From positions 1-44,736 of the IMG/VR virus record IMGVR_UViG_3300009537_000036: a stretch of DNA of 44,736 nt, one strand, 5' to 3'. The notes under the pieces were generated by a model. It did no database searches, was not told the DNA's origin, and worked only from the letters and a program-made list of their open reading frames with translations. This DNA is from a virus. Of the stretch, positions 1 through 44,736 are shown in pieces. The translations under genes were made by a program, and so were the position numbers. How positions within the stretch are numbered: position 1 is the stretch's first letter; every line of letters begins with the position of its first letter.

Positions 1-1
1 T

Positions 2-325
2 CACAACCTTGCTGACGTGAAGGTTGCCAATCAAGTCTCGCTGGTGATCGGAAATGCAGCCGGTCTTATCACGGTGGTATCTGGGTCCGGCGTAACACAA
101 CAGGATAAGTCAGACATCATTACTGGTGTTCATGATGAGGTTGTAGAGGGAGCGATAACATTTAGGGAGATGGCAAGGGTCTTCTTAGCTGCCCTTGCCG
201 GAAAATCATCTGGTGGGGGTACATCGACAATCACGTTTAAGGATGTGGCCGGTTCTAAATCTCGAATTCAGGCTACAGTTGATGTGGATGGAAATAGAAC
301 GGCAGTGACATTGGATGGAACATAG
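2..325 (+). CDS. Tail-fibre/appendage protein, C-terminal fragment (5' end outside window)
   Basis: The reading frame is open to the left edge of the window, so this is the C-terminal part of a longer gene; the GTG at 17 is unlikely to be the true start. The last 55 residues (motifs AALAGKSSG, TITFKDVAG and the final VDVDGNRTAVTLDGT) match a C-terminal module I recognise from many phage tail-fibre or appendage proteins: a short helix followed by a beta hairpin describing a value and its derivative-like repeat. The stop codon overlaps the GTG start of the next gene (TAGTG), so the two are translationally coupled. Its exact virion role is unknown; placement before two other small appendage-like proteins supports a structural role. 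Confidence 0.7.
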   Translation, partial: HNLADVKVANQVSLVIGNAAGLITVVSGSGVTQQDKSDIITGVHDEVVEGAITFREMARVFLAALAGKSSGGGTSTITFKDVAGSKSRIQATVDVDGNRTAVTLDGT

Positions 326-687
326 TGACGCTCTCTTATTGGCCGAAAGGCTACTGGCTTGATTACTGGTCTAGTAACTACTGGACAGTCTGGCCTTCCA
401 CGGGCTTCGACCTTCAGGGCCACACCGTTGCCTATTGGTCAGATATTTGGATCTATGATGCAAGTATCAATTCAGGCAATGTCTATGTTCTGGAGGAGTC
501 CATCTTGACTGGTCATATTGACATTACAGACGAGCTTATTGCACTTGGAATGGCTGTGGTTGATGACGCTCTTGTTTCTTTTGGTGCTGTTGAAGTATTT
601 GATGCTCTAGTATCCACAGCCGATGTTTTTGTGTCGGATATATGGATGGATCTTGGAACTGTGACTATAGGAGATGAAGAGGCTTAG
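325..687 (+). CDS. Aromatic-rich protein with 12-residue beta repeats
   Basis: This 120-residue protein starts with GTG overlapping the previous stop. Residues 5-24 hold four Tyr-Trp pairs spaced 4-5 residues apart; a YW-x-x-G style N-terminus is common in small phage appendage proteins. Residues 39-120 resolve into seven consecutive units of 12 residues (the last is incomplete) with the pattern Gly-x-Val-x-Val-x-Asp-x-Leu-x-x-x, for example GHIDITDELIAL, GMAVVDDALVSF and GAVEVFDALVST. Such a regular repeat would suit a stacked beta structure. It is strongly acidic. It lies between fibre-like genes and is probably a virion surface component; this is inferred from context, as I recognise no family for the repeat. 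Confidence 0.75.
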   Translation: MTLSYWPKGYWLDYWSSNYWTVWPSTGFDLQGHTVAYWSDIWIYDASINSGNVYVLEESILTGHIDITDELIALGMAVVDDALVSFGAVEVFDALVSTADVFVSDIWMDLGTVTIGDEEA

Positions 688-963
688 ATGAATATTTATC
701 AATATGGCTCTACAATTAGGATGAGGTCCGAGTTCCAGTTGAACAATGTTCTAACTGATCCTACTACAGTTACACTGACGATACGACCGCCATCCGGCAA
801 ATCTATTGTGGTCTCCAATCCGACTAAAGACTCTACTGGAAAATATCATTATGATTACACTCCTCCAATATCGGGAACATGGACGTATGTTTGGAGAGGT
901 GAAGGAGCAGTAATTGCATGGGATGAAAGTAGCTTCCAAATATCCAGGAAGGCGTCTGCTTAG
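688..963 (+). CDS. Small Ig-like beta-sandwich phage protein
   Basis: This 91-residue protein begins directly after the previous stop. The order of motifs (YGSTIRMRSEF, then DPTTVTLTIRPPSGK, then DSTGKYHYDYTPPISGTWTYVWRG) matches a small immunoglobulin-like family that I know from many tailed phages, usually beside fibre, head-tail or terminase genes. The family's biochemical role is not established; it is likely a small structural or appendage domain. No signal peptide or membrane segment is present. A second protein of similar general type lies at 28442-28789. Confidence 0.75.
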   Translation: MNIYQYGSTIRMRSEFQLNNVLTDPTTVTLTIRPPSGKSIVVSNPTKDSTGKYHYDYTPPISGTWTYVWRGEGAVIAWDESSFQISRKASA

Positions 964-965
964 AC

Positions 966-2537
966 ATGCGCTCGCTTGTTGAGTGGATCAAAGAGCCTGG
1001 GTATCATATTACTCGCGGCTGGGATGTGAATGAGGGATGGATTGGTCCAGCTAAACTGGAGCTGTTCTCTCATCAAGAGCGGATACTGGCCCATGCCTTT
1101 ACCCCAGGCCCTGATGGGAAGCTGCCATATACAACTGTAGTGTACAGCACGATCAAGAAGTCTGGCAAGACAGAGTTGGAAGCTGCAATCGGACAGTGGT
1201 ATGCGGATCAGGCACCACCTAACTCTGAGATATATGTGTGTGCCAACGACTTAGAGCACGGGCAGAGTCTAGCCTTTGCGAACATGCGCTATGACTCCGA
1301 TATGAAAGGGTACAAGACCTACAAGGAAGAGATCCGGTACCCCAATGGGACTACTGCCAGGGTGCTTGCAAAAGAACACAAGTCTGCTGCTGGTCGTCAA
1401 TGTGATCTTACACTGTGGGATGAGCTCTGGGGCTTTGACAGTGACCGTGGTGTGAGGATGTGGTCGGAGTTAACGCTTACTCCGACAGCTAAGTACCCGC
1501 TACGTGTGGTCGTTACATATGCAGGGTACGAGAATGATGACCCGAACCTGCTCTATGACCTTTACAATCACATCGTTAAGAAGGGCAAGCCCGTACCTGA
1601 ACTGGCAGACATTGTGGACCGTAATGGCGATCCCGTATGCTTTGTGTCCGAGGATGGTCGGTCCTTTGCTTATTGGGATACAGAGCCGAGGATGCCCTGG
1701 CAGACACCGGACTATTATGCTCAAGAAGCAGGTTTGCTCCCGCCGATGCAGTTTCTTCGATTGCACCGTAACCAGTGGGTGACAAGCGAGGAGCAGTACA
1801 TTCCAATTGAGTGGTGGGATGCGGCAGTAGAACGTGGAACTGAGGCTGGATTAACGGGGCCTCTACACATGATGTCTCAAGACAATCCCTTCCGTAACTA
1901 CCCCGTCAGTCTGGCGATTGATGTTGGGGTGAAGCAGGACTGTTCTGCCGCAATCGGTACATACTACGATGTGAAGCGCGGTCGAATTGGCCTGGCGTGT
2001 TCCAGTATCTGGACTCCACCAAAGGGCGGGACGTTGGATCTAGAAGAAACAGTGGAAGCATACATCGTGGATATGCATAAGAAGATGAAGGTCATCTCCA
2101 TACCCTATGATAAGACGAACTTTCACAGGTCGATGACGACCTTGAAGAAGATGCGCTTCCCCATGAATGAGTTTTCTCAGCAGCCTGGAAGTATGACAAA
2201 GGCGAGCAAGGCTCTATACGATGCATTGAGGAATGGAACCCTTGAAGCATATCCAGATCCCCAGCTTAGAGACCATCTTAAGTACGCTGTTGCCAAGGCA
2301 TCGTCAACTGGCTACCGCATTTCTAAGGAAAAGAACGCCAAGTACAAGATTGATGGTGCAGTGGCTCTTGCTATGTCTGTATACGATGCAATCGAGCGGG
2401 CTGGTGTCGATACTTCTCGACCTATTAGGATAGAGAGCCCCTATTCTGAAGACACTCAGAGATTCGGATTGACCCGCCCGCGCCAGCGAGATGACGAAAG
2501 CTGGCTGCCTGGGCCTCTTAGGAGTAAGGTGTACTAA
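966..2537 (+). CDS. terL: Terminase large subunit (DNA-packaging ATPase/nuclease)
   Basis: This 523-residue protein is the motor that pumps DNA into the prohead and cuts it. The N-terminal ATPase domain has a Walker A-like segment STIKKSGKTE (about residues 61-70) and a Walker B LTLWDE (about 148-153) with the catalytic Asp-Glu pair. The C-terminal RNase H-like nuclease domain starts near residue 315 with SLAIDVGVKQD, which supplies the first metal-binding Asp. Length is normal for the family. Its TAA stop overlaps the portal ATG (TAATG). No small terminase subunit is recognisable in the window; it may lie upstream of the left edge. Confidence 0.95.
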   Translation: MRSLVEWIKEPGYHITRGWDVNEGWIGPAKLELFSHQERILAHAFTPGPDGKLPYTTVVYSTIKKSGKTELEAAIGQWYADQAPPNSEIYVCANDLEHGQSLAFANMRYDSDMKGYKTYKEEIRYPNGTTARVLAKEHKSAAGRQCDLTLWDELWGFDSDRGVRMWSELTLTPTAKYPLRVVVTYAGYENDDPNLLYDLYNHIVKKGKPVPELADIVDRNGDPVCFVSEDGRSFAYWDTEPRMPWQTPDYYAQEAGLLPPMQFLRLHRNQWVTSEEQYIPIEWWDAAVERGTEAGLTGPLHMMSQDNPFRNYPVSLAIDVGVKQDCSAAIGTYYDVKRGRIGLACSSIWTPPKGGTLDLEETVEAYIVDMHKKMKVISIPYDKTNFHRSMTTLKKMRFPMNEFSQQPGSMTKASKALYDALRNGTLEAYPDPQLRDHLKYAVAKASSTGYRISKEKNAKYKIDGAVALAMSVYDAIERAGVDTSRPIRIESPYSEDTQRFGLTRPRQRDDESWLPGPLRSKVY

Positions 2538-4480
2538 TGCCACAATTGGAAACTGTTGCTGATAATAGAGAAACCCTGCGTTTGGTCAACTCCTTCTGGA
2601 ATAGGGCCAAGAGAACAGACGACCCCTGGCATAACCAGATTCGCAAGTGGAGGAGACTATATGACTTGAATCATTATTCCAGTGCCCCGAAGGATGGAGA
2701 AGACAGGTACGCCGATCCCACTTACACGAATGTCGTTGATCTTGCGGTGGGTGTGGTACTGGCTAATGATATCGAGTGGCGAGCATATGGCTTCTCTCCT
2801 ACTGCTCAGGAAGAGGTAGATACGAGCCACATCGAGAAGTTCCTGGCGGGTCTATGGGAAATCAACGACATTCGTGAAGGGTCCTACCAGAGATTCGATC
2901 TTGTGCAGAACTTCATGCGGGACGGATGTGGAGTTATCTACTGCGTATGGGACGAAGAGCTTGCCAAGAACTCAATTCAGCTTCTACCACAGTCGGATCC
3001 AGGGTCGGAAATGGGAGTGACAATCGTCCCTGTGTATACTGAGCCGCCAATTCGTGTACAAGTTATTGACCCTCTAAAGGTGTTCCTGCTCCCCGGTGGT
3101 GCAAACCGATGGCTGCAGGTCGGCAAGGTAGAGCAGATCTCTGTTTATGATGCAGAGTCAACCTATGGAGTTCGCTTCCCCAAGTGGGCGCATATGACTT
3201 TGGAGCAGAAGGCATCTACTAAGGGGAAGCTCATAGACTTCTGGCGTCTTGCGGAGGTGGATATCCCATCCGTTCCAGAGCTTGGAGCGAGCCCACAGAC
3301 ATCTGCATTTTCCGATGCTGGGCAGCTTGCCACTCCAACTGTAGAGCCTATGGGCATGGGTGGCGAGATGAGAAAGAAGACCGTTGTTCAACACGGTCTT
3401 ACGTTTGAGGATCAAGTCATTTGGCCGCTCCACAATACAGGTTACAGTGACCTGCCCTTCTCTGTTGGGTTCTTCAAGCCGGTGAGTAAGGACGATCCGA
3501 AGGACTGGGGTCACAACATTATGCGCCCGATGGAGACAACCATCGAGCATCTTGAGAAGCTGACCAATAGGCGGACTCGTCTAATTAACGTTTACTCCTC
3601 CCTGCCAATGACCATCGAGCAGATGGCATCTCGTCCCCCTGTTCAGGTGGATGCTATCTTCGGGAATGTTCTAGAACTCCAACAGGGAGAGCGTATCGGC
3701 TTTGCTGACTGGCCCGGCTCTCCGCCAGACGTGGACAAGATGATCGACTTCATGCTGCGTAGGTCTCAGCAGTCCGGCTTCTCCGATGTGGCATTTGGAT
3801 CCGGTCCAAGCCAGATCGCTGGATATGCTCTAAGCCAAATGGCAGACACGAACCGGATCCGACTTGAGCAGCCAGTCAAGCATCTCGAATTCCTGTTGTC
3901 GAACTGGGCACAGAAGGCCCTGAAGATTGCTGCCGAGTATGGGGCTGATGCGGTTATCCGTGTTTATGGACAGCTTAGGGGCAAGGACTTTGCGGATCAA
4001 GTGTTCGCGCCCCATTTGGCTGACTACAAGGTGAAGGCACAGATCAAGCCCGAGTTTCCGAACGAGAAGGTCCGTAACCATGCGATGGGCGGACAGACTG
4101 CAAACATTCTGTCAGAGTCAACGCGCATGGAGCGATACTACGACATCGATCAGCCAGACGATGAGCGCAAGCGCAGGCTTCGGGATATGGCCTTGAATCA
4201 TCCGGCCATGATCCAGTACGGGATAATCAATACTCTGATGGAACTAGCACAGACAGGAGATAAGGCTGCTGCCATTGCGCTTCAGCAGATGCTGATGCCT
4301 CAAGGTGGTGGAGCTCCAGCCCCAGCTGGAGCACCTCCGTCACCAGAGCAACCATTAGGATTGGCCTCACCGACAGGAGAGCCAACTCCACAGGAGGCAG
4401 GTGGAGAGCCACCAGGCCAAAGCTTGGACGAAGGCATGGCTAATATCGCTAATGCAGCCCCTGGTATGGAGGGCTTCTAA
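2537..4480 (+). CDS. Portal protein
   Basis: This 647-residue protein follows the large terminase with a TAATG overlap, the standard place for the portal that forms the dodecameric ring at the capsid vertex. The N-terminal region (WNRAKRTDDPWHNQIRKWRRLY, then a TNVVDLAVGVVLAND segment) and the middle region around HNIMRPMETTIEHLEKLTNRR fit portal proteins of podovirus- and siphovirus-type phages. The last 60 residues are rich in Pro, Gly, Ala and Glu and are probably a disordered tail. Assignment rests on size, neighbours and these segments. Confidence 0.85.
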   Translation: MPQLETVADNRETLRLVNSFWNRAKRTDDPWHNQIRKWRRLYDLNHYSSAPKDGEDRYADPTYTNVVDLAVGVVLANDIEWRAYGFSPTAQEEVDTSHIEKFLAGLWEINDIREGSYQRFDLVQNFMRDGCGVIYCVWDEELAKNSIQLLPQSDPGSEMGVTIVPVYTEPPIRVQVIDPLKVFLLPGGANRWLQVGKVEQISVYDAESTYGVRFPKWAHMTLEQKASTKGKLIDFWRLAEVDIPSVPELGASPQTSAFSDAGQLATPTVEPMGMGGEMRKKTVVQHGLTFEDQVIWPLHNTGYSDLPFSVGFFKPVSKDDPKDWGHNIMRPMETTIEHLEKLTNRRTRLINVYSSLPMTIEQMASRPPVQVDAIFGNVLELQQGERIGFADWPGSPPDVDKMIDFMLRRSQQSGFSDVAFGSGPSQIAGYALSQMADTNRIRLEQPVKHLEFLLSNWAQKALKIAAEYGADAVIRVYGQLRGKDFADQVFAPHLADYKVKAQIKPEFPNEKVRNHAMGGQTANILSESTRMERYYDIDQPDDERKRRLRDMALNHPAMIQYGIINTLMELAQTGDKAAAIALQQMLMPQGGGAPAPAGAPPSPEQPLGLASPTGEPTPQEAGGEPPGQSLDEGMANIANAAPGMEGF

Positions 4481-4704
4481 TGGGACACAAAGATGATGTG
4501 CATGTTCTGAAGCGGGCATTCTTTGAGGGTGCTAAAGAAATGAGGGAAGCCTTGGGAATGGAAACAGATCCCCAGCTTATCTCATATTCTAAGCTGAAGG
4601 ATGAAGACTTCAATGCAATGCAGGAAGATCTGGGAATGGATGCAACGGTCCAGTACATTAAAGAGATGGAAGCTCGAATGAACCAAGTAAAGAAGGTGCG
4701 ATAA
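4480..4704 (+). CDS. Small acidic/basic helical protein, unknown
   Basis: This 74-residue, mostly helical protein is coupled to the portal gene by TAATG and to the next gene by TAATG. It is rich in Glu, Asp, Lys and Met, with no Cys and no membrane segment. Its place between portal and a large structural gene suggests a small head-assembly or virion-internal protein, but I recognise no family and assign no function. Confidence 0.65.
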   Translation: MGHKDDVHVLKRAFFEGAKEMREALGMETDPQLISYSKLKDEDFNAMQEDLGMDATVQYIKEMEARMNQVKKVR

Positions 4705-5735
4705 TGCCGATAACTGAAGGCGCTGGATATGTAGCCCCAAAGAAAACCTACGATCCCCTCGAAGCGATTTTACAGGCTGCAGCTGCCGGCAGAAAACCAA
4801 CGGCTAGTGCGGGTATCGGATTTGGAAACTATGGTACCGCACCGCAGTATAAGGATTATGTCAACCAGTTGTATGCGGGCTTGGATCCCACTCGCAGTTG
4901 GCTTCCCAATGTTACTGGGGAGTCCTATGGCCAGTTCGGTGGTTCCCTCGCCTACCTAAACAACTTGTCGTCGGGTGGTGGTGGAGGTGGTTATCCACTT
5001 CCTGCAATGCCTTCAGCTCCTCCAGAGCTGAAACCCCTCCATGATATCCAGTGGGTAATTGATGAATCTCTTAGGGACCCGAGGGGCATGGCACCGAATT
5101 GGTGGGTGCCGCTCCGACCCCAGGATGTCTCAGAAGCAGAGCGCCCAGATGTTCAGGCCCTAATGTTCCTCAACACCATGCTTCCGTTTCTGAGTCCAGA
5201 AGATCAGAGGAATGCGGCGGCACAACTCTATACCACAGCTGCAGACGCCTTTAGCTACTACAAGGGAGAGAAGCTCCCGGCAGAAGTTGGCGGCGCTCCA
5301 TTCGACTGGGACACGATCATGGCGTCCTCGCAGAGTGGACTGACGCCAATCAATCGAAGGTATTTTGAATCGACAGCACGCGCCCAAGGAGCACTAGATG
5401 CTCTGTCCAGGATGCGAGAGGCTACGGTTCAAGGTAACAGATGGAAGTTGGGGCCTGGATACACCTATCTACAAAACGTCATCAATGCTGTTGGGCGATA
5501 CGGTACAGATGTTAAGAATCCAGATGTCCGTATGACGAAGACACAGCAGCAGGCTATGCTTGGGGCCTTGGATCCGCTTCTGTCGCAGGGACAGTCTCAA
5601 GAGACTGCAACAGCTGCGGCGGTCGCTCGTATGTTTGCGATGCCGTTCTTCTCGCAATCTCCACTTATCAAGCAGATGTCGTCGCCTACTGGCGGCACCC
5701 GACTTGGGGGCATCAACCCCTTATTCTTTGGCTAA
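4704..5735 (+). CDS. Unknown structural-region protein with glycine linker
   Basis: This 343-residue protein starts in a TAATG overlap. The N-terminal part (to about residue 90) is Ala/Gly/Tyr-rich, followed by a run of six glycines and a Pro-rich stretch; the C-terminal two thirds look helical, ending with an Ala/Gln-rich segment and a hydrophobic tail with FAMPFFSQSP. No enzyme motif is visible. Its place between the portal and the giant virion protein suggests an internal virion or ejected protein, but this is only context. The glycine linker recurs in the giant downstream protein. Confidence 0.65.
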   Translation: MPITEGAGYVAPKKTYDPLEAILQAAAAGRKPTASAGIGFGNYGTAPQYKDYVNQLYAGLDPTRSWLPNVTGESYGQFGGSLAYLNNLSSGGGGGGYPLPAMPSAPPELKPLHDIQWVIDESLRDPRGMAPNWWVPLRPQDVSEAERPDVQALMFLNTMLPFLSPEDQRNAAAQLYTTAADAFSYYKGEKLPAEVGGAPFDWDTIMASSQSGLTPINRRYFESTARAQGALDALSRMREATVQGNRWKLGPGYTYLQNVINAVGRYGTDVKNPDVRMTKTQQQAMLGALDPLLSQGQSQETATAAAVARMFAMPFFSQSPLIKQMSSPTGGTRLGGINPLFFG

Positions 5736-5746
5736 GGAGGCCAACA

Positions 5747-5998
5747 ATGAAGTACAAGTACCGACTGGAAAGGGTCCCGCTGAACGGTGTCAAGGCTGCC
5801 ACCGAGCGGCTGACCAGCCTGGGCGGTCAGGGTTGGAAGGTTATCAGCACGCATCACTATGGGAACGACTTGATCTCCCTACTGGAGCTTGCCTTTGAAC
5901 CGTCCGCTGAAGATGTCAAACCGGCTAAACCACGTGGCAGGCCCAAGAAGGTTGAAGCTACCACGACCACCGGCCAAGAAGCAGAAGTCGAAGAGTAA
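5747..5998 (+). CDS. DUF4177-like small protein with C-terminal AT-hook
   Basis: This 83-residue protein has a strong ribosome binding site (AAGGAGG at 5734-5740). Residues 1-50 have the layout of DUF4177-type domains: a Tyr/Lys-rich first strand, then a helix, then LGGQGWKVIST (compare the family's L-x-x-x-G-W-E-L-V). Residues 58-68 contain KPRGRPKK, a classic AT-hook core (PRGRP) for binding the minor groove of AT-rich DNA. The tail is acidic. The combination suggests a DNA-associated protein, perhaps condensing or organising DNA inside the virion since it sits among head genes; that role is an inference. Confidence 0.7.
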   Translation: MKYKYRLERVPLNGVKAATERLTSLGGQGWKVISTHHYGNDLISLLELAFEPSAEDVKPAKPRGRPKKVEATTTTGQEAEVEE

Positions 5999-6017
5999 CA
6001 TCTGAGGTACACAATTT

Positions 6018-9000
6018 ATGGCATTTAACCCACTGGAGTGGATGAAGCTCCTTGGTAAGAAGACCAGCACGCCAGTACCTACCTCTTTACCACGTGCTGA
6101 GCCAGTCAGTCCGCAGCAGTATGTGGACCAACGTCAACAGGCAGCTGTCACCGAACCGAACATTGGTGATAGAGTTTATGCTTGGTGGGACGAAGAGACT
6201 GGACGCCCAGGCTTCACCTTCTCTCCTACCCATCTCCCTCTCTACTTCGACCCAGTAAAGCGGGACGTTACTATTGATAAGACATCCGTCCCACTCGTCT
6301 ACGGGATGAGTGGGCTGGAGTCTGTTGATAGTGTTCGTCCTGACGATTGGCGTAGGATTGAAGGTGTCACGTCTGGTACCAAGGTTGCGGTTAAGGCTTA
6401 CCAGAACTATATGGCTAGGCAGCCAAAGAGCAGCAGAGTACCGCGCTCTGTCTCGGCTCCACTCCCCCCACCTACAAATCCAGAAGAGCAGAAGCGAAAT
6501 GAGGCATACATCCGCCTGCTCGCAAAAAAGAGGCAAGCTCTTGATGCGGAGCTGGATCAGATTATGTCACAGTGGACAGCTGGACCGCAGCCTGGTGGCC
6601 CAGGAGGACCAAACCCGGCTCGACGACGGGCAATTATACAGGAGCTGGAATCCATAGACCGACGTGTTCAATTGGCCGCATATGGCTCCTATGATGTTGA
6701 GGGCCTCACCACAGATCAAGTTATATCTAACATCAGTAATGCTACAGTTAATACTCAACGGGTACGGAGACTACAAGAAGTCGAGTCTGAGATTAAAGCG
6801 GAGTTAAGCTCTGGACCTGTGTCCCCGGCCAGAGTGAACGAATTGCTGACCGAGCAGGAACAGCTCCTAGCTGAAATTGGAAAGGGTCCTGTACGCGTTC
6901 TGGTAACAGGCCCAACTGGAGAGCCGACTCCTGTTACGTGGCAGTACGGCGGTGACTTGGGCTCTTATCTCCCAGGTGGCAGACCGTCCACTTTCCTAAA
7001 GGACTTTGAAAGACTAGCCAATATCACTGTCCGATATCCACATGCTATATGGGAGACAGAGCGAGAGAGGGACTACGGAGAGCTTGACCTCGGCGCTTCC
7101 ATTGTATCTCTAGCATGGCGTGCTGCAGGCGAGGGAGCTGGGATCTTGTGGAGGGGTCTTACTTGGCCGCTCACTTTTGTCATGCAGGGTGCCCATCTGC
7201 GCATCGACCCTAATACAGATCGGGACACAGCTATAGATGAGCTTACAGCTTTTGGATGGGATCGAGACGATTCTGAGGCAATTGTAGATGACCTGCTCAA
7301 GAAGGAGAGCGGCATTGAGAACATTCGCCCATGGGTGTACCTAACAACTCATGGAGCAGCTAAGGATGCCAATGAGGCTATCCAGCATGTTAACGAGTCA
7401 TGGAGAGTGTATAAGGAGAATATAGAAGCAGCCAAGGCTGGCCCGCCCGAACCAATGGCCAAGGGTGCTGGCGCTGGTGCATATGCTGCACGCTCTGCGG
7501 AACACAATCTCCCACTGGTGGGTGCAGAGGACAATGCTCTTGAGAGGCTAGAGCTTAGTCGAAGATCCATACAGGAAGGAAGGCTCCTTGCAACAGATGA
7601 GCAGCTGACGAAGTGGTCAGAAGACGCTATTGATGCGTCTCGCGACTGGATAGATGCCCGCGTAGCACGAACGGACATTCCATCATTCTCCTTCCGTTAT
7701 ACATGGCCTATGGATCCAAAGGGCGATGAGCTGGAAGAGCAGTTCAAGAATGCCTGGGCTCAATCTATGGCCCAGCTTGGACGCCCCCTCGAGGCATGGG
7801 AAGTCGAGGAACTCAGCAACCACTTCGTCAACCCGGCATACGAATTTGCTGGGGACTTGGTGTTCGATCCGCTAAACCTCATACCTGGCCAAGTCTTTGA
7901 GGCCATCCTTTTCAAGCCCGTCAAGGGCTTGGTCGGTCTTGGAAAGGAGGCTGTAGGTTTGACGCGTCCTGGCAAGTGGCTGATTCGTGTTCTAGAAGCA
8001 GAAGCCTTGTCGTCGGCAGCCGGGCGTATGGGTCACAAGTTCAATGAGGTCTGGCGCGCCGCTCTTCGATCTTCTGATGGTAATGTGTCCGAGGCCGGGA
8101 AAGCCATTGAGATGGCTCTCCGGTTTGTCAAAGAGAGGGTCCAACCCGCAACAGCTGAGGTATTGGCTGCTAAGTTGGATCGTCTCTTGGAAATGGGGAT
8201 CAACGAGTACCACATCGAGTTCATAGACGGTGTGGTGCGGGCGATGATGGAGTCCAGCGCAAACATCACGCCAAGAGACCTAGATGAAGCGATTGCTGCT
8301 CTCACTAGATTGCTTGATGAAGATGTCACACATGCAGACGATGTTCTCCGAACGGTCCCAGGCAAGGTTCAATCTCTGATTCTAGAGAACAAGAAAGCGT
8401 GGCAGGGAGCTCCTATCCTGGATGAAGGCCCTATGGGAACAGTCTCCCGCCTACTCGGTGCTGGTGTTAAGGATGAAGCGCGTAAGTTCCTGGAACCATC
8501 TAGGACATGGTGGGTTAAAACCATCAGTCAGATCCAAAACAAGATCTGGAGCACGCACGTCAAGCTCTTGCTAACTGCCCGTCCTGGCTTTACTGTATGG
8601 AACTACTTTGACTCTATGATCAGGGCTATCATTCATGGTGCCAATCCGTTCGATGACGTTGAAAGAATCTGGAACAAGCACTCTTCCTTCCAAGGTTTCC
8701 TGGAGCAACTGATTGATTCGTGGGCCAGCTCTGAAGGGCTCCTTGATGTGGACCTTACCCGACAGATCATCTCCGGCCAAGTACCAACCCGAGCGGGCAT
8801 GGCCAGTGTGTTTAAGTTGGGGTGGGAACGTGCCGCTGGGAAGAATGTGTTTGAAAAGTGGACATCTGGATGGGGTGCTATCAATAGCGTTCTTGAAGCG
8901 GGATGGCGCGCTCGTTTGTATGAGCATCATTTTAACATTCAATGGAATAGGGCATTCGGTCTAATCATGAACAGGGCCGAAGACGTATTACAGAGTCATG

Positions 9001-12000
9001 GTGTCATTGACCCAGAGGTCCGTAGGCTTATTCTGAGTGGTATGTACGAGCACCAGTACCAAGGGCCGAAGCTGCGCCAGTTGGTGGGAGAGGTCATGAC
9101 TGGCCGTGTTACTGGCCCGAGTATTCTGATCGATGATGCCATCACACAGGGCCTAGAGGCATTGGTAGGACCAGACATCACTCGCTCTGCCATGAATGAT
9201 GTGGCACAAGGTTTGCGTGCTATGCAGCAGGCCGGAGAATTGAATCCCAAGAATGTTAATGCTTACTTCGATGAGTTGATCCGCCGAGCTGATGAACGGG
9301 CGGCCAATATCCAGGAGACCGCTGCATCCTTGGATCAGTCCATGGGGGGTCTAGATGAAGCCGCCAAGTTGAGCGATCCACCTATGGCTCCAACTGCCGA
9401 GCAGATGCTGGAGCAGGCAGAAGGTCCCGCGGCAGAAGCTGCAGCTGTGGCAGATGAGACAGTTTTCACAGTTGTTAGCGAGAATGAAAAGGCTGCTCGT
9501 GCCATAGGACTGAAGCCTGTATACAATGCGCCAATGCCCGGAGAGGTCGGTATTAGTGGCTGGGGGACTGATAGTTTCGGCGAGGCTCTGACGAGAGCTG
9601 GCGGCGATGCCCGCAAAGTCTCTGTCACCTATGTAACAGAGGAGCAGTATCAGGCTGGTAGGGCCGCTGCCATCGCTGATGACACAGCTAGAGGCAACGA
9701 AGTCGTAGAGGAAGCCTACCAGTATACAAAGTTTGAAGAAGGACAGGTTCGTTGGCACCCAGTTGGGGAGTCGGAACCCGGTGCAGGGCTCCCAGTATCT
9801 GAAACGCCACGCACTGCTGTTGAGGGTGCGGTACCGGATACTCCACCTTCGGAATCTTTGCCAGCTGCTGAAGAGGCTGCGATTGTTAGAGACGAAGTGG
9901 ACTTCGATGTGGACCAGTTCCGCCTGTCCTATGCAGGGGCGGGTCCTGGAGGGGGTCCATCTGCGGCGGAGATATCCAGAGTTCGGGCACTCTCCGAGGA
10001 AACTGCACGCACATGGGCGTCCAAGCGCCGACTATGGACGGAAGTTCGAGGCTCCTTGGAAGCCAAGATCCTGGAGATGAAGGTTGCTGGTGCGGAAGTT
10101 CCACTTGAGATGGAAACGGCCCGTGTCTACGTGGATCAAGTTGTAGATGCTCTAGACCAGTTCCGTCGAGGACCGTATCGTGACTTCCTTATGTATGGGC
10201 CGAAGGGTCCAAGGAACCCTGCCAATGTCGGCACTGGGGTCAAGGCGACAAAATACTGGGACGAGTGGTTCGTTCTCAAAGGTAGGACTTTCGATACCCT
10301 TAGCCGCAAATACGTAGATAATCTAATCAGGCTGACCGAATCTGGAGACTATGCGGAGCTCTCGCGACGCCTGATGGAAAATGAGTTCCCAACTCTAAGG
10401 CAGCTGTGGGAAGACATTGGCTTCCAATTCGAGGTAGCCGATGATGGCCGCGTCATCTCTATGTCTTACCCTGAAGGTGTTGAGCGGGTCAAGATTGTAT
10501 GGACAGATGCGAACCAGGGACGACGAAACATCCCCGCATTCTTGCATGCTAACGGCTCAGGCTCCCCCGCGGATTGGAACATGGCATTCATGGATGAGCC
10601 GCTCATCTCATCGAACGAGATGCGGCGAGCCATTCGCAACCTTCAGGGTGGAGGAGACGCCGCCGCTGTCTCTGGTATTGTGTCACCCCCTCCACCTGTA
10701 ACTCCAAAGATTCGAGTCTTTTATGGCGGCGTGAACGATGTTGTTCAAGAGACAAGTTTTGCTGAGTTTGTTGCCAAGTCCAGAAGGGATAATCGCCGGA
10801 TCGTAGGTCTATACGATAAAGAAACTGGAGAGATGCTGTTCGGCAATGATGTCCATGGAATCCTGTATGATTCCCCAGAATTGAGGGCCTTGTGGTTCGA
10901 CCCTAACAGCTCACAGGCTAAAGAACTACAGCTCATGAGCTATATGGACCACAACAAGCGATTCGTCCAGATTGACTCTTACCCACCTGGAATGCTGGAC
11001 CCAGATGATGTCGAGTATGCAATGTTCGAGGCCGAACTAGGCAAGGCTCTGGGAATTCCACCGGATCCAGATCGTCCTCCAAGGTGGAATATCTTTGGAA
11101 AGTCAGGCCCAGAAGGTGCATATCTAAGGGAAGATGATGATACTCTTCGGAGCCTTTCTAAGAAGCTGCTAGATCACGGGTTGGACCCAAACACACCTAT
11201 CAGTGTTGATGGGTTAGATGATGCTGGTGCATACACTACACGGACAACGTTGGGAGAGCTGTATGAATCTCTCACCAAAGAAGTTCCAGGGCAGGCTGTA
11301 GAGCAGACAGCAGAACAAGCTGCGGCCCTACCTACTGAAGCACAGCAGGCGGCAGAAGTTGCACATGAAGCGGCAAGTGTCAAGTTTGCGGAATCTGTCC
11401 AGCTTGAGACTCAATGGGAGGATCTCAAGCCTCATGTAAAGCAGTGGGCGACGCAGCAAGCACCGGGTCAGCCGATGCGGGCTCGTCAGATGGTGTATCA
11501 GATGGAGCAAGAGTTCTTCAATCCTGGAGGAACTACATCCACTGAGGCTGCAGGTTGGCTAGAACAAGCAAAGAACTTTGCCGCAGATAAGAAGGCAGCA
11601 GAAGCTGTAGCCGCAGCAAAGGCTGGAACAGCTGCCGACCCTGAGATCCAAACAGCGTGGCAGGCGGTTGTAGCCAACCCCGAGTTAAGGCTTAACTATA
11701 AAGCGGCGAAAGACGGAACATTCCAAGACTTTGAGGCTTGGGCTGAGGGCAAGATCCGAACACTCCGTGCATCGACCGTGCCAGCTGATCAAGCAAAGAT
11801 GAAGACACTTCAGCTGCAACTGCTTCAAGCACGGCAGGCTTATCGTCGCACGCTGTTGGAGCGCGGGTTGCTGGATGTTGTGGACATGCCATTCCCGAAT
11901 CTCGGCATGATTGATGAGGGAACAAGAACCTTCTTCAATGCGTCCGCTGATGTCAATGTAGCACAGGAAGCCTTGACTCAAGCATATGACGATATCCGCC

Positions 12001-15000
12001 GCTCTGTACTAGGCATGTTAGAGGAAGGTGGAGCTACAGTCCGTCAGTATGATCCAGCCACTGCCGAGTCCGCTCTGAAGGCAGCAGATGAAATTTCCAG
12101 TCTGCTTCAGCAGGGTCTGGAGGTTGTGCAGCAGGGGAGTGAACACTTTGCAGGTTTCTCTGGATGGGATGAGAAGGGCCGCTTCCTTGGTAAGGTGTTC
12201 GACGGTGCACTCCCTATCACCAATAAGGTGATGATTGACTACTCGACGCAGACGAAGCTCCTGAAGGGTATGCGTACCTTCTTCCCATTTCTGAGATTCC
12301 AGTGGCGGTCGGTCCCGATGTGGATTGAGACCATGATGATCCACCCGGAGATCACTGCCTTCTACTTCAAGTACATGCAGACCAGCCGACGCTACGCCTA
12401 CATGCGTGGGGCTGTGGATATGCAGGGGAATCAGAGACGGTCTCTTGTTGGATACGTTCCACTCCCTGGCACGGACATGTGGGTGAATCCGCTTGCCCCA
12501 ATATCCCTGCGCTATGTGTTCCCAACTACAGATTGGGCTCAAGATGAGATTGGAGCAGAGACCTCTATTATCGAAGACGTATTCAACTATGTTGTCCAAA
12601 CCGGACAGTTCATGGGAGTTGGTGTTCATCCGTGGCTGGCTACCATCCTGTATGGAATGAACTGGCTCAACCCGTACAAGACCTACAGATACGGCATCCT
12701 TCCACAAACCAAACTGTTGCCTCCATCGTGGATGAGGTCTCTATCATCCGCTTTGAGAACCAGGAAGTTTGGTAAGGATGCGGGAGATGTGGCGAACTTC
12801 GTGGCCAACACCTTGGATCCAGAGCTCCACTTCCGAGACTACCTGATTGAGCGTCAGGTTCTCGTCAATGCCCTGCAAGCTATGGGGGAAATGGGAGACC
12901 TAGAAGAGAAGAGGCGTCTGGCTGCGCTGGTGGGGCAGTCGCTGCAGTATTCAGTTCGCTCCGAGAGTCCAGAGGCACTGGACCTATGGACGACAGCCAG
13001 GGACCAGCTAGAGTCCAAGGAGTGGCAGGGAAATCTTCTAGGCTACTTCACTGGCATCTACGCCAAGCCATACACGACAGGGGATGCAGAGCTTGAAAGA
13101 CTACGACGAGAGCTGAATGTCCTACGTGAGAGCTTGAACAGCGAGATCCAAGTGGAGATGTTCGGCTTGGATATGGACCCAGAGCGGCGTTGGCAATACT
13201 ACCTTGACGAGAGATACAACTCTCCAGAGGGCTACCTCTACAATCTGCGAACGATCATCGGCTATGTTGTGGCCGAGGAAGAGATTGATGGCGAGGTGCG
13301 CCGGACCCAGCTGTTTGGGGAAGACCGATTGAAGATGCTGCAGAACCGTATCCAGGCGGATATGAAGATTGATGCAACGTATGAGGCTGCAGCCAACGCA
13401 CGAGAGACATTGTACAAGGGTCTCAAGTCTCTCCCTGTTGGGGCGTCTGGAAAGTTGAAGGCCACGTACTATGATGAGTATGCATCAACAATGGCCACTT
13501 CGGTCTTCGACGAAGAAGCCCAGATGCTACTTCTACGAACCAACAACTACATTGGATACAAGCCTACAGCTGTAGTCTACAACCAGATTCGAGAGATGTG
13601 GTTCGAGGCCCTGCGTAACATTGCACCTGACTGGAATGTGGATGATGGGCAGACCTATGACGAATGGCAGGCTGAATACAACACATGGCTGGAGGACCTG
13701 CCTGTTACAGCCCAGCACTTGATGCGAGGCTTCGATGACATGATCTCCAAGAAGGAATGGGCAGATACAGATGTGAAGCCAGACAACTTCTGGGGGCTGT
13801 TGTTGGCTGAGACGACTAAAGACGGCTACGATTCATATGTCAAAGAGAACGACAGCATCTACCAAGCGATAGACTTTGTACATGGGAAGTATTACCTCGA
13901 CGGATACTGGAAGGCTGTAGAAGGTAAGGATGGAACAGAGAAGCGACATCTGGCCGAGATGGATTTCTACAAGCAGTGGGAGAATGACGGCACTCCAACC
14001 GTAGAACAGTATATAGAGTGGATCGGTAAGGAGTACGGCGACCGGTTCGCTCCAGAGGAGATCAAGCTGGCTCTTGATGGACGAGACATCAACACTCCAG
14101 AGGAACGCTTGGCAGAAACTGCCGGACCACTGCGTCCGCTCCTGAATAAGGCATTCGATACCCTGTCCCTTATTGCTCCGGGGCAGGAGTACGGCAAGTT
14201 CATGGACGCTTACCGCTCTGTTGGTGGGGATGAGGGGGATCTGGATGTCATCTACAACCCTCTTACATCTCAAATGACAAAAGAGATCGAGCTCCCATCC
14301 AGTGCCAGCAGGGAATGGCTGGAGGATGTTGTGACTAAGATTGAACGGGCGGCCAAGATTATGGGCCTGGATGATTTGACTCGACCAGAGCTGGAAGAGC
14401 GGGCTCAAGCTCGTGACTTGAACACTAAGTTCAAGGAGGCTGTTACTAGGGCACTTGGTGATGACATCTATGAGCTGCAGGCGTATTACTTTGGACTGAG
14501 CTCCAGCGAGCGGACAGAGTTTCGCAGGAATAGAGCCTCCGACTACGCTCGTATCGAGAAGTACAGGGAGATGAGGGACCAGTATGGAGAGCAGTTCCCC
14601 CTGTGGGCCAATTACTATATCGACCCAGAGGCTGCATCTACCACATCTGGCGGTGGGGGTGGAGGTGGCGGCGCTGGCGGAGGGGGTGGCACAGGTGGAG
14701 GGGGCGGCAGTGCAAAGCGTGCATCTCCACCTGGAGGGTTTGCCCCGTTCGGCCAGAGATCCACGATAGACCCAAGGTTCTTAGGTACGCACCAGATTGG
14801 TAGAACTGCTCCAAGCAGGCAACCTGTGTGGCCTAAGTGGTTGCTGGACAGGATTGGTCCGGTTATGGCCGAGGAAGTAGCCAAGCTGGTAGATAGTGGC
14901 ACGGTCCTGCCGCCACAGGTAGAGGACTACCTGACGAACCTTGCAGCCAAAAACGAAGATGCGGAGCCTATCATCACCCCCACGCTTGGGCTGAATGAGC

Positions 15001-15065
15001 GGGCCAAGAAATACTGGCCCGGACAGTTTGAGCCAGAGGGCCTGGGTCTCCCACCAAAGAAATAA
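6018..15065 (+). CDS. Giant virion-associated protein (3015 residues), candidate ejection/internal protein
   Basis: One uninterrupted reading frame covers about a fifth of the window. It is mainly helical and charged with low-complexity Ala/Glu linkers (about residues 1130-1160 and 1755-1780) and a glycine run near residues 2877-2900. Two segments stand out: an Arg-Pro-Gly-Phe-x-Val-Trp-Asn motif near residue 850, and FFPFLRFQWRSVPMW near residue 2088 followed by HPE. Both resemble motifs that I associate with giant phage polyvalent or inner-virion proteins. No RNA polymerase motif, lysozyme motif or HExxH is visible. It lies between portal and scaffold genes, with a TGAGGT site ahead of the ATG. 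It is probably packaged and ejected with the DNA, but this is an inference. Confidence 0.8.
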   Translation: MAFNPLEWMKLLGKKTSTPVPTSLPRAEPVSPQQYVDQRQQAAVTEPNIGDRVYAWWDEETGRPGFTFSPTHLPLYFDPVKRDVTIDKTSVPLVYGMSGLESVDSVRPDDWRRIEGVTSGTKVAVKAYQNYMARQPKSSRVPRSVSAPLPPPTNPEEQKRNEAYIRLLAKKRQALDAELDQIMSQWTAGPQPGGPGGPNPARRRAIIQELESIDRRVQLAAYGSYDVEGLTTDQVISNISNATVNTQRVRRLQEVESEIKAELSSGPVSPARVNELLTEQEQLLAEIGKGPVRVLVTGPTGEPTPVTWQYGGDLGSYLPGGRPSTFLKDFERLANITVRYPHAIWETERERDYGELDLGASIVSLAWRAAGEGAGILWRGLTWPLTFVMQGAHLRIDPNTDRDTAIDELTAFGWDRDDSEAIVDDLLKKESGIENIRPWVYLTTHGAAKDANEAIQHVNESWRVYKENIEAAKAGPPEPMAKGAGAGAYAARSAEHNLPLVGAEDNALERLELSRRSIQEGRLLATDEQLTKWSEDAIDASRDWIDARVARTDIPSFSFRYTWPMDPKGDELEEQFKNAWAQSMAQLGRPLEAWEVEELSNHFVNPAYEFAGDLVFDPLNLIPGQVFEAILFKPVKGLVGLGKEAVGLTRPGKWLIRVLEAEALSSAAGRMGHKFNEVWRAALRSSDGNVSEAGKAIEMALRFVKERVQPATAEVLAAKLDRLLEMGINEYHIEFIDGVVRAMMESSANITPRDLDEAIAALTRLLDEDVTHADDVLRTVPGKVQSLILENKKAWQGAPILDEGPMGTVSRLLGAGVKDEARKFLEPSRTWWVKTISQIQNKIWSTHVKLLLTARPGFTVWNYFDSMIRAIIHGANPFDDVERIWNKHSSFQGFLEQLIDSWASSEGLLDVDLTRQIISGQVPTRAGMASVFKLGWERAAGKNVFEKWTSGWGAINSVLEAGWRARLYEHHFNIQWNRAFGLIMNRAEDVLQSHGVIDPEVRRLILSGMYEHQYQGPKLRQLVGEVMTGRVTGPSILIDDAITQGLEALVGPDITRSAMNDVAQGLRAMQQAGELNPKNVNAYFDELIRRADERAANIQETAASLDQSMGGLDEAAKLSDPPMAPTAEQMLEQAEGPAAEAAAVADETVFTVVSENEKAARAIGLKPVYNAPMPGEVGISGWGTDSFGEALTRAGGDARKVSVTYVTEEQYQAGRAAAIADDTARGNEVVEEAYQYTKFEEGQVRWHPVGESEPGAGLPVSETPRTAVEGAVPDTPPSESLPAAEEAAIVRDEVDFDVDQFRLSYAGAGPGGGPSAAEISRVRALSEETARTWASKRRLWTEVRGSLEAKILEMKVAGAEVPLEMETARVYVDQVVDALDQFRRGPYRDFLMYGPKGPRNPANVGTGVKATKYWDEWFVLKGRTFDTLSRKYVDNLIRLTESGDYAELSRRLMENEFPTLRQLWEDIGFQFEVADDGRVISMSYPEGVERVKIVWTDANQGRRNIPAFLHANGSGSPADWNMAFMDEPLISSNEMRRAIRNLQGGGDAAAVSGIVSPPPPVTPKIRVFYGGVNDVVQETSFAEFVAKSRRDNRRIVGLYDKETGEMLFGNDVHGILYDSPELRALWFDPNSSQAKELQLMSYMDHNKRFVQIDSYPPGMLDPDDVEYAMFEAELGKALGIPPDPDRPPRWNIFGKSGPEGAYLREDDDTLRSLSKKLLDHGLDPNTPISVDGLDDAGAYTTRTTLGELYESLTKEVPGQAVEQTAEQAAALPTEAQQAAEVAHEAASVKFAESVQLETQWEDLKPHVKQWATQQAPGQPMRARQMVYQMEQEFFNPGGTTSTEAAGWLEQAKNFAADKKAAEAVAAAKAGTAADPEIQTAWQAVVANPELRLNYKAAKDGTFQDFEAWAEGKIRTLRASTVPADQAKMKTLQLQLLQARQAYRRTLLERGLLDVVDMPFPNLGMIDEGTRTFFNASADVNVAQEALTQAYDDIRRSVLGMLEEGGATVRQYDPATAESALKAADEISSLLQQGLEVVQQGSEHFAGFSGWDEKGRFLGKVFDGALPITNKVMIDYSTQTKLLKGMRTFFPFLRFQWRSVPMWIETMMIHPEITAFYFKYMQTSRRYAYMRGAVDMQGNQRRSLVGYVPLPGTDMWVNPLAPISLRYVFPTTDWAQDEIGAETSIIEDVFNYVVQTGQFMGVGVHPWLATILYGMNWLNPYKTYRYGILPQTKLLPPSWMRSLSSALRTRKFGKDAGDVANFVANTLDPELHFRDYLIERQVLVNALQAMGEMGDLEEKRRLAALVGQSLQYSVRSESPEALDLWTTARDQLESKEWQGNLLGYFTGIYAKPYTTGDAELERLRRELNVLRESLNSEIQVEMFGLDMDPERRWQYYLDERYNSPEGYLYNLRTIIGYVVAEEEIDGEVRRTQLFGEDRLKMLQNRIQADMKIDATYEAAANARETLYKGLKSLPVGASGKLKATYYDEYASTMATSVFDEEAQMLLLRTNNYIGYKPTAVVYNQIREMWFEALRNIAPDWNVDDGQTYDEWQAEYNTWLEDLPVTAQHLMRGFDDMISKKEWADTDVKPDNFWGLLLAETTKDGYDSYVKENDSIYQAIDFVHGKYYLDGYWKAVEGKDGTEKRHLAEMDFYKQWENDGTPTVEQYIEWIGKEYGDRFAPEEIKLALDGRDINTPEERLAETAGPLRPLLNKAFDTLSLIAPGQEYGKFMDAYRSVGGDEGDLDVIYNPLTSQMTKEIELPSSASREWLEDVVTKIERAAKIMGLDDLTRPELEERAQARDLNTKFKEAVTRALGDDIYELQAYYFGLSSSERTEFRRNRASDYARIEKYREMRDQYGEQFPLWANYYIDPEAASTTSGGGGGGGGAGGGGGTGGGGGSAKRASPPGGFAPFGQRSTIDPRFLGTHQIGRTAPSRQPVWPKWLLDRIGPVMAEEVAKLVDSGTVLPPQVEDYLTNLAAKNEDAEPIITPTLGLNERAKKYWPGQFEPEGLGLPPKK

Positions 15066-15066
15066 C

Positions 15067-15104
15067 ACTTGACATAACTATTGCGCGATTGGCGTAAGTT
15101 ATGT
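15067..15104 (+). promoter_or_regulatory. TTGACA element inside an 8-bp inverted repeat upstream of scaffold
   Basis: The 79-base gap before the scaffold gene holds TTGACA at 15069-15074 and a perfect inverted repeat ACATAACT (15072-15079) / AGTTATGT (15097-15104) separated by 17 bases. The 13-base ACTTGACATAACT at 15067-15079 recurs exactly on the other strand at 31332-31344. There is no well-placed -10 box (TATGTT at 15100 is too far from the -35), so this may be an operator, a non-standard promoter or an RNA hairpin. Its place suits separate control of the capsid genes. Confidence 0.45.
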
Positions 15105-15144
15105 TAGGCTGAACCATACCAATTGAATCGCACGGAGGTGCAGA

Positions 15145-15957
15145 ATGGCAGGTGAACTGCCCTTTGGCGCGCCAGTTCCGGGATCTGAGAAACCCCCAGT
15201 ACCCCAGGACGCAGGACCTACGGAACCCGTAGCACCCAGCACGCCGCCAGAAGGAACCGGATCGACCGCCGACATTGAGGCTCGTATAGCGGAAATCGAG
15301 GCTGAGCACAAGCGCAACATCTCCCGTCTCCAGTCTTCCCTGATGGGCCAGCAGTCAGAGCGTGAGCGACGCTGGGAACAGGAAAAGAGGGAGTACGAGG
15401 ACCAAATCTCACAGGCTTTCATGTCCAGCATGGACGAGAAAGAGCGCGGTGAGTATGAGCGCGATCTACTCCGAAATCGTGTATCACAGATGGAAGAGCG
15501 GATCAATGAAGAGCGAGCGGCCCGAGAAGCGTATGCCAACATGAATACCTATGCTCAGTGGTTCACTAGCATGGGTGTGAAGGCAGAGAATCTCGACTGG
15601 TCAACCCCAGAAGCCCTGGCTCAGTCTGGAACAGACGCCCTGACCAAGCATGTGCAGTCCTTGAATGAAAGGCTCGCACAGATGGACAAGGCACCAGCTG
15701 CACCGGCAACACCGGCACCGGCTGGCACACCGCAACCGCGGCCTCCAGTTACCCCCGTAGTGACGAGCAACAGTGGTACCCCGTCAACTGCTGCTACGTT
15801 TGAGGACATCCGTAAGGGATTGTCCGAACAGGCGGGGAGACAACTGACAGATGAGGATGTGTTCAAGCTTGCCGAACGCAACCCGCATGTCAGGGAAAAG
15901 CTAACTGAGCTGGCACGAGTTGAGGCCGAGCGGATCGCCCTTCAGCGGGGAACGTAA
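15145..15957 (+). CDS. Capsid scaffold protein
   Basis: This 270-residue protein directly precedes the major capsid gene and has scaffold features: a Pro-rich disordered N-terminus (1-45), a long charged coiled coil (about 48-135, many Glu-Arg pairs), a short structured part, an Ala/Pro linker (about 185-215) and a helical C-terminus ending VEAERIALQRGT that could contact the capsid protein. A good ribosome binding site (GGAGG at 15135-15139) precedes ATG. Scaffolds of this build guide prohead assembly and leave before packaging. No protease motif is visible, so removal may not need self-cleavage. Confidence 0.85.
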   Translation: MAGELPFGAPVPGSEKPPVPQDAGPTEPVAPSTPPEGTGSTADIEARIAEIEAEHKRNISRLQSSLMGQQSERERRWEQEKREYEDQISQAFMSSMDEKERGEYERDLLRNRVSQMEERINEERAAREAYANMNTYAQWFTSMGVKAENLDWSTPEALAQSGTDALTKHVQSLNERLAQMDKAPAAPATPAPAGTPQPRPPVTPVVTSNSGTPSTAATFEDIRKGLSEQAGRQLTDEDVFKLAERNPHVREKLTELARVEAERIALQRGT

Positions 15958-15972
15958 GCCTAAACTAACAAC

Positions 15973-16001
15973 TTGAGGCCAGCCCAAGACTAGACTATAG
16001 A
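15973..16001 (+). promoter_or_regulatory. Candidate promoter immediately ahead of major capsid gene
   Basis: TTGAGG (15973-15978), a 17-base spacer and TATAGA (15996-16001) lie just before the capsid ATG at 16009. AGAGG at 15999-16003 could instead serve as the ribosome binding site on a longer transcript. If the promoter is used, transcription would begin at or near the start codon. The match is partial (four of six in each box), so confidence is low. Confidence 0.3.
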
Positions 16002-16008
16002 GGCTGAG

Positions 16009-17001
16009 ATGGCTGGCTTTAATGCAACTGATCTAACGAACGCTATCATGACCCTTGATGAGAAGCGTTTGCTTACCCGTGCGGCCCCACGACTGATTCA
16101 CGGTCGATGGGCTGAAGTGGCTGAGTACAAGGGATTCAATATCTACTCGATGCGCCGATATGCAACTCTCTCGGCGGCCACGAATGCACTCGTGGAAGGT
16201 AGTACGCCAGGAGAGATTGCGGCTACCAACCCAACGACTGTCACGATTACCCCCGCTGCCTATGGCTCGTGGATGGGCTTCACCGACCGCCACGACCTGA
16301 CCTCCTACGACCCTGTCATCTCCGTGATGTCGGGCCTCCTGGGGGACCAGTGCGGGCTGACCGTTGACACCATCATCCGCAACACCATGACCTCGAATGC
16401 GACCGCTGACTACTCTGGTGCAGCTACGGCTCGGACCGAGCTGGACCTGATGAATGACAAGGTTGCATTTGTGGACTGGATCCAGAACTACGTCGAATTG
16501 CTGGCTGCGAATGCCCGCAAGGTTGACAGTTTCTACAAGTGCATCATCCACCCGTACACCCTGGAAGCGTTCTTCACAGATCCTACGTTCAACGCCTTCA
16601 TTACTAAGTCGGCTCCTGAGTCGATGCGGAATGGACTGTTGGGCATCATCTTGGACTGTGAACTGTACATCTCCTCGAACGCCCGCGTCTATGTTGACGG
16701 TGGGCAGAACTCGACCGAAGATGTGTACACCATGCTGTTCATCGGCGCTGAGAGCTATGGCGTTGCTGGCTTCATGGGGCATGTCCCGAACCTGAACGTG
16801 GACGGTGGCGGGGTCGAAAACGTGATCGGCCTGACCGGAACCGAAGTCAAGCCTGTCGCGCTGATGATCTACGACCTAGGCGAACAAGGCTTCGATCCTC
16901 TGAAGCAGCGCGGTACTGTTGGCTGGAAGGTCTACCACGGCGAGTCCGTGCTGAATGCCAACTGGATCCGTGTTCTTGAGCACCTGAACTCGTTTAGCTA
17001 A
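16009..17001 (+). CDS. Major capsid protein, N4-gp56 family-like
   Basis: This 330-residue protein forms the capsid shell. The overall layout agrees with HK97-fold capsid proteins of the N4-gp56 type: a helical N-terminus with TLDEKRLLTRAAPRLIHGRW, a GSWMGFTDRHDL strand region, a central ARKVDSFYKCIIHPYTLEAF segment, and the C-terminal signature DPLKQRGTVGWK followed by a final helix. It follows the scaffold and precedes decoration-like genes. By eye, the gene prefers C-ending codons more than its neighbours, as expected of the most highly made virion protein. Confidence 0.88.
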   Translation: MAGFNATDLTNAIMTLDEKRLLTRAAPRLIHGRWAEVAEYKGFNIYSMRRYATLSAATNALVEGSTPGEIAATNPTTVTITPAAYGSWMGFTDRHDLTSYDPVISVMSGLLGDQCGLTVDTIIRNTMTSNATADYSGAATARTELDLMNDKVAFVDWIQNYVELLAANARKVDSFYKCIIHPYTLEAFFTDPTFNAFITKSAPESMRNGLLGIILDCELYISSNARVYVDGGQNSTEDVYTMLFIGAESYGVAGFMGHVPNLNVDGGGVENVIGLTGTEVKPVALMIYDLGEQGFDPLKQRGTVGWKVYHGESVLNANWIRVLEHLNSFS

Positions 17002-17004
17002 GGA

Positions 17005-17025
17005 TAGGATTGAAGGCTAATCCTA
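17005..17025 (+). other. Short hairpin after the capsid gene
   Basis: TAGGATT (17005-17011) and AATCCTA (17019-17025) form a perfect 7-bp stem with a 7-base loop, three bases after the capsid stop. There is no T-tract. It could slow polymerase or protect the 3' end of a capsid transcript; an AAGGAG ribosome binding site for the next gene follows immediately. Confidence 0.35.
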
Positions 17026-17044
17026 CAAGGAGAATAGAAAGATA

Positions 17045-17521
17045 ATGGCTGCTTCTGGAAAGACTAGCAAGCGACTACCGGGCATCGGTGAGTGGGATGT
17101 CTGGCCGCGAGGCTTGAAGATTGATCGTCAGATCGTTGGTGCTACCAGCTCGGACGGTGACGAAGACATCGTTCTCAACTCGACCGCTACCGAAGACTTT
17201 GCTCTCTGGGATGTGGCGGCTGGGACGTTTGTCCACCGCGTGCTGTGTGTCATCGAAACCGCCTTCACCGCGTCTGTCACCATTGATGTCGGAGACACCA
17301 GCGATGTGAATGGCTGGCTTGAGGCTGCCGATATCGGGGCCACCTCGACTGATGCTGGATTGACTCAGGGCTCTTCGGATGCCTCTACGGTCCACATCTA
17401 TGCTATGCAGGGCGGGCGGTATTACCAGTCCACCGGCGTAATCGAGGCCGACTTCAGCGGTGCTACCCCGGCTGCGGGACGAGCGATCTTCTACTGCATC
17501 TACTCACAGCTGTCTTCGTAA
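17045..17521 (+). CDS. Decoration-like structural protein 1
   Basis: This 158-residue, Thr/Ala/Asp-rich beta protein directly follows the major capsid gene with a clear ribosome binding site (AAGGAG at 17027-17032). The segment FTASVTIDVGDTSDVNGWLEA followed by GATSTDA is matched by FTASLTLTIGDSDDADGWSNA and GATVTDT in the next gene, so the two are paralogues. The position and composition suit a capsid decoration, head-fibre or head-tail protein. No enzyme motif is visible. The codon use is C-rich like the capsid gene, which suggests high expression. Confidence 0.7.
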   Translation: MAASGKTSKRLPGIGEWDVWPRGLKIDRQIVGATSSDGDEDIVLNSTATEDFALWDVAAGTFVHRVLCVIETAFTASVTIDVGDTSDVNGWLEAADIGATSTDAGLTQGSSDASTVHIYAMQGGRYYQSTGVIEADFSGATPAAGRAIFYCIYSQLSS

Positions 17522-17533
17522 TAGGGGGTCACT

Positions 17534-18082
17534 ATGACTATCACGATCCCTATCGCATCTGAGGATATGTCGGTCAGCAACATGCGCGTTGCAAAATGCG
17601 TTGTTGCTGCTGATACAACTGCGGATACCAACCAGTACGATGTCATCATCGGATCTGGAGACTCGGCTGCGGTTCTAAGCCTGTTTCAGTTCCAGCATGA
17701 CTCGTATGTCTTCGATGTTGGTTGGCGCATTGTTACTCCATTCACAGCTTCTCTAACCTTGACTATCGGCGACTCGGACGATGCCGATGGCTGGTCGAAT
17801 GCGGCTGCGAATGTTGGTGCAACCGTCACCGATACCGAAATCAACTGGTCACGTGGAGTGTGGGGCGGCCTGACTGTCGGCCCCGGCGATTCAGATATCG
17901 CTGCTGACACGACTTCGGCCCCTGCGTATGCTCAACATGGTCGAACCATGATCGCTGACACAGTTGGGGCTCCGCTTAACCTAACCGCCACAGTTGGTGG
18001 CGCGGTTCCTGCTACGGGCGTTCTTGAGGTGTACGCTATGTACATGCTCATGGGCTCGCAGAAGAACACGCTGTCAACGTAA
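17534..18082 (+). CDS. Decoration-like structural protein 2
   Basis: This 182-residue beta-rich protein is a paralogue of the preceding gene: both share an FTAS-beta-strand-GDxxDxxGW-GAT core, here near residues 76-105. It has few charged residues and many Thr, Ala, Asp and Gly, typical of phage surface proteins. A GGGGG run precedes the ATG by a few bases. The final part (VLEVYAMYMLMG) mirrors the AIFYCIYSQL ending of protein 1. Its role is probably virion decoration or fibre attachment; this is inferred from neighbours. Confidence 0.7.
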   Translation: MTITIPIASEDMSVSNMRVAKCVVAADTTADTNQYDVIIGSGDSAAVLSLFQFQHDSYVFDVGWRIVTPFTASLTLTIGDSDDADGWSNAAANVGATVTDTEINWSRGVWGGLTVGPGDSDIAADTTSAPAYAQHGRTMIADTVGAPLNLTATVGGAVPATGVLEVYAMYMLMGSQKNTLST

Positions 18083-18102
18083 AGGAGCCAGGAGAATAAG
18101 AT

Positions 18103-18555
18103 ATGGCTATCAAGAATGCACGACGCCCTGGCTACCCTGGCTGGCCTGAGAAGCCCATCTCTGAACTTCAAACGTACAAGATTCGGGCTGATCGCATCAA
18201 CTATGACACCAGCACTGGAGAGCTAGAGCTGTTCAGCCTGCCTGCTGGCACCCTTGTGGTTTCACTTGAGTGGCAGACAGTCGCAGCCTGGGCTGACTCT
18301 GAGATGTCGAACCCCATGATCCTGCTTGGAGATACGTCTAACTACCGGAAGTACGGTGTTCTGGGCCAGGCGCAGTTGGGCTCCACAGGCAATGGCAAGA
18401 TCGATGTGAACTTCGATAGCACTGGTGAAAGCAAGATCGTTGCTTACATTGTTACTCAGGGAGCCAAGCCTGTTGCCCCCGCTGCAGGGAATCTGGATAT
18501 CTGGCTGACCTATCGCCCGTTCAGTGAATCCCAGTCATGGGTCAACAGCACGTAA
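18103..18555 (+). CDS. Decoration-like structural protein 3
   Basis: This 150-residue protein starts after an AGGAG site. The N-terminus is basic and Pro-rich (KNARRPGYPGWPEKP); the rest is beta-rich, with LPAGTLVVSLEWQTVAAW and an ILLGDTSNYRKYG segment that parallels the GDxxDxxGW core of the two preceding proteins more weakly, and an ending NLDIWLTYRPF that parallels theirs. It is therefore probably a diverged third member of the same group. A strong hairpin follows the gene, so it may end a capsid-region transcript. Confidence 0.7.
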   Translation: MAIKNARRPGYPGWPEKPISELQTYKIRADRINYDTSTGELELFSLPAGTLVVSLEWQTVAAWADSEMSNPMILLGDTSNYRKYGVLGQAQLGSTGNGKIDVNFDSTGESKIVAYIVTQGAKPVAPAAGNLDIWLTYRPFSESQSWVNST

Positions 18556-18574
18556 ACATAATCCTGTCGTAGAA

Positions 18575-18609
18575 GGCTGGGGAGGCGGTTCTCCGCCGCT
18601 TCCCCGGCC
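18575..18609 (+). terminator. Strong GC-rich hairpin between capsid and tail gene blocks
   Basis: A stem of about 15 pairs (two or three G-T) folds 18575-18589 against 18595-18609 with a 5-base loop. It occupies most of the 72-base gap between the decoration genes and the next gene. There is no downstream T-tract, so it is either a weak intrinsic terminator, a transcript-processing site or a stabilising 3' structure for the abundant capsid mRNA. Confidence 0.5.
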
Positions 18610-18627
18610 CGGAGACCTTAGTCTACT

Positions 18628-19965
18628 ATGGACGAAAAAGAGTTTGAGGATAAAGCTCTCAAGGAGCAGGCGTCTGCATCGGTTCTGGAGTCATGGAGCC
18701 GAGAGGCTGACGCCGCTTTTCGTAAGTTGAGAGACGGAAAAAAGACCATCGCCATCGTTGGGTTCTCCCCAACATCTCGTCATCTTGCACCTATGGATGA
18801 CGACAGGGTAGAAATCTGGGGTGTGAATGAGGCCCATCGCCATCGCACCTCCTACATGAAGAGGTGGGACCGCTGGTTTCAGATACACAAGCGGTGGGAC
18901 TTTACCAAGACAGGAACGGCTGCCGCCAAGGAGCATTGGGAATGGCTGCAACAGGATCATGGCCACCCAATCTACATGCAGGAAGTCCACCCGGACATTC
19001 CTTCAAGCGTAGAGTTGCCCATGGATGAAATCAGGGCACGGTTCCCCGGACCAAAAGAGCTCCTCCCAACTGGGGAAGAGGCCGAGAGGTTCTATATGAC
19101 CTCGACCTTTGCCTACATGTGCGCCATGGCTATGCTTGTGATTGAGGAGCATAGGCCGGAGGGATGGAAGCTTGACGACCCTCCATACGGACGCATCGAA
19201 GTCTATGGCTTCGATATGGCTACCTTCACAGAGTTCCAGTATCAAAAGGGCTCAACCGAGTTCTGGATCGGATACGCCAGAGGGCGTGGCATAGAAGTGA
19301 CAGTGCCATACAAGTCCAGGCTCCTAGCTGGAAAGCTGTATGGATACGAAGTCTCACGGGTTATTGGAAAGTCTCACATCCAATCCGTGCTCGAAGAGAT
19401 ACTACCAAAGAAGGAAGCTCTCCTCAAAGAGGTGAGAGATGTATCGGAGCAGCGCAAGTTCTTGGAAAGTGGCAACAAACTGAAAGAGGCACAAGTCCTA
19501 TTTCAGAAAGAGATTGAGCTGGCCAGGGATTTGAATGTGGAATGGGGCCGCGTTCAAGAGCTTGAAGATCTCATCCGGTACATTGAGGCCGCCAGTAAGG
19601 GAGATGAAGAGATCCTTATCAATCGTCAGCTGCTTGAGTTCCGATGGGGGCTGATTAATAAGGAACGAGCTGAGGCTCTGCAAACGTTGCATGTTGCAAG
19701 AGGACGGCGCAGTATGAAGCAGGAGGACATCATTCCAGTCCTACAGGGCAAAGAGTTGGAAGACACTGAGCGGGATAAGTTGGAGAAGACTGGACAGGAG
19801 ACATTCCAGGCGGAGTTTGATGCCGCAAGTATGGTGAATGCACTGCACGGTAGACAGAAGATACTGGCCGAGTTCATCCGGTACCTGGATAACCAGGATC
19901 CAGATGACCAACTCGTGGCTGCCGTCATGAACGCCGACCCACTCAAGAAGGCTGAGGGAGAGTAA
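18628..19965 (+). CDS. Rossmann-like domain plus coiled-coil protein, unknown role
   Basis: This 445-residue protein has two parts. Residues 40-235 look like a Rossmann-type domain found in many phages and related to MptE/DUF115-like proteins: IAIVGFSPTSRH (about 42-53), then EIWGVNEAHRHR, RWDRWFQIHKRWDF, and IEVYGFDMAT followed by EFWIGYARGRGIEV. Residues 250-420 are a long charged coiled coil. The Rossmann part may bind a nucleotide or sugar-nucleotide, but I cannot name a substrate. Its stop overlaps the next start (TAATG). Its position at the border of head and tail genes suggests a virion-linked or assembly role. Confidence 0.7.
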   Translation: MDEKEFEDKALKEQASASVLESWSREADAAFRKLRDGKKTIAIVGFSPTSRHLAPMDDDRVEIWGVNEAHRHRTSYMKRWDRWFQIHKRWDFTKTGTAAAKEHWEWLQQDHGHPIYMQEVHPDIPSSVELPMDEIRARFPGPKELLPTGEEAERFYMTSTFAYMCAMAMLVIEEHRPEGWKLDDPPYGRIEVYGFDMATFTEFQYQKGSTEFWIGYARGRGIEVTVPYKSRLLAGKLYGYEVSRVIGKSHIQSVLEEILPKKEALLKEVRDVSEQRKFLESGNKLKEAQVLFQKEIELARDLNVEWGRVQELEDLIRYIEAASKGDEEILINRQLLEFRWGLINKERAEALQTLHVARGRRSMKQEDIIPVLQGKELEDTERDKLEKTGQETFQAEFDAASMVNALHGRQKILAEFIRYLDNQDPDDQLVAAVMNADPLKKAEGE

Positions 19966-20738
19966 TGAGCAGACGAAAGCGAAAGGCACGAGCTCTACAG
20001 CAAGAGCGAGAAATGATGCGTGGCAAGGTGCGCTGGGACGGCAAGGGAGAAGACCCAGCCGTAGCTGCATATCTACAGGGCCTCGTGTCTGCTGACCCAG
20101 AAGAAGCTGCTGAGCTGGCACTTGCAATGGACCGTCTCCTGAAGGGGGATGCATCTATCTTGAATGATCCAGATCAGGTAGAGACCCTGAACAAACTTCG
20201 GGCACGTGCGGCCAAGATGAAAGACGCCGAGCGCAGGTATGAAGAGAACAAGGACAAGTTCATTCAGGGACTGTGGGAGAAGCACGAGAAGTACACGCCC
20301 AGAGGCGAGAAGCTTGAAGAGGTTAGGGCACAAGGCGCACAGATGGTGCAGAATGCTATCGTATATGCTCGTGCCAATGCCTCGATTAAGAAGCAAAAGT
20401 TCAAGGAAATCATCAAGAACGGACCCAAGAGAACTGTCTTCGTTTCCGGCAATCCAGTGATGACGGATAAGGGAATGATACTTGAGCCCATCTATATCAA
20501 CATCATGGGCGTCGGTATGGTGCTACCACCTGGGCAGCACACAATCCCAGAGCCATTTGCACGTCGATACGATGACATGAAGAGAGCCGAGGCAGAGAAC
20601 CGAGCTAGATCCGCCGCTCTTGAAGAGCAGATGCGAGCGGATAAGCTCGCACAGAAATGGAATGAGATCGACACAGAGTTCGGCAGCGTTACCAATCAGG
20701 ATGATGCAGCTGCGTTGAACATTCCGGGAGTGTATTAA
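19965..20738 (+). CDS. Basic/coiled-coil phage protein, unknown
   Basis: This 257-residue protein starts in a TAATG overlap. It has a very basic N-terminus (MSRRKRKARALQQ), a long charged helical middle (about 50-145), a compact hydrophobic stretch EPIYINIMGVGMVLPPGQHTI (about 170-190) and another charged helix before an acidic C-terminal tail. The central stretch looks conserved and could be an interaction surface. No catalytic motif is visible. Coupling to the Rossmann protein upstream suggests that the two act together. Confidence 0.65.
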   Translation: MSRRKRKARALQQEREMMRGKVRWDGKGEDPAVAAYLQGLVSADPEEAAELALAMDRLLKGDASILNDPDQVETLNKLRARAAKMKDAERRYEENKDKFIQGLWEKHEKYTPRGEKLEEVRAQGAQMVQNAIVYARANASIKKQKFKEIIKNGPKRTVFVSGNPVMTDKGMILEPIYINIMGVGMVLPPGQHTIPEPFARRYDDMKRAEAENRARSAALEEQMRADKLAQKWNEIDTEFGSVTNQDDAAALNIPGVY

Positions 20739-20740
20739 GT

Positions 20741-21160
20741 ATGGGCCATGAGTATCGAACTATCTATCTGTCCGACACATCGGCAGGAAATGACAAATCC
20801 TTTACCGTCCCAACTAACAGGCTATGGAAGCTCAAGGCGGCACGGTGCGTTCTTACAGCATCCGATACGGTAGGCAATAGGGAGATCCAGCTCACTGTTG
20901 CCAGCACTGATGGAACGCCCTACGCAGATGTTCGGGCCGGGGCTGTGTTTGCTGCCAGTGCTGTAGGGTACCTGATGTTCTTCGATGGGGCAGCTCGTAT
21001 GACCAGCGTAGCTGACACGGATTGGCTCTCTATCCAGATCCCAGACATGGAGATTCCCCCAGGTCATAGTATCCGTCTGTTCGATAGTGCGAACGTAGAT
21101 GCCTCCAGCGATTCCTTTGATGTAAGGCTAGTTGTAGAGGCGCGAGGTGGAATGAACTAA
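20741..21160 (+). CDS. Beta-rich structural protein, tandem paralogue A
   Basis: This 139-residue protein is paralogous to the next gene. Both start with EYRTIYLSD-x-S, continue with a TVPTNR strand, an ARCVL/RATAV strand, a YADVRAGAV/YIEVRAGAV motif, and a closing module with ADTDW, IP, a PPG turn and an IR-x-FD strand. The composition and low charge suit a virion surface or head-tail protein. The stop overlaps the next start (TAATG). I do not recognise a named family. Confidence 0.7.
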   Translation: MGHEYRTIYLSDTSAGNDKSFTVPTNRLWKLKAARCVLTASDTVGNREIQLTVASTDGTPYADVRAGAVFAASAVGYLMFFDGAARMTSVADTDWLSIQIPDMEIPPGHSIRLFDSANVDASSDSFDVRLVVEARGGMN

Positions 21161-21630
21161 TGGCTTATGAATACAGAACAATCTATCTGAGTGACAGCAG
21201 CACAGGTGTAGACGATACAACTGGTGCCATCCCCGGTATCGCCATGGAGAAAACCATCACGGTGCCGACAAATAGGTACTACCGCATCGTCTCCCTGCGA
21301 GCAACTGCAGTATCTGCCGCAGCTGCCGGTTCCCGGCAGCTGGTGTTCACTGTGGATCCGGGATCTACTTCCGACACCACAGCGTACATCGAGGTGCGGG
21401 CCGGAGCGGTGCAGGTGGCAAACCTGACACGTTACTACATCTTCGCCCCTAACGTTGATAGGCTTACTGCATTTGCAGACACAGACTGGATTACCAGCCC
21501 GATCCCTGATGTGGAACTGCCTCCGGGTTCAGTTATCCGTGTCTTTGATGAGGCGGCTATCGGATCTACTGCCGCACCAGACGACCTTGACATTCGAGCC
21601 ATCATCCAATCACGCGGCGGCATCGCGTAA
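21160..21630 (+). CDS. Beta-rich structural protein, tandem paralogue B
   Basis: This 156-residue protein duplicates the preceding one along its length, with an insertion of roughly 17 residues after the N-terminal strand (a Thr/Gly-rich loop ending in GIAMEKTI). Both end in an Arg-Gly-Gly tripeptide plus one or two residues. The tandem arrangement points to a local duplication followed by divergence, perhaps giving two related subunits of one ring or fibre. It is translationally coupled to copy A. Confidence 0.7.
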   Translation: MAYEYRTIYLSDSSTGVDDTTGAIPGIAMEKTITVPTNRYYRIVSLRATAVSAAAAGSRQLVFTVDPGSTSDTTAYIEVRAGAVQVANLTRYYIFAPNVDRLTAFADTDWITSPIPDVELPPGSVIRVFDEAAIGSTAAPDDLDIRAIIQSRGGIA

Positions 21631-21643
21631 GTAAGGCTTAACT

Positions 21644-22780
21644 ATGAGTGAACCTTCGTATTCGAGGGCACAGATCCGAAGAGCTATCGGGAGACTGGCT
21701 CGCATGGACTTTTATATGCGATACAGTGGTGGGTCTATTGCTCTTGGTTCTACTGAGCAAACTACTACACAGATTTCCTGTGCGTCTTTGACTCAGCCCG
21801 CCGGTTTCTGGAAGGGCCAGTATGCATGGGTGATAGAGGCAAAAGAGGAGCGGCGCATCACAGACTACCAGTATGGTTCCACCTCTGGATCTCTATCCTT
21901 AGAGTATGCTCTTACTGCGGCTGCCTCGTCTTCAGATAGCATTGAAATCACATCTATCTGGCCCCCAGCTCAGATTCACGAGAGCATTGACGCCGCTATC
22001 GCACAGGCGTCCAAACAGTATCCCAGCATCATTGTTGATGAAACAATGATTGTGGAAGAGAACAAGATGGCCTATGCACTCTCTGGCCTGTCCTCAACAC
22101 CGTGGCAGCTACTCCAAGTATACCTGGAACGGAACGTATCCGGGATCACTGGCAACCCAACAGCGTCCGGTGCTACATCCCTAACCGACTCAGCCCAGGA
22201 CTTCTCGACCTGCGACACCGACCACTTTGTCTCCATCTATGCTGGTACTGGATCCGGCCAGCTGCGAGAAACTTCAACTGGAGACTCAGATGGCGTTCTA
22301 ACTGTGGCTACATGGACAACTACGCCGGACACTACCTCCTACTACAAGTTCTGGGACGCCAGCAACCAACAGCAGGACTGGGCTCGTATCACCAATATAC
22401 GGACAGATGCAGTCGAGTATCCATCCAATCTTTACTTCTCTGATTTGTATTCCGGTGACTATGGCTCTCGTATCCGACTGGTGTATCTATCCAATCAGAA
22501 CTCCCTGGCATCAGACAGTGATGTGACCACGGTTCCTCTCTTGTATGTTACACATAAAGCCCTTGCTATGATGCACGATAGTGTCATCGGTGATAATCGA
22601 GTAGACAGGGCAGTACATGCGAATCTGGCTGAATACTACAGCAACTTGGCTGACAAGTATTTGGCAGAGTCTCCTCGACGTAGACCCCCTGGTACAGTAT
22701 GGCACGGTGAGTCGCAAGGCTCAAGGGGCTCGGCTAGAAACGATAACATAGGGGATCCGCTTGGCTGGAGCAGAGACTAA
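21644..22780 (+). CDS. Head-tail adaptor-like protein with embedded beta module
   Basis: This 378-residue protein begins with an SRAQIRRAIGRLARMD helix and has a second helix IHESIDAAIAQASKQYPSI (about 110-128), then a C-terminal helical part (LLYVTHKALAMMHDSV), the pattern of head-completion or adaptor proteins. Between them is a beta module (about 167-235) with SLTDSAQDFS, a GTGSGQLRE turn and TWTTTPDTTSYYKF, a unit I recognise as recurring inside phage tail and adaptor proteins. The C-terminus is Arg/Gly-rich. It probably joins portal and tail, as inferred from its position before the beta-propeller tail protein. Confidence 0.65.
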   Translation: MSEPSYSRAQIRRAIGRLARMDFYMRYSGGSIALGSTEQTTTQISCASLTQPAGFWKGQYAWVIEAKEERRITDYQYGSTSGSLSLEYALTAAASSSDSIEITSIWPPAQIHESIDAAIAQASKQYPSIIVDETMIVEENKMAYALSGLSSTPWQLLQVYLERNVSGITGNPTASGATSLTDSAQDFSTCDTDHFVSIYAGTGSGQLRETSTGDSDGVLTVATWTTTPDTTSYYKFWDASNQQQDWARITNIRTDAVEYPSNLYFSDLYSGDYGSRIRLVYLSNQNSLASDSDVTTVPLLYVTHKALAMMHDSVIGDNRVDRAVHANLAEYYSNLADKYLAESPRRRPPGTVWHGESQGSRGSARNDNIGDPLGWSRD

Positions 22781-24649
22781 GTGGCAGAGTTTGGTGGCTG
22801 GATCAAACTGAATGGTAAGAGCTATGTGATTGACCTGCAATCCTACAAGGTGCAGGACATCACTGATTTCTCGCCGCGAGGACAAACTGGCGGCCAGTCC
22901 ATCATTCACAGCGAGCTGGGCTTGTATCAGCCGCTGCTTCAGTCGGACTGGCGACATGGCTTCGGATTCATGTGGTATGCCGATGCAATGGGCTACTTGA
23001 GAACAGAGGGGCAGGTAGACACAAGGCACCCGGATATCGCCATGCTAATGACGGCCCCATCAGACACAGATACGGCAGCTGCCACGAAGGAGGGCTTTGT
23101 CGTCTTTGATGGGAGGGTCTACTCCTATGGTTCCACAGGCTCTTCGGTGTCCGGCTTGAGGACATACTCGGCCAGCACCTGGGACAATGTTAACGACTCT
23201 GGGGCCGCAGTGTATGGCGCTATCAACTACTTGCTGCCGACGAAATCCTACCTCTTTGTCTGTCCCGACGGCAGTCGCATCGTGGCCATGGATACTGCAG
23301 ATGCGTCATCTTTGACTGGAGTGAATGCTAACTCGACAGACTACAAGTGGTTGTGCATTCATAATGGGAACATCTATGCAGGTAAGGACGACTCGAACAT
23401 CGTCTACTATGACAGTAATACAGGGCTGGCCCAGTTAGCCGGAGATCCAGCCGATGACACCAATGAAATCGTAGTGGGACAAGGAAGTTATAACACCCTC
23501 GGTGCTCTATCCTTCCTTGGGAAGCTGTATGTGTTCAAGCCCGATGGGATGTGGGAGATTGGAGAGGACAATATCTCCCGCAAGATCCTGGACTATGGAT
23601 CGCAAGCATCTGCAGATAACTTCCGCTCGTGGGCAGTGCTGAATAGCCAGATCATATACCCCATTCGAGACAAGATCTACTCCTGGAATGGTGTGCGAGT
23701 AACACAGATAACCCCACCCCCTCTCACTGATGTGTTTCCATACACGACATATGGGCGCTTTGACAACTTTGTGGTGATAGGGGAGCGGCTGTACCTTACT
23801 GCTCGAACCAATGAGTCAACTTATGAAGAGCACATCCTCTGCTTCGATGGGGTTGGATGGCATAAGATGGCAGAGCCCCTCGCTACTGGGGCCGGCTCTA
23901 TCACCGCTATGGGGTACGATGCGGCAAACGATTACCTCTGGTACCATACATCAGATACAGAGGAGACAACCCACTACATCCAGTTCCAAGCTCAATCGGA
24001 TTACCCACATGCCAACTTCCCAACATCTGGCACCCACAGCTTGGTAACTAGCAGACTGGACATGGGGTTCCGTAGGGTCATAAAGTCCACCCCATCTATC
24101 ATTGTTGGTGGCAGCAATCTTAACAGCACGCGGTATCTGCGCCTATACTATCAGACTGACGGTTCAGCCACATGGGATCCGTGGGGTGGTGCAGACTCAG
24201 TATCCAATATCGTCTCGTCGGACGGAGTGACGGAGCTGTTCAATCCACTGACCTCTGCCTATACGAACTCTATAGAATACAACCACTTGCAGCTGAAGGT
24301 AGACTTTGTAACAGACACATCTGGAAACTCGCCCGTTCTAGAGGACCTGACTGTTCGGTTCCTGATGCGACCAGATGAAAGCTATGGATACAGCTTTGCC
24401 CTTGTAGCAGCCGAGAGTGCACAGTTTGGTACCAGCATGCAAGATGACAGGCTGCCCAGACAGATCATGGATGACCTTCGGGCAGCTCGTGCAAGTAAGA
24501 CGCCAGTGTCCTACGAAGATCCATTCGGCAACGAGCACTATGTGTATGTCTCATCCTACGTAGAGCAAGCCGTTGAGTACCATGGTGATAAGCGTGGCAC
24601 ACCAGACATCGAGCACCGTGTACTTGTCAACTTGGTAGAGGTGGCATAA
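22781..24649 (+). CDS. Beta-propeller tail protein
   Basis: This 622-residue protein starts with GTG immediately after the previous stop. From about residue 90 to 400 it shows repeating four-stranded blade-like units (GFVVFDGRVYSYGS, KSYLFVCPDGSRIVAMD, NGNIYAGKDDSNIVYYD, SFLGKLYVFKPDGMWEI, NSQIIYPIRDKIYSWNG), as in phage tail nozzle or minor tail proteins with propeller folds. A C-terminal beta domain and a terminal segment (SYVEQAVEYHGDKRG) follow. It most likely forms part of the tail tube or nozzle. The stop overlaps the next start (TAATG). Confidence 0.75.
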   Translation: MAEFGGWIKLNGKSYVIDLQSYKVQDITDFSPRGQTGGQSIIHSELGLYQPLLQSDWRHGFGFMWYADAMGYLRTEGQVDTRHPDIAMLMTAPSDTDTAAATKEGFVVFDGRVYSYGSTGSSVSGLRTYSASTWDNVNDSGAAVYGAINYLLPTKSYLFVCPDGSRIVAMDTADASSLTGVNANSTDYKWLCIHNGNIYAGKDDSNIVYYDSNTGLAQLAGDPADDTNEIVVGQGSYNTLGALSFLGKLYVFKPDGMWEIGEDNISRKILDYGSQASADNFRSWAVLNSQIIYPIRDKIYSWNGVRVTQITPPPLTDVFPYTTYGRFDNFVVIGERLYLTARTNESTYEEHILCFDGVGWHKMAEPLATGAGSITAMGYDAANDYLWYHTSDTEETTHYIQFQAQSDYPHANFPTSGTHSLVTSRLDMGFRRVIKSTPSIIVGGSNLNSTRYLRLYYQTDGSATWDPWGGADSVSNIVSSDGVTELFNPLTSAYTNSIEYNHLQLKVDFVTDTSGNSPVLEDLTVRFLMRPDESYGYSFALVAAESAQFGTSMQDDRLPRQIMDDLRAARASKTPVSYEDPFGNEHYVYVSSYVEQAVEYHGDKRGTPDIEHRVLVNLVEVA

Positions 24650-25353
24650 TGAGTTGGAAGCGAAGCTACCCTACAGATAGAACAGTCAAGCCAGGAATTA
24701 GAAAGCGCATCTTCATTCCACAGCCAAAGGAGCGTGTGCTCAAGCTTCCGGCTGGTGACGCACTGCGGACAGACATCATCTCAGAGGATCCATGGTGGTT
24801 CACAATCCACAAGCGGGGCATTCGACGCCCAGTTGTGGGTACTGATCCACTAGAGGCCAGGGCCGCTCCTGAGACCAGAGTTAAGGGTTACTTACACGAG
24901 CGGGTACTGTATAAGTTCTTCAATACTTTAAGAATGTATGAGCCGGGAGACTTCACATTCCAGTCCAGCGCACAGGGGGGTAGGTTAGAGCTCGGCGGTC
25001 TGGTTGTAGACTTCCTGTTCGAGAGCCGACGCCTATGCGTACAAGTGCAGGGACCTACGCATATTGAGTTCCTACGCATGGCGAAGGATAGGGAGCAAGA
25101 TGCCATCCTTGCGGACATGGGCTACAGTGTGGAGTATGTGGAACTGAGGACAATCCGTAACGAGTTCGAGTTGGAGAATTGGGGCAGGCGGGTATTTGGC
25201 CTTGGTTCCAGTGGAGGCTCGGGTATGCTTGCCGACTCCTATCGAGCGAGCCAAGAAGACAACGCCAATGCACAGATGATGGATAGTATTCTCATTGGAT
25301 TGACAGATGTATCTGGCAATCTATCCAATGTAGAGGAAATACTAGGTATATAA
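24649..25353 (+). CDS. PD-(D/E)XK/DUF559-like protein in tail cassette
   Basis: The centre of this 234-residue protein fits the Vsr/DUF559-type nuclease core: YLHERVLYKF (Glu84), LGGLVVDFLF (Asp121), CVQVQGPTHIEF (130-141, in the place of the family's IEVDG-x-x-H), then KDREQDAILADMGYSVEYV (about 146-164). Asp121 is kept, but the usual Glu-x-Asp/Lys pair is Gln132-x-Gln134, so activity is uncertain. N-terminal residues are basic. It lies between tail genes, coupled by TAATG on its 5' side, so it could be a virion-associated nuclease or a fold reused for structure. Confidence 0.7.
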   Translation: MSWKRSYPTDRTVKPGIRKRIFIPQPKERVLKLPAGDALRTDIISEDPWWFTIHKRGIRRPVVGTDPLEARAAPETRVKGYLHERVLYKFFNTLRMYEPGDFTFQSSAQGGRLELGGLVVDFLFESRRLCVQVQGPTHIEFLRMAKDREQDAILADMGYSVEYVELRTIRNEFELENWGRRVFGLGSSGGSGMLADSYRASQEDNANAQMMDSILIGLTDVSGNLSNVEEILGI

Positions 25354-25354
25354 C

Positions 25355-26230
25355 ATGGCTACACTGGAAGAGATCCTCCAATCAGTCAAGATTCTACAAA
25401 GGAGAATAGAGGAACTACCTTATCGTATTGAAATCTCCCCAAATCAAGTGAAGATCATCAACGGCCTGTCCGATATTGATAACCGACTAGGCTTAATGCA
25501 AGCTGGAGAGTTTCGCTCTGGAAATGGAGTCACACCTGGAGACGGGTTCAGTGGTGTTCGTATTGCCTATCCAGGTCTAACCTACGATAGTAAGGTGTAC
25601 AACATCGTAGGTGTTGATAACGACACACTGATGGTCGGCATCGGAGCCACCGACGGCATATTTTACGGTGGCGGCGGACTAGTACAAATTGATAAAGATG
25701 GACTGTTCATTGCTAACTCCTACCAGCAAGGTATACGTTTTCCAAACGACGCGGGACTCGCCACAACTGAGGATGGAGGGAACATATACATGAGCAGCAA
25801 TGATGTATTCTACTTCATTCACAGAGATGCCACCGGACAAGTTCAGCTGCAGGTAGGACCAGATACATCGACATCAGAGGGAGCAGTGCTCAATCTGAAG
25901 ATGTACCAGGATGTGTTCTCTGGAGATACTGGCACTCCACTGCCTGGGCTGGATCTGTCTCCGGGATTTGGAGGAGGGGCACGAATCAGCATGGGGAGCG
26001 AGGTCCAACTACATGCACAGGGTACTACCAGAGGGTACACAGGTATACGTCTCAAGGGAAGCTCCGATCCCGCACCAGAAGAGGCAGACACTGGACACAT
26101 ATCAATGTACCTCAGAAACGGAAACCTAGTGGTGCAGTGGTACGATGGTGGTGCGGCCCAATTCAGGTATAAGTATTTGGCTCTAGACAGCTCCGGTTCT
26201 GCCTGGAGCGAATCAACAGATGCATTATAA
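25355..26230 (+). CDS. Tail fibre/spike-like protein with N-terminal coiled coil
   Basis: This 291-residue protein opens with a short coiled coil (EEILQSVKILQRRIEELPYR) typical of trimeric fibres, then a Gly/Asp/Ser-rich beta region, and ends with a GHISMYLRNGNLVVQWYDGG segment and a KYLAL strand that I recognise as a common tail-fibre terminal module. It probably binds the host surface or links receptor-binding parts to the tail. Its stop overlaps the next gene's start (TAATG). Confidence 0.7.
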   Translation: MATLEEILQSVKILQRRIEELPYRIEISPNQVKIINGLSDIDNRLGLMQAGEFRSGNGVTPGDGFSGVRIAYPGLTYDSKVYNIVGVDNDTLMVGIGATDGIFYGGGGLVQIDKDGLFIANSYQQGIRFPNDAGLATTEDGGNIYMSSNDVFYFIHRDATGQVQLQVGPDTSTSEGAVLNLKMYQDVFSGDTGTPLPGLDLSPGFGGGARISMGSEVQLHAQGTTRGYTGIRLKGSSDPAPEEADTGHISMYLRNGNLVVQWYDGGAAQFRYKYLALDSSGSAWSESTDAL

Positions 26231-26796
26231 TGCCATACTATCCACCACCCCCAATACCTGCACCGATACGCTGGTCTAATCTGTTGCACATGGTGTCACC
26301 AGAGTATCTTAGAGCCCTATCCGATGAAGGGTCTTACTACCTGGCATCTACCCCGGTGAGAATGGAAGACATAGGTAAGGGACATAATGCATCATATTCG
26401 CCCGGCGGGAAAGACCTACGCGGTCGTGGCTCAGTGCGGGTCTCGCCTAATCAGAAGAGAGTTCCATCCCACTTAGGACTGCATGAGGGTATCCATGCAT
26501 GGGATTTCCGGTCTGGCGGAAGTTGGCTGGAAAACCAATCGAGGTCACAGTTGGCATCTTCTGTTCTTGCCAACCTTCCACTAGCCGCCAAGCGCCAACT
26601 GTACCACAGGTACTATGTGGATGGGCAAATGTCACCACTGCCCGGTCTGCAAAGGTTTCCAGAGGTGGAGATGTTCGCCACTGGCGGAATGTATGGGCCG
26701 GAAGGTATACCCGTGGGCATGGAAGATCTGTATAGGGGATTCTATACAGACAAAGCACTGCAACGTGCAATCTGGAATAGGACACATGGAAGATAA
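26230..26796 (+). CDS. HExxH metallopeptidase-like protein in fibre cassette
   Basis: This 188-residue protein has a zincin motif HEGIH at residues 85-89 within HLGLHEGIHAWDF, and a downstream FPEVEMFATGG segment (Glu145/Glu147) that could supply the third zinc ligand, as in gluzincin-type domains. The N-terminus is Pro/Tyr-rich with no signal peptide or membrane segment. Sitting between a fibre gene and another structural gene and coupled by TAATG, it may be a virion-borne peptidase that trims virion or host surface proteins. Activity is not proven; short HExxH matches can be chance, but the helix context and second Glu support it. Confidence 0.6.
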   Translation: MPYYPPPPIPAPIRWSNLLHMVSPEYLRALSDEGSYYLASTPVRMEDIGKGHNASYSPGGKDLRGRGSVRVSPNQKRVPSHLGLHEGIHAWDFRSGGSWLENQSRSQLASSVLANLPLAAKRQLYHRYYVDGQMSPLPGLQRFPEVEMFATGGMYGPEGIPVGMEDLYRGFYTDKALQRAIWNRTHGR

Positions 26797-26805
26797 GGAG
26801 AAAAC

Positions 26806-27468
26806 ATGCAAGCAGAAATTCAGCTAAAGGGCTCCGCAACAATGCAGATAACCCGCAATGGATGGGTGGTGTCACAGAGGCGCAGAGCCCCATTCTACTG
26901 GGTACTAATGCAGGGTTGGGAGTTCCTACGAGCGTACATCTGGGGGCACATTCAGACTGCAGCTGCTGCCGCGGCTAATGGGCTCTTTGGAGTGGTGACT
27001 ATTACATCCGATACGAGAGTGCAGAGGTTTGACCACCGCACTGGAACCATTTGGGACTATGGAGTTACCAGCAGACGGGTGGTGACCGATGCCTTTGTTG
27101 CATACATCGTAGATGCATTGGATACCGCACAGTCGTTGTTTGATGACTTCGACTACGGCGGGTTCGGCACTGGATCTACTGCCGAGGCGGCGGCTCAGAC
27201 AGCCCTAGTCACAGAGCTCACAACCGAATATGCATCAGACAACGTGCGTCCAACAGGCACCATCTCACAGCCTGCGGCCAATCAGTACCGCATGACAGTG
27301 ACGCTGGCCCCAGATGGATCTTGCACGGTCGCAGAGTTCTCCCCATTCAACCAAGCGGCCACTGGAGGCGGCACTATGATGGATCGAAGCCTCACTGGAT
27401 CACAAGCCTTGGTGAGTGGCGACACATTGGTTGTCGTGTACACACTGACCTTTACATCTGGCGGATAA
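26806..27468 (+). CDS. Conserved phage tail/appendage protein
   Basis: This 220-residue protein starts after an AGGAG site. The N-terminal 60 residues have an aromatic helix (RAPFYWVLMQGWEFLRAYIWG); the rest is the beta-rich family I recognise from many phages by DYGGFGTGSTAEAAAQTALV, TELTTEYASDNVRPTGT, MTVTLAPDG, AEFSPFNQAATGG and a final GDTLVVVYTLTFTSGG. Proteins of this family sit with fibre and receptor-binding genes. The biochemical role is not known. Confidence 0.75.
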   Translation: MQAEIQLKGSATMQITRNGWVVSQRRRAPFYWVLMQGWEFLRAYIWGHIQTAAAAAANGLFGVVTITSDTRVQRFDHRTGTIWDYGVTSRRVVTDAFVAYIVDALDTAQSLFDDFDYGGFGTGSTAEAAAQTALVTELTTEYASDNVRPTGTISQPAANQYRMTVTLAPDGSCTVAEFSPFNQAATGGGTMMDRSLTGSQALVSGDTLVVVYTLTFTSGG

Positions 27469-27470
27469 GT

Positions 27471-28442
27471 ATGCCGACCTGGGATGCCACAGCTGACATG
27501 GAGGAGGGCAACCTCTCGGACTTCGATGGAGGGACCGCTGGTGGTGTTTCTGCCACAGCTGCATCGAAGTTCAATGGCAGCTATGGCATGTCTACTGTCT
27601 TGTCATCTGACGATGCCTATGGCGTCCAATCAGCGGCAGTTGTATCTGAGACCAAGGTTATCCATGAGTTCTACTTTGATCCAAACTCATGGGGCACAAG
27701 TACCGGACAGACCTTTACTATGGACCTGATATATAATGGGGGCTCGGCATATGTTTGCGCTGCGGCACAGTGCAGAAAAGACGCTGGGGGACTGTACAGT
27801 GTACGTGTTCTTGGATATAATGATGCTGGATCTTCGACCGCTGGATCATGGTACTCCATATCTGACAACTGGCACATCCTTCGCGTCTTATTTAGAAGGG
27901 CGACTGGAGCAGGACAGAACAATGGAGTAGCCTATTTGTATGAGGGCTATGCTGTTGCTTCCTCGGTAACTGGATTGGATAGCGATACTCGTCAGGCAGA
28001 GGAAGTGTATACTGGAGCTTTTACTGGTGGTGTTGCACTGAGTGGAACAGTGTACTATGATGATGTAAAAGTGGCAGATGAGTCAGAACACACGGCAGTT
28101 TTCTATGGGGCAGCCTCCTCTATAGTTGGTGGCTACACTAAGGCAGCGACCAAATACTTCACAGGCGGACTCTCGTCCATAGTGGGGACCTTCACCAAGG
28201 AAGCGACGAAGTACTTTACTGGAGATATCTCGTCCATCGTGGGCTCGATACTATACTATAAATACGTTGAACTGACTGGAGCCATATCATCCATCACTGG
28301 GTCCATTCAAGTTACCTTTTCTAGAATTATGGCCCGTATCATTGCAACCTTGGCCCCAGCTATGGCCATCGCAGGCATAACGGCCCCCGCTGCGGACGTA
28401 TCTGGGGAGACGGCACCAGAGGGGGCAGTAGAGGAATCTTAA
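27471..28442 (+). CDS. LamG-like beta-sandwich protein with C-terminal SSIVG repeats
   Basis: The start is ATG at 27471, three bases after the upstream stop; an in-frame extension farther upstream only overlaps the previous gene. Residues 1-205 look like a concanavalin/LamG-type carbohydrate-binding sandwich (KFNGSYGMST, VIHEFYFDPNSWG, GSWYSISDNWHILRVLF, SGTVYYDDVKVAD). The C-terminal region (about 210-275) has tandem units SSIVG-x-x-TK-x-ATKYFTG-x, four copies with the last two diverged, then an Ala-rich hydrophobic tail. It is likely a host-binding appendage; glycan binding is inferred from fold-like features only. The stop overlaps the next start (TAATG). Confidence 0.7.
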   Translation: MPTWDATADMEEGNLSDFDGGTAGGVSATAASKFNGSYGMSTVLSSDDAYGVQSAAVVSETKVIHEFYFDPNSWGTSTGQTFTMDLIYNGGSAYVCAAAQCRKDAGGLYSVRVLGYNDAGSSTAGSWYSISDNWHILRVLFRRATGAGQNNGVAYLYEGYAVASSVTGLDSDTRQAEEVYTGAFTGGVALSGTVYYDDVKVADESEHTAVFYGAASSIVGGYTKAATKYFTGGLSSIVGTFTKEATKYFTGDISSIVGSILYYKYVELTGAISSITGSIQVTFSRIMARIIATLAPAMAIAGITAPAADVSGETAPEGAVEES

Positions 28443-28789
28443 TGGCGACACTTAACATACTTGAAGGCGTTGTTGCAATGGAATTTGGGGAGACTATCAC
28501 TCTTACCATAGTGGACAAGAGTGGTAAGGCTATTGATATCTCCAGCTACGACGGCACCAAGGAAGTTACCTTCCGACACAAAGACGGACAGACCACAGTC
28601 ACAAGAACCCTGTCCTTTCTAACAGATGGATCGGACGGCAAGGTCACATTCTCTTTTGCATCCGGGAACATTGTTAAGGCTGGTGAATGGAGGGGCCAGG
28701 TGAAGCTGCGGAACGCTGGAGAGACTATCATCTCCTTTTCCAAGACCTTCACTATGATAGTGGAGCCCAACATCTGGGCATCAACCTAA
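28442..28789 (+). CDS. Small baseplate/appendage Ig-like protein (BppU-like)
   Basis: This 115-residue beta protein has a BppU-like pattern: an EFGETITLTIVDKSGKAIDI strand pair, ISSYDGTKEVTFR, a DGKVTFSF strand, and WRGQVKLRNAGETIISFS. Related small Ig-like domains bind appendages to phage tails. No enzymatic motif or signal peptide is present. It is coupled to the LamG-like gene by TAATG. Confidence 0.65.
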   Translation: MATLNILEGVVAMEFGETITLTIVDKSGKAIDISSYDGTKEVTFRHKDGQTTVTRTLSFLTDGSDGKVTFSFASGNIVKAGEWRGQVKLRNAGETIISFSKTFTMIVEPNIWAST

Positions 28790-28799
28790 AGGAGTAACA

Positions 28800-28991
28800 G
28801 TGCTTACAGACGAAGAAATCAAGTTCATCATGGTTGTGCTCAGCAGGGGCAGGTATGGCGGCACGCCACAAGAGATGGCGGACTACCTTGCCATGTACTC
28901 CCAAGTGATGAACAAGCTGGACAGTATGCTGAAGTCTCCAATCCCGCCGGACGAAGTGGAGCAATCAGAGTTTCCATGGAGTGAAGGCTAA
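28800..28991 (+). CDS. Small helical protein upstream of lysin, unknown
   Basis: This 63-residue protein uses a GTG start behind an AAGGAG site (28789-28794). It is helical and amphipathic with a basic segment (LSRGRYGG) and an acidic C-terminus (PDEVEQSEFPWSEG). The stop overlaps the lysin start (TAATG), so it belongs to the lysis operon by position. I assign no function. Confidence 0.55.
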   Translation: MLTDEEIKFIMVVLSRGRYGGTPQEMADYLAMYSQVMNKLDSMLKSPIPPDEVEQSEFPWSEG

Positions 28992-29692
28992 TGGTTATCA
29001 TCCCAGATGTAAGTCATTGGCAGGGCAGCATCTCCTGGGGCCAGATGGTTGCAGCGGGAGCGAAGGGCGTTATCGTGCGGGCTGGATCCATCACTGACGC
29101 TACTGGCGAATTGTACACGGACTACAAGTGGGAAGTCAACAGCATCGAAGCCCCTAAGCACTTGCCCATGGGTGCGTATTGGTACTTCCGCCCCAAATAT
29201 AGCGGGCTCGCACAGGCAGAGTACCTCTACAACCTTGTCAAGAAAGCTGACATCAAGCTCAAAGTGTACATTGATGTAGAGACAAGCGGTGTCAGCCAGA
29301 CTGTGGCACGTACCAGGATCAAAGCGTTCTTGGACTACTTGGAGAACAAACTTGGATACAAGCCTGGGATCTACACGTCAGCGAGCAAGTGGAATGTGAT
29401 CGTGGGGAATGTGAGTTGGGCTAGGGAATACGACCTGTGGGATGCACACTACACAGTGACGCAGATCAAGCCTTACATTCCATGGGGATGGTCAGACTAT
29501 GTTTTGTGGCAGTACACAGCGAAGGGACCCGGTGCTACTTATGGCGTGTCGAGCGCATCCATTGATCTAAATAGGTTCAACGGTTCTGAGGACGACTTCC
29601 GCCGACACTTTGGTCTAGGTCATGCGGCAACGATAGAAGAGCGCATCGAAAATCTAGAGAAATGGGCCAGGACTTTGGGCTATGGCGGATAA
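28991..29692 (+). CDS. Endolysin, glycoside hydrolase family 25 muramidase
   Basis: This 233-residue protein fits GH25 lysozymes, which cut the beta-1,4 bond between N-acetylmuramic acid and N-acetylglucosamine in peptidoglycan. It has the opening IPDVSHWQG with catalytic-site Asp6, GVIVRAG, GAYWYFRP, and YIDVET with the Asp95-x-Glu97 pair, then PGIYTSASKWN and a YVLWQYTAKGPG closing strand. No signal peptide is seen, so release needs a holin. The short C-terminus (about 215-233) is a charged helix rather than a recognisable wall-binding repeat. The next gene is probably its holin partner. Confidence 0.92.
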   Translation: MVIIPDVSHWQGSISWGQMVAAGAKGVIVRAGSITDATGELYTDYKWEVNSIEAPKHLPMGAYWYFRPKYSGLAQAEYLYNLVKKADIKLKVYIDVETSGVSQTVARTRIKAFLDYLENKLGYKPGIYTSASKWNVIVGNVSWAREYDLWDAHYTVTQIKPYIPWGWSDYVLWQYTAKGPGATYGVSSASIDLNRFNGSEDDFRRHFGLGHAATIEERIENLEKWARTLGYGG

Positions 29693-29695
29693 TGA

Positions 29696-29998
29696 ATGAA
29701 ACAGGTTGAGAGTGACAGACTGGAACGGATTGAGCATAAGCTCGATGACTTCATCGAAGCCAACCACCTTGTGATGTTTGGTGACGCCAAGGTAAATGGC
29801 GACCGAGGTCTGATAGGAAATGTCCGGGACTTGAAAGAGTACATGACTAAGTACCCATCAGTGCGCTGGTACTTGGCACATAAGCCCAGGGAGTTCTGGA
29901 CAACAGTTGCAGGTATCTTTGCGTTGAGTGCCAGTATCTTTATCAAAGAGAGTCGGGAGTTCTGGACTGAGATATTCAGAAAATGGTTAGGGTTGTAA
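29696..29998 (+). CDS. Holin-like protein with coiled coil and one membrane segment
   Basis: This 100-residue protein has a charged N-terminal helix (LERIEHKLDDFIEAN), a GDRGLIGNVRDLKEYM segment and one C-terminal hydrophobic span (FWTTVAGIFALSASIFI, about 67-84) flanked by charges. Proteins with this layout follow phage lysins and are commonly regarded as holins or holin partners. It begins four bases after the lysin stop and overlaps the next membrane protein by 16 bases. Pore formation is inferred from context. Confidence 0.6.
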   Translation: MKQVESDRLERIEHKLDDFIEANHLVMFGDAKVNGDRGLIGNVRDLKEYMTKYPSVRWYLAHKPREFWTTVAGIFALSASIFIKESREFWTEIFRKWLGL

Positions 29999-30171
29999 AG
30001 TTCTCAGTTGCTGTGTCGGCGCTTGTGGTAGGTGTGTGGCTATCATTTCTATTCCACTACATCGCCCACACGTTTGCGTGCCATCCAGCACTCGATTGGC
30101 CACTATCTATCTTCGTGGCATCCATCTTAGCTGGGATGTTGTACTCCAAACTTCGTGGGCGAGGAGCTTAA
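29983..30171 (+). CDS. Two-span small membrane protein, holin candidate
   Basis: This 62-residue protein has two hydrophobic spans (VAVSALVVGVWLSFLFHYIA and LSIFVASILAGMLY) and a positively charged tail (SKLRGRGA), a class II-like holin layout. It overlaps the upstream holin-like gene by 16 bases, so the two could act as holin and antiholin. It is the last plus-strand gene, and its TAA lies one base from the stop of the converging exonuclease gene. Confidence 0.55.
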   Translation: MVRVVKFSVAVSALVVGVWLSFLFHYIAHTFACHPALDWPLSIFVASILAGMLYSKLRGRGA

Positions 30172-30174
30172 GCT
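30165..30174. other. Palindrome spanning both convergent stop codons
   Basis: AGCTTAAGCT at 30165-30174 is a perfect 10-bp palindrome. It contains the plus-strand TAA (30169-30171) and most of the minus-strand TAG (30173-30175). There is no room for a classic terminator between the two arms here. Confidence 0.5.
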
Positions 30175-30889
30175 ACATACTGCGTCTCATCCACTTGGCA
30201 TACGGACCTATGGCAATAAGCAGATCCTGCGTGATATGAAGATCAGCTATGCAGTGGTCGTAGATGTGCCGCAACGCCTCCGGGTTTCCACGCCGAGCCC
30301 TGTTCCAAACCTCCACCTCGTAATGGTCCTTCGGAGAAATCTCCAAGAACTCTGAGATAGTACCTAGCCGCTTGTTGGTAGTACGAAGCTGGCGTCTGGC
30401 CTGATGGTATAGGTCGATGTGCAGTTTCTCCCCGTAGCCGGGGAACCACATTCCATGTTTGAGAGTCCTTGATCGCAAGAAAGGAATGTCGAAGCGGTCC
30501 CCGTTGAATGTCACAGCTACGTCAATATGCTTCTTGATGGCATCCATACAGGATTTTAGAACTCGACGGTCCGGTTCCAGGGTGTCGCTCATGATTTCCC
30601 TGCGAGTGATGCTGTCTCCATAGATTGTACCATCTGTCAGGAGCAGCCCCCAACTCAGCATGAACCCTACGTTTGCTTTTAGGTCAGTCGTCTCAATGTC
30701 CAAGAAGCCTGTCCTAACATGATCGAGCCAGTGCTCCTGACGCGTGGCCTTGAGACGATAGAGTGCATTGTCAACTGCCTTCCATGGCAGGTCCATCTTC
30801 TTGGCCAGCTGTTTGGTTGACCACCCTGGGTGTTCCATGTGCATATCCCAGAGCCTGTTCTCCAAACCATTTGTCCAATTGATAGTCAA
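30173..30889 (-). CDS. HTH-fused DnaQ-like 3'-5' exonuclease
   Basis: This 238-residue protein uses a TTG start behind GGAGG (six bases away). Residues 10-50 form a helix-turn-helix-like segment (STKQLAKKMDLPWKAVDNAL). The rest is an RNase H-fold DEDD exonuclease: ExoI GFLDIETT (Asp64, Glu66), ExoII TFNGDRFDIPF (Asn129, Asp134) and ExoIII YDHCIADLHIT with His212-x3-Asp216, where DEDDy enzymes carry Tyr-x3-Asp. It resembles YprB-type exonucleases. It would act on DNA or RNA ends during replication, repair or host DNA breakdown. DNA polymerase A downstream in this arm has its own proofreading domain, so this is a second exonuclease. Confidence 0.8.
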   Translation of the reverse strand: MTINWTNGLENRLWDMHMEHPGWSTKQLAKKMDLPWKAVDNALYRLKATRQEHWLDHVRTGFLDIETTDLKANVGFMLSWGLLLTDGTIYGDSITRREIMSDTLEPDRRVLKSCMDAIKKHIDVAVTFNGDRFDIPFLRSRTLKHGMWFPGYGEKLHIDLYHQARRQLRTTNKRLGTISEFLEISPKDHYEVEVWNRARRGNPEALRHIYDHCIADLHITQDLLIAIGPYAKWMRRSM

Positions 30890-30906
30890 GCGTTCCTCCC
30901 TCTAAT

Positions 30907-30947
30907 GAATGAGAACCAGAGATCGTAGACTTCTCTGGTTCTCATTC
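30907..30947. terminator. 16-bp perfect inverted repeat, candidate bidirectional terminator
   Basis: GAATGAGAACCAGAGA (30907-30922) pairs perfectly with 30932-30947 around a 9-base loop. It fills most of the gap between the exonuclease and holin-like genes. There is no clear T-tract on either strand. It could stop late transcripts that run into the early arm, or separate expression of the two early genes. Confidence 0.6.
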
Positions 30948-30962
30948 TGGGTCGAGCTTATC

Positions 30963-31271
30963 TCACTCTTCCAGGTCGGAAATAGTAAGCTTGGCGGCAA
31001 GGTTCTGGACGGCAGGCTTGAGACCATACACGTAACCAAGAACAGCAGCCATGGTCCCCGCAATCGCCTTGAGAGCTTCAGCGATGAACGGAGCGGATGG
31101 AGGATAAGCCGCCTGGACAGCGTACAGGGCCAGGAAGACAAACCCAACACCCCATGGTAGGTACGCAACGTTCTCATCATTCACAAAGGGCAGCTGCTTT
31201 AGAGCCTGCACAGCCAGAATGATGAAGCCGCCTAGCGACACCCCACCAACAACCAAATCCGTGATCTCCAT
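30963..31271 (-). CDS. Holin-like three-span membrane protein on the early strand
   Basis: The start is set at 31271, where AAAGGAGG lies five to six bases upstream; a longer in-frame start at 31298 lacks such a site. The 102-residue product has three hydrophobic spans (VGGVSLGGFIILAVQAL, LPWGVGFVFLALYAVQAA, AIAGTMAAVLGYVYGL) and a charged C-terminus (KLTISDLEE), very like known phage holins. It lies opposite to the lysis cassette rather than in it. A TTGACA/TAGGAT promoter directly precedes it, so it may be expressed apart from the late genes. Alternatives are a membrane-takeover or exclusion protein. Confidence 0.65.
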   Translation of the reverse strand: MEITDLVVGGVSLGGFIILAVQALKQLPFVNDENVAYLPWGVGFVFLALYAVQAAYPPSAPFIAEALKAIAGTMAAVLGYVYGLKPAVQNLAAKLTISDLEE

Positions 31272-31296
31272 CTTTTCCTCCTTTAAAGGATACCCC

Positions 31297-31326
31297 ATCC
31301 TACCACGGCAGGAATGGGTTTGTCAA
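31297..31326 (-). promoter_or_regulatory. Sigma-70-like promoter for holin-like gene
   Basis: On the minus strand TTGACA (31321-31326, perfect), an 18-base spacer and TAGGAT (31297-31302) precede the start codon at 31271 and its AAAGGAGG site. Predicted transcription starts near 31290. Confidence 0.55.
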
Positions 31327-31331
31327 CACGA

Positions 31332-31344
31332 AGTTATGTCAAGT
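31332..31344 (-). promoter_or_regulatory. Recurrent ACTTGACATAACT element
   Basis: This 13-base element (minus strand) is identical to 15067-15079 on the plus strand. It overlaps the end of the RuvC-like gene and lies just upstream of the promoter at 31297-31326. A copy of its TTGACATAA core also lies at 43995-44003. It may be a transcription-factor site or an additional -35 element. Confidence 0.4.
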
Positions 31345-31891
31345 AAGCCGATGCCAGGGCACAGCCCACAGCATCTGCAGCATTGTGGTTGAGCGTGGGC
31401 CAGAGCTCAAACCCTGTCACCTTAGCAGATCCAAACGCCTGCTTACGCACAGACGCCGGAGGCACAATGACGGCATCCATGCCAGCATGGAGCAACCCCA
31501 AGTAGAAGCCGAACCGCACCTCGGCCAGCCCTACCTGACCGTATCCTGCACGATAGGCCGCCCCTTCAACTACAGCAGGGGTCTCGCCCATATGCTGCTC
31601 ACACAGGTAAGCCCTGGCGATGGTGTAGGCAGTGGTGCCGTACATATACAGCTCCGCCCGCTTCTCCATCTTCCCCCACCACACTAAGAGGTGCCCGTCC
31701 TTGATAACAGCGGCACCATAGTTGCGGCCTGGATCTATACCAAGACCGTACATTCCCCGGAACATGGTATGCTCTGCCTCCAGCCGCTTCATCTTACCAA
31801 CACGGCTATCGTAGTCTGGAAGCTTAATCCACTTCAGAGCGGATAGTTCATTCAGTTCCAGCAACGGTAGCCTTGAGCTCCTCGTCTTCAT
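31334..31891 (-). CDS. RuvC-like Holliday junction resolvase
   Basis: This 185-residue protein has the RNase H-fold resolvase motifs: GLGIDPGRNYGAAVI (Asp53), AVVEGAAY (Glu109) and NHNAADAVGCALA (His169, Asp173), in the RuvC order. It would cut branched DNA before packaging. The start at 31891 overlaps the preceding gene by 44 bases but has a good GGAGG six bases upstream, which gives an extra basic N-terminal region of about 45 residues before the first catalytic strand. Confidence 0.85.
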   Translation of the reverse strand: MKTRSSRLPLLELNELSALKWIKLPDYDSRVGKMKRLEAEHTMFRGMYGLGIDPGRNYGAAVIKDGHLLVWWGKMEKRAELYMYGTTAYTIARAYLCEQHMGETPAVVEGAAYRAGYGQVGLAEVRFGFYLGLLHAGMDAVIVPPASVRKQAFGSAKVTGFELWPTLNHNAADAVGCALASAYLT

Positions 31892-32300
31892 CTTCTGCCT
31901 CCAGTTGGAGTAGTGCGGACAGAAGGCGAGCCTGAGACTTGGTAATGCTCAGCTGGTCCGCGAGATCAATCATCTTGCTCTGCGCGGCGAAGAACCCCTC
32001 TTGTAGATTCCAGAACTTGACAAGGGCGGTGCGGAACTCTTCATTGTTCTCTAGTTCCTGGTCCAAGAGCATCTTCGTCCACTCCTGGTTAGTGCGCCCT
32101 GTCTTGGGATCCGGCTGATTGACGTTCGGCAGCTCGGACAGTTCAATGGTGAGACGACGAGTGACACCGGCAAACTCTTCCTTGCCCCTCTCGAAAGTAA
32201 TCCTTAACTTCATCTCCTCATTGCGAGCCTTCTGTAGCTGCTGACCTAGTTCGGTCTGCATCTTCATCAGTTCCTTGGCCTGTCGTCTGAATGTAGTCAC
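31848..32300 (-). CDS. Coiled-coil protein in recombination cluster
   Basis: This 150-residue protein starts with GTG in a GTGA overlap with the RecA-like gene, behind GGAGGAAC. It has charged coiled coils at about 5-55 and 95-140, a Pro/Asn-rich break (SELPNVNQPDPKTGRTNQEW), and an acidic tail (EAEDEDEELKA). No enzyme motif is visible. Its tight coupling to a RecA-like ATPase and a RuvC-like resolvase suggests an accessory role in recombination or DNA end protection (Gam-like proteins are also coiled coils), but I cannot assign it. Confidence 0.65.
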   Translation of the reverse strand: MTTFRRQAKELMKMQTELGQQLQKARNEEMKLRITFERGKEEFAGVTRRLTIELSELPNVNQPDPKTGRTNQEWTKMLLDQELENNEEFRTALVKFWNLQEGFFAAQSKMIDLADQLSITKSQARLLSALLQLEAEDEDEELKATVAGTE

Positions 32301-33280
32301 TCTGTTCCTCCTGGCGGGTCTTCCCGCTCTGCTAGTAGTTCTCCGAAGACACTCAACCGACTGGTGTCCCCGGACATGGCGGACTCCAACAAGTCACCGA
32401 TCCTGCCAACTGACTTCCATTCCCCACGATACAGGGCCTTGACATATGACTCGCGCTTGGCCAGCCCTATCAGGAAGCAGTCGTACATGGCTGTGACTTC
32501 TGGGCTCAATCCAATACCAGGAAGGGTGGCAAAGATAGCCTTGCGAGTCTTATTCGTGCCACCATACCTGAGCTTCTCCACCGACACCTCGGAGACAAGG
32601 ACACCAAGCTCTTTCTCCTTCTCCTCCCTTTGAGCCAGATGGATCATCAGGCGGACAGATGCAGCATACTTGAGTGCCTTACCTCCAGGTGTGTCGTGAC
32701 CACGGCCCCCGATAATAGGGTTGACGTGGTTTACTACGAACATGGCTTTGGGTCTCTCCGTCACCCGCAACCATGTGCTTACTCGCCTTGCCATTCTAGT
32801 AACGGCCAGTGCCCTGCGTCCGACGAAGGATTCCTCAAGGTCCCCTTCCCGCTCTAGAACAGGCTGCATCATCCCCACGCTGTCAATAACGGCGGCATTA
32901 ACCTTATCATCCTTCAGAGCATCGACAGCCTCTTGCATCATGCTCTCGTGAGTTCGTACCTTGTCCTTCTTCTTTGTATCCTTAAAGCCCACGATTCTCA
33001 GTGTACCATCGAAGCCAGCATTCATGGCACAGCTCATGAGATATGGACCATCCATAGTCCCCTCAAGATCAGCCAGTACAACCTCTCCGGTCGATGCTAC
33101 TTTGGATGACAGATAGTAGCAGAGAGTAGACTTGCCAACACCGGGGTGTCCATACACCTCATACAAGGAGCGCAATGGTCCTCCCCACTCACCATTGAAT
33201 CCAATAGCACGATCCAATCCATACAGGCCAGTTGGAAATCTGGAGAGGATGGGGATGTCTCCCTCGATTAGTGTTGTCAC
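32297..33280 (-). CDS. RecA/RadA-like recombinase ATPase
   Basis: This 327-residue protein has a RecA-fold core: FPTGLYGLDRAIG, Walker A GHPGVGKST (44-52), an ADLEGTMD segment, Walker B-like NAAVIDSVG, and KAMFVVNHVNPIIGG with GHDTPGGKALKYAASVRL, which matches the RecA loop-2 region. It would form filaments on single-stranded DNA for strand exchange or serve as UvsX-type recombinase. The start is GTG right after the upstream stop (TAAGTG). It is in one cluster with a coiled-coil protein and a resolvase. Confidence 0.85.
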   Translation of the reverse strand: MTTLIEGDIPILSRFPTGLYGLDRAIGFNGEWGGPLRSLYEVYGHPGVGKSTLCYYLSSKVASTGEVVLADLEGTMDGPYLMSCAMNAGFDGTLRIVGFKDTKKKDKVRTHESMMQEAVDALKDDKVNAAVIDSVGMMQPVLEREGDLEESFVGRRALAVTRMARRVSTWLRVTERPKAMFVVNHVNPIIGGRGHDTPGGKALKYAASVRLMIHLAQREEKEKELGVLVSEVSVEKLRYGGTNKTRKAIFATLPGIGLSPEVTAMYDCFLIGLAKRESYVKALYRGEWKSVGRIGDLLESAMSGDTSRLSVFGELLAEREDPPGGTE

Positions 33281-33649
33281 TTACTGGTCACTCTCCTCTC
33301 TATACAGGACGAGAGCTATCAGAGCATACACTGCAATATCCATGAGTGAGTCCTCGCAGCTCTCATTGGCTAACTTGCCAGATCTAACGAATTGCTTGAG
33401 GCGATGGACTTTGTCATTCAGTCTGACCAAAGCGCCAACCCAAGGCCGGACTCCCCAATCTAGACTGGCCCTGACATTTGCGAATGGGTCCTGTTCGGAT
33501 CCATAGTCCCGCTGCTTGGCATCATGCAGTCGGCCAATGTCTCTTAGAAGGGCATGGAATCTGGGATCCCCTAAAAGGGGAGGGGTTTCGGAAGCTCTGG
33601 CAATCTCGTTTCCTTTGTCGGTACCAAGTACGACACGACCTCGTTCCAT
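33281..33649 (-). CDS. DUF1599/Nmad1-like small alpha-helical protein
   Basis: The start is set at 33649 (Met-Glu-Arg), with AGAGAG some eight to ten bases upstream; a longer frame to 33721 has no ribosome binding site. The 122-residue product has RDIGRLHDAKQRDYGSEQDP, a LVRLNDKVHRLKQF helix and ANESCEDSLMDIAVYALIAL, the pattern of DUF1599 (nucleotide modification associated domain 1), related in layout to all-alpha nucleotide pyrophosphohydrolases. It overlaps the upstream nucleotidase gene. It may act on nucleotides; a substrate cannot be given. Confidence 0.7.
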   Translation of the reverse strand: MERGRVVLGTDKGNEIARASETPPLLGDPRFHALLRDIGRLHDAKQRDYGSEQDPFANVRASLDWGVRPWVGALVRLNDKVHRLKQFVRSGKLANESCEDSLMDIAVYALIALVLYREESDQ

Positions 33650-34143
33650 GAGTAGACTCTCTTTCCATCCCGAACTGCTGAGTTCCAGGGAGTATTGTAT
33701 ATGAGTGTGAGAAGATCGCATTGAAATGCAGTCTTCAATACAGATGGCAGGTCTTCAATGACAACATCTATCTTGTTGTCTGCATCAAGCAGCCACTCCG
33801 ACTTCCCATCAAAACCATTCGTACATACCATTGGCAGCTTGGGAAAGTCGTGAAGAAGCAGCCACAACTCACGAGCTCGTTGTGAATTGTTACTAGATGC
33901 AGTGAAGTAGAAGGCATCATAATGCTTTGCAATGCGGGTTACGCTCTCTGCCGCACCGTAGATGGGCCTCAATCCCAAGATGAAGGGGATGTGGTGGTCG
34001 TGATCGAAGTGCTTGTCCCAGTCAACAGTGGGCCACATTGCCCGGAGATTCCATGACCACTCAGCGGGCCACCCATACCGCGTGATGCAGGCATTTACAT
34101 AGTCCGCACACACGTCATCTAGGTCGATTCCTACTCTCATCAT
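33571..34143 (-). CDS. HAD-family 5'(3')-deoxyribonucleotidase-like protein
   Basis: This 190-residue protein has the HAD phosphatase motifs of NT5C-type nucleotidases: VGIDLDDVCADY (Asp7, Asp9), FTASSNNSQRARELW in motif II position and VVIEDLPSVLKTA with the acidic motif IV. It would remove phosphate from deoxynucleoside monophosphates and so shape the nucleotide pool. It starts behind AGGAGAGG and its 3' end overlaps the DUF1599-like gene, which suggests that they share a pathway. Confidence 0.8.
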   Translation of the reverse strand: MMRVGIDLDDVCADYVNACITRYGWPAEWSWNLRAMWPTVDWDKHFDHDHHIPFILGLRPIYGAAESVTRIAKHYDAFYFTASSNNSQRARELWLLLHDFPKLPMVCTNGFDGKSEWLLDADNKIDVVIEDLPSVLKTAFQCDLLTLIYNTPWNSAVRDGKRVYSWNEVVSYLVPTKETRLPELPKPLPF

Positions 34144-34237
34144 CCTCTCCTAGGGCAGCATTGATTCCAGTCAGCAGTATGCACAAGAGAAGCAGAACGA
34201 TAATGGCCAAGGCTGTGGACTCGTTTAGTACCACCAT
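34115..34237 (-). CDS. Possible 40-residue single-span membrane protein
   Basis: A short frame starts at ATG 34237, four bases after the upstream stop, and fills the only gap between two genes. The product has one hydrophobic span (ALAIIVLLLLCILLTGI, about 10-25) and a charged tail (GEDDESRNRPR); it ends 29 bases inside the nucleotidase gene in another frame. The ribosome binding site is weak (AAGG close to the ATG). The gap and the clean membrane span support it; small size is the main doubt. Confidence 0.45.
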   Translation of the reverse strand: MVVLNESTALAIIVLLLLCILLTGINAALGEDDESRNRPR

Positions 34238-34241
34238 GGCC

Positions 34242-34871
34242 TTATCGTTTCTGGATACCTGCCGCCCTAACAATCCGGTCAATCGCACTCACTCCAGCCT
34301 CATCTTCTGTCTTGAGATTGAAGAAGCCGAACTTGGACCATGGCCCACTACCACGACGAGCAATCAGCGTGCCGTCCCGCTCCAGCATAACGGCCAGTGC
34401 ATGCTCGGACGAGGTGCGTTTGCCTCTCTTAGACTGAACAATCTCTCGAACGTCATTGATGCTGGATGCGTTGGATAGATTTTCCCAGTCATCATCGTCG
34501 AGATCCCCCTGACGTGCGGCGGGGGCAATCAGGTGGTAGGCACCCACAGGCAGGTGCATCAGCTCCGGGTGTGGTATGAGCACGTTCTCCCAATAGTCAA
34601 TACCCTTGGCGATAGTTTGTGGTGACAGACCAGTTCGTGCTACAGCCACGTCGATGAAGTCGTCATCGGTAGGCATGGTGTCCCACCTCGTGTACATTTC
34701 ATATAGGGTCTTGGCAATACCACGTGCTGCCAACTCTCCGCCCCTCCGCAAGCCGGAGATGTAGCCCCATGCAATGTCAATGTTACCAGTGGCTTGTACG
34801 CGCTGGATGATCTCGTCTACCTTATCCAGCTGAGCCAGTTCTTCCTTTGAGAATACAACGATGTCAGTCAT
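34242..34871 (-). CDS. Unknown helical protein of the replication arm
   Basis: This 209-residue protein starts behind GGGAGAG and overlaps the glycosylase-like gene by 8 bases. It is helical, with a possible helix-turn-helix around residues 70-92 (DFIDVAVARTGLSPQTIAKG) and a C-terminal ERDGTLIARRGSGPWSKFGFF strand region. The helix-turn-helix would make it a DNA-binding protein, but the match is weak, and I recognise no family. Confidence 0.6.
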   Translation of the reverse strand: MTDIVVFSKEELAQLDKVDEIIQRVQATGNIDIAWGYISGLRRGGELAARGIAKTLYEMYTRWDTMPTDDDFIDVAVARTGLSPQTIAKGIDYWENVLIPHPELMHLPVGAYHLIAPAARQGDLDDDDWENLSNASSINDVREIVQSKRGKRTSSEHALAVMLERDGTLIARRGSGPWSKFGFFNLKTEDEAGVSAIDRIVRAAGIQKR

Positions 34872-35361
34872 TCACTACTCTCCCGAATACACTCATGGCG
34901 TGCCGCACATCCCCAATTGTTGCTCCATCATGCAGCACAACTGCTGGATTCTTACATGCCACAGCGACAGCATCCGGTGGCAGGTAAGGTGACGTAACAA
35001 TCAATCCCGAAACATCTGACACAGCTTCATCGAGGAAGGCTTTGCATACATCCGAGCCCATCAGTAAGATGTACTTCCTACCCTTGGTCTCACCAAGAAG
35101 CCGACCCATATGCCAATCGTATTCACTCTCTTCCTTAGATGGATGGTGTCCCCACAGGTTTGTAACCCTGCAAGCCTCGTATTGGATACCCACCATAGCC
35201 AGCTCCGCACGAAGTACATCACCACCCTTACCAACCCAGACGTACCCAGATTTCAGCTCTTCCCATCCAGGATACTCCCCAACCAGCAAGATGTAGGAGT
35301 CTGGCGGTCCGACTGGCAGCACCATCAACTTGCCGCAGATTGGACAGAGTTCTCTAGGCAT
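34864..35361 (-). CDS. Uracil-DNA glycosylase superfamily-like protein
   Basis: This 165-residue protein has the family 4/5-like layout: a CPICG pair at 6-10, ILLVGEYPGWEE (motif 1, about 25-35), VGKGGDVL (43-50), RVTNLWGHHP (65-74) and ILLMGSDVCKAFL. The place of the second active-site motif (His-Pro in the family) reads KNPAVVL near the C-terminus, so His appears to be Asn. It may repair or remove uracil, or use the fold for a modified base. Further Cys at 64 and 102 could hold an iron-sulphur cluster with Cys6 and Cys9. It overlaps both neighbours. Confidence 0.72.
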   Translation of the reverse strand: MPRELCPICGKLMVLPVGPPDSYILLVGEYPGWEELKSGYVWVGKGGDVLRAELAMVGIQYEACRVTNLWGHHPSKEESEYDWHMGRLLGETKGRKYILLMGSDVCKAFLDEAVSDVSGLIVTSPYLPPDAVAVACKNPAVVLHDGATIGDVRHAMSVFGRVVND

Positions 35362-35662
35362 CGTCTAGATCGTAGTCGCCTAGATCTTCTCTAGATGCTT
35401 CACAGTCGGCAAGTAGATCGGTGGTCTCATCGAGAGACTCGGCCAGGGCCTCAATCTCAACATCTGCATCTACGAGCATATCCCGAAATTCCTCAACCAG
35501 ATCATCACTACCACTGTACTCTCCTACCTCTCGCCAGATAGCATTGAACATGTCGATCAGCTTCATGGGTTTCTCCCTTTTCCATGGAGCCTCTGGCCAC
35601 CCACCCCAGAAGTTCCTATGAATGTTACCATCGCTCATGCGCTCCGGCCATTGCAATGCCAC
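35354..35662 (-). CDS. Small acidic protein upstream of glycosylase-like gene
   Basis: The frame opens with GTG right after the polymerase stop. ATG at 35566 has the best ribosome binding site (GGGAG, six bases away) and would give a 70-residue product; the first third is Trp/Pro-rich and may not be translated. The C-terminal two thirds are very acidic and helical (about 45-102), like DNA-mimic or protein-partner tails. No family is recognised. Confidence 0.55.
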   Translation of the reverse strand: MALQWPERMSDGNIHRNFWGGWPEAPWKREKPMKLIDMFNAIWREVGEYSGSDDLVEEFRDMLVDADVEIEALAESLDETTDLLADCEASREDLGDYDLDDA

Positions 35663-37318
35663 TCACTCTTCATCATCATCGTCTCCATCTTCCTTGAGTT
35701 GCTTGATTCCCCAGTTTGGCCCAATCTTCACATCAGCCTTGATGGGGACTCCAGGAATGACTCTGCTGCCTGCCTCTATCCAAGCAGCTTCCACCAGTCT
35801 ACCATACTTTTCTGCTTTGTCAAGGGGTGCAGATGCTACTATCTCATCATGCACCACCATACATACATGGTACTCATCTTGCTTGTGGAGCTCACTAAGT
35901 GCAGCCTTAGTTTGATCTGCCGCACCCCCCTGTATTGGGGCATTGACCGCATTCCTCTCCCACTGGTAGGTATACGGATTGAGCCAGACCTTTCTACCTG
36001 TGGGTGTTAAGGCGTATCCTCTCTTGTATGCCTGGGCTTTCGCCTTGCTCTTCCACACCGCTATTCCCTTATGTTTCCCTAGTACCTTCCTCATGATGGT
36101 CCTGGCTTGTGGCTTTGTGCATCGTAGTCGGTGGGCCAGACCGTGCTCAGACAAGTCATACAGTAGACCCAGGAAAACAACCTTGGCTGGATCCCTCTCT
36201 ACTCCTGCCGCCTCCATAGCAGGGGCGTACACATCCTCATCGTTCTTCAGGGCCTCCAGTAGGGCCTCGTCCTTCGACCACCATGCTGCAATACGCGGCT
36301 CTTGTGCAGCAACATCGGACACCACTAGGGTCTCCCCCTTGTGGGGCAGGAATAGACTTCGGAACTTCGGCATGGTTCGTGCTGGGATGTTCTGCAGGTT
36401 GGGAGATCGAGACGACATGCGGCCAGTCTCTGCACCAGTGATGCGCCAGCCAGAGTAAACTAGGTCTCCGTCTTCTACATTCTCATCTATCCATTTGCGG
36501 CCATAGGATGATGCGGCCTTCTTGAATCTGCGATAGTCCATAATCTGCTTGGCTATCTCGCACCCCTCGTCATACAGGCCGAGCAGTGTCTCTTTGCGAG
36601 TGTCGCTTGGGGCTCTCCCCGTCGCTTCCTTTAGAGCTTTCTTCGTCTGTGGCACGGAACCGGGGTTGAATCCTAAGTAATCCTTAATTTGCTCCGCCGT
36701 CTGCTCGTGCTCACCAGCAAGAGCCAACCAGCCATCCACATCCACACGAATGGGCTTCATATCCAGAGCCGCCCACATAGCAGGATGGTCAATCTCAAAG
36801 TAACATGGAAGTGGGTCAGCATCCAGATGCAGGAGGCTGCTTTGTTTCTGTGCTATCTGTATAGTGGCTACGGCATCAAGAGCGGCATACTCCTCCATCT
36901 CTGGAGTCATGCTTTCTGCCCCTTCAAATGCCTTGCGTTGCTCCTTGGACATCCTGATTCCAAGATACCTACGAGTCAGAGCATCGAGCGAGAAGGAGTC
37001 ATAGTATCCTCCCCACATATCCTGCTCCACTAGCATGGTATCCCATACCGGACGCCGCCTGATGTCAGCAAACCTTCTCAGGTGGAAGATATCGAACAAT
37101 GAGTTGTGGAATACCCAGCTCGCCGGATCTAGGATCTCTAGGGCGCGGCGCAAGTCTGTTGTATCTTGCACCTGATACACTTCGTCTTTGCTATAAGCAA
37201 TAGACAGGCAGGCAAAGGACCCAGTGGGTCGATGTAGACGTGGCCCCATCTTGAATAGTTCTATATCAAGTGAGACCGTCTCCCCATAGTGGGGCTCGCG
37301 TGGCAGTCCCTTAATCAT
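35663..37318 (-). CDS. polA: Family A DNA polymerase with 3'-5' exonuclease
   Basis: This 551-residue polymerase has a proofreading domain (ExoI SLDIE with Asp18/Glu20, ExoII FHNSLFD with Asn72/Asp76, ExoIII YAALD with Tyr144/Asp148) and a polymerase domain: GRMSSRSPNLQNIP, motif A SDVAAQEPR (Asp335, Glu340), motif B RDPAKVVFLGLLYD (375-388) and motif C VHDE (490-492). In motif B, Leu383 occupies the position of E. coli Phe762, and the Gly after the conserved Tyr is Asp. The 5' nuclease domain is absent, as in other phage versions. It replicates phage DNA with the nearby primase and helicase. Confidence 0.93.
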   Translation of the reverse strand: MIKGLPREPHYGETVSLDIELFKMGPRLHRPTGSFACLSIAYSKDEVYQVQDTTDLRRALEILDPASWVFHNSLFDIFHLRRFADIRRRPVWDTMLVEQDMWGGYYDSFSLDALTRRYLGIRMSKEQRKAFEGAESMTPEMEEYAALDAVATIQIAQKQSSLLHLDADPLPCYFEIDHPAMWAALDMKPIRVDVDGWLALAGEHEQTAEQIKDYLGFNPGSVPQTKKALKEATGRAPSDTRKETLLGLYDEGCEIAKQIMDYRRFKKAASSYGRKWIDENVEDGDLVYSGWRITGAETGRMSSRSPNLQNIPARTMPKFRSLFLPHKGETLVVSDVAAQEPRIAAWWSKDEALLEALKNDEDVYAPAMEAAGVERDPAKVVFLGLLYDLSEHGLAHRLRCTKPQARTIMRKVLGKHKGIAVWKSKAKAQAYKRGYALTPTGRKVWLNPYTYQWERNAVNAPIQGGAADQTKAALSELHKQDEYHVCMVVHDEIVASAPLDKAEKYGRLVEAAWIEAGSRVIPGVPIKADVKIGPNWGIKQLKEDGDDDDEE

Positions 37319-37320
37319 TG

Positions 37321-37635
37321 TCAGTTTAGTAGAGTTGATCCGCTATCATGATCGTCTGCCACATCCCATAACTCTTTCAAGAGCTGCTCTAATGCCTGTG
37401 GGTTTTCTAGATCGAAGTCTTGGCCACCAGATGCCGCAGACTCGTGTACTAGCAGTCCTGGGAGTCCATCATATGTACCTGCCAACATCGCCAGCTTGAT
37501 CTCATCACCATCTGCTGCATTGAAATATGTACCAGCAGCTTGTGTGGCTAATTCCCTAGAAGGTGCCACAATGTAGATAATGTTCTTGGTCTTCAAATGT
37601 GTAACCAGATACAGAATATTCCCTTCAGGCGGCAT
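37321..37635 (-). CDS. Small protein upstream of DNA polymerase, unknown
   Basis: This 104-residue protein starts behind AAGGAGAG and overlaps the upstream zinc-finger gene by 11 bases. It looks alpha/beta (ILYLVTHLKTKNIIYIVAP, SRELATQAAGTYF) with an acidic Asp/Glu-rich C-terminus (LLKELWDVADDHDSG). It has no Cys. The N-terminal strand-helix pattern could be a small binding domain, but no family is recognised. Confidence 0.6.
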   Translation of the reverse strand: MPPEGNILYLVTHLKTKNIIYIVAPSRELATQAAGTYFNAADGDEIKLAMLAGTYDGLPGLLVHESAASGGQDFDLENPQALEQLLKELWDVADDHDSGSTLLN

Positions 37636-37924
37636 GTCCTCTCTCCTTGATTTCTAGTATTCCCCACTTATCTACTGGGGATCCCCGTCTCGTGAACCTA
37701 CGATAATGCGGAGGGCAGTAGCCCCTATTTCCTCTACCCTCACGCGACCTTTCGCAACCTGGAACAATACAATTTGGTCCTCGGACTGGGCGGGGATAGT
37801 AAAGCGGATCACCATATCTTTGATCGCGTCTGTAATGTTTAAGACAGTAACCATTGCTGTAGTGCTTTCCATCGCATCCTCCATCTACAAGTGCGCGGCA
37901 TCCCTCGTACCTCATCCATCTCAT
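37625..37924 (-). CDS. Tandem zinc-finger protein (two C-x-C-GYC-x-x-HY units)
   Basis: This 99-residue basic protein has two similar units: CRALVDGGCDGKHYSNGYCLKHYRRDQRYGDP and CIVPGCERSREGRGNRGYCPPHYRRFTRRGSP. Each offers three Cys and one His (C, C, GYC, HY) for one zinc, with an Arg-rich end that fits DNA binding. Similar knuckles occur beside HNH-type nucleases in phages, but no HNH residues are present here. Start ATG 37924 overlaps the upstream stop (TAATG). Confidence 0.65.
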   Translation of the reverse strand: MRWMRYEGCRALVDGGCDGKHYSNGYCLKHYRRDQRYGDPLYYPRPVRGPNCIVPGCERSREGRGNRGYCPPHYRRFTRRGSPVDKWGILEIKERGHAA

Positions 37925-38109
37925 TAGTATTCTCTCAGCTCATCTGACTCTGGGTACTCATCATCCCAGTGGTATCCATAGTCTGCAGGGTCTTCGTTGA
38001 TGCCTTCGGCCTCTCCACCACAGACAGGGCACTCCCACCACGCCTTGAGATTCTCGTCAATCACTGCTGTCTCTGTCCCACATCGCGAGCATACAACCCA
38101 ATCAGTCAT
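37924..38109 (-). CDS. Small zinc-ribbon protein
   Basis: The start is ATG 38109 (Met-Thr-Asp-Trp), with GGAG about eight bases upstream; a longer frame to 38142 overlaps the previous gene. The 61-residue product has a four-Cys zinc ribbon (CSRCG and CPVCGG, 19 residues apart) and a very acidic C-terminus (DDEYPESDELREY). Such ribbons often contact nucleic acid or polymerase. Function unknown. Confidence 0.6.
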   Translation of the reverse strand: MTDWVVCSRCGTETAVIDENLKAWWECPVCGGEAEGINEDPADYGYHWDDEYPESDELREY

Positions 38110-38242
38110 GATAAATCTCCACTCCCGCGTACAACCAGCCAAGCTGGAGCCATAGATCTAAGCTACCCCCTAACCACCAGCCGCCAAAGCCTATCTCGAA
38201 ATAACCCCACCTTCGCCGTCCAATGTACGGACGAATCTTCAT
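38102..38242 (-). CDS. 46-residue Trp/Gly-rich small protein
   Basis: ATG 38242 overlaps the upstream TGA (ATGA) and has GGAGG seven bases upstream. The product has a basic start (MKIRPYIGRRR) and a Gly/Trp/Leu-rich stretch (YFEIGFGGWWLGGSLDLWL) that could lie in or on a membrane or form beta strands. The length is below common gene-finding limits, but coupling and a good ribosome binding site support it. Confidence 0.5.
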   Translation of the reverse strand: MKIRPYIGRRRWGYFEIGFGGWWLGGSLDLWLQLGWLYAGVEIYHD

Positions 38243-38517
38243 TGTGGATCCTCCACACTTCCGAGTTTCTTGGTCTTGATAATGCAGCTTCTGGGTATTT
38301 GGAGAAGGTCTCCGACATTTCCCTCGACCTTCCACTGCAAGCTCTGGGCTAGAACAAGGAAGTCGTCATCTCCAATAGGCAGCTCGAAACCAATACTGAT
38401 ATGTTCAGAGCCGTCACTATGTGCCCAGTGCTCTGCATCAAACCTTGTCTTCCATCCAGGCCCGACAACACTGTCGTGCCAGTGTACCATGATGTAGGGT
38501 ATCTTTCGCTTAGCCAT
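38239..38517 (-). CDS. Small protein downstream of helicase, unknown
   Basis: This 92-residue protein is coupled to the helicase (TAATG at its start) and to the next gene (ATGA at its end). It has mixed alpha/beta composition with aromatic residues (IMVHWHDSVVGPGWKTRF) and a hydrophobic middle (GDDDFLVLAQSLQWKV). No known motif. Confidence 0.6.
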   Translation of the reverse strand: MAKRKIPYIMVHWHDSVVGPGWKTRFDAEHWAHSDGSEHISIGFELPIGDDDFLVLAQSLQWKVEGNVGDLLQIPRSCIIKTKKLGSVEDPQ

Positions 38518-39680
38518 TACACCGCCAGTAGCTGAGTGTACCCTCGTGACTTAGTTCCCCACCCTGACTTCCCATCCCAATCCACAAGGATAGCTCCTAT
38601 ATGGTTCTCGATGAAACCAAATCGTGACTTACCAACAATCAGATACGCACTGTCTTCCAAGTATACCAGAGGATTCGACTTTGATCCAACTGCACTATTA
38701 GCCCAAATCCTATCAGGGTTGTATATGAGCAATATTAGAGATGCAGTCGCCTCTGCCATACCTGACCATCGAATGGTATGAATACGTGGAAGGCCCCCAT
38801 CATAAGTCTCTCGGTTCAGCTGGGCCAATAGAACAATAGGGATCTCCAGCTTTCTAGCCAGGAGAGCCAGCGTTCGGTAGATGTGGCTGGCCTTGGCTGT
38901 TTTCTCCTCCCCTTCAATCATCATATCTGCGAAGTCAATCCCAATCAGCTCAATCTTGGGATTGGACGCAACCACACGAGCTGCAGCCGCGTACACTTCT
39001 TCTACTGTAAAGGAACTGTGGGTTGCGTGGATCCTGTCTCTCTCCTCCAATGTAAGTGTAGGCTCGATCTCAAAGAATCGAAACATAATCTGGGCCACGG
39101 TCATCTCAAGTGAGAAGAATGCACTCTCCCTTCCATTCTTAGCCATGCGCGTCATGATGCGACCAAGAAGCGTTGTCTTCCCTACCCCTGTCGGTCCAGC
39201 AATGATAGTCAGCCCAGCTTTTGGAAACCCTCCCACGTGCTGGTCCAGTGGCGGGTAGTCACTAGGTACCCATATGGCATTCTCTGGCTCGACATCAGAG
39301 AGTCGGACGAACTCTCCTTGCTCCAGGTCAAATCTAGCCAAAGCTGTAGAGACTCGCAATATGTCTGCGTCTTCCCCCTGCTCCAATTTCTTGCCAACAT
39401 AGAGCAGAGTACGACCGACCTCGCTTCGCAAGAAGGCCCTATCCAGCAGGCTCACATAGTCCAGCGGTGCGCCATTAACTGATTGCGCCGCCTGCCTACA
39501 TGCGTGGACTGGGCTGAAGGAGAACCTATCCACCAAGTCTGTCTCACTCTTTCCTTCTTGCAGCATTAAAGCCATACCCGCATATGTTGGGTGTATCTTG
39601 TCAGCGTCAACCGATGACGGGTTGAGCTCCCCAGTTATCATCTTCCCGACTACCACTTCGCTCAGCCCCAAGTGATTCAT
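38517..39680 (-). CDS. DnaB-type replicative DNA helicase
   Basis: This 387-residue protein has a small helical N-terminal domain and a RecA-like ATPase domain: Walker A GPTGVGKTT (162-170), a SAFFSLEMT motif, Walker B ELIGIDFADMM and the IVLLAQLNRE motif, in DnaB/gp4 helicase order. It unwinds DNA ahead of the polymerase. The start at 39680 has GGGGAAGG upstream and overlaps the zinc-ribbon gene by 74 bases. The N-terminal part is shorter than in cellular DnaB, which is usual in phages. Confidence 0.88.
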   Translation of the reverse strand: MNHLGLSEVVVGKMITGELNPSSVDADKIHPTYAGMALMLQEGKSETDLVDRFSFSPVHACRQAAQSVNGAPLDYVSLLDRAFLRSEVGRTLLYVGKKLEQGEDADILRVSTALARFDLEQGEFVRLSDVEPENAIWVPSDYPPLDQHVGGFPKAGLTIIAGPTGVGKTTLLGRIMTRMAKNGRESAFFSLEMTVAQIMFRFFEIEPTLTLEERDRIHATHSSFTVEEVYAAAARVVASNPKIELIGIDFADMMIEGEEKTAKASHIYRTLALLARKLEIPIVLLAQLNRETYDGGLPRIHTIRWSGMAEATASLILLIYNPDRIWANSAVGSKSNPLVYLEDSAYLIVGKSRFGFIENHIGAILVDWDGKSGWGTKSRGYTQLLAV

Positions 39681-39819
39681 TCGCCTTCCCCTGACAATCT
39701 GGACATAGGAGTAGTCCTTCCCATTGATTCTCTACCAGAGGCTCCAGGGCGGGGCCTCCATAGATGTAGTATAGGTTCTCGGTGTTGTCGCACCATGCAC
39801 ACTGACGACGATACCTCAT
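39607..39819 (-). CDS. Small zinc-ribbon protein between primase and helicase
   Basis: This 70-residue protein has CAWC and LCPDC pairs about 27 residues apart, which can bind one zinc. ATG overlaps the primase TGA (ATGA) and GGAGGTG lies six bases upstream, so it is well supported despite overlapping the helicase by 74 bases. The Cys spacing with an aromatic link (ENLYYIYGGPALEP) resembles HNH-like or ribbon folds. Position suggests a replication accessory role. Confidence 0.6.
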   Translation of the reverse strand: MRYRRQCAWCDNTENLYYIYGGPALEPLVENQWEGLLLCPDCQGKANESLGAERSGSREDDNWGAQPVIG

Positions 39820-40670
39820 GATAGCACACCTCCCAAGTGCTTGGCAAGGTCCATGTCCATTCCTTCCGCAAGAAAGTCTGCACAGTCCTTCATGCTATCT
39901 GGATATGGGAGATAGTAGACCTTACCCCTCCAGTCCAACCTGCTCACGAGATCCATTGCTTCCTTCTCTTCACCCTTGTCTGGGATAACAACGATGGGGC
40001 CGCGCCAGAAGTCCAACCAATCGGGGTTGAAGCTGTCCTTGCCACCTGTAGATGTGCATACCGCATACCTCATCTTGCTCACAGCAAGGGCGTCGAACAT
40101 TCCAAAGACCACAGCCAGCGTTTTACGTATGTCAAGTAGTCTCCACTCCGGCACATATAGCATCGGTTTCTGGCCCTTCGGTTGGGCAAACCTTACGCCA
40201 CGTGCCGCCTCAACATGCTTCATGGACCGGAGGATCACCCCCTGCCATGTCTGGTTCCTGTCATAGATAGGGATGGTGGCCCAGCCATCGTACCACCCCA
40301 GACGGCACGGCTCAATCCGCTCCTCGACACCACGCATCTGAAAGTACCATCGCAGGTGGTCGTAGTCGAGCAGCACATTGTGAGCCGATGCACAGAGCTC
40401 TTCGTTCTCATCCTTTACAATGCTCAGCTTGGGAGGATTCCACTGAGTACGCTCACGTGGGGCACGCCGTGGTGGGCGTCCCATGAGCGTCTCATATAGA
40501 AACTCATTGCGACCCTTGGCCCCACATGCCAAGCAGGTGAACCATCCATCGGCATAGACAAGTAGTGAAGGGCTCTGGTCCTCATGGAAGACACAGAGCC
40601 CACTCACATAGTTATCATACCGCTTGGATGACTCAAGTGCACCCTCGAAGTCATCAAGCGTGAGTTTCAT
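39816..40670 (-). CDS. DNA primase (CHC2-like zinc finger plus TOPRIM-like domain)
   Basis: This 284-residue protein has a DnaG-type zinc finger: Cys26, His29 (LCVFHEDQSPS), Cys46 and Cys49 (FTCLACGAKG). The C-terminal part follows TOPRIM layout: AVVFGMFDALAVSKM (about 186-200) and VVIPDKGEEKEAM (about 227-239). The usual TOPRIM Glu before the Gly is Phe189, while Asp193 and Asp231 remain. Its place next to a DnaB-type helicase supports primer synthesis. The start follows the upstream stop directly. Confidence 0.82.
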   Translation of the reverse strand: MKLTLDDFEGALESSKRYDNYVSGLCVFHEDQSPSLLVYADGWFTCLACGAKGRNEFLYETLMGRPPRRAPRERTQWNPPKLSIVKDENEELCASAHNVLLDYDHLRWYFQMRGVEERIEPCRLGWYDGWATIPIYDRNQTWQGVILRSMKHVEAARGVRFAQPKGQKPMLYVPEWRLLDIRKTLAVVFGMFDALAVSKMRYAVCTSTGGKDSFNPDWLDFWRGPIVVIPDKGEEKEAMDLVSRLDWRGKVYYLPYPDSMKDCADFLAEGMDMDLAKHLGGVLS

Positions 40671-41399
40671 TTACTCCTCGTCTTCGTCTTGCGTAACCTT
40701 CTCCGTCCTTGGCTTGATCTTGGTCGGCACCAGCCCAGGGGCTAGAGTGGATAGGGATGCGAGCTTACCTTCCTCAATATAACCCTGGAAGATAGCGTCC
40801 TTCTCAACCAAGAATGCTTGAAGGTTGGGGAGAACATTCTCGGGGTCATACGGCACGCTGTCTACTGCGAAGTCACAACCAGCTGCCTTGAGGAAGGACT
40901 CAAGAGTAGTAACACTCTTAGTCGATCCAATCCAACCCACCTCATTCCCCTCTCGCGGGGTGAAGATGTAGTCCAAGAACCACCCCACCTGCAGACCCTC
41001 GTAGTCTCCAGACACAATCTCACACATCGCTGTGAACTGGAGCTTGTCTCGGGCGAACCCCTTGCGTGTCTTGCCTTTGGCATCCACCCACTTGAAAGGT
41101 CCACCCTTCTTCAAGCGTGGCTCGGGGACACCGTCATCATCTGTAGGGACAAACGAAGCGAACCGCATGAGGTGCGATCCCTCCCACGGTCCGATGCCCT
41201 TCAGTCCCATCTCATCTGGGGTCAGCCGAAAGAAAATGGGCTTCTCATAGATAACATCTAGATACTCTGGGATATCTTCCTTTGCAATGGGGTAGACATC
41301 GCCAGTCTCAGATGCGATTTTCAGACCAGTGCTGGTCTTGTGTGCTACACCCTTACCCTTGGGTCCGGTAGGGTTCTTTACTTCTCCAACCATGGGCAT
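40671..41399 (-). CDS. Single-stranded DNA-binding-like protein
   Basis: This 242-residue protein is first in the replication operon, behind AGGAGA. A beta-rich core (KLQFTAMCEIVSGDYEGLQVGW, VTTLESFLKAAG) looks like OB-type binding proteins of DUF669/SSB-like phage families, and the C-terminus is acidic (KVTQDEDEE) as in SSB tails that recruit partners. It would coat single-stranded DNA for the primase and polymerase. The OB fold is inferred from layout rather than from a firm motif. Confidence 0.6.
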   Translation of the reverse strand: MPMVGEVKNPTGPKGKGVAHKTSTGLKIASETGDVYPIAKEDIPEYLDVIYEKPIFFRLTPDEMGLKGIGPWEGSHLMRFASFVPTDDDGVPEPRLKKGGPFKWVDAKGKTRKGFARDKLQFTAMCEIVSGDYEGLQVGWFLDYIFTPREGNEVGWIGSTKSVTTLESFLKAAGCDFAVDSVPYDPENVLPNLQAFLVEKDAIFQGYIEEGKLASLSTLAPGLVPTKIKPRTEKVTQDEDEE

Positions 41400-41442
41400 T
41401 GTATTGCGTCTCCTGTTAGATGTGGTAAGTGCGGCGGCTCGG

Positions 41443-41532
41443 TGTCAAGTGATATATAGGCTATATGTGTATAGGCGTGACCTCCCATGGATTAGGCTAC
41501 CCTCATACTATCACAGATTTGGAGATTGTCAA
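41443..41532 (-). promoter_or_regulatory. Promoter region of the replication operon
   Basis: On the minus strand TTGACA (41527-41532, perfect), a 16-base spacer and TAGTAT (41505-41510) with an upstream TG (extended -10) precede the SSB-like gene. A second TTGACA lies at 41443-41448, closer to the gene. Between them is an AT-rich stretch with the odd palindrome ATATAGGCTATAT (41454-41466). This 129-base gap holds no gene; it may also carry an operator or replication start signals. Confidence 0.5.
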
Positions 41533-41864
41533 GCCTGAAAGAACATCCGAAGAACAACTAGCGCATCACGTAGTTGGGCTAGGGTCGGCTCTCCAACAGG
41601 AGGGCTGGGATTGTCTGAAGGGATGGGATCCACTCCATGGTACTCCGGCCATGAGATTGACTTCACCCATGACATCTTGTACCACTTCTCGGTGTAGTCC
41701 GGGTTCCCAGAGGGCAGGTTTGAAAGCAGCCAGACGCCCTTCTCCTCCCGATCCTTGACTTCTAGTGCAATGAACTCCACCCCTGGCTGCTCTAGGGGGT
41801 GTTCATGCTCCCCATCTCCGGGGCGTGCCTTGGGCTCACATGGGACAACAGTAATGTACGGCAT
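41529..41864 (-). CDS. Unknown protein in exported-protein operon
   Basis: This 111-residue protein starts one base after the metallopeptidase stop with AAGGAG nine bases upstream. It is Pro/Glu-rich with a beta strand core (ITVVPCEPKA, VEFIALEVKD, KGVWLLSNLP) and a hydrophobic helix at the C-terminus (LAQLRDALVVLRMFF). There is no signal peptide. Its coupling to the peptidase suggests a shared role, but no family is recognised. Confidence 0.6.
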   Translation of the reverse strand: MPYITVVPCEPKARPGDGEHEHPLEQPGVEFIALEVKDREEKGVWLLSNLPSGNPDYTEKWYKMSWVKSISWPEYHGVDPIPSDNPSPPVGEPTLAQLRDALVVLRMFFQA

Positions 41865-41865
41865 G

Positions 41866-43575
41866 TTACTCTACTCCTTGATATGATTCTATTACGCGGC
41901 GTTTTAAGATGGCAAGGCCCTTCCTAGTCGGCCATTCCACAAGCAGGAACAGAGCAAATACCCAAACAGCTCCGGGGAAAAGGCGCATCCATCCATCTGG
42001 ACGGAGGTCCTGGCGAGCGATGGTGCAGTCCCTGTTGGCACATAGACCAGCCGGTTCATGTGCCTGCAAGTTCAATGGTGCAAGCAAGTCCTTCCATTCC
42101 TCTTTGGGCCACTCGAATGTGCGTGGGACCATGACAAACACAGCGGTGTAAGGCCCTCCCATAAATGCTAGATTGATCTCATTGAAGTCACTCGTAGTAG
42201 CCCCTCGCCACGTTGGGTGCATATTCCAGTAGACATCATATATCATAATCATCAATGGTGAGTATTGATACTTCCACCAGACATTGAAGAAGTAAGAGTT
42301 GTTGGTCTCCCAATACTCTCTTCCATCCACAGAGGAGTACAAGCTGCCCAAAGCTTCAATCCTAGTTTCAGCATAAGCGTCGGCCTCTCCCTTCACGATG
42401 GCTATATCTACATGAGCATAGGTTGGACCAAAGAGAGTACGAAGTATGCTCATGAGCCACGGTTGGGGGCCAAAGAGATCAATCAGTCTCGATGTCTTGT
42501 AGTGAATGCCATTCTGTTGAATGGAATGGTACAGACGAATGCTCTCATTGGTAATGGCAAAGCTGTCCTGTGTTACTTTTATCTCACGGTGATAGTATGG
42601 ATTCCCTTTGAACCAATTTAAGATAGCACCTATCACGTCATCTCGGTAGAAGTAGAATTCTGCGGGCTCCCATCCTGGATCGATAATCGGATTCACTCGA
42701 TAGTAGCGGTCAGATAGTTCACCCACATCTAGGGCATTCAAGTAGGACATGGGCTCCAGTCCGGTGCCAAATTGTGCTCGAAAGGCTGCAGAGAACAGGG
42801 CCAGCATCCGAAGGTGGTCATAGAGAGCGGCCTCGGCTCCTGGCACACCATCTTCTGCCATGAGGCGAAGAACCTCCGAAGTGAGTGCCTGATTGATGGT
42901 CTCTTGGTCCCACCGACCCATCATGCCTGGGTCAAGGGTGATAGCCAGGGCACCGTGGACCATTTCATGAGTCAGAGTTCCCATGAATGACTCATCCCCC
43001 CTGGTCTTTGTGCGCCTCATCTCTGGGAGATTGATGTGAATGCGGTTGTCGTTGATGTACTGTTGATTCTCATCACGGATGACTTCCTTGTTTTCGTCCA
43101 GCTTGACTCGTGCCCAATGAGCAAGTTCGGAATCATAGCGGGTTGCGCCTTTGAGATCTGGGGTAAAGAATTCCAATCCATTGTATTCAAAGTCAACAAG
43201 AAATGGACCACTCAGCTTCTTGATGTAGGTAATGATGACCTGGGCCATAGCCTCGGTCTCTTCCTCGGTGATAGGGTTATGCAATGCATCAGCATCTACT
43301 TCTGCATCAAAGAGCTTGTCATAGTAGAGAGCCATATCCAGAAACTGTTGTGTGGTTGGTCTACCCCACGAGGCATTAGTGAGACGGACGTTCAGGCGGG
43401 GGTCAATCCAATAGATACCCGGCTTCAAGAGATAGGGCAAGAGAAGATTATTTTGGAGCGTCCCCACGGAGACTTGAGCCGTGGCGTTGGCTGGAACTCG
43501 AACGATACCAGCACCTGTATAAGAAACAACAGCTACCAGGGCCAGATACAGCAGTTTCTTCGCAAAGGTTTTCAT
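41866..43575 (-). CDS. Membrane-anchored extracytoplasmic zinc metallopeptidase
   Basis: This 569-residue protein has an N-terminal signal or anchor (about 8-24), a long extracytoplasmic part with LTHEMVHGAL (HEMVH at 203-207, zincin active site), later Glu residues (Glu234, Glu241) that could be the third ligand, and a C-terminal membrane span (about 532-548) with a basic tail. This fits a protease outside the cytoplasm held by its C-terminus. Only two Cys occur, at 512 and 517, near the membrane. It is coupled to the upstream thioredoxin lipoprotein (ATGA). It is in the early arm, so it may alter host surface proteins, for example in exclusion; this is inference. Confidence 0.72.
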   Translation of the reverse strand: MKTFAKKLLYLALVAVVSYTGAGIVRVPANATAQVSVGTLQNNLLLPYLLKPGIYWIDPRLNVRLTNASWGRPTTQQFLDMALYYDKLFDAEVDADALHNPITEEETEAMAQVIITYIKKLSGPFLVDFEYNGLEFFTPDLKGATRYDSELAHWARVKLDENKEVIRDENQQYINDNRIHINLPEMRRTKTRGDESFMGTLTHEMVHGALAITLDPGMMGRWDQETINQALTSEVLRLMAEDGVPGAEAALYDHLRMLALFSAAFRAQFGTGLEPMSYLNALDVGELSDRYYRVNPIIDPGWEPAEFYFYRDDVIGAILNWFKGNPYYHREIKVTQDSFAITNESIRLYHSIQQNGIHYKTSRLIDLFGPQPWLMSILRTLFGPTYAHVDIAIVKGEADAYAETRIEALGSLYSSVDGREYWETNNSYFFNVWWKYQYSPLMIMIYDVYWNMHPTWRGATTSDFNEINLAFMGGPYTAVFVMVPRTFEWPKEEWKDLLAPLNLQAHEPAGLCANRDCTIARQDLRPDGWMRLFPGAVWVFALFLLVEWPTRKGLAILKRRVIESYQGVE

Positions 43576-43988
43576 GGCTCACTCTCTATCAACAATCGGA
43601 TTTGGGCAGGCGATATATAGCCCAGCCTTTGAGCCACGAGTCGCCCATACTTCCATACTTCGGTGAGAGGAACTCCCACAGCGGGAAGCTTGCCTCTCTC
43701 TACTGGGAACTTATATCCCCTATCCTCTACAACTCGGGTAATTTCTGCCGGAGAATCAGATACATTCACAGTAGTGATACCGATGCCTTGGGCAAGCCAA
43801 GCATCGTAAACATCATTAAGCTCATCCAGCTCAGCCTTACAATATTGACAGGAGACAGTCCAGTAGACCCTCACCACAATTCCAGATGGGGACTTGTCCT
43901 GGGAGCAGGACCCCAAAGTAACCAGCAAGGCCAACAGCACCACTCGGTATATGGGGTATGCCAGTTTGTTTGCCAGCCATGGGCGCAT
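43572..43988 (-). CDS. Exported TlpA/ResA-like thioredoxin lipoprotein
   Basis: This 138-residue protein has a lipoprotein signal peptide (basic N-terminus, hydrophobic VVLLALLVTLGSC, lipobox Cys28) and a thioredoxin-fold domain with a VYWTVSCQYCKAELDEL motif (Cys47-x-x-Cys50), then GIGITTVNVSD and a LPAVGVPLTEVW region with the cis-Pro-like part. It should act on disulphides at the outer face of the membrane. Its TGA overlaps the metallopeptidase ATG. No ribosome binding site is seen at 43988, but a -10 box lies five bases upstream, so the mRNA may be leaderless. Confidence 0.8.
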   Translation of the reverse strand: MRPWLANKLAYPIYRVVLLALLVTLGSCSQDKSPSGIVVRVYWTVSCQYCKAELDELNDVYDAWLAQGIGITTVNVSDSPAEITRVVEDRGYKFPVERGKLPAVGVPLTEVWKYGRLVAQRLGYISPAQIRLLIESEP

Positions 43989-43993
43989 GGTCT

Positions 43994-44023
43994 ATTATGT
44001 CAATTCCAGGCCCACTTAGTCAA
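43994..44023 (-). promoter_or_regulatory. Promoter for exported thioredoxin/peptidase operon
   Basis: On the minus strand TTGACT (44018-44023), an 18-base spacer and CATAAT (43994-43999) place the transcription start at or near the ATG at 43988. A TTGACATAA element (43995-44003) overlaps the -10 box, and another TTGACA lies at 44030-44035. Confidence 0.55.
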
Positions 44024-44031
44024 GGTATGTG

Positions 44032-44307
44032 TCAAGACCTATTCCTCTTTGCAAGTCTCTTGCGAAGCATTTTGATGATCTCGATGTTCTGCTCATTGGC
44101 GCGTTGGGCCAGATCCCTCTCATTCGTGAGTGCTGCTATCTCCGCCTTCAACTTCCGCACCTGCTCCTCCAGTACCTCGTACAGTTTTAGTAAGACCTCC
44201 GAGTTTTGACCGAGCCATCGGGTATCGTATTTGGCGTGCCACTTGAACCATTCAATCGTCCCGTATTGGGGCGTCTTATCCGGTGTCAGTTCGGTGTCGT
44301 TCGGCAT
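44032..44307 (-). CDS. Small coiled-coil protein
   Basis: The start is ATG 44307 (Met-Pro-Asn-Asp), two bases after the upstream stop and near an AAGGTGAG site; a longer frame to 44385 lies inside the previous gene. The 91-residue product has a short folded part (YGTIEWFKWHAKYDTRWLG) and a long coiled coil (about 36-83) with a basic tail (MLRKRLAKRNRS). It may bind DNA or assemble as a bundle; no family is recognised. Confidence 0.6.
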   Translation of the reverse strand: MPNDTELTPDKTPQYGTIEWFKWHAKYDTRWLGQNSEVLLKLYEVLEEQVRKLKAEIAALTNERDLAQRANEQNIEIIKMLRKRLAKRNRS

Positions 44308-44342
44308 GTCACTCACCTTCGGCCTCCTCCAAACGGGCGGCG
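44308..44342. repeat. 35-base repeat, copy 1 (copy 2 at 44606-44640)
   Basis: Bases 44308-44342 and 44606-44640 match at 31 of 35 positions in the same orientation. Each copy covers the end of one minus-strand gene and the junction with the next. It suggests duplication of a gene end or conservation of a coupling signal. Confidence 0.7.
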
Positions 44343-44614
44343 TCCAGCAGGCTGTCGAGACCATACTTGATGCCAACACCGTCAAAGCCGTCGCAGTTCT
44401 TTAGCACGGCCACCCACCTTTCCGGCAACTCGGCCAGTATCTCGCTCTCGTGGCACACAAGGTCGGGCTCTTTCCAGCGAAGCCCCATCCGAAATCGCTC
44501 TGCCTCTCTCACCCGCTTCTCCAGCGCCTCAACCTTTGCCGCGGCACACTGCCAGTGTGCAGGGTATCGCCAGCATCCTTCCCAATGCGTAACAGGACCT
44601 TCCCAGTCACTCAT
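44309..44614 (-). CDS. Unknown protein with duplicated 3' end
   Basis: This 101-residue protein overlaps the upstream partial gene (ATG inside its final codons). It has a Trp/Cys-rich N-terminus (HWEGCWRYPAHWQCAAAK), a helix (VEALEKRVREAERFR) and an acidic end (ARLEEAEGE) that closely repeats the end of the upstream gene (ARVEEAEDE) at both protein and DNA level. Function unknown. Confidence 0.6.
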   Translation of the reverse strand: MSDWEGPVTHWEGCWRYPAHWQCAAAKVEALEKRVREAERFRMGLRWKEPDLVCHESEILAELPERWVAVLKNCDGFDGVGIKYGLDSLLDAARLEEAEGE

Positions 44615-44640
44615 CTTCGGCCTCCTCTACACGGGCAGCG
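44606..44640. repeat. 35-base repeat, copy 2 (copy 1 at 44308-44342)
   Basis: This is the second copy of the direct repeat described at 44308-44342, with four substitutions. It covers the final codons of the right-edge gene and the ATG of the following gene. Confidence 0.7.
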
Positions 44641-44735
44641 ACCATTCGCATGGGGGCCAATCCGTATACCTTGTGCAATACCGTGATTTCCTGATGCCCA
44701 TTGGCGCATGTCAAGACGAACTCCGTCCAATCAGA
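44607..44735 (-). CDS. C-terminal fragment of a gene cut by the right edge
   Basis: The minus-strand frame is open to the right edge and ends at 44607. The visible 42 residues include TCANGHQEITVLHKVYG, which has one Cys and one His that could belong to a zinc motif whose other ligands lie outside the window, and an acidic end (ARVEEAEDE). The stop overlaps the next gene's start. Confidence 0.6.
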   Translation of the reverse strand, partial: SDWTEFVLTCANGHQEITVLHKVYGLAPMRMVAARVEEAEDE

Positions 44736-44736
44736 C

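Follow-up and report, generated by a model that had tools for sequence, protein, structure and literature searches.

An overlapping gene pair encoding a thioredoxin lipoprotein and a zincin-like membrane protein, both predicted to be exported, in the early arm of an uncultured phage

A phage known solely from metagenomic data and represented by a sequence of 44,736 bases (the window, which is IMG/VR virus record IMGVR_UViG_3300009537_000036; the record carries no completeness estimate) encodes, at the far end of its minus-strand replication arm, a 138-aa thioredoxin lipoprotein and a 569-aa zincin-like membrane protein, which are both predicted to be exported and to be held at the outer side of the cytoplasmic membrane (Table 1). 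The gene pair is genuine and out of the ordinary, though a single case from one phage. It is best read as a swappable accessory cassette that would act on the host envelope. A fuller explanation, in which the redox lipoprotein of this early-arm cassette serves the cysteine pair C512-C517 of the zincin-like protein, is tentatively preferred here, at somewhat less than an even chance. Searches of the literature found no description of a phage system made of a thioredoxin lipoprotein and a metallopeptidase, nor of a phage in which a protease-like protein is exported along with a thiol-disulfide enzyme. Should the two proteins act as a unit, this would show that phages alter the host envelope through controlled proteolysis on the outer side of the membrane.

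Genome context and expression of the gene pair

The plus strand of the window encodes the terminase, a major head protein (phrog_1357), a 3,015-aa protein and a GH25 endolysin, and the minus-strand arm encodes a DnaB-like helicase, a primase, a DNA polymerase, a UvsX-like recombinase and a RuvC-like resolvase. No tRNA genes were found in the 44,736 bases. The named relatives of the capsid and terminase proteins, which belong to Streptomyces, Bacillus and Paenibacillus phages, are all distant. The host is likely to be of the monoderm type, as suggested by the GH25 endolysin, by the lack of any lipoprotein resembling an o-spanin and by the Gram-positive best matches of the TlpA-like protein.

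A sequence-only reading of this DNA had described the two genes as an operon in the early arm, away from the lysis genes. The genes and their coordinates were confirmed, both on the minus strand, and their position in the replication arm, with the endolysin gene on the plus strand, agrees with that description. Both genes are intact, and the codon usage of each resembles that of the other genes of this phage and beats that of the alternative frames. The ATGA overlap by which they are joined is also present and supports translational coupling, and the peptidase-like gene has an internal start with a poor Shine-Dalgarno sequence. Among about 50 genes of the window, only these two have the N-termini of classical exported proteins, and the hydrophobic N-terminal segments found elsewhere are those of holin-like proteins or of small membrane proteins.

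The same reading had assigned the pair a promoter of its own. A promoter-like site is indeed located upstream of the lipoprotein gene; however, the scan found 5 such sites against 3.6 +/- 1.7 expected, which is not above chance, and this one ends only 5 nt before the ATG, so that the mRNA would be nearly leaderless. The lipoprotein gene has no Shine-Dalgarno sequence, unlike most of its neighbours. A gene for a 111-aa protein, which starts 1 nt past the stop codon of the peptidase-like gene, may be the third gene of the operon; its product had no match in Pfam or PADLOC.

Table 1. Features of the gene pair and of other genes mentioned in the text (positions in the window)
Feature	Positions	Strand	Remarks
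Lipoprotein gene	43572..43988	minus	138 aa; TlpA/ResA-type thioredoxin fold; predicted to be exported
Lipobox LGSC, residues 25-28	43905..43916	minus	from sequence; lipidation expected on Cys28
CQYC redox motif, residues 47-50, followed by Glu53	43839..43850	minus	from sequence
cis-Proline Pro107, preceded by Val106	43668..43670	minus	matches the cis-Pro loop of cellular TlpA proteins in the alignment
ATGA stop/start overlap, CCATGAAA	43572..43575	minus	joins the lipoprotein and peptidase-like genes
Zincin-like membrane protein gene	41866..43575	minus	569 aa; N-terminal signal and C-terminal span; no recognisable family
Predicted Sec signal peptide, residues 1-33	43477..43575	minus	hydropathy and AxA site; candidate cleavage ATA/Q after residue 33
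HEMVH, residues 203-207	42955..42969	minus	extended zincin motif; inside TLTHEMVHGA (200-209)
C512-x4-C517	42025..42042	minus	sole cysteines of the 569-aa protein; just outside the C-terminal span
C-terminal membrane span, residues ~528-547	41935..41994	minus	hydropathy and charge; basic tail behind
Promoter-like site TTGACT-18-CATAAT with TG	43994..44023	minus	start point would fall at the lipoprotein ATG
111-aa protein gene	41529..41864	minus	good Shine-Dalgarno AAGGAG
SSB-like gene	40671-41399		end of the conserved early block
GH25 endolysin gene	28991-29692	plus	
Second HExxH protein gene	26230-26796		188 aa; HEGIH at residue 85

The thioredoxin lipoprotein

The product of the first gene is a TlpA/ResA-type thiol-disulfide lipoprotein, predicted to be exported and anchored to the membrane. 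The lipobox and the C-x-x-C motif that had been noticed in it are both there (LGSC28 and CQYC47-50), and the assignment to TlpA/ResA proteins is strengthened by Glu53, by the cis-Pro loop and by a match to the Pfam family AhpC-TSA (PF00578) above the curated cut-off (31.7 bits against 26, E 1.6e-7). The whole thioredoxin fold can be aligned with TlpA proteins of Actinomycetota and Bacillota, and Val106-Pro107 with the corresponding loops in three TlpA-family proteins from cells. The PDB search returned ResA (best E 3.9e-5), and the best matches in plasmids by tblastn were four Gram-positive proteins annotated as 'TlpA disulfide reductase family', with 30-39% identity. A CxxC motif alone arises in 3.9% of shuffles, and the single-sequence AlphaFold model of the lipoprotein had a pLDDT of 37. 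A glutamate three residues past the CXXC is a feature of ResA and CcmG proteins (PMC5909903), and a valine before the cis-proline is typical of disulfide-making enzymes and is found in CcmG too (PMC5909903), so that the redox direction of the lipoprotein cannot be read from its sequence.

With the cellular TlpA, ResA and CcmG proteins (PF00578) the phage lipoprotein has in common the thioredoxin fold, the CXXC motif, the glutamate three residues on, the cis-Pro loop, a central insert and predicted membrane anchoring outside the cytoplasm. It differs from them in being shorter, in lacking the usual N-terminal beta-hairpin, a region which cellular TlpA proteins possess, and in having no CcdA or cytochrome gene adjoining its own. 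The missing hairpin indicates a shortened TlpA-like protein, not ResA proper, and the score against NCBIfam PRK03147 (35.5 bits, cut-off 170) did not place it within ResA. As only about 8 residues separate Cys28 from the core strand, the redox domain would sit directly on the membrane. Some of the nearest cellular TlpA relatives are encoded beside their redox partner CcdA, thus a TlpA gene that overlaps the gene of its partner has a precedent.

MT835553.1, the best match to the thioredoxin among 'phage' sequences, was rejected as evidence for a phage pair, since it is a bacterial-looking fragment. Although labelled 'Bacteriophage sp.', it carries genes for a P-type ATPase and for DsbA-like, VKOR-like, TlpA and CcdA proteins in the stretch read, and looks like mislabelled bacterial DNA.

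The zincin-like membrane protein

The N-terminal signal, the HEMVH motif and the C-terminal span reported for the second gene were recovered by hydropathy and motif analysis, and the tail past the span contains 5 K/R against 2 D/E. The sequence signals present in each protein are consistent with the claim that both are exported and tethered to the membrane. The further claim, that the 569-aa protein is a zinc metallopeptidase, was supported in part. HEMVH is embedded in an extended zincin motif that corresponds to the consensus abXHEbbHbc and arises in 6 of 20,000 shuffles (a bare HExxH does so in 1.5%), and the catalytic stretch gave three sub-threshold Pfam matches, to SprT-like, BSP and MPTase-PolyVal proteins (best E 0.13), all of them zincins aligned on the motif. 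However, no family, relative or structure added to this: the whole protein had no significant match in Pfam, PHROG, NCBIfam or PDB, and its single-sequence AlphaFold model had a pLDDT of 32. From the motif, we infer zinc binding and proteolysis, and Glu397 (GEADAYAE at 396) is among the candidate third zinc ligands. The likeness to SprT-like, BSP and MPTase-PolyVal proteins consists of the motif and of weak local matches over the catalytic helix, which are far below the cut-off, whereas no match covers the remainder of the 569-aa protein, and the export signal and C-terminal span are extra features of the window protein.

The protein is an orphan, with no detectable relative in the collections searched. 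Scans of IMG/VR for close relatives, with both proteins of the pair and with the 91-aa catalytic stretch, found none, and tblastn with the peptidase gave no match among phages or plasmids. A scan of genome contigs and about 1,380 genome look-ups, taken from the phyla of four MAGs with distant terminases in their bins (two of the draws overlap), likewise brought up no relative, although an empty result of this kind proves little when there is no positive control. Several candidates were discarded: a match to an anti-restriction PHROG (E 0.028, residues 144-211) was at the level of the motif only, a degenerate DNA pattern for THEMVHG hit five loci in IMG/VR, all of unrelated proteins sharing the motif alone, and a single match at E 0.005 in the genome searches proved to be due to chance. 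Since the searches yielded no relative, no residue of the protein can be called conserved, neither those of HExxH nor the cysteines.

A second HExxH protein is encoded in the window after the tail genes and has no export signal. Small HExxH proteins are present in related phages too, along with HExxH motifs within the giant 3,000-aa protein.

Related phages and the early-arm slot

Relatives of the terminase were found in 46 IMG/VR contigs. The longest of these (G007, G011, G015 and the near-identical G032 and G034) share early-arm genes with the window, including those for DNA polymerase and primase. The SSB-like gene is common to the window and three of the longest relatives, and the conserved early block ends there, with nothing upstream of it shared with the relatives. 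Conserved adjacency of the two genes in related phages did not emerge, as neither was found in 49 records with related terminases or capsids, 44 of them viral. Many of these records are fragments, which makes the absence weak evidence, and the adjacency test itself is weak since a peptidase without relatives leaves nothing to score.

Other exported proteins are encoded in the early arms of the relatives. G015 encodes a 172-aa protein with a signal, a 206-aa protein with two spans and FtsH, and in G034 and G032 the gene of a protein with a signal and a C-terminal span overlaps a lipoprotein gene. What is encoded there differs from phage to phage, yet export is a recurring theme, as would be expected of an accessory slot with swappable contents. 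The pair points to the early-arm slot of this uncultured phage group as one to search for other envelope-acting proteins.

Proposed function and alternative explanations

The main addition to the account given by the sequence-only reading is the cysteine pair of the zincin-like protein. C512 and C517 lie 11-16 residues outside the C-terminal span, and two random positions would fall this close, within five residues of one another, in 1.7% of draws. With the redox domain about 8 residues from the lipid and the two cysteines by the span, the enzyme and its possible substrate would be on the same membrane surface. This geometry, together with the low chance of such closeness, is suggestive, though not decisive, evidence that the lipoprotein acts on C512-C517 of its neighbour.

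According to the preferred explanation, both proteins would reach the outer face of the host cytoplasmic membrane by means of their export signals, the thioredoxin being held by the lipid at Cys28 and the zincin-like protein by its C-terminal span, with the large domain outside. The lipoprotein might make, break or repair the C512-C517 disulfide, enabling the zincin to fold or switching it on, and the electrons might be given or taken by host proteins of the CcdA/DsbD type. The zincin would cleave a host envelope protein or an entering virion protein, and the outcome would be an altered cell surface during infection, for example the exclusion of competing phages. The position of the cassette is a variable part of the early arm, upstream of conserved genes (SSB-like, primase and helicase). 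Some exported phage lipoproteins are known to protect the cell that the phage has infected, and superinfection exclusion is a known function of phage lipoproteins outside the cytoplasmic membrane; such a role of the pair is plausible. A more specific version, a redox-controlled phage protease facing outwards, in which the lipoprotein sets the state of C512-C517 and so switches the orphan zincin on or off at the host surface, is considered unlikely; the literature searched describes no phage system built in this way.

The main competitor of the cassette is that two independent exported accessory genes (morons) lie side by side, the thioredoxin maintaining the disulfides of the host or of virions in general, and the zincin-like protein having an unrelated role outside the membrane. 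Related phages encode an assortment of exported proteins in this arm that are unrelated to each other, so neighbours need not cooperate, and conserved adjacency was not observed, but the ATGA overlap with its poor internal start, and the placement of the only two cysteines of the peptidase at the membrane surface of the thioredoxin, are harder to reconcile with independent genes, and this explanation is regarded as possible but doubtful. It is quite unlikely, on the other hand, that the 569-aa protein is not a protease at all but a structural or binding surface protein, folded by the thioredoxin, in which HExxH is a relic or an accident. Such a protein would be expected to match no peptidase family significantly, as was found, and there are no relatives on which conservation might be scored; the frequency of the bare motif in shuffles would also allow an accident, but the full ten-residue consensus fits, at a much rarer frequency, and the three weak Pfam matches of the catalytic stretch are all to zincins and all aligned on the motif.

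The pair might also help lysis or affect envelope integrity, by weakening envelope proteins or by adjusting the disulfides of lysis proteins late in infection. Exported, tethered and cysteine-bearing pairs of phage proteins are typical of spanins, whose disulfides rely on host Dsb enzymes (PMC6139136). The pair, however, is located in the replication arm, on the strand opposite to the GH25 endolysin gene, the endolysin itself contains no cysteine, a spanin would be unexpected in a monoderm host, and neither the sizes nor the motifs of the two proteins match those of spanins, all of which makes a function in lysis very improbable.

Comparison with known phage systems

The lipoprotein Ltp of Streptococcus thermophilus phage TP-J34 confers superinfection exclusion: it prevents the injection of DNA, and its expression comes from the lysogeny module (PMC3952083). 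The ltp gene adjoins a gene annotated as a putative metallo-proteinase, whose 122-aa product is repressor-associated (PMC3952083). The pair in the window is similar in its predicted layout: Ltp too is a lipoprotein of some 140 aa that is anchored outside the cytoplasmic membrane and has a putative metallo-proteinase gene beside its own, and a location at the outer surface of the host membrane, as for Ltp, would fit the 138-aa protein by its lipobox. The resemblance is architectural only. The window lipoprotein is thioredoxin-like; an Ltp-type family was not among the results of the Pfam, PHROGs and NCBIfam scans, and the PADLOC scan gave no match. Proteins like the 122-aa neighbour of Ltp are cytoplasmic and ImmA-like.

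Another point of comparison is IMGVR_UViG_3300025146_000021, in which the gene of a membrane-bound zinc protease, FtsH (M41), likewise lies upstream of the genes for the SSB-like protein, the primase and the helicase. FtsH has an AAA domain, is driven by ATP and faces the cytoplasm, whereas the window protein is predicted to face outwards, has no ATPase and is unrelated in sequence. The FtsH-like AAA/M41 membrane protease of this record (904 aa, L084:2342-5056) appears to contain an inserted intein, which carries a LAGLIDADG homing endonuclease, and M41 was found in one of the 24 related records searched. Exported early-arm proteins of related phages (L084:6698-7216 and L090:17471-18193, the latter also at G032:41824-42546), which belong to no Pfam family, have in common the motif CNxGxGNGSEGC after a Pro/Thr-rich stretch; the one in G034 and G032 is the protein with a C-terminal span whose gene overlaps a lipoprotein gene.
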